The translations under genes and the position numbers were made by a program. DNA of 45,968 nucleotides from Treponema sp. (GTDB lineage: Bacteria; Spirochaetota; Spirochaetia; Treponematales; Breznakiellaceae). The stretch is taken from contig JAISSH010000024.1 in the NCBI GenBank assembly GCA_031273265.1, forward strand, positions 1 to 45,968, read 5' to 3'. This document shows positions 1-45,968 of this stretch, piece after piece. A model generated the notes under the pieces. The model did not search any database, was not told where the DNA came from, and was given only the letters and a program-made list of their open reading frames with translations. The number at the start of each line of letters is the position of its first letter. Position 1 is the first letter of the stretch.

Positions 1-46
1 ATTTTTAACGATGAAAACGGCTGACAAAATGATTAGAATTTGGTAG
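1..46 (+). other. Possible 3' end of an upstream gene
   Basis: The frame starting at base 2 stays open to a TAG at 44-46 and reads FLTMKTADKMIRIW. It could be the last residues of a gene that begins before the window. Fourteen residues are too few to name a family, and chance cannot be excluded. Confidence 0.2.
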
Positions 47-55
47 CATAACAAT

Positions 56-316
56 ATGCCGGAATTGAGCCGTTTTTTAGGCATATCAATATCAATGTAT
101 TTTGAGGACCATAACCCACCGCATTTTCATGTGGAATATGGTGAATATCAAGCGTCTATAGCTATAAATGGTCTGGGGCTGTTGGAAGGAGACTTGCCCT
201 CAAGGATTCTTGGCTATGTTATTGAATGGGCATCAATACATAAACAAGAATTGATTAACGATTGGAATATGGTACAATCGACCGGTACATATTTTAAAAT
301 ACCGCCATTGGTATAA
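56..316 (+). CDS. DUF4160 family protein
   Basis: This 86-residue protein matches the DUF4160 pattern I know: an N-terminal ISRFxGI-like start (here LSRFLGISISMYF), then the DHNPPHFHVEYGEY block at about residues 18-31, and a C-terminal EWxxxHxxEL segment (EWASIHKQELINDW). DUF4160 proteins are usually 80-95 residues, so it is full length. The gene lies 14 nt before a DUF2442 gene. These two small families often occur as adjacent pairs and have been proposed as toxin-antitoxin-like modules, but no biochemical function is firmly known. The His-rich HFH motif could bind metal; that is my inference. Confidence 0.85.
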   Translation: MPELSRFLGISISMYFEDHNPPHFHVEYGEYQASIAINGLGLLEGDLPSRILGYVIEWASIHKQELINDWNMVQSTGTYFKIPPLV

Positions 317-330
317 AACGGGGGAATGCA

Positions 331-603
331 ATGCTTAACGTTACCAAGTTTATGTTGCAGGAAGGTTACACTGTATATGTCGAATTTAATGACGGATATA
401 GCGGTGTTATTGATTTTAAGGAGAAACTGAAAAAGGATCATCGGGAAATTATCCGGGAATTGTTGGATTTAGAAAAATTCAACACCGTAAAACTTGAACG
501 TCATACACTATGTTGGGACAATGAGGTCGATTTTGCTCCTGAATATTTGTATGAACTGGTAACCGCACAGAAACAAGCAGCCATGCGGGAACAGGTTGCA
601 TAA
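331..603 (+). CDS. DUF2442 family protein
   Basis: This 90-residue protein has the DUF2442 layout: an N-terminal beta segment ending in an acidic strand (YVEFNDGYSGVIDF, about residues 14-27), a middle LDLEKFNTVKLE segment, and the diagnostic tryptophan-aspartate strand near the end (LCWDNEVDFAPEYLY, about residues 60-74). DUF2442 folds as a small alpha/beta unit and usually sits beside DUF4160, as here. A GGGG tract at 320-323 sits 7 nt before the ATG and is a plausible ribosome site. Its role is unknown; partner or antitoxin of the upstream DUF4160 protein is an inference from pairing alone. Confidence 0.85.
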   Translation: MLNVTKFMLQEGYTVYVEFNDGYSGVIDFKEKLKKDHREIIRELLDLEKFNTVKLERHTLCWDNEVDFAPEYLYELVTAQKQAAMREQVA

Positions 604-604
604 A

Positions 605-760
605 GGAAGGTAACGCCTAGTGCCTGACATCCAACAACAAAACGCACCCTAAGGGTGTAGATGAGCTAATTCATAATGTTGTAGCACAAGGAAACGTAAC
701 TATGACGAATAAAGGCAAGGCAACCTGTGCCAACGAAGTTGGCCAAGGTTACCGACAGTG
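605..760 (+). ncRNA. Candidate structured RNA or mobile-element remnant
   Basis: No convincing coding frame is present. The segment contains several nested complementary blocks: an outer pair GGTAAC (609-614) with GTTACC (748-753), a tight hairpin CACCC-TAA-GGGTG (645-657), and a perfect hairpin GCCAAC-GAA-GTTGGC (729-743). This is more local structure than expected by chance and it lies beside a truncated gene. It could be a small structured RNA or the remnant of a retroelement such as the 5' part of a group II intron, but no domain V was found and I cannot assign a family. Confidence 0.35.
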
Positions 761-777
761 CGTTCTTGGAGTTATTT

Positions 778-1032
778 ATGAAATTATACAAAATTGTTTT
801 AATTTTTATTCTTTCTTTAATGCTTTTACAATGTCACGGTAAAGATAACCGGATTAGCGATTCCGAAAGGTTCGCGCAGGAATATCCTTTGGTAGGCAAT
901 GATAATATATTTGTATACAAAAACGCCGGTGAGACAGCCGACATTTTGGCAAGGGGCAGGGGTAAGGAACGTCTCAGGGCGGGGATTGGGATTTTAAAGC
1001 AGATTATCGGCTATTCCTGCAATGCTTGCTGA
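778..1032 (+). pseudogene. Truncated lipoprotein, N-terminal part of a thioredoxin-like family
   Basis: From the ATG at 778, with GGAG at 768-771, the frame encodes a lipoprotein signal peptide (MKLYKIVLIFILSLMLLQC, lipid-anchor Cys at residue 19) followed by a segment ending in NIFVYKNAGETADILARG. That segment resembles the start of small thioredoxin-like proteins, in which a pattern like DNVFVYK..EI..IL..G precedes a PECPWC active site. Here the similarity stops at about base 960, and the rest of the frame (residues about 64-84) is Arg/Gly-rich and unlike the family. No CxxC-containing remainder was found before uvrA. I read it as a 3'-truncated gene. Family assignment is from memory of the motif and needs a profile search. 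Confidence 0.5.
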
Positions 1033-1073
1033 CTACTCCCCATTCCGCAAAAAATTCGCTATTCTTTCCATAT

Positions 1074-3935
1074 ATGGACAAATTAATCATCAAGGGCGCG
1101 CGCGAGCATAACCTTAAAAACATCGACCTTGAACTGCCCCGCGACAGACTCATCGTTATTTCAGGGCTCTCCGGTTCAGGCAAAAGTTCACTGGCCTTCG
1201 ACACGATTTTCGCCGAGGGGCAAAGGCGCTATGTCGAAAGCCTGTCCGCCTACGCGAGGCAGTTTTTGGGGCGCATGGACAAGCCCGATTTGGACTACAT
1301 CGAGGGGCTCTCCCCGGCAATTTCAATCGAGCAAAAAACCACCCACCGCAACCCGCGCTCCACTGTCGGCACCGTAACAGAAATCTACGATTACTACCGC
1401 CTGCTCTACGCGCGGATCGGCGTCCCCCACTGCCCCGTCTGCGGAAAGGAAATCCGTGAACAGCCGGTCGACTCGATTAGCGAGACGATTCTGCAGTTCA
1501 AAGAAGGCGCGAAGATTCAACTGCTCGCGCCCGTCATTCGCGGAAAAAAGGGAGAACATCAAAAAATAATCGAGGACGCGCGCAAGGCGGGTTTCGCGCG
1601 CGCGAGGATAGACGGCGTTCCCGTAAACCTTGACGAAAGCATCAAGCTGGACAAACAAAAAAAACACTCAATCGAAATTATCGTTGACCGCCTTGTGATT
1701 GGAAAGGATATTCGCTCGCGCCTCGCGGAGTCGGTTGAAACCGCCTTGCAAACATCGGACGGGCTTATGCAGGTTCTTGTTAATGAGGACGGAAAAAACA
1801 GTGAACATTTTTTCTCGCAGAAAAATTCCTGCCCCGACTGCGGCGTGTCGATCCCTGAATTGCAGCCGAGGCTTTTTTCGTTTAACAATCCCTTCGGCGC
1901 GTGCCCGGGCTGCACCGGCCTTGGAGCGAAACTTGAGTTTGATCCAGACCTCGTTATCCCCGACCGCACTCTCTCCTTTAACGAGGGCGGCGTTATCCCT
2001 TACAATCCCGACAGCGCGTGGAACCGCAGCCGCTTTCAGAGCCTCGCCAAACATTACGGTTTCAGTCTTGACGTGCCGTTTAACAAATTGCCAAAAAAAG
2101 TTGTAAACGCGATTCTTTACGGCAGCGACGATGAAATAAAGGTGCGTTATGTGAACCGCGAAGGGACGAGTCATTTTCAATACCAGTCGGTATTCCCGGG
2201 AATTCTGGAAGAACTCAAGCGCCGTTATCTTGAAACGCAGTCGCAGGGCGTTAAGGACTGGCTTGAAAAATTTATGAGCCAGAAACCATGCGAGGACTGC
2301 GGCGGCAAACGCCTCAAGCCCGAAGTGTTAGCTGTAACTGTCGCCGGGAAAAATATCTGGGAACTTTCCGAACTTTCGGTAACGGACTCTCTCAATTTTT
2401 TTGAAACGGTAAAATTCAGCAAGAACGAAAATAAAATCGCGCATCAGATACTAAAGGAAATTAACGCGCGTCTTGGCTTTATGAAGAACGTGGGTCTCGA
2501 TTACCTCAGTCTTGAGCGCAAGGCGGCAACTCTCTCAGGCGGTGAAGCCCAACGGATAAGGCTTGCCACGCAGATAGGCTCAAGTCTTGTGGGCGTGCTT
2601 TACATTCTCGACGAGCCGTCTATCGGGCTTCACCAGAGAGACAACCAGCGGCTGATAGATACGCTGTTGTACCTACGCGACCTGGGTAACACGCTGATCG
2701 TAGTCGAGCATGACGAACAAACATTGCGTACCGCCGACCACATCGTCGATCTGGGACCGGGCGCAGGCGTCCACGGCGGACGTGTTGTCGCGCAGGGTAC
2801 GCCCGAAGATGTAATGAAGGTGAAGGAGAGCCTTACAGGTCAGTATCTGGCAGGCACCCTTTTCATCGACATTCCCGAACAGCGCAGAAAAGGAAACGGC
2901 GCGTTTTTAAAATTGCGCGGAGTGAGCGAACACAACCTTAAAAACATAAACGTGGAAATTCCGCTTGGACTTTTTACTTGCATCACGGGCGTTTCCGGTT
3001 CGGGAAAATCGACCTTGCTTTCGGACGTTCTCTACCCTGCCCTGTTCAACAAAATCTACGATTCAAACCACATTGAAGGCGAGTATAAAAAAATTGACGG
3101 CGCGGAACACATCGACAAGGTGATCGATATCGATCAGAGTCCCATCGGCAGAACGCCGAGATCAAATCCGATAACCTACGTTGAGGGCTTTACCGCAATC
3201 CGCGATCTTTTTTCCAATCTGCCAGACTCAAAAATGAGGGGCTACAAACCCGGACGCTTTTCATTTAACGTCAGGGGCGGCAGGTGCGAAAACTGCGAAG
3301 GGGACGGCACTATCAAAATCGAGATGAACTTTCTCCCCGATGTTTACATAACGTGCGACGTGTGTCAGGGCAAGCGTTTTAACAAAGAGACCCTCGAAAT
3401 CCGTTACAAAGGGAAAAACATCTCCGATGTCTTGGACATGACCATAGAAGAGGCGGCTGTTTTTTTCGCCCCTATTCCACAGATTGCCCGCAAAATGCAG
3501 ACTTTGCCCTCTGTGGGCCGCGGTTATGTGAAACTGGGACAGTCCGCGCTCACGCTTTCAGGCGGTGAGGCACAACGTGTTAAACTCGCGCTGGAACTTT
3601 CAAAACGCTCTACAGGCAGAACCCTCTACATTCTGGACGAACCGACTACCGGCCTTCACTTCGCCGACGTAAAACAGTTAATGGACGTGATTCAAAGACT
3701 GGTAGATCAGGGAAATACTGTTATAATGATAGAACACAACCTCGACGTGCTTTTGCAGGCGGATCACATTATCGATCTGGGACCGGAAGGCGGCGATAAA
3801 GGCGGATATGTTATCGCGGTTGGCACGCCGGAAGAGGTGGCGAAAAACGCGGATTCCTACACGGGCGCATACATCGCCAAAATGCTGAAACGAAACGCGC
3901 CGCGTAAAAGTACGAGAAAAAACGGGTGGAAATGA
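1074..3935 (+). CDS. uvrA: Excinuclease ABC subunit A
   Basis: UvrA is the damage-recognition ATPase of nucleotide excision repair and loads UvrB onto lesions. The 953-residue protein carries both ABC ATPase modules: Walker [10 protein letters not shown] at residues 31-39 and GVSGSGKST from 639, two LSGGEAQR signatures, and Walker B boxes ending in LDEPSIGLH and LDEPTTGLH. The zinc modules are present (CPVCG, CPDCG, CPGC and CEDCGG in the first half; CENCEGDG with CDVCQGKR in the second). I chose the ATG at 1074 because [14 protein letters not shown] is the normal UvrA N-terminus; the frame is open 48 nt further upstream without family similarity. No clear ribosome site precedes it. The stop overlaps the next start by 4 nt (ATGA), so the two genes are translationally coupled. 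Confidence 0.98.
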
Positions 3936-6900
3936 AATATAAGCGTGGTTGTATATTCTTCATTCTTTGTTTTTTCGCTTTTCCGCTTTTTGCGCAGGAA
4001 GCCCCGGCAGAAACGGAAGAAACGCCGCTTTCCGAAGAACAGGAGATTGCCGGCGAAGACGTACCCAATGAAGACCAAATAGCGCTGGAAGATGAAACGC
4101 CCGTTGAAATTCAAGATGAAGGTCCGAAAGTTCCTGAAAAGGAACAACAGCGTATAGAACTTGAACTAAAAACATCAACTCTGCCTGAACTCGCGGCGTG
4201 GTGTCGTTCTTTGGGACTTTCCGAGGGCGGCACAAGGGCGGAACTCGCAAGTAGAATCAGAGAGCATTTCAGGATGTCAGAACAGGAAAAAGCAGACGCT
4301 GAAAACCAGAAAATAATAACCATTGAATCCGCGCAGACAACCGAATATTTCAGTATAGATGTGATTGATGAAGATTATGCAAGGTTAAAAGGCGAAGTAC
4401 GCATCATCTTGCGGGATAAAGAAGATGAACATAGAATAAAAGCGGATGAAATAATATTCAACCGCACAAGAAATATTCTCACTGCCATAGGAAACGTTGA
4501 ATATACAAAAGTGAAAGGCGATACGACGGAAATTTTTCGCGGTAAAAATATTACAGTTAACATTGATAACTGGGCAAGTATTTTTCTGGACGGTAATTCA
4601 GATCGGATGCTTGAGAGCGAAGAAGGAACGGCATACCGTTTTAAGGGAGCGGTAATTTCAATCACGGAAGACGATGTAATGATCCTCAGAAAAGCCGAAA
4701 TAAGCAACGCATACAACGGGGAGGCTCTCTGGTCGATAACCGCGTCAAGGCTCTGGCTGCTTCCGGGTTCCGACTTCGCGATCTTTAACGCGTGGTTAAA
4801 AGTAGGCGAAATTCCTGTCTTATACATTCCTTTTTTCTTCTTTGCCGCCGATGACGTAATTTTTCGTCCTGTTATAGGTTACCGTACTAGAGAGGGAGGT
4901 TTTGTCCAGACCACCACTTATATACTGGGACGTCCAAAAGCGGATGCCACCGCAGAGCAGAGTTCTATCACCAGAATTATGGGAAACTCAAGCGACATGG
5001 AAAGAGAGCGTCAGGGGATATTTCTGCGCAGTACCGGAAAAAAAGTAAAAGACCCAAACGAAATCAGCTTGAAATTTATGGCAGACTATTATACCAATTT
5101 GGGCGCGTATTTGGCTGTTGATTTTTCCATGCCAAAAAAAGGAATCCTAAATCCGCTGGATTTTTCTATAGGCTTCGGTTTGTCCAGAACCCTTAGCCCG
5201 ATGGCTGAATACTACACCCCTTATGCTCCGAATTATGACGGTACCTTTGAAAAAGATTATTCAAACCTTTTTTCAAAATCGGTCCCGTTCCGTTACAGAT
5301 TAAAAACAAGCAGTTCAATAAACGGAAAATACGGAAGCCTTTCGTGGGATTTTCCGTTTTATTCAGATCCCACAATGGATAAGGATTTTTTATCCCGCGC
5401 GGAAAGCATGGATTGGATGAATATGCTTCAACAAGGCGCGGCGGTGGAAGATGAGATATTAACAGAAAATGATATAAGCTCATATCAATGGCAAATGAGC
5501 GGAAATTTCAACCCGCAACTGAAAGTTTTAGCTCCGTATGTTAACAATATATCCTTAACCAATATATCCACAACATTGGCGTTTAAATCAATAATGGATA
5601 AAGACATCTACAACGTTAATAAAGAAAATCCCGCCAGCTTTTTCTTTGCTCCTGATAAATACACTATTTACAACGCGTCTGTCTCTATTTCGGGCACGCC
5701 CCTGTCAATCGGCGGACAAGGACAGGCAAGCGCGGCAGATTCAAAAACAAAAGAAGAAGAGACAAATAATCCGCTTAAGGACATTGGCACGCCAAGATCT
5801 CCATGGATAACTAAAGAAGAGGAAGAAAAGATTAAAGCGTCAAACGATGATAAATTAATTCCTCCCGTATTGAACCAGCGTTTTGATCTTCCAAAAGCGG
5901 GAAACTTGAAATTCGGCATTGATTACCAATTGTCGCCTACAAGTTCGTCAGAACTTCAATTCATTTCAGGATATGACCGCTGGCAGAAAAATGATCAGGT
6001 AAACTGGGGCGATATTCAGTCGGTATTAACCGGCGTTGGCGGCAACGGCAGCGTGAATTTCCGCGTGGATCATTCAAGCGGATTGTTTTCCAATACCGTA
6101 ACTTTTTCAGGCAGCGGCACATGGCGCGATTACACATATATAAATGAAGAAGCCGAAGCGTTTCGCACATCGCAGAGAGTCAACGGAGAAATTGTTTACG
6201 GAGAAACCGATGAAGACAAGATATTGGCGGCAAGAAAACAGCAGTACAGACAAACCAACTACACTACGTCTTATGCGTATAACGGCACTGTAAGACCGCT
6301 GTATGACAACCCGATATTCGGACAATCCAATGTGCAATACAGTTTCAGAGGCACGCTTGTTCGGTCCAAAAAATATGAAGACGGAGACGGTCCTGAACTG
6401 AGACCGCAATGGGGCGTATGGGCAAAAGAAGAAACAAAGGACGGAGTAGATATATACGGGCTTAACAGCCATAAAATTGCGGGCAACATTGCGGCTAACA
6501 TCATGGACTATCAGCAAAATATGTCGATTTCCGCGGATCTTCCTCCGTTTGATCCGTTGATTTCAACTAACGCTACGTTTAGGGCGTGGATTTCCGAAAC
6601 AAACGCCCGCATAGATTTTAAGAAACCGGAGATGATCAATAATGTGCCGAATGAAGAATGGATAAAAGACCCGTTTCATCTGACGGAAACCCTCAAATTC
6701 GGAAAAGCCAACTCATTTTCATATTATATGGTTGTGGATCCGGAAGAAAACAATGAAATTACCACCATTACGTCGTCGCTTACACTATGGTCTTTTAGAG
6801 CGTCATTTTCGGCGACGAAATCTTTAAAGTACGAATTTAATTATAATGACCCGGACGATACTACCAAGGGGGGGGCATGGCAGCAGACAGATGACGATCC

Positions 6901-7477
6901 CGCTCTGCATCCTAGAGATTTAACACTCACCTATAATCCTACATTTTCAAATATTGACATAATAAAAGACAGGCTGAAATTTTCATTAAATTTGAATACC
7001 AGGCTCTTTTTTGACCTTCAGCGTTACACAAATTCAAACTTTCAATTTACATTGGGATTTACCTTTAACATCGTCAAATTTCTGGATTTGACATTATCCG
7101 CTACATCCGAAAACACTGTCGTTTTCCGGTATTTCAAAGGTATGCCCGGAATGGAAGATTTAACCGCGATGTATATCGACGGGGATCAAAACAATATTTT
7201 TATTGATTTATTCGATTCATTTAACTTTGGCGATGATACAAAAAGACAGCGATCGGGGTTTAAAATCAAAAGCCTCAACCTTACAGCCGTACATCATCTT
7301 GGAGATTGGACTGCCGAATTGGGTCTCAGTGTGGCGCCCTATCTTAACAATAATGTAAACCCGGCAAAATATGAGCTAAACACGGAATTATCATTCCTGG
7401 TGCAATGGTCGGCAATCACCGAGATTAAAACAGATCTAAGGTACGAAAAGAGAACCGAAAAATGGACAAAGGAATAG
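3932..7477 (+). CDS. LptD-like outer membrane protein with OstA domain and SAP-like motif
   Basis: A large secreted protein of 1181 residues. It starts with a signal peptide (hydrophobic residues 8-20, likely cut near FAQ). An acidic linker follows, then a SAP-like motif at about 81-113 ([26 protein letters not shown]), then an LptA/OstA-type beta-jellyroll at about 128-225. The remaining 900 residues are rich in aromatic, alternating beta-strand sequence typical of a C-terminal outer membrane barrel. LptD homologues insert lipopolysaccharide, and related proteins exist in treponemes, some of which lack LPS, so the cargo here is uncertain. An in-frame GTG at 3926 is an alternative start; the ATG at 3932 gives an ATGA overlap with uvrA. 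A SAP motif, normally a nucleic-acid-binding element, is unexpected in a secreted protein. Confidence 0.8.
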
Positions 7478-7489
7478 CGCCTTACCGCC

Positions 7490-7519
7490 TTGACTAGCTC
7501 ATTTAGAGGGTTATAGAAT
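7490..7519 (+). promoter_or_regulatory. Promoter for the phoH operon
   Basis: TTGACT (7490-7495) and TAGAAT (7514-7519) are spaced by 18 nt in the short gap after the LptD-like gene and upstream of phoH. This is a good sigma-70-type match and would start the phoH-pgpH-ybeY transcript separately from uvrA. Confidence 0.6.
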
Positions 7520-7537
7520 CTTAATATAGAGGTATTT

Positions 7538-8527
7538 TTGGAAGAAGGGATAACCATAGCGTTTGACAACAGGGAACTGCTTTCGGAAATATGTGGTGCA
7601 AACGACAGGAATCTCAGGATTATTGAAGGCTCGCTTGGGGGCTTCATTTGCGCCAGAGGCAATGAAATTTACTTTGAAGGCAATGATGAAACGGACATCA
7701 GGCGCTTCAGGACAATGATAGACAGCCTGATTACTGCGGTAAAAGAGGGAGAAGAGCCCTCTCCTGAGTATATCCGCGCCCTTGCCGGGGAATTTATACC
7801 AGACGAGACAGGCGAAACCGGGGATTCCGCCTTCACGGAAACTGAAAACAGCGGGACCGCCTTCTTTCAGGATTCACTTATTCAGATTCCCCACGGGTTT
7901 CGCCGCGTCTATCCCCGCTCTAAAAACCAGGCTCTCTATATCCGCGGAATGAGGGAAAGCGATATTTGTTTCTGCGTGGGACCTGCCGGAACGGGAAAAA
8001 CATACCTTGCTATCGCCCATGCCCTGCAAATGGTTCTTTCAAAAAAAATGCGAAAGTTGGTGCTTACCCGCCCCGTAGTTGAAGCCGGTGAGAATCTGGG
8101 CTTTCTTCCCGGCGATCTGATCCAGAAAATCAACCCCTATCTTCGCCCGCTTTACGACGCCATGGAAAGCCTTGTTCCCTTTGACGTGATTCACCGCATG
8201 GAAGAAACCCGCTCTATAGAAATCGCGCCTCTGGCGTACATGAGGGGACGCAGTCTGAATGACTGCATGGTAATCCTTGACGAAGCGCAGAACACCACCA
8301 AAGAACAGATGAAAATGTTCCTGACAAGAATTGGCTCAGACTCGCGGGCGATAATCACCGGAGACGCGACTCAGATAGATCTGCCGCGCAAGACAGATTC
8401 CGGTCTGGTTCACGCCGTTGAAATATTGAAGGGGATTGAAGGGCTGCATTTTTCATTTTTGCACACGACGGATGTCGCCCGCAATCCGCTCGTAAAGAAA
8501 ATTATACAGGCCTACGATGAAAAATAA
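7538..8527 (+). CDS. phoH: PhoH family ATPase (YbeZ-like)
   Basis: PhoH/YbeZ proteins are P-loop ATPases linked to RNA metabolism and act beside YbeY in ribosome maturation. The 329-residue protein has Walker A GPAGTGKT at residues 148-155, a Walker B segment MVILDEAQNTT, and the downstream GDATQIDLP box typical of the family. The N-terminal 110 residues hold the nucleic-acid-binding-like region found in long PhoH proteins. The start is a TTG at 7538, supported by AGAGG at 7528-7532 five bases upstream; no in-frame ATG gives a better fit. The 3' end overlaps pgpH by 11 nt, and ybeY follows two genes later, the conserved phoH-HD-ybeY arrangement. Confidence 0.95.
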   Translation: MEEGITIAFDNRELLSEICGANDRNLRIIEGSLGGFICARGNEIYFEGNDETDIRRFRTMIDSLITAVKEGEEPSPEYIRALAGEFIPDETGETGDSAFTETENSGTAFFQDSLIQIPHGFRRVYPRSKNQALYIRGMRESDICFCVGPAGTGKTYLAIAHALQMVLSKKMRKLVLTRPVVEAGENLGFLPGDLIQKINPYLRPLYDAMESLVPFDVIHRMEETRSIEIAPLAYMRGRSLNDCMVILDEAQNTTKEQMKMFLTRIGSDSRAIITGDATQIDLPRKTDSGLVHAVEILKGIEGLHFSFLHTTDVARNPLVKKIIQAYDEK

Positions 8528-10724
8528 ACTTTTAATGATTAATACCAGAAAAATAACGCTCAGTATTCTTTCACGCCTACTGTCAGGACCGAATATATAC
8601 AGTTTTGTGTTATGCGTCATCGCGGCAGTTGTGATTGTTACAAGCGGAAACGATGAAACCTTGAACGATATAAGCATTTTTGAAGCCGGCAAAGTGGCGG
8701 ATCGGGACATTACCGCGACGGCGGCGATAAGCGTTGTTGACGAAGAAGCTACCCTTCTGCGGCTGGAAAACGCGGTAAAGCAGATCCCGGCGGTCTTTCG
8801 CGCCGACGCGGAAACAAACGCGCAAATATTAACTTCATGGGAAAAATTCTGCGATTTTGCAGACAGGCTTTCCGGAATGGACGCCGCGGCGGCGCGGCTT
8901 GCGATTGACACCGAATACCACGGATTTTTTTCCATAAAAATTATAAACGATTATTTATCGTCGGCGGGACGCGCCGCCTTTCGGGATTACGGAGACGCGG
9001 CGCTTGACGCGCTTTTAAAACGGGGAATTTTTCTGTTTCATCACGAGGACATAAGGCACTTTAGTCAGGAAGCCGTTGAACTTATGAGCGTGGGTGCTTC
9101 CGGCGTACAGCGCGATATTGTTCCTTACGGCGATATCGTTACTATGGAGAATTTCCAGAAAGCCCTTGACGAAATTGTACAGGACATGGAAGCTTCCGCC
9201 TCATTCAAGGCGGTCGCTGTTGACCTTTTAAAACCTTTTGTCAGCGAAAATGTGTTTTTTTCTTTTGGAGAATCACAAAAACGTATTGATGAGACCAAAG
9301 AAATGACGGCGCCTGTAATTCGCACCATAGAAAAAGGGAAAAAAATTATAAGAAAAGGTTTTATTGTTTCCGAAGATGAAATGAATGAACTAAAGGCTCT
9401 TCAATTATCTCTTCCAAAAAGAGATCCCCGCAATATAATCGGAACCGTTTTACTGGTTCTCTTGATTTACATATTGTTTTTGGTTTTGCGCGGACGCTTT
9501 ATCGTCTCAAGAAATCTAAGCGGCAGTGAAAAATTCATGCTCACATCAATCACCGGCTCTTACATAATCGGAACGGTACTGTTAAACAACCTGTCTCCTG
9601 TCTATGAGGGTTTTCCGCTGGCGCTGATCATTCCAACCGCTCTTTTTATAATGATACTCGCGGTTTTTTTGAGCACAAGACTCGCCATGATAATGGCGAT
9701 ATCCCTTCCCCTGGGAGCGTACTTTGCCGGCGCTTTTGACAACCATTCCTTTATTATCGCGCTTGTTTCGGGAATAACCGCTTCCACGGCGCTTCACAAC
9801 GCGCAGAACAGAATGAGCATAATCAAAGCCGGTATTTTAATCGCGGCGGCGAATTGTACCGCGGTGATAGTTGTTCTGCTCCTGAGCCAGAGCGTTTTAT
9901 ACGATTACCCCGCCATGCTTTTTTGGGCGGCGCTTAACGGCATCGTGTCGGGAATGTTAACCATAGGCGTTTTGCCGCCGCTGGAACACGCGCTTAACGC
10001 GGTGACTCCGTTCAGGTTAATGGAACTGTCCGATCTTAACGCCCCTGTTCTGCGAAAACTTTTCACTACCGCTCCCGGAACATACAGCCACTCTTTAATG
10101 GTCGCCAATCTCGCGGAGCAAGCCTGCCAGGATATAGGAGCCAACGCTCTGCTCGCCCGCGTCGGCGCTTATTACCATGACATCGGGAAAATGGACAACC
10201 CCGACTATTTTGTTGAAAACCAGACGGATCACAACAGGCACGACGAAATTGCGCCGCGTCTTTCCGCGACAATAATCCGCAGTCATGTTAAACTTGGCGT
10301 TGAAAAAGCGCACAGTCTTGGACTCCCCAAGGACGTAATTTCCATTATCGCGGAACATCACGGTAACTCTGTCATTTCATGGTTCTACAACAAAGCCGCC
10401 GAACAGGAAGACGCCGTTAGTTCCGAGGATTTTACCTATCCGGGCAACCCTCCGCGTTCAAGGGAATCGGCTGTCGTGATGCTTGCGGACGTAACGGAAG
10501 CCGCCGTACGCACACTGAACAAACCGACGGCGGGAAAAATTGAAAAATTTATCCAGCCCTTGTTCGACGATAAAGTTGATCACGGACAGCTCTCCGAATC
10601 GGAGCTGTCTTTCCGCGATCTGGAAGTAATTAAAAAAGCCTTTGTAAAAGTTCTTGCGGGCTATTATCATTCAAGAATCGAGTATCCAAAACAAAAAGAG
10701 GAATCGCGGAATAGTGATGAATAG
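8517..10724 (+). CDS. pgpH: 7TM-HD family cyclic di-AMP phosphodiesterase
   Basis: PgpH-type proteins hydrolyse the second messenger c-di-AMP at the membrane. The 735-residue protein has one N-terminal membrane helix (about residues 28-45), a roughly 250-residue extracytoplasmic domain of the 7TMR-HDED type, a cluster of about seven helices (about 305-480), and a cytoplasmic HD domain with H525 (YSHSLMVAN) and H554-D555 in YYHDIGKM, followed by AEHHG. All metal ligands expected for an HD hydrolase are visible. It overlaps phoH by 11 nt and ybeY by 8 nt, so the three are probably one operon. It is 735 residues long, within the usual range. Confidence 0.93.
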   Translation: MKNKLLMINTRKITLSILSRLLSGPNIYSFVLCVIAAVVIVTSGNDETLNDISIFEAGKVADRDITATAAISVVDEEATLLRLENAVKQIPAVFRADAETNAQILTSWEKFCDFADRLSGMDAAAARLAIDTEYHGFFSIKIINDYLSSAGRAAFRDYGDAALDALLKRGIFLFHHEDIRHFSQEAVELMSVGASGVQRDIVPYGDIVTMENFQKALDEIVQDMEASASFKAVAVDLLKPFVSENVFFSFGESQKRIDETKEMTAPVIRTIEKGKKIIRKGFIVSEDEMNELKALQLSLPKRDPRNIIGTVLLVLLIYILFLVLRGRFIVSRNLSGSEKFMLTSITGSYIIGTVLLNNLSPVYEGFPLALIIPTALFIMILAVFLSTRLAMIMAISLPLGAYFAGAFDNHSFIIALVSGITASTALHNAQNRMSIIKAGILIAAANCTAVIVVLLLSQSVLYDYPAMLFWAALNGIVSGMLTIGVLPPLEHALNAVTPFRLMELSDLNAPVLRKLFTTAPGTYSHSLMVANLAEQACQDIGANALLARVGAYYHDIGKMDNPDYFVENQTDHNRHDEIAPRLSATIIRSHVKLGVEKAHSLGLPKDVISIIAEHHGNSVISWFYNKAAEQEDAVSSEDFTYPGNPPRSRESAVVMLADVTEAAVRTLNKPTAGKIEKFIQPLFDDKVDHGQLSESELSFRDLEVIKKAFVKVLAGYYHSRIEYPKQKEESRNSDE

Positions 10725-11187
10725 AGTAGTTATCAGCGCCGAAGGAACACCCCTGCCTTCATGGAGCGACTCCGCGCGCGGCTTCGCTCTTAAAGTGCTG
10801 GACGAAATCAAGCGCGGCAACTGGGAACTTTCAATACTTTTATGCGAAAATAAAACCATTACCGCGTTAAATTCGCAGTACAGAAATATCGCCGAGCCTA
10901 CGGATATTCTTTCGTTCAATCTGGGAGAGACGGTACAGGAAGGGAAAAATTCCGTCTATCTGCCGGGAGATATAGCGATTTCCCTTGAAACCCTTGCCGA
11001 AAACGCCAGATATTTTCAAATATCGGAAGATGAGGAGTTACGCAGGCTCTTAATTCATGGTATCCTGCATTTAGACGGCATGGATCACAAAACTACGGAC
11101 ACGGACGAACCCATGCTTGTATTGCAGGAGGATATACTGAACAGGCTTAAAGACGAACGCATAATTCCCTGTGGAGGAGAAAAGTGA
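10717..11187 (+). CDS. ybeY: Endoribonuclease/rRNA maturation factor YbeY
   Basis: YbeY is a zinc-dependent factor for 16S rRNA 3'-end processing and ribosome quality control. The protein is 156 residues, normal for the family, and ends its core with the diagnostic H3 motif HGILHLDGMDH: H114, H118 and H124. The start ATG at 10717 lies inside the end of pgpH, with a short GGA at 10708-10710; the frame is open further upstream but without YbeY similarity. Its stop overlaps the next start (GTGA), consistent with coupled translation with the CBS gene, as in many bacteria where ybeZ, ybeY and ybeX (corC) are neighbours. Confidence 0.95.
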   Translation: MNRVVISAEGTPLPSWSDSARGFALKVLDEIKRGNWELSILLCENKTITALNSQYRNIAEPTDILSFNLGETVQEGKNSVYLPGDIAISLETLAENARYFQISEDEELRRLLIHGILHLDGMDHKTTDTDEPMLVLQEDILNRLKDERIIPCGGEK

Positions 11188-11930
11188 AAAGCCCCTTTCA
11201 ACTTAATTCACGCGCAATAAAGGAGCTTGAAGAGGATCAGCAGGAAATGATCCGGGGTGTCGTGGAATTGTCCGGCACCACAGTCAAGGAAATAATGGTT
11301 CCCAGAACCGATACCGTCTTTCTTTCGGCGGACGCTTCAAAGGAAGAACTGCTTGCCTGCATCAGCGAAAGCGAACATTCGCGCTTTCCGGTTTATCAGG
11401 ACACAGTAGATCAGGTAATCGGCATTTTACACGTTAAGGATGTGCTTAAAGCGCTTGTAAACGACAAACCCTTCAATATAAAAGACTTGGTCAGAAAACC
11501 TTTTTTTGTCCCTGTCTCAAAACACATTGACGATCTTCTGCGCGAACTCAAGCGGAAAAAAGTACATATCGCCGTAGTGGTGGACGAATACGGCGGAGTA
11601 TCCGGCATCGTTTCAATGGAAGATATTATCGAGGAAATAATCGGCGACATTCAAGATGAATTTGATCATGAAACCGACGATGTGGTAGAATTGGGCAAAG
11701 GCTTGTGGCTGTGCGACGCGAGGGTCAATCTGGAGTTTCTCGCCGAAGAAACGGGACTGGAGCTTCCCATTGACAACTTCGACACGCTTGGCGGTTTTGT
11801 CTTTGATCTTTTCGGAAAAATTCCGGTTAAGAATGAAAAGATCGAATACAAGGGATATGATTTTATAATACAGGAAATGGATGGGCACAAGATCAATTCG
11901 ATAAAAATAGTAACGCAAAAAAGGGAATAG
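11184..11930 (+). CDS. CorC/TlyC-like CBS-domain protein (YbeX type)
   Basis: This 248-residue soluble protein contains a CBS pair (about residues 34-160) with the typical VKEIMVPRTD opening and the DEYGGVSGIVSMED signature, followed by a CorC_HlyC domain at about 165-245. It has no membrane segments, so it resembles YbeX/CorC rather than the membrane-anchored YfjD type. YbeX proteins have been linked to magnesium efflux and ribosome homeostasis; the position right behind ybeY fits that. The GTG start overlaps the ybeY stop and has a strong GGAGGA at 11173-11178. The historic name haemolysin is not supported by anything seen here. Confidence 0.9.
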   Translation: MKSPFQLNSRAIKELEEDQQEMIRGVVELSGTTVKEIMVPRTDTVFLSADASKEELLACISESEHSRFPVYQDTVDQVIGILHVKDVLKALVNDKPFNIKDLVRKPFFVPVSKHIDDLLRELKRKKVHIAVVVDEYGGVSGIVSMEDIIEEIIGDIQDEFDHETDDVVELGKGLWLCDARVNLEFLAEETGLELPIDNFDTLGGFVFDLFGKIPVKNEKIEYKGYDFIIQEMDGHKINSIKIVTQKRE

Positions 11931-11953
11931 TGGTTTTTAATATGGAAGAAACG

Positions 11954-13933
11954 ATGTCGCGTTTAAAATATTTATTTTTTCTCTTATGCGCCTTGACATT
12001 TTTTCCCGCGCATATTGCCTCTCAATCGCCGTTTACGGCGGCGGTGCATTACGAACAGGGCAAAAATTTTATGGCGGATGAAAACTGGTATTCCGCGATA
12101 GAATCCTTTCTTGAGTGCGTAAGGCTTAACCCCGCTCATGCCGAGGGAACAACAGCCCTCGCCGAGTGTTACTATGAACTGGCTGAGTTTGACGAAGCGC
12201 TCAACTGGGTAAGAAAAGCGAGGCTTTTGGCGCGCAGTAATACATCAGTCGCAAATCTGGAAGTTTTCACCCTAATCGCGCTTGGTCGTCTTGAAGAAGC
12301 GTCCGCGCTTGTTTCCTCTATCCTGACAAGAGAACCTTACAACAGGGAAGCGCTGTTTGCCGCGGGAGAACTGGATATTGCCAGAAACAGACCGTCGGAA
12401 GCGATGCTTCGCTACCGCGACGCGGTGCGCCGCTACCCTGACGATCGCAGGCTGTTGATCTCTCTCGCCCTTGTTTCCCTTTCTCTGGGAGATAATGAAA
12501 CATCTCTTTCCTACATAAACAGGGCGCTGGAACAGCATCCCGACGATTACCGGGTTTTTTATTTCGCCGCCTACATCTACTCGATGAACAACAAACTGAC
12601 GGACGCCATCAGTTACGCGCAAACCGCGCTGTACTACAAACCCGCTCACGCGCCTTCCCATTCTCTTTTGGCGGCTCTGCGCTACCGCAATTCGCAGTAT
12701 GAGGAAGCGGCGCGTCTTTGCGACATCGCGATAACCAACAACAGGCAGGACATGGGCGCGTGGTACTTAAAAGGGCTTTCCTTTATCAGGCTGGGACGTT
12801 CAGCCGAAGCCCTGACGCTCCTTTCAAACGCCGTCGCCATAAACGAGGACGATGAATTTATCCGCGCCATTCTGGAAGAAACTCTCATTGCTTCGACAAC
12901 GATTGAAGATCCCCGCCGTGTAAGATGGGCTTCGTGGCATTTTAACAAGGCGAGAGGCTATCGTTCGCGCAATTTAATTGATCAATCTCTTTTTGAATAC
13001 CGGCGCGGCTTGAGACTCTATCCCGACGCGGCGGACAGGCGCGAGTACGCGGAGCTTCTTCGTCTTCAGGGCTACCCTGCCCGCTACTTGGAAGAACTTC
13101 GCTTTTTACAGGAACAGGGCAAGGCAGATCGCCCGATAAACGACGCGGTAGAAGCCTACAGCTCTCTCCTTTCAAACGCGCTTTTCAAGCAATGGCAGGT
13201 AAACCCGATAGAGCTTGCCGAGCGCCACTGGAAAATCGCCGTCTTTGCCCTGGCTGGGCAGTCAAGTTTTGTTCACGCGGACGCGGGTTCTGTCGCCGCC
13301 GGAGTTGTCAGGGAACTGCTTGTGCATGATCGCAACATCACGTCCGTTAATTTGGAATTGCGTCAGGCGACATTTTCTCAGGGTTTCAGACAGGCAAGAG
13401 AAGAAGGCGCGGATTATTTTATGCTTGTTTCCGTAACGGAAAATGAAAGGGACATTTCCGTAAAAGGAGAATTGTTTACAGGACGCGCCGGCTCTCCCGC
13501 CGGAACTTTCTACGCTTACCGCACCGGAGCCGACAGACTGCGCGGCGCGGCAAAGGGAATAGTTGAACAGTTATCCGCTTCTCTGCCCCTGCGCGGAAGG
13601 CTTTTGATCCGTAAACAGGGACAGGCGCTGATCAACAAGGGAAAGGCGGACGGAGTTGTTGAGGGCGCGGTGTACGATGTGGTAAAAAAAGGACGCCCGC
13701 AAATCGCCAACGAAGGCATCGCCCTTGTCTACGGCGCGGACGAGCTTGTCGGAAAAATTACGATTGACAATGTTGATGAGGAGATCGCCGCCGGCACGCT
13801 TGAGCGCAACGGCTTTTTCGACCGTATCGAGAACGGAGACGAAATTATTCTTCAAGTTGAAAAAACAAACAAGCCGTCAGGTGAAACCGCGGCAAACCCG
13901 GAGCTTCGCGCGCTCTTGCGGACACTGCGATAG
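11954..13933 (+). CDS. Secreted TPR-repeat protein
   Basis: About 659 residues. I place the start at the ATG at 11954, which follows GGAAG (11944-11948) and gives a clean signal peptide (MSRLKYLFFLLCALTFF, likely cut near AHIAS). GTG 11930 and ATG 11942 are in-frame alternatives. The first 350 residues are a run of tetratricopeptide repeats (for example AHAEGTTALAECYYELAEFDEALNW is split over one repeat), followed by a non-repeat region of about 300 residues. That region includes a GKADGVVEGAVYDVV segment of the kind found in small beta-domains of spirochaete envelope proteins. It is probably a periplasmic scaffold. No enzymatic motif is visible, and the exact function is unknown. Confidence 0.75.
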   Translation: MSRLKYLFFLLCALTFFPAHIASQSPFTAAVHYEQGKNFMADENWYSAIESFLECVRLNPAHAEGTTALAECYYELAEFDEALNWVRKARLLARSNTSVANLEVFTLIALGRLEEASALVSSILTREPYNREALFAAGELDIARNRPSEAMLRYRDAVRRYPDDRRLLISLALVSLSLGDNETSLSYINRALEQHPDDYRVFYFAAYIYSMNNKLTDAISYAQTALYYKPAHAPSHSLLAALRYRNSQYEEAARLCDIAITNNRQDMGAWYLKGLSFIRLGRSAEALTLLSNAVAINEDDEFIRAILEETLIASTTIEDPRRVRWASWHFNKARGYRSRNLIDQSLFEYRRGLRLYPDAADRREYAELLRLQGYPARYLEELRFLQEQGKADRPINDAVEAYSSLLSNALFKQWQVNPIELAERHWKIAVFALAGQSSFVHADAGSVAAGVVRELLVHDRNITSVNLELRQATFSQGFRQAREEGADYFMLVSVTENERDISVKGELFTGRAGSPAGTFYAYRTGADRLRGAAKGIVEQLSASLPLRGRLLIRKQGQALINKGKADGVVEGAVYDVVKKGRPQIANEGIALVYGADELVGKITIDNVDEEIAAGTLERNGFFDRIENGDEIILQVEKTNKPSGETAANPELRALLRTLR

Positions 13934-14044
13934 TTACTGACTGTCCTTGCCCTTCTTTTTTGCCTTTTTCTGTTCGCGCTTTTCTTTCAGCGTCTTCTGG
14001 GGCGCTTTTTTTGTTTCTTTTTTATGCATTACATGTTCAGCCAT
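13934..14044 (-). CDS. Very small lysine-rich protein
   Basis: A 36-residue gene: it starts MAEHVMHKKETKKAPQ, continues with TLKEKREQKKAKKKGK and ends DSQ. A near-perfect ribosome site GGGAGGG lies 4 nt before the ATG, and a promoter with 17-nt spacing (14077-14105) precedes it, which argues that it is real. About 40% of residues are Lys or Arg. I recall similar tiny M..KK..KK.P.KSLKEKR proteins in several bacterial groups, with no known function. A nucleic-acid- or ribosome-associated role is a guess from charge. It is transcribed away from the DRTGG gene. Confidence 0.7.
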   Translation of the reverse strand: MAEHVMHKKETKKAPQKTLKEKREQKKAKKKGKDSQ

Positions 14045-14062
14045 ATATCCCTCCCTTTGGGC

Positions 14063-14091
14063 TTTACAATAAATCAATAATAATGCATTAT
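14063..14091 (+). promoter_or_regulatory. Promoter for the DRTGG gene
   Basis: TTTACA (14063-14068) and CATTAT (14086-14091) with a 17-nt spacer. The -10 lies inside the perfect palindrome at 14079-14092 and overlaps the opposite promoter at 14077-14105. Confidence 0.5.
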
Positions 14092-14105
14092 TGGAGATAT
14101 GTCTA
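14077..14105 (-). promoter_or_regulatory. Promoter for the small basic protein
   Basis: Read on the minus strand: TAGACA (14105-14100) and TATTAT (14082-14077) with a 17-nt spacer, about 33 nt before the gene. It shares DNA with the divergent promoter of the DRTGG gene, so the two starts may compete. Confidence 0.55.
14079..14092. promoter_or_regulatory. Perfect 14-bp palindrome over two -10 elements
   Basis: AATAATGCATTATT is an exact palindrome. It covers all of the plus-strand -10 element except none of its bases fall outside the dyad, and about half of the minus-strand -10. That position suits an operator controlling both divergent genes. Confidence 0.45.
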
Positions 14106-14135
14106 TACCAATATTGAAAAAAGACGGGAGGGATG

Positions 14136-14495
14136 ATGACCGTAGCTGAAGCAGTTACATTGCTGGAAGGACAGTTTTTTACAGGCGAAGAAAAGGCGGA
14201 ACTTGAAGTAGCTTCCGCGTGCGGGGCGGATCTGATGAGCGATGTAATGGCTTTTGTAAAGGACCGTGTTTTGCTCATGACAGGACTTGTCAACCCTCAG
14301 GTGATCCGTACTGCCGAACTTTTGGATATTCACGCTATTATCTTTGTCCGGGGCAAAGCTCCCGGCAAGGACATGATCGAAATGGCTGAGGAATCGGATA
14401 TTATTCTCGCGGGAACGAAGCATCCCATGTTTATTTCCTGCGGCAAACTCTACGAAGCGGGTCTTAGAACCGGCGGAACGCGGGCGATTGCCTAA
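14136..14495 (+). CDS. DRTGG-domain protein
   Basis: A 119-residue protein consisting of one DRTGG-like domain (LLEGQFFTGEE near the start, the region LMTGLVNPQVIRTAELLDIHAIIFVRGK in two blocks, and a closing LYEAGLRTGGTR). DRTGG domains are regulatory modules, often linked to CBS domains, and stand-alone versions are frequent near iron-only hydrogenase and redox genes in anaerobes; the ligand is unknown. Two ATGs are adjacent (14133 and 14136); GGAGG at 14127-14131 fits the second better. Its stop is 2 nt from the end of a convergent gene. Confidence 0.8.
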   Translation: MTVAEAVTLLEGQFFTGEEKAELEVASACGADLMSDVMAFVKDRVLLMTGLVNPQVIRTAELLDIHAIIFVRGKAPGKDMIEMAEESDIILAGTKHPMFISCGKLYEAGLRTGGTRAIA

Positions 14496-14497
14496 CC

Positions 14498-15094
14498 TCA
14501 CTCCTCAAAAAACCGGCGGGCTTCCTCTTTGGCTTGTTCTATAACGGCTTCATAATTGCCCTTGAGGGCGGTCATGTGCTGGTTGTAGAAAGCGATGAAC
14601 TCAGGGTCCTGGAGCGGGTCGATGCGTACTTCCCTGCCCAGTCTGCGGGACAGTTCCTCTTCTTTTTGACGCAGTTTGGGAGCGTACTGCTGGCGGATTG
14701 CCTGATCATAATGCGCCATTTCCTGCAAATATTGGGAAAAAAGCTGGGTTAACTGCTTGTACATCGCCGAAAAACCGCTGTTTTTAATTATCGCTTCAAG
14801 TCCCTTGCCGACCGCTTCAAACCGTTTTTCGTCTTCTTTCCCGGCGGGCAGGGCAATTTGGGAAACAAGCACGCTGAAAATCCCCTGTTTCAGGCTTTCA
14901 CGCTGCGACGATGGCGCATTTTTTATCTCATCGGTCATTTTCTGAATGGTCATCTCATCTTCCCCGGCAAGGAAGGCGTTGGCTATTTTTTTACCCTGTT
15001 GTTTTGCCTCAAACAGGTCGATGCTTGACCTGTCGCTCTTTACGTTTTCGGTCTTTTCAAAGGCGATTTCCAGAGCAGTTTTTATTACTCCCAT
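14498..15094 (-). CDS. Conserved-looking soluble alpha-helical protein, unknown function
   Basis: 198 residues, predicted mostly helical and soluble, without signal peptide or membrane segments. It opens MGVIKTALEIAFEKTENV, has an acidic middle with FLAGEDEMTIQKMTDEIK, and ends in charged helices (LRQKEEELSRRLGREV; EQAKEEARRFFEE). I do not recognise the family; spirochaete genomes contain similar unnamed proteins. AGAGG lies a short distance before the ATG, and a promoter with 17-nt spacing at 15118-15146 precedes it. It shares that divergent control region with the GAF/HD-GYP gene. Confidence 0.7.
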   Translation of the reverse strand: MGVIKTALEIAFEKTENVKSDRSSIDLFEAKQQGKKIANAFLAGEDEMTIQKMTDEIKNAPSSQRESLKQGIFSVLVSQIALPAGKEDEKRFEAVGKGLEAIIKNSGFSAMYKQLTQLFSQYLQEMAHYDQAIRQQYAPKLRQKEEELSRRLGREVRIDPLQDPEFIAFYNQHMTALKGNYEAVIEQAKEEARRFFEE

Positions 15095-15117
15095 TGTATT
15101 ATTTTCCTCTTTACTAT

Positions 15118-15146
15118 AAAATATTCCTGAAAGCTGGTTTTAGCAA
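15118..15146 (-). promoter_or_regulatory. Promoter for the unknown gene ending at 14498
   Basis: Minus-strand TTGCTA (15146-15141) and TATTTT (15123-15118), 17-nt spacer, ending 24 nt before the start codon. Confidence 0.5.
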
Positions 15147-15225
15147 GAGCCTGTACGCAAGATTGTTTTTATTGTAGATAAGCCGTCAAAACAACGAAGT
15201 TCTGACGAGCCGGAACGGGGGAATT

Positions 15226-16485
15226 ATGGACAAGAAAAAAAAGGACTTTAAATTTATAGTACGCCTTGACACTGAATTAAACCAGATTCAGGACGTTGAT
15301 TTATTATTGGAAAGGATTCTTTATGAAGCCAGAAGGGTGGTTAACGCGGACGCGGGGTCTATCTATCTGGTTGTCCCCACCGAAAAAGGCGAAGAAGGAA
15401 CGGAAAAACTTGCCATAAAATATTCACAAAACGACACTATTCAAAAGCAAATTCCGCCCGGACAAAAAATGATCTATTCGTTTTTCTCCGTAGCGATAAG
15501 CGAAAAATCAATTTCGGGCTACTGCGCCATGAAACAAACACTGATCAATATCCCCGATATGTACAACATTCCTCCCGAAGCGCCGTATTCGTTTCATTCG
15601 TCTTTCGACGTAATTACCGGATACAAAACCGTTTCCAGCCTGACAATCCCTTTGATTTCAAACGAAAAGCGGCTTATGGGCGTTATACAGGTAATAAACG
15701 CGAAAAATAATAAAGACGTCATCATTCCTTTCTCGCCGGATGACGAAGTCTTGCTTACCCATTTTGCGAATAACGCTTCGAGTGTTCTTCAGCGGGCGTT
15801 TATTACAAGAGCGATGATTCTGCGGATGATAAAAATGTCGGGACTCCGCGACCCGAAAGAAACCGGCACTCATGTCAACCGCGTCGCGGGCTACGCGGTC
15901 GATATCTACGACCGGTGGGCTTTTCATCATAAAGTACCGCAAGGGGATCAGGACAAATTCCGCGACACGTTGAAAATAAGTTCAATGCTCCACGATGTTG
16001 GAAAAGTAGCGATCTCCGACGCCGTGCTGAAAAAACCCGCCCGCTTTACCCCGGAAGAATACAGGATCATGCAGAACCACACCCTTTACGGAGCGAGTCT
16101 GTTCAGCGACATTAGTTCTCCTATGGACAGCCTTGCGAAGGACATCGCGCTTACACACCATGAAAACTGGGACGGCACAGGCTACCCCGGCTGGGTTAAT
16201 CCCGATAGCGGAGAAATTGAAAGAGCGGACGGCGAAGGCAAACCTATAGGCAAAAAGGGGGAGGAAATTCCTCTGGGCGGCAGGATTGTCGCGATTGCCG
16301 ACGTATACGACGCGCTGTGTTCAAAACGCGTATACAAAGAACCCTGGGACGAAAAAGAGGTTTTGAAGGAATTACGCAAATTATCAGGTTCCAAATTTGA
16401 TCCCGAACTGATAGAAGTTTTCTTTGAAATTCTTCCCAACATAAAACATACGCGCGATCGCTATCAGGAATCCGAAGAAGAGTGA
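15226..16485 (+). CDS. GAF and HD-GYP domain protein, probable cyclic di-GMP phosphodiesterase
   Basis: 419 residues. The N-terminal half is a GAF sensor domain (about residues 15-190, including the VVNADAGSIYLV segment). The C-terminal half is an HD-GYP domain: H256-D257 in SMLHDVGKVAI, a second histidine pair in LTHHENWDG, and the signature G319-Y320-P321. HD-GYP proteins hydrolyse c-di-GMP, and the complete metal-binding set argues for activity. The GAF ligand is unknown. GGGGGA lies just before the ATG. A 22-nt imperfect inverted repeat at 15186-15207 sits in its leader. The 3' end converges with the YaiI-family gene 9 nt away. Confidence 0.92.
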   Translation: MDKKKKDFKFIVRLDTELNQIQDVDLLLERILYEARRVVNADAGSIYLVVPTEKGEEGTEKLAIKYSQNDTIQKQIPPGQKMIYSFFSVAISEKSISGYCAMKQTLINIPDMYNIPPEAPYSFHSSFDVITGYKTVSSLTIPLISNEKRLMGVIQVINAKNNKDVIIPFSPDDEVLLTHFANNASSVLQRAFITRAMILRMIKMSGLRDPKETGTHVNRVAGYAVDIYDRWAFHHKVPQGDQDKFRDTLKISSMLHDVGKVAISDAVLKKPARFTPEEYRIMQNHTLYGASLFSDISSPMDSLAKDIALTHHENWDGTGYPGWVNPDSGEIERADGEGKPIGKKGEEIPLGGRIVAIADVYDALCSKRVYKEPWDEKEVLKELRKLSGSKFDPELIEVFFEILPNIKHTRDRYQESEEE

Positions 16486-16494
16486 GCTGAAATT

Positions 16495-16944
16495 TTAAAT
16501 TCCGCGCTTTGTTAAAAATCTGTCCAAACTGTCGGCGAATGACTTTAATTCCTTTTTGCCGTAGTTCGCCGTTCTTTCAATTCCAAGACCGTTATCCGCA
16601 AGACCGACCGTAAAATTACGCAGGGATAAAAATTCATTTATGTTGTTCTTTGTAAAAATACGCCCGCGGTCGTCAATTACAGACACGTCTTTATCAACAA
16701 GGCGCTTTGCCAGCGGAACGTCCCTTGCTATAACAAGGTCGCCGTTTTCAGCCAATTCGACAATGCGGTCGTCTGCGGAATTATCTCCGGGAGGGCAAAT
16801 TTCCATTTCCGCGCCGGATTTTTCGGCGTCAGGAATGGAACGGTCAGCCGCAAATATCACCCTAAGATTGAGCTTTTCCGCCCTGCGAAGAACAAGCTCT
16901 CTCGCCGCCTTTGGACAGGAATCGGCATCCACAAGAATTTTCAT
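16495..16944 (-). CDS. YaiI/YqxD family (DUF188) PIN-like protein
   Basis: 149 residues, the usual size. It opens MKILVDADSCPKAAR and carries the family blocks SADDRIVELAENGDLVIARDVPLA and DDRGRIFTKNNI (each given here as parts of the conserved core). The acidic residues D6, D8 and the central D-x-x-I/V pair match a PIN-like nuclease fold, but enzymatic activity has not been shown for this family as far as I know. It overlaps the manA stop by 1 nt and appears to be the last gene of the infC-to-manA run. Confidence 0.9.
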   Translation of the reverse strand: MKILVDADSCPKAARELVLRRAEKLNLRVIFAADRSIPDAEKSGAEMEICPPGDNSADDRIVELAENGDLVIARDVPLAKRLVDKDVSVIDDRGRIFTKNNINEFLSLRNFTVGLADNGLGIERTANYGKKELKSFADSLDRFLTKRGI

Positions 16945-18152
16945 TAACCGCCGCTTGCGCTTTTCATGTTAGCGGAATTTTTTTCCGCAATGGCGGCGAA
17001 AAGGGAAAAATTCCCGCTGAAATCAAGAACGGCGTTATTATCCCGCGCCGAGGGAATAAAGAACGATTCTCCTTTTTTAAAAGAGCAATTTCCGGCGTGC
17101 AGCTCTCCTTCGGTAACAAGGCAAATCGCCTGCCCGCTCACCGGAAAAATTATTTTTTCCGCGCCGCCGCGAATAAGGTTAAGGGAAAATTCATCGCACG
17201 GCGCGGGATAGCGAATCCACGGCGAAGAATCATCAACAGTAAAAACAGGCGGCATATAGGAGTTAAAATTGACTATGTTCATCAGTTCGGGAATATCCAC
17301 ATGCTTGGGAGTGAGTCCGCCCCTCAGCACATTGTCAGAGTTTGCCATTAACTCAACCCCAAAGCCGCTGATGTACGAATGAAGCACTCCCGCCGGAATA
17401 TAAACCGCCTGAAACGGCAGAAGCGTAAAAAGATTGAGATAAAGCGGAGATAAAATTGCCGGGTCAAATGGATACTGGGTTGAAAAACTCCGAACATATT
17501 TCCATTGTTCGGGCGAAATCGCGTCCGTATCGGGGACATCTGTTTTAATAAGAAAAGAGCAAAGGTATTCTTTTTGCAAATCTGAAAGCCCGAAAAGAAT
17601 ACGGAAAAAAACAGCGAGCGTGTCAGTATTCATGGCGCGTAACAGCGGGGTAATTATTTCCTTTACCTGCGGAATTATTTTAATCAGCGTTTCAAGCGAA
17701 GCGTAAATTTCATTTTTTTTTCTGAAACCCGCCATTAATTTAAATGGGGTAATGGCGCACATAATTTCCGGCTTGTGATTGCCGTCTCTGTAATTGCGCC
17801 GCGGCGATTTAAAAGTAAGCCCCTCTGCGTTTTCACGCTTAAAACCTTCAGCCGCCTGCTCTTTATTCGGATGAGCCTGAATAGAAAGCGGCTTTTCTAC
17901 GGCAAGCAATTTAAAAAGAAAGGGAAGTTCCCCATCGGTAAATTCCTCAAGGGTTACCGTGCCTTTAAGGAGATGCACGCCGGCATTTTCATCCGGCACG
18001 ACATGGGAAGGAGCGGACGCGTGGCTTCCCATCCACATCTCCGCGCAGGGAACATTCTTTTCGTTATGTATGCCGAGAAACCGGGGTATCAATTCGGGAG
18101 AACCCCATTCATAGTGTTTGATTTGATTTCGAAGTTTGTACAGTTCAGTCAT
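16944..18152 (-). CDS. manA: Mannose-6-phosphate isomerase, class I
   Basis: ManA interconverts mannose-6-phosphate and fructose-6-phosphate, feeding sugar-nucleotide synthesis or mannose use. The 402-residue protein has the zinc-site motif IQAHPNKEQA (Q92, H94), the downstream NHKPEI (E129) and the IPAGVLHSYISGFG block with the remaining ligand and active-site residues. I start at the ATG at 18152 (MTELYKLRNQIKHYEWG); the frame runs 81 nt further upstream inside zapA without similarity. It overlaps zapA by 8 nt and the next gene by 1 nt, so it is translated in a compact operon with division and ribosomal genes. Confidence 0.95.
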   Translation of the reverse strand: MTELYKLRNQIKHYEWGSPELIPRFLGIHNEKNVPCAEMWMGSHASAPSHVVPDENAGVHLLKGTVTLEEFTDGELPFLFKLLAVEKPLSIQAHPNKEQAAEGFKRENAEGLTFKSPRRNYRDGNHKPEIMCAITPFKLMAGFRKKNEIYASLETLIKIIPQVKEIITPLLRAMNTDTLAVFFRILFGLSDLQKEYLCSFLIKTDVPDTDAISPEQWKYVRSFSTQYPFDPAILSPLYLNLFTLLPFQAVYIPAGVLHSYISGFGVELMANSDNVLRGGLTPKHVDIPELMNIVNFNSYMPPVFTVDDSSPWIRYPAPCDEFSLNLIRGGAEKIIFPVSGQAICLVTEGELHAGNCSFKKGESFFIPSARDNNAVLDFSGNFSLFAAIAEKNSANMKSASGG

Positions 18153-18441
18153 TTTCGCAGTTTTTAAGCGCGTTTTCCAGTTTTGAAATAAGACGAAGCG
18201 TCCTGTCTTCCACTTCCGTTCCCTCGTCTTCAAACTGCCGCTTTATTTTGTTTATTTCATCACATAACATAAAACCTGTTAATACGGCGACGTTAAGAGG
18301 GTCGTTAATGCCTGAAATGCTCTGGGTGTTTTCAACAGCAGCCTTGTACTGAGTCAGCACCTGCTGTAGATACGCTTCGTCCTCGTCCGCCGTTATAGAA
18401 AATGAAGTTCCAAGAATGTTCAAGCCCAGTTCATTGGCCAT
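18145..18441 (-). CDS. zapA: Cell division protein ZapA
   Basis: ZapA binds and bundles FtsZ at the division ring. The 98-residue protein has the typical N-terminal strand-turn (LNILGTSFSI), the central IDPLNVAVLTGF-like helix (here NDPLNVAVLTGFMLCDEI) and a C-terminal coiled coil ending KLENALKNCEND. Size and layout match ZapA. The start overlaps the stop of the upstream coiled-coil gene by 1 nt and its end overlaps manA by 8 nt. Confidence 0.88.
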   Translation of the reverse strand: MANELGLNILGTSFSITADEDEAYLQQVLTQYKAAVENTQSISGINDPLNVAVLTGFMLCDEINKIKRQFEDEGTEVEDRTLRLISKLENALKNCEND

Positions 18442-18884
18442 TAAAAAATATCCAGTTCTCCCGCCGGAGTGGTTTCGTCGTCCTTGTCGTCCTGCGTTTC
18501 CGGGACAGCGCCGGTTTCTTTCTTCGGAATTTCAAAGAAAACTTCCGGATTCGACGATTCCGGCTGCGAGGATTTTTCACGCGGTTTTGCCGCAGATTTC
18601 TTGGCGGTTATATTTTCTTTCAGGCTGTTTTCAAACGCCTCTTCAAACTGGCTAAGGCGGTCAAGGGCGGCGATAATTCCGTCTTCAATGCGCCCCTGAT
18701 CCTCTTTAAAGCGCATAACAAGCACTTCAAGCTCGTCGATTCTCTTTTTATTCGCTTCCAGTTTTGCCTGTAATCCCGCCCTCTCCGAAACAAGGGCGGC
18801 GTTTTCGGCGTTCACCCGCTGAACATATTCAATCGCTTTGGAGACCTTTGTCTCCAGAAGCCGGACTTGTTCAAGGCTGATCAT
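18441..18884 (-). CDS. Coiled-coil protein, possible ZapB-like division factor
   Basis: 147 residues. The N-terminal half is a long coiled coil with heptad-like spacing (ISLEQVRLLETKVSKAIEYV, then ENAALVSERAGLQAKLE), and the C-terminal half is a charged, Pro/Ser/Glu-rich tail ending AGELDIF. ZapB and small FtsZ-ring helpers look like this, and the next gene is zapA, so a divisome role is likely but inferred. The start at 18884 has GGAG a few bases upstream; the frame is open another 87 nt inside rplT without similarity. It lies 2 nt after rplT. Confidence 0.6.
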   Translation of the reverse strand: MISLEQVRLLETKVSKAIEYVQRVNAENAALVSERAGLQAKLEANKKRIDELEVLVMRFKEDQGRIEDGIIAALDRLSQFEEAFENSLKENITAKKSAAKPREKSSQPESSNPEVFFEIPKKETGAVPETQDDKDDETTPAGELDIF

Positions 18885-18886
18885 TT

Positions 18887-19258
18887 TTACGCTCCAGCGG
18901 CTGCGCCGAGCGCGGCTTTCGCCTTTGCGACAACCGCCCGGAAAGCGGCGTTGTCTTCGGTGGCGAGCCACGCAAGAGCCTTGCGATCGATAATGACGCC
19001 GGCTTTATCAAGACCGGCTATCAGCCGCGAATAGGAAAGACCTTCCTGACGGCAAGCCGCGTTAATCCTGATGATCCACAGTTTGCGGAATTCGCCCTTT
19101 CTGTCCTTCCTGTCGCGGTACGCGTATGTTAAAGATTTAGCGACCGCGTCCTTGGCGGTTTTGTAGTTTGTACCGCGCCTGCCCCAATAGCCTTTGGCAA
19201 GTTTTAGTATTTTTTTGCGATGGTTCTTTCGTTTGGAACCGTCTACTGCTCTCGACAT
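18887..19258 (-). CDS. rplT: 50S ribosomal protein L20
   Basis: L20 binds 23S rRNA and is essential in early 50S assembly. The 123-residue protein has the expected basic N-terminus ([19 protein letters not shown]) and the conserved [20 protein letters not shown] block. GAGAGGG precedes the ATG. It is the third gene of the infC-rpmI-rplT operon; its alanine-rich tail ([11 protein letters not shown]) is a few residues longer than in E. coli. Confidence 0.97.
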
Positions 19259-19288
19259 AATTTCCCTCTCAATTTACTTTACTGCCGC

Positions 19289-19489
19289 TCATCCGTACGG
19301 CAGAAGCTGTTTTCTAATAACAGGCACATTGTCATCGGACAAAATCCCGGCGTGACGCAGACCCCGTTTTCGCTTTGATGACTTCTTTGTCAGAATGTGG
19401 CGCAGATTCTGTTTTTTATACTTTACCTTGCCTGAACCGGTAAAGGAAAAACGCTTTGCCGCGCTCTTTTTTGTTTTCATTTTGGGCAT
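19289..19489 (-). CDS. rpmI: 50S ribosomal protein L35
   Basis: 66 residues, normal for L35, starting [20 protein letters not shown], with the conserved K..L.H.L..KS.KRKR.L pattern ([19 protein letters not shown]). A GAGAGG ribosome site precedes the ATG. It sits between infC and rplT as in most bacteria. Confidence 0.97.
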
Positions 19490-19506
19490 TTGCCACCTCT
19501 CAAAAT

Positions 19507-20025
19507 TTATTTCTTGCCTTTGGGACTAAGGACCATGGACATAAACCGTCCTTCCATTGCCGGCGGTTTGTCCATTACATACTCTCCCTCAATGCGGGAA
19601 AGAACGTCCTTCATCACGTCAAAACCAAGTTCCGTATGGGCAAGTTCGCGCCCGCGAAAGCGGATCGTTACTTTTACCTTGTTGCCATCGGATAAAAACT
19701 CCTTAATATGTTTCGATTTGAAATCAAGATCGTGATCGTCGATCTTAGGCTGCATCCGGATTTCCTTCAGCTTTAAAAGTTTTTGCTTTTTCTTGGAATC
19801 CCGAATTCTTTTTTCATTTTCAAATCTGAACTTTCCGTAATCCAGAATTTTCACTACGGGCGGAACAGCCGTAGGCGCGACTTCGACAAGATCAAGACCC
19901 GCTTCTCTGGCAATATCAAGCGCCTCGGAAACAGACATTATCCCCTGATGCTCCCCCTCATCACGGATTAAACGGACCTCCCGCACTCTAATCTGTTCAT
20001 TAATACGTAAGTCTTTCTCTGCCAA
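19507..20025 (-). CDS. infC: Translation initiation factor IF-3
   Basis: IF-3 binds the 30S subunit and proofreads start codon-initiator tRNA pairing. The 172-residue protein carries the conserved [15 protein letters not shown]-terminus, the linker, and the C-terminal domain with the IRFRGRE and [10 protein letters not shown] blocks. The start codon is TTG at 20025-20023, with AGGAGG 4-5 nt upstream. A non-AUG start is a known hallmark of infC, because IF-3 discriminates against such codons and so limits its own synthesis. A promoter lies at 20054-20083. Confidence 0.97.
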
Positions 20026-20053
20026 TTCGCCTCCTTATTCACTTCTTCCAATC

Positions 20054-20083
20054 ATTCTATCAAAATTAATAATCTTTTGTCTA
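20054..20083 (-). promoter_or_regulatory. Promoter for infC
   Basis: Minus-strand TAGACA (20083-20078) and TAGAAT (20059-20054) with an 18-nt spacer, about 28 nt before the infC start. The perfect dyad at 20104-20120 lies just upstream of its -35. Confidence 0.5.
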
Positions 20084-20103
20084 TAGCGCATATTATTTTT
20101 TTA

Positions 20104-20120
20104 TTCTCACAATGTGAGAA
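20104..20120. promoter_or_regulatory. Perfect 8+1+8 dyad upstream of infC
   Basis: TTCTCACA-A-TGTGAGAA is an exact inverted repeat with a one-base centre, in the 99-nt gap between the DUF1361 gene and infC. It is not followed by a T-run on either strand, so it is a poor terminator. The tiny centre makes a good hairpin unlikely and suits a dimeric DNA-binding protein. Confidence 0.45.
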
Positions 20121-20124
20121 CGCT

Positions 20125-20787
20125 TTACAGACGTCTTTTTGCCAATCTGAATGACCAGTACGCGATATTGAGAAAAATTCCAATAAAAATTGTAACCCCC
20201 CATGTTGTCAGATGATCAAAAGGATTTACGAAACGGTCGCCGATATCGTTAAGAACTTCCGTTGTTCTTGTGAACAGATCCCATGTATTCCACCGGAGAA
20301 AACGTCCTATATAAATCCCGAAACTTCCAACAAAAAGAAGAAAGCCGGAAATACAGGTAACAAGCTTCCTCGGCAGATTACGTCCCAGAATACGCTCTAT
20401 GTCCCAAAGGCTCAAAAAACCAAAGAGAAGCCCAGTCCACGCGTAGGAAAGGATCATCAGCGTATCGTACCAGATGGGCATATTTTTAATTACGCGAAGA
20501 TGAAACAGATCGGTAATGATGTACGGGGCGTTGGGGAAAAACACTAGCCAGAAGATAAGAAGAACCGCGATGCCTATCACGGAACTTTGAATCTTCGGCT
20601 TAATAAAAGAAATACTTGTAAGCGCCCAGGGAATAAAAGCCAGAAAGAGATTCCAGTTAAGAAAGAAAAAACTCCAGTGCCCGGAATAGAACCGGCGGAA
20701 CAGTGAAGTAAATAAACAAAACAGGGACAGTATGAGCATGAAGAGAGTTTCTTCAGCTCTGTCCGCTTCTTTCAGCCATTTAAACAT
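20125..20787 (-). CDS. DUF1361 membrane protein
   Basis: 220 residues with six to seven hydrophobic stretches. The DUF1361 blocks are visible: LNWNLFLAFIPWAL near residue 45, the signature FFPNAPYIITDLFHL near 85, and the PIWYDTLMILSYAWTGLLFG helix. The function of DUF1361 is unknown. It starts 16 nt inside the end of argB, so it is probably co-transcribed with the arginine genes, but no metabolic link is known. Confidence 0.88.
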   Translation of the reverse strand: MFKWLKEADRAEETLFMLILSLFCLFTSLFRRFYSGHWSFFFLNWNLFLAFIPWALTSISFIKPKIQSSVIGIAVLLIFWLVFFPNAPYIITDLFHLRVIKNMPIWYDTLMILSYAWTGLLFGFLSLWDIERILGRNLPRKLVTCISGFLLFVGSFGIYIGRFLRWNTWDLFTRTTEVLNDIGDRFVNPFDHLTTWGVTIFIGIFLNIAYWSFRLAKRRL

Positions 20788-21668
20788 AAATCTTCTCTTA
20801 ACAACATCGTTCCGATGCCCTCGTCTGTAAATAGCTCGATGAGTATAGCATGGGGAATTCGTCCGTCTATGATGTGCGCCTTTCTTACTCCGCCGTCGAG
20901 GGCAAGAGCGCAGCAGTCTGTTTTGGGGATCATGCCTTTAGTGAGAATGCCCTCTTTTTTCAGGTCTTCCAACTGCGTTCTTGTTACCGATTTAACAAGC
21001 GAGTTTTCGTCATTCACGTCGCGCAGGATGCCCCGAACATCGGTCATAAGAACCAGTTTTTCCGCGCCGAGAGCGGCGGCTACTTTGGCGGCTGCAATAT
21101 CGGCGTTTATGTTGAGGGGTTTTCCCTCGTCATCGCCTGTTCCGTAAGCCACCGAAGAAATCACAGGGATAGCGCCTGAGCCTAATATTGAGTTTAACAT
21201 TGAAGAGTCGACTTCATGTATTTCGCCGACCAGACCTAAGTCCTCTCCTTTTATTCGGCGCGCTTTTAAGAGACCGCCGTCAATTCCGCACAAGCCGATT
21301 GCCCTGCCGCCTGTTTTTTGAATGAGGGCGGTTATTTCCTTGTTTACCTTGCCGCAGAGAACCATCTGAACTATGTCCATTGTTTCTTCATCGGTGTAGC
21401 GAAGCCCGTTTACAAATCGGCTTTCCTTGCCGGTCTTTTTCAACATCGCCTCAATTTCCGGTCCGCCGCCGTGAACGAGTACGGTGCGGATTCCCACGCA
21501 CGACATGAGGATCACGTCCTCAATTACCGCCTTTTTCAGCGCGTCGCTCTGCATGGCGCTTCCGCCGTATTTAACAACGATGGTTTTATTCTGAAAACTC
21601 TGAATATATGGAAGCGCGTGAACGAGCAGAGCGGCTCTGTCTTTATTGGAAATTGTATGTTCACTCAT
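20772..21668 (-). CDS. argB: Acetylglutamate kinase
   Basis: ArgB phosphorylates N-acetylglutamate, the second step of arginine synthesis. The 298-residue protein shows KTIVVKYGGSAM near residue 28 (phosphate-binding Lys and Gly pair), LVHGGGPEI near 63, NINADIAAAKVAAAL and LTDVRGILRD in the C-terminal half, and a final IPHAILIELFTDEGIGT block. GAGG precedes the ATG. The N-terminal helix before KTIVVKYGG, about 25 residues, is of the type that mediates hexamer formation in arginine-inhibited enzymes; feedback inhibition is inferred. Confidence 0.96.
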   Translation of the reverse strand: MSEHTISNKDRAALLVHALPYIQSFQNKTIVVKYGGSAMQSDALKKAVIEDVILMSCVGIRTVLVHGGGPEIEAMLKKTGKESRFVNGLRYTDEETMDIVQMVLCGKVNKEITALIQKTGGRAIGLCGIDGGLLKARRIKGEDLGLVGEIHEVDSSMLNSILGSGAIPVISSVAYGTGDDEGKPLNINADIAAAKVAAALGAEKLVLMTDVRGILRDVNDENSLVKSVTRTQLEDLKKEGILTKGMIPKTDCCALALDGGVRKAHIIDGRIPHAILIELFTDEGIGTMLLREDLCLNG

Positions 21669-21683
21669 GACAACCTCAATTTA

Positions 21684-21703
21684 GCGCGGATGCACAGCCG
21701 CGC
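21684..21703. promoter_or_regulatory. GC-rich hairpin between argJ and argB
   Basis: GCGCGG (21684-21689) pairs perfectly with CCGCGC (21698-21703) across an 8-nt loop. There is no T-run on the minus strand, so it is more likely an mRNA stability or processing element than a terminator. Confidence 0.35.
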
Positions 21704-21715
21704 AGTAAAATCGAA

Positions 21716-21734
21716 CATGAAACTCCGTTTCATG
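21716..21734. promoter_or_regulatory. Hairpin overlapping the argJ stop codon
   Basis: CATGAAAC and GTTTCATG form an exact 8-bp stem with a 3-nt loop that spans the argJ stop at 21730-21732. On the minus strand it is followed by TTCGATTTTAC, a weak T-stretch. It could partly reduce read-through into argB. Confidence 0.35.
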
Positions 21735-22956
21735 ACCTATAATCCCCGTTTATTTTAACATAATCGTATGTAAGATCGCACCCCCATACGGAGGCTTTCG
21801 CGTCCCCTTCGCCAAGTCTGATCAAAATTTCAATTTCTTCCCGCGAAAGAATTTCCTTCGCTTTTTCTTCGGAAAACTGAACGGTTCCGCCGTCTTTGCA
21901 GACTTCTATTTCCCCCGAAGAACTCTTAAAACTGACGTCCGTTTTTTCAGGGTCAAAATCAACTCCCGCGTAGCCCATGGCGCATAACACACGCCCCCAG
22001 TTCGCGTCCGCGCCGAAACAGGCGGCTTTTACAAGGCTTGATGACGCGACGGATTTCGCCAACGCTTCGGCTGTTTCTTCGTTTCCCGCGCCTGTAACGG
22101 TTACGGTAACAAGTTTTGTCGCTCCCTCGCCGTCGCGCGCCATTTTGCGGGTAAGCTCAACGCAGACTTTTTCAAGCGCGCCGGAGAAAATTTCATAACC
22201 GGCGCTTTCGACCGTTAAAGATGTATTCCCCGCTTCGCCGTTCGCCATTACAAGAACCATATCGTTGGTGGAAGTGTCGCCGTCCACCGTAAGGCGGTTA
22301 AAGGAGCGTTTTACGGCGCGGCGCAGAGCCGAATCGAGAGCGTCTCTTTCTACCGCGGCGTCGGTGGTGATGAAGGCGAGCATTGTCGCCATGTTGGGGT
22401 GAATCATTCCCGACCCCTTTGTCATCGCGCCGATACGCGCCGTATTTCCGCCGATTTCAATTTCCACGGCAAATTCCTTTTTACGGGTATCTGTCGTCAT
22501 GATAGCTTCAAGGGCGTCCGCGTGCCCCTGTTCGTCGTTACGCAGTGCGGCTTTTAGAGCGCCGATATTTTTCTCTATCGCCTCTACCGGCAGAGGAACG
22601 CCGATAACGCCTGTGGAAGCGACCGCGACATCCGAAGGCTCGATTGAAGAAAGAGCGGATGCCGCCGCGCAAGCCATACGCCGCGCCGCGTCCATGCCCG
22701 CCTGTCCGGTGCAGGCGTTGGCGTTTCCCGAATTGGCGATAATTGCGCGCAGTTTTCCGTCCGCGACGCTTTCCTGACTAACGCGCACGCTTGCGGCTTT
22801 CACCTTGTTAGAAGTAAACACTCCAGCCGCGTTACAGGGTTTTTGCGAATAGATAAGGGCTAAGTCCTTTTTTTGCGAACCTGCCTTGATACCGCACCTT
22901 ATACCGCCGGCTAAAAATCCTTTCGGCGCGCAAACTCCGCCTTTAATTTCTTTCAC
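21730..22956 (-). CDS. argJ: Bifunctional glutamate N-acetyltransferase / ornithine acetyltransferase
   Basis: ArgJ recycles the acetyl group from acetylornithine to glutamate and in bifunctional forms also makes acetylglutamate from acetyl-CoA. The 408-residue protein includes the autocleavage and nucleophile motif TKGSGMIHPNMATMLAF, with T191 as the predicted nucleophile, plus the ANSGNANACTG and DGEGATK blocks. I start at the GTG at 22956, which has GGAG five bases upstream; a TTG 15 nt earlier is in frame. The gap to argC is 11 nt. No argA is needed if it is bifunctional, which sequence alone cannot prove. Confidence 0.95.
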   Translation of the reverse strand: MKEIKGGVCAPKGFLAGGIRCGIKAGSQKKDLALIYSQKPCNAAGVFTSNKVKAASVRVSQESVADGKLRAIIANSGNANACTGQAGMDAARRMACAAASALSSIEPSDVAVASTGVIGVPLPVEAIEKNIGALKAALRNDEQGHADALEAIMTTDTRKKEFAVEIEIGGNTARIGAMTKGSGMIHPNMATMLAFITTDAAVERDALDSALRRAVKRSFNRLTVDGDTSTNDMVLVMANGEAGNTSLTVESAGYEIFSGALEKVCVELTRKMARDGEGATKLVTVTVTGAGNEETAEALAKSVASSSLVKAACFGADANWGRVLCAMGYAGVDFDPEKTDVSFKSSSGEIEVCKDGGTVQFSEEKAKEILSREEIEILIRLGEGDAKASVWGCDLTYDYVKINGDYRS

Positions 22957-22967
22957 AAACGCTCCTG

Positions 22968-24074
22968 TCAAAATAAAGCGGGAATTGCTTCCAGTCCCGT
23001 TTTTTCATCAAAACCAAAAAGGATGTTCATGTTCTGAACCGCCTGTCCCGCCGCGCCTTTTACCATGTTGTCAATGGCGGTGACGGCTATCAGCGTGGAG
23101 CCGTTTAAGTCCACATTTACGGAAATGTCGCAGTAGTTTGACTGGCGCACGCGGTTTGTCGCGGCGGCAAGACCGGCGGGAAGGACGCGCACAAAGGGTT
23201 CGTCCTTGTAGAAATCCGCGTAAAGAGCGCGTATTTCTTCTGTCTTCGCCTCAATTTCTTTTGACGGCGGCATATTCGCGCCGCCCGGCGTTACGCGCCA
23301 TTTCTGCGACAGGGGAATGTAAATCGTGCTTAAGATACCCCTGCTCATGGGCGCGAGGTGCGGCGTAAATATAACCTGCGGCGAGGGAAAACCCGCCGCC
23401 ATTGCCGCCATGTTTCGCGCTATTTCGGGGGAATGTCTGTGAGAGGCGACCTTATACGGCGCGACAGAATCGGCACATTCGCTGTAGTGAAAAGATCGGG
23501 ACGGCTCTCTGCCGCCGCCCGAAGTGCCGGACGCGGAGTCAACGATGATCGTACCGCCGCCGAAAAGCCCTTTCGCCAGAGCGGGAAAAGCGCCGAGGGA
23601 CGCGCCTGTGGGATAACAGCCGGGGTTTCCGATAATCACAGACCCCTTCGCGGCAAGTTCCTTGATTTTCCGCCTGTTCAACTCAACAAGACCGTAAACC
23701 GATTTTTTATGAAGTTCGGGGTATTGATACGTCTTGCCGTACCATGCGCTATAAACGGCTTCGTCATCATCAAAACGAAAGTCCGCGGAAAGGTCGATAA
23801 AGTGAATTTTCCGCTCCATGCAGGCGGCGGCAAATGGCTCCCCGACAGCGTGAGGCAGTGCGGAAAAAACAACGTCTGAGGCGGCGATAACGTCTTCGGC
23901 TTTCAAAAGCGAAGCTGAGACCCTGCCTAAAAAATTGGGGTATATATCCTCAAATTTTTCCCCTTCAAAACTCACTGAGGAAAGTACAAGTTTTTCAATT
24001 TTTGGATGCCCCGAAAGGAGCCTGACCAATTCGGCTCCGGCATAACCGGTAGCGCCGATAATACCCGCAATCAT
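22968..24074 (-). CDS. argC: N-acetyl-gamma-glutamyl-phosphate reductase
   Basis: ArgC reduces acetylglutamyl phosphate with NADPH, the third step of arginine synthesis. The 368-residue protein begins with the Rossmann motif IIGATGYAGAELVRLL, has the catalytic Cys at residue 153 in GNPGCYPTG, and SGTSGGGR further on. No ribosome site precedes the ATG. The -10 of a good promoter ends only 5 nt before it, so the mRNA may be leaderless. It is the first gene of argC-argJ-argB. Confidence 0.96.
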   Translation of the reverse strand: MIAGIIGATGYAGAELVRLLSGHPKIEKLVLSSVSFEGEKFEDIYPNFLGRVSASLLKAEDVIAASDVVFSALPHAVGEPFAAACMERKIHFIDLSADFRFDDDEAVYSAWYGKTYQYPELHKKSVYGLVELNRRKIKELAAKGSVIIGNPGCYPTGASLGAFPALAKGLFGGGTIIVDSASGTSGGGREPSRSFHYSECADSVAPYKVASHRHSPEIARNMAAMAAGFPSPQVIFTPHLAPMSRGILSTIYIPLSQKWRVTPGGANMPPSKEIEAKTEEIRALYADFYKDEPFVRVLPAGLAAATNRVRQSNYCDISVNVDLNGSTLIAVTAIDNMVKGAAGQAVQNMNILFGFDEKTGLEAIPALF

Positions 24075-24079
24075 GGTTT

Positions 24080-24108
24080 ATTATGCACTTTTAAGCTGGC
24101 ATGGTCAA
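24080..24108 (-). promoter_or_regulatory. Promoter for argCJB
   Basis: Minus-strand TTGACC (24108-24103) and CATAAT (24085-24080) with a 17-nt spacer. Five bases separate the -10 from the argC ATG, which puts the predicted transcription start at or next to the start codon. Confidence 0.6.
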
Positions 24109-24129
24109 TTATAAGGACAGGCGCTTCCC

Positions 24130-24849
24130 TTACCGCTCTTTCATTTGCCGGGCATTTTCAAGCCAATGTTTGGTAAGGATGTCATTCGGCTTGATCAGCA
24201 ACATGGCTTCAAAATTCGCGATAGCATTATCATAATCGCCTTGTTTATAATACACATCGGCTTGTCGGGAATAGCAATAAAAATTATTAGGGTCAATTCG
24301 TATCGCTTTAGAAAAGTCCGCGATTGCGCTGTCATAATCCTTCTTATTGTAATTTGCCACTCCTCGAAAGTAATATGTGTTGGAATTATTAGGGTCAAGT
24401 TGTATTGCATGTTCAAAGTCCGCAAATGCCCGGTCATATTCCTTCTTGTCGCTATACGCCAAGCCCCGCCAGCTATACGCATAGGCATTATTGGGGTTAA
24501 GCTGTATCCTTTGGTTAGCTAATAGTATACCACCGTCCGCCCAGTCCACTACGGCGCGTTCTTTGTCCGCCAAGTACATTTCCCAATCGCCCTTGCCGGC
24601 ATATACAAGGCTTCGTCCGTAATACGCATGACCTCGATCAATATACGCCAAGGCAAAATCGGGGTCAAGATTGATCGCCTTAGTAAATTCCGCTATGGCG
24701 CTGTCATAGTCGTTTCTATCAAAATACTTAAACCCTCTTGCCTGATAGTCTTCCGCAGTCAGCGCTGTCCATTCCAAATCTAACGTTTCACAGCCACCCG
24801 CCAGCAATGCAACGGCTACTGCCAAAAATAGAAAAGCTCTTCTTTTCAT
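24130..24849 (-). CDS. TPR-repeat lipoprotein
   Basis: 239 residues from the ATG at 24849, which follows GGAGGGGG. A lipoprotein signal (MKRRAFLFLAVAVALLAGGC, lipid Cys at about residue 20) leads into tetratricopeptide repeats such as FKYFDRNDYDSAIAEFTKAI, RGLAYSDKKEYDRAFADFEH and YYKQGDYDNAIANFE. The frame is open 57 nt further upstream, but that part lacks a signal. Repeats of this kind bind other proteins; the partner is unknown. It lies 55 nt downstream of the argC control region and reads from its own promoter at 24895-24923. Confidence 0.85.
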   Translation of the reverse strand: MKRRAFLFLAVAVALLAGGCETLDLEWTALTAEDYQARGFKYFDRNDYDSAIAEFTKAINLDPDFALAYIDRGHAYYGRSLVYAGKGDWEMYLADKERAVVDWADGGILLANQRIQLNPNNAYAYSWRGLAYSDKKEYDRAFADFEHAIQLDPNNSNTYYFRGVANYNKKDYDSAIADFSKAIRIDPNNFYCYSRQADVYYKQGDYDNAIANFEAMLLIKPNDILTKHWLENARQMKER

Positions 24850-24894
24850 TTTTCCCCCTCCATGAAAAATGACGTTAACGCGCACGTTACTCTT

Positions 24895-24923
24895 AAAATA
24901 CATCATTTTGGGGTAAATGTCAA
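24895..24923 (-). promoter_or_regulatory. Promoter for the TPR lipoprotein
   Basis: Minus-strand TTGACA (24923-24918) and TATTTT (24900-24895) with a 17-nt spacer, about 45 nt before the start codon; a near-consensus match. Confidence 0.6.
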
Positions 24924-24958
24924 ACTACGGACAGTGAACGGAACGGCTTCTGTTACCC

Positions 24959-24987
24959 TTTACTAAAACTGATGTTATATATATACT
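24959..24987 (+). promoter_or_regulatory. Promoter for the small lipoprotein at 24994
   Basis: TTTACT (24959-24964) and TATACT (24982-24987), 17-nt spacer. Six bases separate the -10 from the ATG, which predicts a leaderless transcript. Confidence 0.55.
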
Positions 24988-24993
24988 TCTGCT

Positions 24994-25386
24994 ATGTTAA
25001 AATTTTATGTTAAACAGCGCGTTTTATTCGCGCTTTCGGCGTTGTTGTTTTCCGCCTGCGTTACAGCCGCGAATATCAGCGAAGAGCTTACTCCCGCTGA
25101 ATTGATACAGCGCGCTCAGGAAGCGACTGACAAGAATCGTTTCAGAACTGCCCTTCAATACTATGAAGTCCTGCGTGATCGGTACAGAAGCAATATCGAT
25201 CTTGTCATTACCGCGGAATATGAAATCGCCAATATTCATTACAAGCAGAAAAAGTACGGTCAGTCCCGTCAGGAATTCACGGACGTGCTTGAATATTACA
25301 ATACCCCGGACGAAGAACTGCTTCCCCGCCACTTCAAACGGCTGGCGCAAATCGGTCTTGATAAACTTGAAGCCAAAGGCAAATAG
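24994..25386 (+). CDS. Small TPR-like lipoprotein (BamD-like fold possible)
   Basis: 130 residues. The signal peptide ends in a lipobox LLFSAC (Cys at about 22). After it come helical repeats: ELIQRAQEATDKNRFRTALQ, then EYEIANIHYKQKKYGQSRQ, resembling one and a half TPRs. Outer membrane assembly lipoproteins of the BamD type and many treponemal lipoproteins look like this, but BamD is about twice as long, so I do not assign it. No ribosome site is present, and the ATG sits at the predicted transcription start. The V-ATPase E gene follows after 69 nt, with its own promoter. Confidence 0.75.
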   Translation: MLKFYVKQRVLFALSALLFSACVTAANISEELTPAELIQRAQEATDKNRFRTALQYYEVLRDRYRSNIDLVITAEYEIANIHYKQKKYGQSRQEFTDVLEYYNTPDEELLPRHFKRLAQIGLDKLEAKGK

Positions 25387-25403
25387 CGTCGTTTTTTAGC
25401 CAC

Positions 25404-25432
25404 TTGAACAACTTTTCAAATTCTTCCATAAT
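25404..25432 (+). promoter_or_regulatory. Promoter for the V-ATPase genes
   Basis: TTGAAC (25404-25409) and CATAAT (25427-25432) with a 17-nt spacer that contains AAATTC, a block also found in the spacers of the MCP promoters further on. Confidence 0.5.
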
Positions 25433-25455
25433 TGATCTACACTGTTGGTTATTTT

Positions 25456-26076
25456 ATGGAAGAACTGCAATCTACAGAAACACTTGATCGCGAAATTCTT
25501 GAGGACGCAAGGAAGAAAGCCCAGCGTATCCTGAAAACCGCCGATGAAACCGCGCTCACCCAAACCGCTGAATGGGAAAAGAAAACAGCGGAAAGCATTG
25601 ACGAGCTTGATAAAAAGTACGGCGAACAGCGTGAAACAGCTGCCGAAAATATTATGGCGCGGCTTCCGATTGACAAACAAAGGGCAAAAGTTGAAAAAAT
25701 CGAAAACATGTTGAATTCAGCCTCAGAAGCCTGGTACAAAGGTTTGGAGCACGGCAGGGTTCTGGAATTGCTTTCCGGCGAGCTAACGAAACGGCTTGCG
25801 CTTTGCGAAGAATTTTCGTCCGCTTCCCAAAAAAACGCGTTTATCAGCGGGTTTGAAAAGAAAGACGCGGAAGCCGTTTTGAAAAAAGCGGGCGTATCCT
25901 GCGATATAAAAGAAATTTCCACTGCCGGTAAATATCCGTCCATAACGCTGGAAACCGGAAATGTGCGCATTATCGCTTCAATTCAAAATATCATAGATTT
26001 TCTCCTTCAGGAAAAACGCGAAGAATTGGTCGAGGCATTGATGGGACGCGCCTTCATGGAGGAACGGTCATGGTGA
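25456..26076 (+). CDS. atpE: V/A-type ATPase subunit E
   Basis: Subunit E is part of the peripheral stalk that links the catalytic head to the membrane sector. The 206-residue protein has a long N-terminal charged helix ([20 protein letters not shown] onward) and a globular C-terminal end, the usual E layout. Sequence similarity in this family is low, so position before atpA is a main argument. I start at the ATG at 25456 ([13 protein letters not shown]); an upstream in-frame start at 25432 would overlap the predicted -10. Its stop overlaps the atpA start. Confidence 0.75.
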
Positions 26077-27863
26077 AGCAGGGACAGATTCGCCGAATTT
26101 CCGGTCCGATTATACGAGCGTCCGGTTTGGGAGAAGCGGGGCTTTTCGATCTTGTCGAAGTTGGGGAAAAGAAAATCATCGGCGAAATTGTCCGTCTTGA
26201 AGGCAATGAAGCTGTCGTTCAGGTTTACGAGGACAACACCGGTCTTAAGGTGGGAGGGTCGGCGAATTCCACCGGACGACCTCTTTCCGTCCTGCTTGGT
26301 CCCGGTCTTATGGGAACGATTTACGACGGCATTCAGCGTCCGCTTGAAAGACTCTACGAAAAAGACGGGGCGTTTATGAGTCCCGGCGGAAGGGGCAATC
26401 CTCTTGACCCGGAAAAAAAGTGGCGCTTTATTCCCAATCCCGAATTAGCCGCTAAAATCGCCTTGGGCGAAAAAGTTCCCGCCGCCGCCGGAACGGTGCT
26501 CGGCTCGGTAAAAGAGACCGAAAGTGTTACGTGCAAGATTATGATTCCGCCGAATATCAAGGGCGGCGATATAGCGCATTTAGGCGGCGAGGGCGATTAC
26601 ACGATTTTTCAAACGGCGGCAAAAACCAGCCTTGGCGAAGAAATCCCAATCGCGCAGTGGTGGCCTGTGCGCCTGCCCCGCCCTATCGCCGCGCGACTTT
26701 CGCCGGATCAGCCGCTTATCACCGGTGAGCGAGTCATCGACATTTTTTTCCCGCTTTCCAAGGGCGGAACCGCGGCAATTCCCGGCGGTTTCGGTACGGG
26801 CAAAACCATGACACAGCACGCGGTCGCCAAATGGTGCGACGCGGATGTAATCATCTACATCGGCTGTGGAGAGCGCGGCAATGAAATGACGGACGTACTC
26901 ACGGAATTCCCCGAACTTCAAGACCCGCGCACTGGGCGCAGTCTGATGGAAAGAACCCTGTTGATCGCCAACACTTCAAATATGCCGGTAGCGGCGCGTG
27001 AGGTGTCAATCTACACCGGAGTTACGCTTGCGGAGTTCTACCGCGACATGGGCTACCATGTGGCAATCATGGCGGATTCAACAAGCAGGTGGGCTGAAGC
27101 GTTACGCGAACTTTCCGGCAGAATGGAAGAAATGCCGGCAGAAGAAGGATTCCCCGCCTATCTTCCAACAAGGCTCGCCGAATTCTACGAACGCGCCGGC
27201 AGGGTGCGCACCCTTTCGGGATCGGAAGGCTCTGTCTCTATAATCGGAGCGGTCTCTCCTCCGGGCGGCGACTTTTCCGAGCCTGTAACCCAGCACACAA
27301 AACGTTTTATCCGCTGTTTCTGGGCATTGGACAGAGACCTTGCGAACGCCCGGCATTACCCCGCGATAAGCTGGATCGACAGTTATTCCGAATACGCCGA
27401 TGAAGTTCAGCACTGGTGGGAACAGGTGAATCCGCGCTGGGTTGAAATTCGCAAGGCGTGTATGGATCTCTTAAAACAGGAACAGAGGTTAGCTGAAATT
27501 GTGCGTCTCATTGGACCGGACGCCCTGCCCGATGAGCAAAAATTGATTCTTCTTACGGCGCAGATTATCAAGGACGGTTTTCTTCAGCAGAATTCTTTTG
27601 ACGATGTTGATATGTACTGTGTCCCCGAAAAACAGGTGCGGTTGTTGGAAGTGATAATGGAATTTCACGAACGCGCCCGTACCTGCATTGGACTTGGCGC
27701 GCCCATGACAAAAATATCGGAAACAGGATTAAAAGAAAACCTGTCGCGTCTTAAAAGCACGGTAAGGAACGACTCTCCCGGCGATATAAATTCGTTTGAG
27801 GGAAAAATGCGCGACGCGCTTGACGAGCTTGAACGCGCCTACCGCACAAGGAATGTTTTATGA
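26070..27863 (+). CDS. atpA: V/A-type ATPase catalytic subunit A
   Basis: Subunit A hydrolyses or makes ATP in the V/A-ATPase head. The 597-residue protein has Walker A GGFGTGKT at residues 239-246, the [13 protein letters not shown] block, the [17 protein letters not shown] and [12 protein letters not shown] motifs, and the non-homologous region of about 90 residues that distinguishes A from F-type beta. GGAGGAA precedes the ATG by 5 nt. ATGA overlaps with atpB couple their translation. In treponemes this complex may act as a sodium- or proton-pumping enzyme; the ion cannot be told from A. Confidence 0.97.
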
Positions 27864-29266
27864 GAGGCATTGAATACAGAGGGCTTGCCCGCATTGAAGG
27901 ACCTGTGGTAATCACCGCGCGAAGCCGTAACGTGGGCTTTAACGATATGGTAGCGGTCTATGACCGTGAAAACAGCAAGAGGCTCGGACGCGTTTTGGAT
28001 TTAAGCGAAAACTGGACAGCAATTCAGATTTTCGGCAACAGCACCGGTCTTTCCGCCGACGACTCCCGCGTGGAATTTTTGGACAGACCGATGGAACTTC
28101 GCGTCGGCATGGGTCTTCTGGGACGCGTTTTCAACGGACTTGGAGAGCCGATTGACGGATACGGCAGTATCTTTTCATCGAAAACCCTCGACATTAACGG
28201 GCTTCCGATTAACCCATACGCGCGAACCTACCCGCGCGATTTTATTCAAACAGGAGTTTCCTCGATAGACGGAATGAACACGCTCATTCGCGGACAAAAA
28301 CTCCCGATATTTTCAGGTAACGGACTTCCGCACAACCGCCTCGCCGCGCAGATTGTCCGTCAGGCGAAAATTCTCAATTTTAAAGATGAATCTTCCGAAG
28401 GCGAACAATTTGTCGTTGTTTTCTGCGCGATGGGCGTAAAAAACGACGTTGCCCGCTTCTTCCTCGACGATTTTGAACATTCGGGCGTCCTTTCCAACGT
28501 TGTCGTCTTTCTCTCCCTTGCCGACTCGCCTTCCCTCGAAAGGCTTGTCGCTCCGCGATGTGCCCTTACCGCCGCGGAGTACCTTGCCTACGAAAAAAAC
28601 ATGCACGTCCTTGTCGTGATGACCGACATGACCAACTACTGCGAAGCGATGCGGGAAGTTTCCTCAATCCGCGGAGAAGTGCCAAGCCGTAAGGGGTACC
28701 CCGGTTACCTATACTCCGATCTTGCTTCGTTATACGAAAGGGCGGGAAAAATAAAAGGCTCTACTGGCTCAATTACGCAAATCCCTATTCTTTCGATGCC
28801 AAATGACGATATTAGCCATCCAATTCCCGACCTTTCAGGTTACATCACCGAGGGACAGATTGTCCTTGACCGCGAACTTTTCCAAAGAGGCATTTACCCG
28901 CCTGTCGCCGGACTTCCAAGCCTTTCGCGTCTTATGAAGGACGGAATAGGTCCCGGCATGACGAGGGAAGATCACAAGGACGTTTCCAGCCAGCTTTTTG
29001 CCGCATACGCGAGAGTGAAGCAGGTTCGCAATCTTGCCTCGATAATCGGCGAAGAGGAGCTTTCCCCAAGCGACAAGCGTTATCTGAAATTCGGCGAAAA
29101 GTTTGAGCAGGTTTTCCTGACCCAGGGCGAATACGAAAACCGCAGTATCGGGCGCACTCTTGACCTCGGCTGGAAAGTGTTAGCCGATCTTCCCAAAGAA
29201 GACCTTCTGCGCGTTAAAGAAGAATACATCGAAAAGTACATGGAGCCAGCGGCAAAAAGCGCGTAA
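27860..29266 (+). CDS. atpB: V/A-type ATPase regulatory subunit B
   Basis: Subunit B alternates with A in the head. The 468-residue protein lacks a functional P-loop: [15 protein letters not shown] occupies its place, as expected for B. Other B blocks are [21 protein letters not shown] near residue 135 (given here in two parts in the family: [11 protein letters not shown] and [10 protein letters not shown]) and [15 protein letters not shown]. After it the usual D, I and K genes are missing, and an XRE regulator starts 8 nt later. Confidence 0.97.
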
Positions 29267-29274
29267 AAAATTAA

Positions 29275-29661
29275 ATGAACGATATTCCGGGCAGGCTTGC
29301 CGCTGTCAGAGATGAGCTTGATATTTCTCAAAGGGATTTTTGCAAGGGCATTTTAGTGAGTCAGTCTTATTACGCTCAAATTGAGAATGGAAAGAGACCG
29401 ATAAATGACCGTTTAATCGCGCTTGTTTGTTCCCAATACGGCGTGTCAAAGGAGTACCTTTTAACCGGAAAGGGAAAAATGTTCAGCGAAAGGTTTGCCG
29501 ATTTACAACTGCAGAAACTGTTGGATGTTTTTACCGAGCTTGATCCTCATTTTAGAGACTATGTAATTTTACAGATTGAACAGCTTGTAGAAACTTTGAA
29601 AAAGCAAAAGGGACGCCATTCCGCAAAAAAGGATAAAGAAACGCCCAAAGCTACAAATTAA
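29275..29661 (+). CDS. XRE-family helix-turn-helix regulator
   Basis: 128 residues. Residues about 5-64 form a Cro/C1-type HTH (LDISQRDFCKGILVSQSYYA, then IENGKRPINDRLIAL), followed by an amphipathic helix and a lysine-rich tail. It lies 8 nt downstream of atpB without a ribosome site of its own, in the place where V-ATPase subunit D is normally encoded. Its target is unknown. It converges with tsaD, whose stop is 4 nt away. Confidence 0.85.
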   Translation: MNDIPGRLAAVRDELDISQRDFCKGILVSQSYYAQIENGKRPINDRLIALVCSQYGVSKEYLLTGKGKMFSERFADLQLQKLLDVFTELDPHFRDYVILQIEQLVETLKKQKGRHSAKKDKETPKATN

Positions 29662-29665
29662 TATT

Positions 29666-30685
29666 TTACGGATATTTTTTCTTAAATCCCGTAACCCGCG
29701 CGCTTGCCGTAACGTTAAGAGGTGAGCGCTCCCCTCTCGCAAGGTAGTGATAGCCGATTCCGGCTACCATGGCGGCGTTGTCGCCGCACAGTTCAAGAGG
29801 CGGAAAAATACAGTTAAGACGCGGCTGTTCGGCAAGGCGCGAACGAAGGAGGCTGTTAGCGGCAACGCCGCCGCCCGCAACAATGGTAGAAATACCCGTG
29901 TCTTCGGCGGCGTTTAACAATGCGCGTAACAGGATTTCCACGGCTGTTTTTTGAAAAGAAGCGGCTATGTCCTGCGGTTGGGACTCTCCTTCCTTCACCT
30001 TGAACATTTCAAGCTGATTGACAACCGCTGTTTTTAAGCCTGAATACGACACGTCGTATCTGTGTTCGCCCTTGTGAAGGGAAGGCATCGGAAAGCGGAA
30101 AGCTCCGCTGTCTCCGTTACGCGACATTTTGTCGATAACGACGCCGCCGGGATAGCCGAAATTGTAAAACTTCGCCACTTTGTCGAACGCCTCTCCCGCC
30201 GCGTCGTCAATCGTGGTTCCAAGCACCGTAATATCGTCAAAATTATCCGCTCTGCAGATAATTGTATGCCCCCCCGAAACCAACAGCCCCAAGAACGGAT
30301 ATTCCGGCTTGTTATCGGCGGTAAGGCGCGGGGCATACAGGTGCGCCAGCATGTGATCCACCGCGATAAAAGGAATGTTACGCGCCCACGCGAACGCCTT
30401 GGCGAAGGAAAGCCCGACTAATAAAGAGCCGAAAAGACCGGGACGGTTTGTTACGACAACAGCGTCAATATCTTCAACATTCAATCCGGCTTTATCCAGC
30501 GCATCTTTTGTTACCGCGTAAATCCACTCCGTATGTTTGCGACTGGCTATTTCCGGGACTACTCCGCTCCAAGGCGCGTGAAAAGGTATCTGCGTAGCTA
30601 TCACATTGGAGAGTATTTTTTCGCCGTCCTGCACGACAGAGGCGGAACACTCATCGCACGAAGTTTCAATTCCAAGAACTTTCAC
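29666..30685 (-). CDS. tsaD: tRNA N6-threonylcarbamoyladenosine transferase subunit TsaD
   Basis: TsaD, with TsaB and TsaE, transfers threonylcarbamoyl to A37 of ANN-decoding tRNAs. The 339-residue protein has the metal ligands H111 and H115 in DHMLAHLY, the EIASRKHTEWI block, the SGGHT motif and the GGGVAANS block near the C-terminus. The start is a GTG at 30685 with AGAGG seven bases upstream. That ribosome site lies inside a GC-rich stretch (CTCGCGGAGACGCAAAG) that resembles a dispersed intergenic repeat known from other bacteria. Confidence 0.96.
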   Translation of the reverse strand: MKVLGIETSCDECSASVVQDGEKILSNVIATQIPFHAPWSGVVPEIASRKHTEWIYAVTKDALDKAGLNVEDIDAVVVTNRPGLFGSLLVGLSFAKAFAWARNIPFIAVDHMLAHLYAPRLTADNKPEYPFLGLLVSGGHTIICRADNFDDITVLGTTIDDAAGEAFDKVAKFYNFGYPGGVVIDKMSRNGDSGAFRFPMPSLHKGEHRYDVSYSGLKTAVVNQLEMFKVKEGESQPQDIAASFQKTAVEILLRALLNAAEDTGISTIVAGGGVAANSLLRSRLAEQPRLNCIFPPLELCGDNAAMVAGIGYHYLARGERSPLNVTASARVTGFKKKYP

Positions 30686-30804
30686 AAAAAGACCTCTCGC
30701 GGAGACGCAAAGGTACTAAGTACTCAAAGCTGTAATACGCAAATCCCGCGATTAATAATCATGCTTTAGGCATTAACCCTCAAATATTTTAACGCTTTTC
30801 GCTG

Positions 30805-30835
30805 GTTTTGGAAAGGCAATTATTGCCACCAAAAC
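30805..30835. terminator. Hairpin after the XRE gene, weak terminator
   Basis: GTTTTGG (30805-30811) pairs with CCAAAAC (30829-30835), with an inner stem GGCAA (30815-30819) and TTGCC (30823-30827). It begins next to the stop codon of the minus-strand XRE gene. On the minus strand no long T-run follows, so termination is uncertain; on the plus strand a T-rich stretch follows. Confidence 0.4.
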
Positions 30836-31177
30836 TTATTGTTTTTTCTTCTTTTTACTTTCTTCCGCAAATGATTGTTTTATTGCCTTATTAACAGTTT
30901 GATTTATTTCGTTCACTATATCTTGCCTAAGTTGTTCCATTTCTTCTCTCGGGGAAGGATCAGTTATAAAAAGTTCATACACAGGTATCTCAAGAGCGGC
31001 GCAAAGACGTTCTAACGTATCAGCGGTGGGAAAATTTCGGGCTGTTTCCAGCATTGCAAGGTAATGGGTGGAAATCCCGACTATTTCAGCCAGTTTTTCC
31101 TGAGTTAAGCCCTTTTTTCGGCGATTTTCACGTAGTTTTCTTGAAAAAATATCTTTTAGGCTTGATTTCTTCCCCAT
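30836..31177 (-). CDS. XRE-family helix-turn-helix regulator
   Basis: 113 residues. An HTH at about residues 9-66 (LRENRRKKGLTQEKLAEIVG, then LAMLETARNFPTADTLERL) is followed by a lysine-rich C-terminal end (SKKKKKQ). It diverges from the lipoprotein gene at 31317. A perfect 15-bp dyad lies over that gene's -10, so it is a candidate local repressor. It is distinct from the other XRE protein in this window and shares only the HTH with it. Confidence 0.85.
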   Translation of the reverse strand: MGKKSSLKDIFSRKLRENRRKKGLTQEKLAEIVGISTHYLAMLETARNFPTADTLERLCAALEIPVYELFITDPSPREEMEQLRQDIVNEINQTVNKAIKQSFAEESKKKKKQ

Positions 31178-31216
31178 TTCCTTACCTGTAATGTCATTTT
31201 ATTTGTATTTCCCTTA

Positions 31217-31245
31217 TTGACACATTACTTAAAAATGTATAATAT
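31217..31245 (+). promoter_or_regulatory. Promoter for the Gly-linker lipoprotein
   Basis: TTGACA (31217-31222, full consensus) and TAATAT (31240-31245), 17-nt spacer. The -10 is covered by the dyad at 31235-31249. Confidence 0.7.
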
Positions 31246-31249
31246 ACAT
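31235..31249. promoter_or_regulatory. Perfect 7+1+7 dyad over the -10, candidate XRE operator
   Basis: ATGTATA-A-TATACAT is an exact inverted repeat that contains the whole -10 of the lipoprotein promoter. A protein bound here would block RNA polymerase. The nearest regulator is the divergent XRE gene 58 nt away. Confidence 0.5.
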
Positions 31250-31316
31250 AATAAGGTAAGGTTATATGATGATAATTAGAAATCTATGCCTAATTTTCCA
31301 TATTAAGGAGTATTGT

Positions 31317-31757
31317 ATGAAAAATTTTTACAAACTGTTAACAATAATCGCTTTAGTAGCGGTAATCGGGTTCTCATTAGCCGCTTGCAACTTCGACAAC
31401 GACAAAGACGACGACAACGGAGGAGGAGGCGGTGGCGGCAGCTTGCTGACCATCACCGGACTTCCCAGCGGAGATTACTCCGTGTCTGTGTTCGCCGCGG
31501 GCACGAGTCTTTCCAGCAGTAGCGACTTTGTCAGCGCCTCATCAAACATGGGCACCACTTGGCAGGCAACAGGCGGTAGCGTCACTAATAAATTCAGGCT
31601 TTGGATCCCGGGCACGCTCGTAAACCTTTGGACAGGATCAGGGAACCGGGAGGTACTTCTGTATGACTATGACAACTTAACGTACCAGCGTGCCACGGTG
31701 GACTTTTCCAGCGGGAGCGCCACGGTTCCATACAGCAGCTTCACAACGGCGTGGTAA
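31317..31757 (+). CDS. Small lipoprotein with polyglycine linker
   Basis: 146 residues from the ATG at 31317, which has AAGGAG six bases upstream; 51 nt of upstream open frame lack a ribosome site. The lipoprotein signal ends GFSLAAC (Cys about residue 24). An acidic stretch with DNDKDDDN and a G7 linker follow, then one beta-rich domain opening LLTITGLPSGDYSVSVF. Termite-gut treponemes have many lipoproteins with this linker and a LTITGLP-type domain; their function is unknown. A surface-exposed, ligand-binding or adhesive role is inferred only from this build. Confidence 0.8.
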   Translation: MKNFYKLLTIIALVAVIGFSLAACNFDNDKDDDNGGGGGGGSLLTITGLPSGDYSVSVFAAGTSLSSSSDFVSASSNMGTTWQATGGSVTNKFRLWIPGTLVNLWTGSGNREVLLYDYDNLTYQRATVDFSSGSATVPYSSFTTAW

Positions 31758-31844
31758 CGTATTAATAGGGGAGCATGGTACCTGTCACCAAAATCCTGTA
31801 GTGTGTATGTCAGCTAACGACACTTGATGTAGCGTTTATGTAAT

Positions 31845-33008
31845 TCATTTTCCAATTATATCAGAAGCCGTCTTGATAGCATATCCCTGTTTGACAAGAA
31901 GCGGGTATTGTTCGGCTAACAGCGGCGCGAGTTCGGGCGACCATGTGTGTCCGATCATTACCGCGCTGCCGCTTTTTTGCGCCCTTGTAAGTCCGTTTGA
32001 AACATACTTAAGCATCGATTCCCGATCCTGTTCATTGTCAAGAAAAACATTCCTCTCTCCAATCCTCATTCCCATACTTACCGCCACAACCGGGACGACA
32101 GTTTCGGCGGTTGTCCGCGAATCCAGAAAATGCAGATTGTTTTCGGCGCAGAAGGAGAGTATTGTTTGCATCGCCTCTTTGTCCATTGTAATTTTAGAAC
32201 CTTGATGGTTGTTGATACCCGCCACAGGTCCAACTTCCGCGACATTGCGTTTCAGTATCGCGCGAATCTCTTCGGCGCTCATGCCGGAATAAATCGCGCC
32301 GGGACCGGGGTCCTGCGCGCCTATGGCTTCCATTGGCTGGTGAAGGAAAACTTCCTTTCCGGCGGCTCTTATGCGCCGCGCGGCTTCGGCGGAATTTGGA
32401 AGCCCCGGTAATACCGCAATCGTAAGCGGACCGGAAATGCGCAGGAACGGTTCCAACTCGCGAAGGTTGTTGCCCGCGTCGTCTATCATAAAAACAAGAG
32501 TTCCCAAATTTTCAACCGCTCTTTCAGGCGCTCTTTGCGGCAAGGAAACTGCGGTCGCAGGAACTACGGGCGCGGGAGTCGTGTTAGCTGAAATTGTCGT
32601 ACCGCGCGCCGGAGCGTTTTCGCTTCGCTCCTGCTTGGGTTGTTGACGCGGTGAAACTGAAACAACACTCTTGCCGTTTTCTTTCGCGGAGGACGCGGAA
32701 TTTTCCGCCGTTGATTCTACGACGGTCGGCTTTTTATTTTCATCAATTATTGGAAGCGTTGATTCACGTTGAAGGTCAACCGCGCTCGATTCTTTCAATG
32801 ATGAACGAACAATGATAACGGCAGTGGAAATAGCCGCCGATAAAACGATCAGTACGCCTGCCATCATAAAAGCTCTGACTATGTCGGAATTGCCGTTTTT
32901 TCGCCGTTTTCGGGGCGTTTTTGCGGTATTTATCGCCTTTTTTCCGCTTTTTTGCGTCGTTTTTCTCGCAGAATTTGCCTTTTTAGGAACTTTTACCGGT
33001 TTTTTCAT
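31845..33008 (-). CDS. Divergent polysaccharide deacetylase (YibQ/DUF610 family)
   Basis: 387 residues from the ATG at 33008, preceded by an AGAAG-like site; a TTG 24 nt upstream is in frame. The N-terminal 45 residues are Lys/Arg-rich, then one membrane helix (FMMAGVLIVLSAAISTAVIIV split around residue 50), then a low-complexity linker. The C-terminal 230 residues are the catalytic-like domain: LVFMIDDAGNN, FLHQPMEA, GINNHQGSKIT and IGHTWSPELA. The family resembles NodB-like deacetylases and sits at the cell envelope. The substrate is unknown and some family members may be inactive. Confidence 0.88.
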   Translation of the reverse strand: MKKPVKVPKKANSARKTTQKSGKKAINTAKTPRKRRKNGNSDIVRAFMMAGVLIVLSAAISTAVIIVRSSLKESSAVDLQRESTLPIIDENKKPTVVESTAENSASSAKENGKSVVSVSPRQQPKQERSENAPARGTTISANTTPAPVVPATAVSLPQRAPERAVENLGTLVFMIDDAGNNLRELEPFLRISGPLTIAVLPGLPNSAEAARRIRAAGKEVFLHQPMEAIGAQDPGPGAIYSGMSAEEIRAILKRNVAEVGPVAGINNHQGSKITMDKEAMQTILSFCAENNLHFLDSRTTAETVVPVVAVSMGMRIGERNVFLDNEQDRESMLKYVSNGLTRAQKSGSAVMIGHTWSPELAPLLAEQYPLLVKQGYAIKTASDIIGK

Positions 33009-33055
33009 TCTTCTTTCATTCAATATCGGCAATTTCTTTAATTTTCCCCTTTATC

Positions 33056-33084
33056 TTGCTTAAAAACTTAACATAATGGATAAT
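33056..33084 (+). promoter_or_regulatory. Promoter for argG
   Basis: TTGCTT (33056-33061) and GATAAT (33079-33084) with a 17-nt spacer, about 55 nt before the argG ribosome site AGGAG. No arginine-repressor box was recognised. Confidence 0.45.
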
Positions 33085-33146
33085 AAACAAAACCCCGCAA
33101 ACCTTCAGTAAGTTATGCGGCTGCACATTAATTTAGGAGTTTTTCA

Positions 33147-34469
33147 ATGAAGAAGAAAATTGTTCTCGCTTATTCGGGCGGGCTTGATACTACGGTGATC
33201 ATCCCTTGGCTGAAGGAAAATCATGACTGCGAAGTTATCGCCGTTTGCGTTGATGTCGGACAGAACGCGGACTGGAAGGCAATTCAAAAAAGGGCGATGA
33301 CGACAGGAGCCGCGGCGTGTTATGTCGCCGATGTTAAAAAAGAATATGTTGAACAATATATCTGGACTGCGCTTAAAGCGGGAGCCGTGTATGAAGATAA
33401 ATACCTGCTTGGAACTTCCACCGCAAGACCGTTAATCGCGAAAGTGTTAGTTGAATACGCGCGAAAGGAAAAAGCGACAGCCGTCGCCCACGGCGCGACA
33501 GGCAAGGGAAACGATCAGGTTCGATTCGATCTTGGAATCATGGCGCTTGCCCCCGATTTGGAAATAATCGCTCCGTGGCGGACATGGAAGCTAAAAAGCC
33601 GGGAAGATGAGATGAGGTATCTCGCCAGAAGGAAAATTCCCGCGCCTGTTAAAAAGAAAAATTCCTACAGCATGGACGACAACCTGTGGCACATTTCGCA
33701 CGAAGGGCTTGAACTTGAAGACCCAGCGAACGAGCCGCATTTGAAAAAAATGCTCTCTATAACGGTTGCGCCGGAAAAAGCGCCTAACAAGGCTGAATAT
33801 GTCGAAATTGAATTTGAAAAGGGCGTCCCGGTCGCGCTTAATGGCAAAAGAATGGAAGGGGTCGCGCTGATCAACCAGCTTAACAAAATCGGCGGGGCGA
33901 ACGGCATCGGCATTGTAGACCTCGTTGAAAACCGCGTTGTGGGAATGAAAAGCAGGGGCGTGTATGAAACTCCCGGCGGCAGTATCCTCTACTACGCGCA
34001 TGGTGAGCTTGAGCACGTCTGTCTTGACAGGCAGACTTACTCTTTCAAACAGCAAGCCGCTCTTAAAATGGGCGAGCTTATCTACGGCGGTCTGTGGTTC
34101 ACGCCGTTACGCGAAGCTATTTCCGCTTTTGTTGACAGCACGCAGGAAACTGTTTCCGGCAAGGTGAGGGTAAAACTTTACAAAGGTTCGATAAGCGCCG
34201 CCGGCGTTACTTCACCTAACTCTCTTTACAATACAAGCCTCGCGAGTTTTACAACAGGAGAACTTTTCAACCACGCCGACGCGAAGGGATTTATCAGGCT
34301 CTACGGGCTTCCTGTTCTTGTGCGCTCGCTCATGGAACAGGAAAGGAAAGGCGGCGGCGTAAAAACGCAGAGCGCGAAAACGCCCGCGTCTTCGGGTAAC
34401 GCCGGAAAGGGTAAAACAACAACCAGCAGGGCAAAACCTGCTTCTTCCACAGGCAAGAAAAAGAATTGA
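33147..34469 (+). CDS. argG: Argininosuccinate synthase
   Basis: ArgG joins citrulline and aspartate using ATP. The 440-residue protein opens with the PP-loop [13 protein letters not shown], has [15 protein letters not shown] near residue 115 and a complete core that ends near [12 protein letters not shown]. After it about 40 residues of Lys/Ala/Ser/Thr/Gly-rich tail extend beyond the usual length of about 400. argH begins inside its stop codon with a similar Lys/Ala/Ser/Pro-rich head, so the two proteins carry matching flexible ends. AGGAG precedes the ATG. Confidence 0.97.
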
Positions 34470-35893
34470 AAAAAAACACGCGCGTCGAAAAAAAGAAACC
34501 GGCTTCTTCAAAGGCAAAACCGCTTTGGGCGGGACGGCTTGCGGAAAAACCGGAAGATGCGGCGTTCGCTTTTCAGGCTTCTATCAATGTAGATAAACGC
34601 CTTGTTTTTGACGACATCGAAGGGAACAAGGCGCACGCCGCGATGCTTGGCAGACAGGGAATTATTCCCAAAGACAGCGCCGCGAAAATAGTACGCGAAC
34701 TTAATAACATAGCCGGTGAAATTAGAGCAGGCACATTGACGGTTGACGCGTCACATGAGGACATACATTCATTTCTGGAGGCTGTTCTTACAGAGCGGCT
34801 GGGCGATGCCGGGAAAATGGTTCACGCGGGACGCAGCAGAAATGATCAGGTAACAACCGCTTTCCGCCTGTACTTAAAACGAGAAATTCCATTGTTACAG
34901 ACGGAACTGGCGGCGGCGGCTGACACGCTCCTTGACGTTGCGCAGTTGCACGTAACGAGCATAATGCCCGGCTACACTCACCTTCAGCGGGCGCAGCCTG
35001 TAACGCTTGGTTTTCACCTAACCGCGTGGTGCGCCGCGTTGGAACGCGATATTTCCCGCTTTTCAGACGCGCTTTCCCGTCTTGACGAATGTCCTCTTGG
35101 AAGCGGCGCGTTAGCCGGCTCTACTCTTCCACTTGATCGCAAAGCGACCGCTCTCGCACTCGGCTTCAGCCGCATGAGTCTTAACTCAATGGACGCTATC
35201 GCGGATCGCGACTTTGCTCTGGAACTGTCCGGCGACTGCGCGATTACAATGGTTCACCTTTCCCGTTTCTGCGAGGACGTGGTTCTGTGGGCAAGCGAAG
35301 AATTTAAATTTATTGAACTTGCCGAATCGTGGAGCACCGGCTCCTCGATAATGCCTCAGAAAAAAAATCCCGACTTCGCCGAACTTATCCGCGGTAAATC
35401 CGCGAGAGTAACAGGAAATCTTGTAACCCTTTTAACTTTGCTGAAAGGTCTGCCCTACGCGTACAACAAAGATCTGCAGGAGGACAAGGAAAGCCTCTTT
35501 GACAGCATCGACACACTGAGTATCTGCCTTCGCATTTTCGTTGGCATGATGAAGACTGCGCAGTTTAACTTAAAGCGAATGAAAGCCGCGTGTACCGGCG
35601 GTTTTTTGGAAGCGACCGACACGGCGGAATACCTTGTCCGCAAGGGGCTTCCCTTCCGCGCCGCCCATGAAACCGCCGCCCTCATTGTACGCGATTGCAT
35701 AAAAGCGGGGCATAAACATATCTCAAGCCTTAGCCTTGCCGAATTGAAAAAACACTCCAAACTTTTCGAGGAAGATATTTACAAAGCGATAACTCCCATG
35801 GCGTGTGTTAAAGGGCGCGATCTTCCCGGAGGTCCTGCTCCTAAAGAAGTGCGTCGGCAGATAAAAATATTGCGGAAAAAACTGGCCAAGTAA
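34466..35893 (+). CDS. argH: Argininosuccinate lyase
   Basis: ArgH splits argininosuccinate into arginine and fumarate. The 475-residue protein has the catalytic loop [12 protein letters not shown] starting at residue 292, [12 protein letters not shown] and [12 protein letters not shown]. The TTG at 34466 overlaps the argG stop (TTGA) and adds about 19 Lys/Ala/Pro-rich residues before the family start [12 protein letters not shown] start nearer that point cannot be excluded. Fumarate made here could be used by the hydratase genes that follow 6 nt later. Confidence 0.96.
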
Positions 35894-35899
35894 AATAAC

Positions 35900-36802
35900 A
35901 TGTTAGGTGAAACAAGCGCTAAAGAAAAATTTATCTCTACTATAGAAAAATTTATCGCGCTTGCCGCAGTCCGCCTGAGCGACGACGTAATGGCGCGCCT
36001 TGAGGAAATGCGCGGGCGCGAAGATACGCCACTGCAAAAGGCGATTTACGACAGTTATTTTGAAAATCTGCAAATGGCGCGTAACCTTAACCGCCCTTGC
36101 TGTCAGGACACGGGTCTGTTGCAATTTTATGTAAAAGCGGGAACAACATTCCCGCATCTGGACATTACGCGGGAAGTTATTACAGAAGCGGTGCGAAGGG
36201 CGACAAAAAGCGTCCCTCTAAGACCGAACGCTGTTAACTATTTTGACGAAAAAAACACAGGCGACAATACAGGAGAGCGCACCCCGTGGATCGACTGGGA
36301 AATTGTTCCCGCTTCATCAGAAATGGAAATTACCCTCTATTTTTCAGGCGCGGGTTGCAGCCTTCCCGGGCAGGCGCGTGTCTTTAAGCCCTCAGACGGA
36401 CTTGAGGCGATCATCCCTTTTGTGTTTAACGCAATTACCGGCTCAGGGATTAATGCCTGCCCTCCCCTGCTTGTGGGGATCGGTCTTGGGCACAACATTG
36501 AAAACGCCGCCGTTCTTTCAAAAAAAGCGTGCGTCAGGCTTTTGGGAACAAAACACCCGCACCCCAAAGGAGCGGAACTTGAAAAGCGTATAACGGACGG
36601 ACTTAACAGCCTCGGCATGGGCGCGCAGGGTCTGTGCGGCAATCAGGCGGTAATGGGCGTACACATCGAATCTTCGGCAAGGCATACCGCGACAATCGCC
36701 TGCGCGGTAAACGTGTCGTGTTACACCATGCGCCGCGGAATCATCAGCTTTAAGAGCGATCTTTCTTACGAACTGCCTACCTACCGGGGAGCATCGCTAT
36801 GA
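35900..36802 (+). CDS. ttdA: L(+)-tartrate dehydratase / class I fumarase alpha subunit
   Basis: The alpha subunit binds the [4Fe-4S] cluster of two-subunit hydratases that act on L-tartrate or fumarate. The 300 residues match E. coli TtdA along their length: LNRPCCQDTG (Cys 67/68), PLRPNAVNYFDEKNTGDNTG, GAGCSLPG, NACPPLLVGIGLGH, GTKHPHPKGAELEKR and MGVHIESSARHTATIA. Tartrate versus fumarate specificity is not readable from sequence, and many anaerobes use this type as fumarase. Its place 6 nt after argH, whose product is fumarate, favours fumarase; that is inference. ATGA overlap with ttdB. Confidence 0.9.
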   Translation: MLGETSAKEKFISTIEKFIALAAVRLSDDVMARLEEMRGREDTPLQKAIYDSYFENLQMARNLNRPCCQDTGLLQFYVKAGTTFPHLDITREVITEAVRRATKSVPLRPNAVNYFDEKNTGDNTGERTPWIDWEIVPASSEMEITLYFSGAGCSLPGQARVFKPSDGLEAIIPFVFNAITGSGINACPPLLVGIGLGHNIENAAVLSKKACVRLLGTKHPHPKGAELEKRITDGLNSLGMGAQGLCGNQAVMGVHIESSARHTATIACAVNVSCYTMRRGIISFKSDLSYELPTYRGASL

Positions 36803-37383
36803 AAAAAATTCTTAACCTGCCGTTATGCGATGATGACATTTCCGGCTTACGCGCCGGGGATATTTTCTATCTTTCAGGAATACTCGTAACTGGGCGGGAC
36901 GAAGTCTACCATAGAATTGCGGAAGAGGGACTGCCCTGCCCTGTTGACTTGAAAGGCGGCGCAAATTACCACGCGGGGCCTATTGTCAGGGGAAACGTAG
37001 ATAAATGGGAACTTGTTTCGATAGGGCCGACATCGTCCGTGCGCATGGAAAAATGGGCGGCGGATTTTATTCAAAAAACAGGCGTAAAGGTGATGATCGG
37101 CAAGGGCGGCATGGGAGAGAAAACCGCTTCCGCGTGCAGAGAATACTGCGCGATTCACTGCGTATATCCGGGCGGCTGCGCTGTGCTTGGCGCAAGTCAA
37201 ATCGAAAAAATTGAAAATGTTTTTTGGCAGGAACTTGGAATGGCGGAGTGTCTTTGGGTAATGAAAAGCCACGAGTTCGGACCGCTGATTGTCAGCATCG
37301 ACACACAGGGGAACAATCTTTTCGCCGAAAATTCAAAATATTATACATCTAACATGGCAAAGACAGTTTTTTGTCCAAAATAA
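36799..37383 (+). CDS. ttdB: L(+)-tartrate dehydratase / class I fumarase beta subunit
   Basis: The beta subunit completes the active site. The 194 residues match TtdB: MKKILNLPL start, AGDIFYLSGILVTGRD, NYHAGPIVRGNVDKWELVS, TGVKVMIGKGGMG and KSHEFGPLIVSIDTQGNNL (each a family block). The protein is full length and overlaps ttdA by 4 nt, as expected for a 1:1 complex. See ttdA for the substrate question. Confidence 0.9.
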   Translation: MKKILNLPLCDDDISGLRAGDIFYLSGILVTGRDEVYHRIAEEGLPCPVDLKGGANYHAGPIVRGNVDKWELVSIGPTSSVRMEKWAADFIQKTGVKVMIGKGGMGEKTASACREYCAIHCVYPGGCAVLGASQIEKIENVFWQELGMAECLWVMKSHEFGPLIVSIDTQGNNLFAENSKYYTSNMAKTVFCPK

Positions 37384-37602
37384 CGATATTCCGGTTTATG
37401 TTTTAATAAATACCGCAAAGGAAGAAAAAAATTTTGTCTGTGCGATTAGAAAAGATTTTGAATTAAAAAATCCTGCCGTGGTTCCGGCATCTGTATAAAA
37501 GGGCTTTTGCTTTTATTATAAAATATAATACAAATAATTTTAAAACAATCCATAATAAAGTATTCAAAAGAGCTTATGAGCTTTAAATTCAAATCCTTCC
37601 GT

Positions 37603-37631
37603 TTGACAAATCGCAAAATTCTATTTATATT
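37603..37631 (+). promoter_or_regulatory. Promoter upstream of the first MCP gene
   Basis: TTGACA (37603-37608) and TATATT (37626-37631), 17-nt spacer with an AAAATTC block in it. It is the first of four related promoters in front of the MCP genes. Confidence 0.65.
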
Positions 37632-37686
37632 TAATGAGTAGGAAATTTAACATGGAAAATACAGGCTGCTAATTAATATAAAGCAC

Positions 37687-37726
37687 AAAAGGCGCTGTGG
37701 TTTTTGTCCACAGCGCTTTATTTTTT
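37687..37726 (+). terminator. Terminator-like hairpin inside the first MCP leader
   Basis: An approximately 12-bp stem: left arm AAGGCGCTGTGG (37689-37700), 7-nt loop, right arm CCACAGCGCTTT (37708-37719), then ATTTTTT. It stands between the promoter and the start codon, so transcription must pass it to reach the gene. Confidence 0.6.
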
Positions 37727-37746
37727 ACCATGTAAGGAGAAATAAT

Positions 37747-39933
37747 ATGGGTCTTAGAATTAAGTTAATAGGCATCATCCTTGCGATGGTTCTGGTAGTT
37801 CTCGTAATTTTCGCGGTTATCACTCTCAGGCAGTCCGCAAATTTGCAGAGAGAGGCAACGTATGAGTATGCCAGTGAGATGGCCTACTCCAGTTCGCTTC
37901 AAGTCCAGCGGCGTATAGAAAGCTTCACCTCTGCCGTAGAAATGCTTTCACAGGTATTCAGCGATTTTGAGAATACTGAGGTAGATGTTCGAAGGACCAG
38001 ATTTAACGGTCTGTTAAACAGTACAATCGAGCAAAACAAAGAGATTATGGGTATCTTTACCGCTTGGCTTCCGAACAGCATAGACGGCAATAGCACACAA
38101 TACCAGACATTCTATACGCGCAGGAGAACCGGCAATGTGGAATTTATGCCCGCAGGTTACGAAGGCTGGCAGAATTATCTTTCAAATATGGCCGCAAGTG
38201 GAAAGCCAAATTTAGAGTCGCCTGTCTGGAGGGATATTTTCGGACGCGGGTGGGTTCCCATAATATCCGTCCAATATCCTGTAAAAAACAACGCCGGCAG
38301 GACTGTCGGAGTAATCGGGATCAACTTCGTGAGCGCCATGCAGTCTATTGTTGACAATTTGGTACAGCGAATATACAACGGCGCAGGAGTAGCCGCTACA
38401 TATTCCCATGAGGGCGTGACTATCGCCCATTACGTTCAGGACAGGATAGAGGGAAATATCGAAACCAACGAAGGGGAAATTGACCTGCTTGGGGATCAGC
38501 ACAGCAGGGTGGTTCGGGCGATTAAGAACGGCGGCGAAAACGGACAGCCGGTTATACTGGACCGGTATTCTAAGGTTTTAGGAACGGAACTGCACCTTAT
38601 TTATCAACCTATCACTGTTTCAAACATGGAAAACAAGTGGACTATTATGGTGGGAATCCCCGCAGATGAAATAAATAGACCCATCCGGAACATGATAGTC
38701 TTTTCGCTGATTTTCGCGGTAGTCATACTTGTTTTAATCGCGTTTATTACTTTCTTTGTCGTTCAAGGCATTGTCAAACCGATAATCAACGTAACCCTCA
38801 CCCTCAAGGACATTTCCGAAGGGGAAGGAGACCTGACAAAGAAAATAAACAACAGTTCCAAAGACGAGGTTGGAGATCTTTCCCGCTACTTCAACTCTAC
38901 TTTGGAAAAAATAAAGAACCTTGTCGTCAATATCAAAAGGGAAGCGTCTACATTATCTAACATCGGCAATGACCTTGCGAGTAACATGAATGAGACCGCC
39001 GCCGCGGTGAACGAGATCACCGCCAATATCCAGAGCATCAAGGGGCGCGTAATAAATCAGAGCGCAAGCGTTACAGAAACAAACGCGACAATGGAACAAG
39101 TTACGGTAAACATCAACAAACTCAACGGCCATGTTGAAAACCAGAGTCAAAGCGTATCGCAGGCGTCCGCGGCGATTGAGGAAATGGTAGCCAATATCGC
39201 GTCCGTTACCGACACGCTTGTCAAGAACACCGACAATGTAAGCACCCTGCAGGACGCTTCCGAAGTGGGACGCACCGGACTACAGGACGTAGCGTCGGAC
39301 ATTCAAGAGATAGCCCGCGAATCCGAAGGGCTTTTGGAGATCAACGCGGTAATGGAAAATATCGCGAGCCAGACCAACTTATTGAGCATGAACGCCGCGA
39401 TAGAAGCGGCGCATGCAGGCGAGGCTGGCAAGGGCTTCGCCGTAGTCGCCGATGAAATCCGTAAACTTGCCGAAAGTTCCAGCGAACAGTCAAAGACAAT
39501 CGGCACTGTTTTGAAAAAGATAAAAGACTCAATCGACAAAATCACCAAGTCTACCGAAAACGTACTTAATAAGTTTGAAGCCATTGATTCAAATGTCAAA
39601 ACAGTGGCGCAGCAGGAAGAAAACATCCGCAACGCGATGGAGGAACAAGGACAGGGAAGCAAGCAGATACTTGACGGCATCGAAAAGGTGACGGAAATTA
39701 CGCGCAACGTAAAGAGCGGCTCCAATGAAATGCTTGAAGGCGCTCAGCAGGTAATACTGGAGAGCCAAAACCTTGAAAAAGCGACGCAGGAAATCACTTC
39801 GGGCATGAACGAAATGGCAAGCGGAGCCGATCAGATCAACGTTGCGGTACATCAGGTTAATGCACTGTCAGGCAAGAACCGCGAAGGAATTGACTCTCTG
39901 ATGAAGGAAGTCTCACGCTTTAAGGTCGAATAA
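37747..39933 (+). CDS. Methyl-accepting chemotaxis protein (dCache-type sensor)
   Basis: 728 residues: membrane helix 1 at about 5-27, a 285-residue extracytoplasmic sensor that looks like a double Cache domain (blocks [16 protein letters not shown] and VGVIGINFV), helix 2 at 316-342, HAMP at about 343-395 ([13 protein letters not shown]) and a signalling domain with the tip [20 protein letters not shown]. It would convey an outside signal to CheA/CheW. The usual amino-acid-binding RxWY signature of dCache is not evident, so the ligand is open. It ends SRFKVE without a CheR-docking pentapeptide. AAGGAGA precedes the ATG. Confidence 0.93.
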
Positions 39934-39954
39934 ACTTTTTACTTATTACGCGAA

Positions 39955-39991
39955 AAACGCCTGTGATGACATGTCTCACAGGCGTTTTTTT
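39955..39991 (+). terminator. Intrinsic terminator after the first MCP gene
   Basis: AAACGCCTGTGA (39955-39966) pairs with TCACAGGCGTTT (39976-39987) over a 9-nt loop, followed by a T7 run that begins in the stem. It lies 22 nt after the stop codon; a strong rho-independent terminator. Confidence 0.85.
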
Positions 39992-40055
39992 GCACATAAT
40001 AAAATAATAGTATTTATCAAAATATCGCCTAACTCCAAATTTCCACTAAAAACTA

Positions 40056-40084
40056 TTGACGAATAACAAAATTCTCCTTACTCT
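40056..40084 (+). promoter_or_regulatory. Promoter for the second MCP gene
   Basis: TTGACG (40056-40061) and TACTCT (40079-40084), 17-nt spacer with AAAATTC. A dyad CTTAC-N4-GTAAG at 40083-40096 lies at the expected transcription start. Confidence 0.55.
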
Positions 40085-40111
40085 TACTATCGTAAGGAAG
40101 GAAGGGTCAAA

Positions 40112-42310
40112 ATGAAACTGAAATTTAAACTAAGTGTTATGGTGATCACCATAATGGCAGTCGTAGTAACGGTAATTGCCGTAATTCTCCTGAACAGATC
40201 ATCCGGTTTGATCGTCGGGCTTAATACCGACGGCATTGGTTACATAGCCAAAGGTCAGGCGGATTACTGGCAGATCCGTCAGGCTAGGCGCTTGCAGATA
40301 CTTAAAACTCTGGCGGATGTAATGGCGAATTATGAGGATATAGCCCCCGATGAAAGGCGGGACATGTTCGATAAAATACTGTCAGGTGTCATAACAAGTA
40401 ATTCGGATATAAACACTTTGTATACTGTATGGAAGCCAAACGCCATTGACGGCATGGACTCACGCTTTGTAGGCAGACCGGGATCAACCACTACGGGACA
40501 GTACGCCTTGGCCTGTTCCATGGAAACCGGGCGTTTGGAATTGCGGATGGCCTCCGATTTAGACGACTCCATAGCTCATATTAACGGCCCTAACGCGAAA
40601 AAAGACAGGGTGCTGACTCCCTTTCCACGGGAAATACAGGGAAAGACCGTTTATCTGATAAGGGAGGTGGTTCCCATTGTGAACCCTCGTACCAATGAAG
40701 TAGTAGGGAGCGTAGGCTGCACGTTTGACGCGTCCGCAATACAGCAGGGGCTGGAAGCAGTCTTAAAAGAAAACGAAGTAGTTTCACTGATGGCGATTTA
40801 CGACAACACCGGGTTTGTTATAGCGAGCTACGTACCCGACCGTATAGGCAAAAACATGCGCGATGTGGATACAGCATATGGCAGCAATGCCAATGACGCC
40901 TTCCAGACAATTCAAAGAGGAGAGAGTAAACTGTACAGCGGTTACTCGGCGATCGTTAACAGCAATGTACAGATGGAGTTACAGTCTTTCCAAATAGGTA
41001 ATTCAGACACGACATGGACGGTAATGGTAGGGGCTACCGAAGCTTTCATGCTGCTTGAGGTAAATGAGATGACCGCGTTTACCATAGTACTGGCGTTATT
41101 TGCCATCGCGATGTCGGCGGCAATCGTTTTCTTTGTCCTTACCAGAACCGTCAAACCGATAGTTACGGTAGCTGATACCCTCAAGGATATTGCTCAGGGC
41201 GAAGGGGATCTTACCAGAACTGTTAACGTCAATTCCAAGGACGAAGTAGGCGATCTGGCCAAATACTTTAATCAGACTTTGGATAAAATTAAAAAACTGG
41301 TTATCATCATTAAAAACGAAGCGTCGAAGTTATCTGACATAGGCAACGATCTTTCGAGCAACATGACTGAGACCGCCGCCGCCGTGAATGAAATTACAGC
41401 TAACATCCAGAGTATTAAGAGCCGCGTATTAAACCAGAGTGCGAGCGTAACCGAGACAAACGCGACAATGGAACAGGTTACGGTGAACATCAACAAACTC
41501 AACAGCCATGTAGAAGCCCAAAGTCAAAACGTATCTCAGGCGTCGGCGGCGATTGAGGAAATGGTAGCCAATATCTCGTCCGTTACCGATACACTTGTCA
41601 AGAACGCGGCCAATGTAGACACCTTGCAGGACGCCTCCGAAGTCGGGCGCACGGGGCTTCAGGACGTAGCGACCGATATTCAGGAAATTGCCCGCGAATC
41701 CGAGGGCCTGCTGGAAATTAACTCTGTAATGGAAAATATCGCAAGTCAAACAAACTTATTGAGCATGAACGCAGCGATAGAGGCGGCGCACGCGGGCGAG
41801 GCGGGAAAAGGCTTTGCCGTAGTTGCCGATGAAATCCGCAAACTTGCGGAAAGTTCAAGCGAGCAGTCAAAAACCATCGGCACTGTACTCAAAAAGATAA
41901 AAGAGGCCATCGACAAGATTACCAAGTCTACAGAAAACGTGCTTGCGCGGTTCGAAGCGATAGACACAAATGTAAAGACGGTAGCCCAGCAGGAGGAGAC
42001 TATCCGCAACGCGATGGAAGAACAGGGACAGGGAAGCAAGCAGGTTCTTACCGGAATTGAGCAGGTAACCGAAATTACGCGCAATGTAAAGAGCGGCTCC
42101 AATGAAATGCTTGAAGGGGCGCAGCAGGTAATTCAGGAGAGCCAAAACCTTGAAAAAGTAACGCAGGAAATCACATCGGGCATGAACGAAATGGCGGCCG
42201 GAGCCGACCAGATCAACATCGCGGTACATCAGGTTAACGACCTGTCAAGCAGAAACCGCGACGGCATCGGCTCTCTTATAAAAGAAGTTTCCAAGTTTAA
42301 AGTTGAATAA
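40112..42310 (+). CDS. Methyl-accepting chemotaxis protein (Cache-type sensor)
   Basis: 732 residues: helix 1 at about 7-27, sensor of about 290 residues with Cache-like blocks ([50 protein letters not shown] in parts), helix 2 at 320-345, HAMP with [13 protein letters not shown], and a signalling domain close to that of the first MCP. The sensor differs from the other three, so its ligand probably differs too. It ends SKFKVE. GGAAGGAAGGG lies before the ATG. Confidence 0.93.
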
Positions 42311-42316
42311 AACAAT

Positions 42317-42352
42317 AATCTGACCACATAAAAAAATTTACGTGGTCAGATT
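42317..42352 (+). terminator. Hairpin after the second MCP gene
   Basis: AATCTGACCAC (42317-42327) and GTGGTCAGATT (42342-42352) form a perfect 11-bp stem, 6 nt after the stop. There is no T-run (AAACAAAA follows), so it may protect the mRNA end or need another factor for termination. Confidence 0.5.
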
Positions 42353-42375
42353 AAACAAAAATTCCTCAAGAACTC

Positions 42376-42404
42376 TTGACAAACTACAAATTCCGCCTTA
42401 ATTC
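42376..42404 (+). promoter_or_regulatory. Distal promoter upstream of the third MCP gene
   Basis: TTGACA (42376-42381) and TAATTC (42399-42404) with a 17-nt spacer containing AAATTC. It is followed by the terminator-like hairpin at 42460-42503. Confidence 0.5.
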
Positions 42405-42459
42405 TCACATAATAATCAAAAAACTCAACATAGTAAGTATAGTCGTTTTTTGAAACGAT

Positions 42460-42503
42460 GCGTTGTAGACTTCTGCTAAAACGAAGTCCACAGCGCCCTT
42501 TTT
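42460..42503 (+). terminator. Terminator-like hairpin in the third MCP leader
   Basis: GCGTTGTAGACTTC (42460-42473) pairs with GAAGTCCACAGCGC (42483-42496) with one mismatch and one wobble, then CC and T5. It resembles the hairpin before the first MCP gene in position and in its CACAGCGC right arm. Confidence 0.6.
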
Positions 42504-42523
42504 CCCTAAAATTGTTAAGTTTA

Positions 42524-42552
42524 TTTACAAATCATAAGATATGGAGTATATT
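42524..42552 (+). promoter_or_regulatory. Proximal promoter for the third MCP gene
   Basis: TTTACA (42524-42529) and TATATT (42547-42552), 17-nt spacer. An inverted repeat TATAAGG-N9-CCTTATA at 42559-42581 lies at the expected transcription start. Confidence 0.5.
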
Positions 42553-42594
42553 ACCTATTATAAGGGTATGTTATCCTTATATTAGGGGAAATTT

Positions 42595-44778
42595 ATGAAA
42601 ATAGGAACAAAATTAATGGTCATTATCACCGCGGTAAATCTGGCCGGCATCGGCGGCTTAACTATCAGCTCGGTGGTGTTTGCGTCAAGACAGAGTACCT
42701 CTCTGGCGGAGCAGACTATCATTGACGCCGCCGTGACTACCGCAGATAAAATCCAACTCTATCTGGAAGTTGCCCTGGACGAGATTCGGGCTGTGGCTCA
42801 GATTGCGGACCATTTAGATGAATTTCCTCTGGAAGAACGGAGGAATGAACTTAGTTTTATGCTGCAAAGCCTTACGAAAGAAAATCCCGATTTTGTGGGA
42901 GTTTGGGCGGCTTTTGAAGCCAATGCCCTTGACGGCAGGGACGCCTTCTATGTCAATACGCCCGCAACCGACGAAACAGGAAAGTACGGAAGTTACTACC
43001 AAAATGTAAACGGGACAGTAACGCTTGAGCCGCTGGGAAATTTTAGCGTAGAAGATTATTATCTAACCTCTTTTAGATCGGGCAAGGAGGGGTTTATTGA
43101 GCCTTATTTTGAGCAGGTAGGAGATAAGCAGGTGCTTATTACCAGCCTTACCGTTCCGATTACGCGTAACGGACGAGTAGTAGGGGTAGCCGGGGTAGAC
43201 TTGGAACTGACGGATATTCAGCGCATGGCTGAGAATGTCAAACCCTTAGGAACCGGAGTCGTAGGAATATTCAGCCAGCAGGGAATTATTATAGCTCATC
43301 CCGATCCCGACCGGCTGGGAAAACAAATGCGGGATACCGAGGCGGATATGGTTGGGGAATATCTGCCCACTTTGGTTGACGCGGTAGCGAACAGCAAGGA
43401 TTTGTCATCGACGTTTTTCTCACCCGCGCTCAATTCCCGTTTTAACCTTGCGGTACACGCGAGGAAAATCGGAGGCTCTGTTACCCCTTTGGCGGTGGCA
43501 ATACTCGTGCCTTCTTTGACCATCATGGCTCCGATTTACCAAATGACCACGTTTTTAATTATTTTTGGCGTAATCGTACTGTTGGTTATCTCCATTATTG
43601 TTTTTATTGTATCTCGCTCCATTACCTCTCCTCTTAAGTCTATGGAGGCGGTCTTTAATGTTATCGGCGAAGGAGATTTTACCCCGACATTGACCGCCAA
43701 GAGCAACGATGAAATCGGGAACATAAGCCGCTCCTTTAACAGCACTCTGGAAAAAATACGGAAACTCATTAAAACTATCAAGGATCAGGCGGCGTCTCTC
43801 TCTGAAATCGGCAGCGATCTGGCGAGCAATATGAACGAAACCGCCGCCGCCGTGAACGAAATTACTGCCAACATCCAGAGCATCAAAGGCCGCATTATCA
43901 ATCAGAGCGCAAGCGTAACCGAAACAAACGCGACAATGGAACAGGTTACGGTAAACATCAACAAACTCAACGGCCATGTAGAAAAACAGACTCAAAATGT
44001 ATCGCAGGCGTCGGCGGCAATAGAGGAAATGGTAGCCAATATCTCGTCCGTTACCGATACGCTGGTCAAAAACGGAGCCAACGTAAAATCCCTGCAGGAA
44101 GCCTCAGAAGTGGGACACTCAGGCCTGCAGGAGGTGGCGGCGGACATTCAGGAAATCGCCCATGAATCCGAAGGCTTGCTTGAGATTAACGCCGTAATGG
44201 AAAATATCGCCAGCCAAACCAACCTGCTTTCGATGAACGCCGCGATAGAGGCGGCGCACGCCGGAGAGTCAGGTAAGGGGTTCGCGGTAGTCGCCGCCGA
44301 AATCCGCAAACTGGCGGAAAATTCCAGCGCGCAGTCCAAGACCAGCAGCAAAGAAAAAAAAAAGATAAAGAGTTCAATTGACAAGATCACAAAATCCACC
44401 GAAAACGTACTGAACAAGTTTGAAGCCATAGACACAACCGTAAAGACTGTAGCGCAGCAGGAAGAGACCATCCGCAACGCGATGGAGGAGCAGGGACAGG
44501 GAAGCAAACAAATACTTGACGGCATCGAAAAGGTGACGGAAATCACGCGCAATGTAAAGAGCGGCTCCAATGAAATGCTTGAAGGCGCTCAACAGGTAAT
44601 AATTGAGAGCCAAAACCTTGAAAAAGCGACGCAGGAAACCACTTCCGGTATGAACGAGATGGCAGGCGGAGCCGATGAGATCAACACTGCGGTACATCAG
44701 TTGAACGAGATTTCAGGCAAGAACCGCGAATGGATCGACATCCTTGTTAAGGAAGTCGCCAAGTTCAAAGTTGAGTAA
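42595..44778 (+). CDS. Methyl-accepting chemotaxis protein (dCache sensor) with altered signalling tip
   Basis: 727 residues: helix 1 at about 7-28, a dCache-like sensor with [34 protein letters not shown] and [12 protein letters not shown], helix 2 at 317-342, HAMP and signalling domain. After the tip ([18 protein letters not shown]) the sequence departs from the other copies: it has [20 protein letters not shown] then [10 protein letters not shown], where they have [20 protein letters not shown] and GTVLKKIK. The changed part holds a run of ten A (44354-44363). It may be a degenerating receptor or one tuned for different methylation or packing. It ends AKFKVE. Confidence 0.92.
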
Positions 44779-44794
44779 TTTATCTTAATAACCC

Positions 44795-44823
44795 TTGACG
44801 AATCGTAAAATTCTTCTTATGCT
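44795..44823 (+). promoter_or_regulatory. Promoter for the fourth MCP gene
   Basis: TTGACG (44795-44800) and TATGCT (44818-44823), 17-nt spacer with AAAATTC. A perfect palindrome CTTATTAATAAG (44822-44833) lies at the same distance as the dyad of the second MCP promoter. Confidence 0.6.
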
Positions 44824-44868
44824 TATTAATAAGAGCGAAGACTTGCTATAAATAAGGGGAAGACTTAG

Positions 44869-45968
44869 ATGAAAATTCGCAGAAAGCTTCTTGTCGGTTT
44901 CTCTATTGTTGTCGCGATAGGAATTTTTCTCGGCGTACTGGGATTATATATCGACACAAGACTTACATCTTTATCCGAGGATGTTCTTGATTTGGCGAAT
45001 ACAAGATCAAGTATCTCGTCTATATTAAGTTCGCATTATGTCTGGAGGCACGGCCTGTCCGAAACGGTTTATTCCGAAGCGGCGTTCACAGGCTCCCTTG
45101 ATTCTACTACTTGCTCTCTGGGCAGATGGGTTAACAGTGATGAGGCAAAAGGAATGACCGATCCGGAGGTTGTTTCAATGCTCAGCCAGATCATCGAGCC
45201 TCACCGTTTCATTCATTCCAAGGCAGGGGAAATTATCGATGATCTTAAAAACGGGGAAACCTCTGATGCGATAACGATATTCAGAGTGGATGTTTTGCCT
45301 AAAACGCTGGAAGTTATCACCGGTTTGGAAAAAATGCAGGAGCAGTATGGCGTTTTGCTTAACAATAAAATAGATGAAATCTACCAAATCGGATCGAAGT
45401 TTAAAAACATCATCATAGTGCTTATAATTGTCGCGTTCGTCGTGGGCGTTCTGGCAATGTTTATTATTGCGTCGCTCATTGCAAAACCAATCGTCATGGT
45501 AGCGGAGACCCTCAAGGATATTGCCCAGGGCGAAGGAGACCTGACCCGTACTGTTAACATCCATTCCAAAGACGAAGTAGGCGACTTGGCAAAATACTTC
45601 AACCAGACACTGGAAAAAATCAAACATCTTGTTATCATCATTAAAAATGAAGCTAAAAAGTTATCCGACATCGGAGCAGACCTTTCCAGCAACATGACCG
45701 AGACAGCGGCAGCCGTGAACGAAATAACCGCCAATATCCAAAACATAAAAGGGCGCGTAATAAACCAGAGCGCAAGCGTAACCGAAACAAACGCGACAAT
45801 GGAACAGGTTACGGTAAACATCAGCAAACTCAACAGCAATGTAGAAAAACAGAGTCAAAATGTGTCGCAGGCGTCGGCGGCAATTGAGGAAATGGTCGCC
45901 AACATCGCGTCCGTTACCGAAACGCTTGTCAAGAACGGAGACAATGTAAAGACCTTGCAGGACGCCTC
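44869..45968 (+). CDS. Methyl-accepting chemotaxis protein with extracytoplasmic CZB-like zinc domain (3' end outside window)
   Basis: 366 codons are visible; the gene runs off the window. Helix 1 is at about 7-27, helix 2 at 181-204, HAMP with [13 protein letters not shown] follows, then the shared signalling domain. Between the helices is a complete CZB pattern: H56-x-x-W59, C82-x-L84-G85-x-W87, H112 and H116, with spacings of 22 and 24 residues that fall in the CZB range. CZB domains bind zinc through three His and one Cys and can sense hypochlorous acid or redox state. In most receptors CZB is at the cytoplasmic C-terminus; here topology puts it outside the membrane. Annotated as partial; the ATG at 44869 follows AAGGGGAAG. 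Confidence 0.88.
   Translation, partial: MKIRRKLLVGFSIVVAIGIFLGVLGLYIDTRLTSLSEDVLDLANTRSSISSILSSHYVWRHGLSETVYSEAAFTGSLDSTTCSLGRWVNSDEAKGMTDPEVVSMLSQIIEPHRFIHSKAGEIIDDLKNGETSDAITIFRVDVLPKTLEVITGLEKMQEQYGVLLNNKIDEIYQIGSKFKNIIIVLIIVAFVVGVLAMFIIASLIAKPIVMVAETLKDIAQGEGDLTRTVNIHSKDEVGDLAKYFNQTLEKIKHLVIIIKNEAKKLSDIGADLSSNMTETAAAVNEITANIQNIKGRVINQSASVTETNATMEQVTVNISKLNSNVEKQSQNVSQASAAIEEMVANIASVTETLVKNGDNVKTLQDA

Follow-up and report, generated by a model that had tools for sequence, protein, structure and literature searches.

The chemoreceptor locus

The window analysed here, the whole 45,968-nucleotide stretch of DNA, is one entire contig of a Treponema sp. genome assembly (2.0 Mb, 136 contigs, 87% complete). 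Between positions 37747 and 45966 the + strand holds a tandem array of four chemoreceptor genes, whose sensors are unrelated and whose HAMP and signalling parts are closely similar. The last of the four, an open reading frame of 366 amino acids without a 3' stop (44869-45966, +; ORF list and translation), is cut at the contig end. The first-pass annotation had described it as a chemoreceptor with a CZB zinc-sensing motif, and translation of the frame bears out the position, the frame and the eight residues that were named: H56, C82, H112 and H116, together with W59, L84, G85 and W87, are all present, and the 3His/1Cys CZB motif occurs in the expected order and spacing. The features of the locus are as follows.

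37747..39933, + strand: chemoreceptor neighbour, first in the tandem cluster
40112..42310, + strand: chemoreceptor neighbour of the CZB receptor
42595..44778, + strand: dCache chemoreceptor neighbour (TM-dCache-TM-HAMP-MCP), within the tandem MCP cluster
44869..45966, + strand: CZB chemoreceptor gene, N-terminal 366 codons (ORF list, translation)
44887..44943, + strand: TM1, residues 7-25, running on into the first helix of the sensor (model helix 2-69; hydropathy, AlphaFold2)
44950..45408, + strand: extracytoplasmic sensor (predicted), residues 28-180, a CZB module of the four-helix-bundle type that holds one Cys
45034..45237, + strand: CZB core, PF13682, residues 56-123 (Pfam profile)
45034..45036, + strand: H56, putative zinc ligand 1 (invariant; aligns with the first His of the DgcZ CZB, 3t9o)
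45112..45114, + strand: C82, putative zinc ligand 2, sole Cys of the loop (invariant; aligned to 3t9o)
45202..45216, + strand: H112 and H116, putative zinc ligands 3 and 4, HxxxH (invariant; aligned to 3t9o)
45409..45465, + strand: TM2, residues 181-199, joined without a break to the last helix of the sensor (model helix 131-202; hydropathy, AlphaFold2)
45466..45624, + strand: HAMP, residues 200-252 (PF00672, E 1.7e-10)

Residues 205-366 of the CZB receptor are identical to the product of gene 40112 at 141 of 161 positions and to that of gene 37747 at 127 of 161, while its sensor shares only 10 of 112 positions with that of gene 40112, and the sensors of the cluster share about 10-18%. This pattern suggests sensor swapping or homogenised signalling domains, and the close similarity of the signalling parts may explain why the assembly breaks at the CZB gene. 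The MCP signalling tip, with the C-terminal half of the gene, would fall beyond the contig end; intact homologues, of about 590-600 amino acids, have the tip. Because the gene is incomplete in the assembly, one could take it for a degenerate or non-functional receptor remnant, a reading that we consider highly improbable: the break coincides with the contig end, and congeners hold intact copies (588-620 amino acids) with all ligands kept.

The dCache receptor shows, just past its signalling tip, a block of 14 residues in place of the neighbours' 16, a local change inside an otherwise near-identical stretch that could be a compensated frameshift or an assembly error. Elsewhere in the window, a 1183-amino-acid protein (3926-7477) adjoins uvrA, and a SAP-type domain near its N-terminus is the sole domain recognised in it. 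Rfam and tRNA scans of the window gave no match.

The CZB domain, its predicted topology and fold

The Pfam CZB profile (PF13682), proposed as a check by the first-pass annotation, is matched over its full length (profile positions 1-64 of 64) by residues 56-123, with a score that varies with the length of sequence supplied and falls on both sides of Pfam's 29.4-bit cut-off: the genome search gave 32.1 bits (E 2.7e-7), the sensor region alone 29.6 bits (E 9.1e-7) and the whole 366-amino-acid fragment 28.5 bits (E 2.1e-6). The match is thus borderline by its own score, and it is clear at the level of sequence once homologues are counted, the profile being matched by 32 of 32 diverse homologues in which the CZB likewise lies between two transmembrane segments (TM-CZB-TM). 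A CZB domain in the window protein is confirmed by these profile matches. The profile PF12729 (4HB_MCP_1) aligned with residues 1-27 only (22.0 bits, against a cut-off of 27), the bundle itself not being matched above the cut-off. A chance motif was also considered and is ruled out by the invariant ligands and the layout shared among relatives.

Hydropathy places transmembrane segments at residues 7-25 and 181-199, with the CZB between them, as the first-pass annotation had it, and the HAMP directly after TM2. The N-terminus (MKIRRK) holds four positive charges and no negative one, which by the positive-inside rule, together with the two membrane segments, the HAMP after TM2 and the MCP architecture, puts the sensor loop outside the cytoplasm. 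In a diderm bacterium such as a spirochaete, outside the cytoplasm means the periplasm, and the CZB sensor is predicted to lie there, at the outer face of the inner membrane. The outward-facing topology claimed earlier is in this way supported by prediction.

AlphaFold2, run on the homologue alignment, gives a model with a mean pLDDT of 95.6 and helices at residues 2-69 (TM1 running into the sensor), 83-88 (short, after the Cys motif), 99-127 and 131-202 (ending in TM2). Foldseek lists the four-helix sensors of MCP2201, Tar and Tsr and the DgcZ CZB (3t9o) among its top matches, none with E < 0.001. By VIA-align, MCP2201 scores Z 14.3 and 3t9o_B Z 12.0 (rmsd 2.8 over 116 residues, covering residues 41-162); neither value is decisive for helical bundles, a Z near 12 being weak by itself, and here the sequence alignment to 3t9o backs the fold match. 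In PDB sequence searches no CZB was found with the window protein or with a profile of the full sensor, and only the CZB-core profile succeeded: it picked up the DgcZ CZB 3t9o (E 6.4e-8) in an alignment that pairs the His, the Cys-x-x-G-x-W and the HxxxH positions. The modelled sensor is thus supported as having a CZB/four-helix-bundle fold, and we infer from the fold match and the alignment to 3t9o that the four ligands would meet in space. Taken together, the fold matches and the 3t9o ligand alignment indicate that this CZB sits where an ordinary chemoreceptor has its four-helix sensor and is built like one, and that it carries a putative zinc site in addition.

Relatives, host and evolution of the receptor

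A CZB match occurs in 21 of 60 close genomes, and the TM-CZB-TM-HAMP layout is shared by 18 genes of the genus, counting that of the window. An even draw across the Spirochaetota gave CZB in 98 of 393 genomes. When the matched CZB stretches were sorted according to their hydropathy and their homology to the MCP signalling domain, the CZB lay between two transmembrane segments in 37 of 116 Spirochaetota CZB proteins (32%) and C-terminal to the signalling domain in 58 of the 116, in both cases outside the genus and with duplicates removed. The survey for N-terminal CZB receptors that had been proposed thus finds the layout to be common in Spirochaetota.

Several variants were seen along the way. 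In two of the 37 (L033 and L040, from two genomes of the same class) a tandem pair of CZBs sits between the transmembrane segments of one chemoreceptor, in about 330 amino acids including both segments. In five receptors of the same class (L014, L121, L126, L127 and L133), also counted among the 37 and representing a longer and different sensor layout, the CZB lies in the second half of an extracytoplasmic MCP sensor of about 300 residues. One congener (L150) has TM1 and the CZB core joined straight to the signalling part, without TM2 and HAMP, a layout that we attribute to deletion or assembly chimera. Four proteins of about 710-730 amino acids (L093, L105, L106 and L110) have an N-terminal CZB (residues ~33-100) before a hydrophobic segment, and gave no MCP match. 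An IMG/VR scan found no relative, and the gene neighbours of related receptors, judged by ORF layout, include no consistent partner except other MCPs.

All four ligands are invariant in a 17-member alignment of the genus, and among 32 diverse TM-CZB-TM sensors, whose identity to the window protein ranges from 16 to 66%, only H56, C82, G85, H112 and H116 are invariant, with W59, D78 and W87 nearly so. Exactly one Cys occurs in 50 of 57 loops of this layout, and one in the loop of the window protein; a lone and fully conserved Cys outside the cytoplasm is to be expected of a metal ligand rather than a disulphide. This conservation also bears on the possibility that the zinc is only structural, locking a four-helix MCP sensor for some other small-molecule ligand, for which it can be said that MCP2201, Tar and Tsr match the fold at least as well as the CZB crystal structure does, and that the zinc affinity of cytoplasmic CZBs is extremely high (PMC8262984); were the site here sub-femtomolar, it might hold its zinc at all times and play a structural part alone. 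We nevertheless consider this unlikely, since the ligands and one Gly are the sole invariants across diverse members and no other conserved pocket is visible, and since zinc occupancy is reported to control output in DgcZ, McpA and TlpD (PMC8262984, PMC13370339, PMC12871147).

The named relatives, at 52-70% identity, are Treponema MAGs, mostly from termite gut; the sample codes Th196, Nt197 and Emb289 stand for the higher termites Termes hospes, Neocapritermes taracua and Embiratermes neotenicus (PMC7024585). Judging from these relatives, the host of the window is a gut spirochaete, most likely of a termite, whose gut is a place of steep physicochemical gradients (PMC3625147). The genome has 13 MCPsignal matches, a CheW and a metal-binding protein of the ZnuA family. 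A search of this genome, 87% complete, gave no match to the CheA dimerisation domain, and CheA is present in 31 of 37 congeners, including all 11 of good quality. In the genus the match to that domain is stretched (371-374 bases for 68 positions) or split into two pieces, which at the sequence level would correspond to some 55 residues inserted into the P3 hairpin of CheA.

In a tree of CZB cores (142 sequences, 99 columns, many weak forks), the main clade of C-terminal CZBs (66 rows, support 95/92) holds no TM-CZB-TM sensor, in agreement with the separate cluster formed by periplasmic CZBs in PMC8262984. The genus sensors and the receptors of four Clostridia MAGs (L151-L154) form one group (support 100/99), with the Clostridia receptors nested among the genus members (support 97/68). 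These four are 37-45% identical to the window sensor, and two of the four MAGs share termite samples with Treponema relatives (Th196P3 and Nt197P3). The tree placement suggests horizontal transfer between Treponema and Clostridia, though it does not prove it. TM-CZB-TM receptor genes number up to three per Treponema genome, and one may tentatively picture, as a possible though rather doubtful extension, a lineage-specific family of external zinc/redox receptors with a modified site that multiplied in gut (mainly termite) Treponema and moved between spirochaetes and Clostridia that inhabit the same guts. If true, a Treponema/Clostridia receptor family without the TlpD-type salt bridge (see below) would serve navigation of redox gradients through periplasmic zinc.

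Proposed zinc reading and comparison with known systems

The explanation that we consider best overall, and probably correct, is a periplasmic CZB receptor that steers the cell by zinc or redox through zinc occupancy. One Zn2+ would be held by H56, C82, H112 and H116 inside the four-helix bundle, its occupancy tracking periplasmic free zinc and falling wherever soluble zinc is depleted, or the Cys thiolate oxidised, under oxidising conditions. Zinc loss or gain would repack the bundle, and since the first helix runs on from TM1 and the last into TM2, the repacking could be passed as a helix shift to the HAMP and then to CheW/CheA. The cell would in this way steer along the zinc/redox gradients of the gut. 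There are precedents for parts of this scheme: zinc has been proposed as the messenger of external redox potential for Salmonella McpA and CZB receptors, through external zinc availability (PMC13370339, preprint), and in TlpD, once zinc is no longer coordinated, the bundle is distorted and helices are displaced towards the kinase tip (PMC12871147, preprint). Outward reading of zinc or oxidants by the window CZB, which the first-pass annotation had suggested, remains a reasonable best reading of the sequence.

In TlpD and DgcZ, HOCl acts on the corresponding Cys (PMC6715182, PMC8262984), and C82 is the sole Cys in the loop, which would fit a direct periplasmic sensor of HOCl-type oxidants acting through C82 oxidation. 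We regard such a sensor as quite improbable here, since a termite gut is not where one would expect neutrophil HOCl, and the 2026 preprint PMC13370339 argues for zinc availability, not direct oxidation, as the general signal; in the gut of an invertebrate, HOCl is a poorer fit than zinc availability or general redox. Our search of the literature found no binding or taxis data for any periplasmic CZB. Because a periplasmic CZB would read external zinc with no need of import, such domains offer a clean test of the external-zinc reading proposed in PMC13370339, for which the Spirochaetota set provides compact constructs (residues 28-180) from a gut habitat with steep gradients.

Among known systems, Tar, Tsr and MCP2201 share with the window protein the TM-four-helix-bundle-TM-HAMP plan and helices continuous with the membrane segments, but their ligands are amino acids or organic acids, and they have no metal centre. 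The CZB of E. coli DgcZ (PDB 3t9o, 4h54) has the fold and ligand positions of the window sensor, as modelled and aligned, yet it drives a cytosolic diguanylate cyclase without membrane helices. In TlpD of Helicobacter pylori and McpA of Salmonella a 3His/1Cys CZB controls a chemoreceptor, as proposed here, and the ligand spacing is alike (H315, C340, H368 and H372 in TlpD against H56, C82, H112 and H116). Their CZB, however, is C-terminal and cytoplasmic, while that of the window protein is N-terminal, between the transmembrane segments and upstream of the HAMP, so that the window protein is not TlpD-like in the sense of having a cytoplasmic C-terminal CZB. The D314-R341 salt bridge beside the zinc site of TlpD (PMC12871147) is also absent, the equivalent pair (the residue before the first His and the residue after the Cys) being S55/S83. 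This pair is uncharged at both positions in 18 of 18 genus members and in all four Clostridia receptors. Among the other CZBs, an acid-base pair in the TlpD order occurs in 6 of 30 that are periplasmic, in 7 of 29 that are C-terminal in membrane proteins and in 6 of 22 that are C-terminal and soluble. The absence of the bridge may change zinc affinity or kinetics.

The closest comparison is with the 384 putative periplasmic CZBs (~3.9%), N-terminal in membrane chemoreceptors, that Perkins et al. catalogued in mBio in 2021 (PMC8262984), a paper whose text does not contain the word Spirochaet-. The view, implicit in the first-pass annotation, that an outward-facing CZB is new finds no support, given this catalogue and the frequency of the layout in Spirochaetota; the annotation's description of CZB as mainly a soluble, C-terminal module is correct in general, with the periplasmic exception already published (PMC8262984). 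The additions made here are modest, namely a higher share of TM-CZB-TM receptors in Spirochaetota and a modified zinc site. Like the CZB predicted for the window protein, those of that catalogue are N-terminal, in the extracytoplasmic part of a membrane MCP, and the position after the Cys is not Arg in either, being Ser in the window protein and poorly conserved or Ala in theirs. No difference is seen between them and the window receptor, whose gene is a further member of this already published class of periplasmic N-terminal CZB chemoreceptors.
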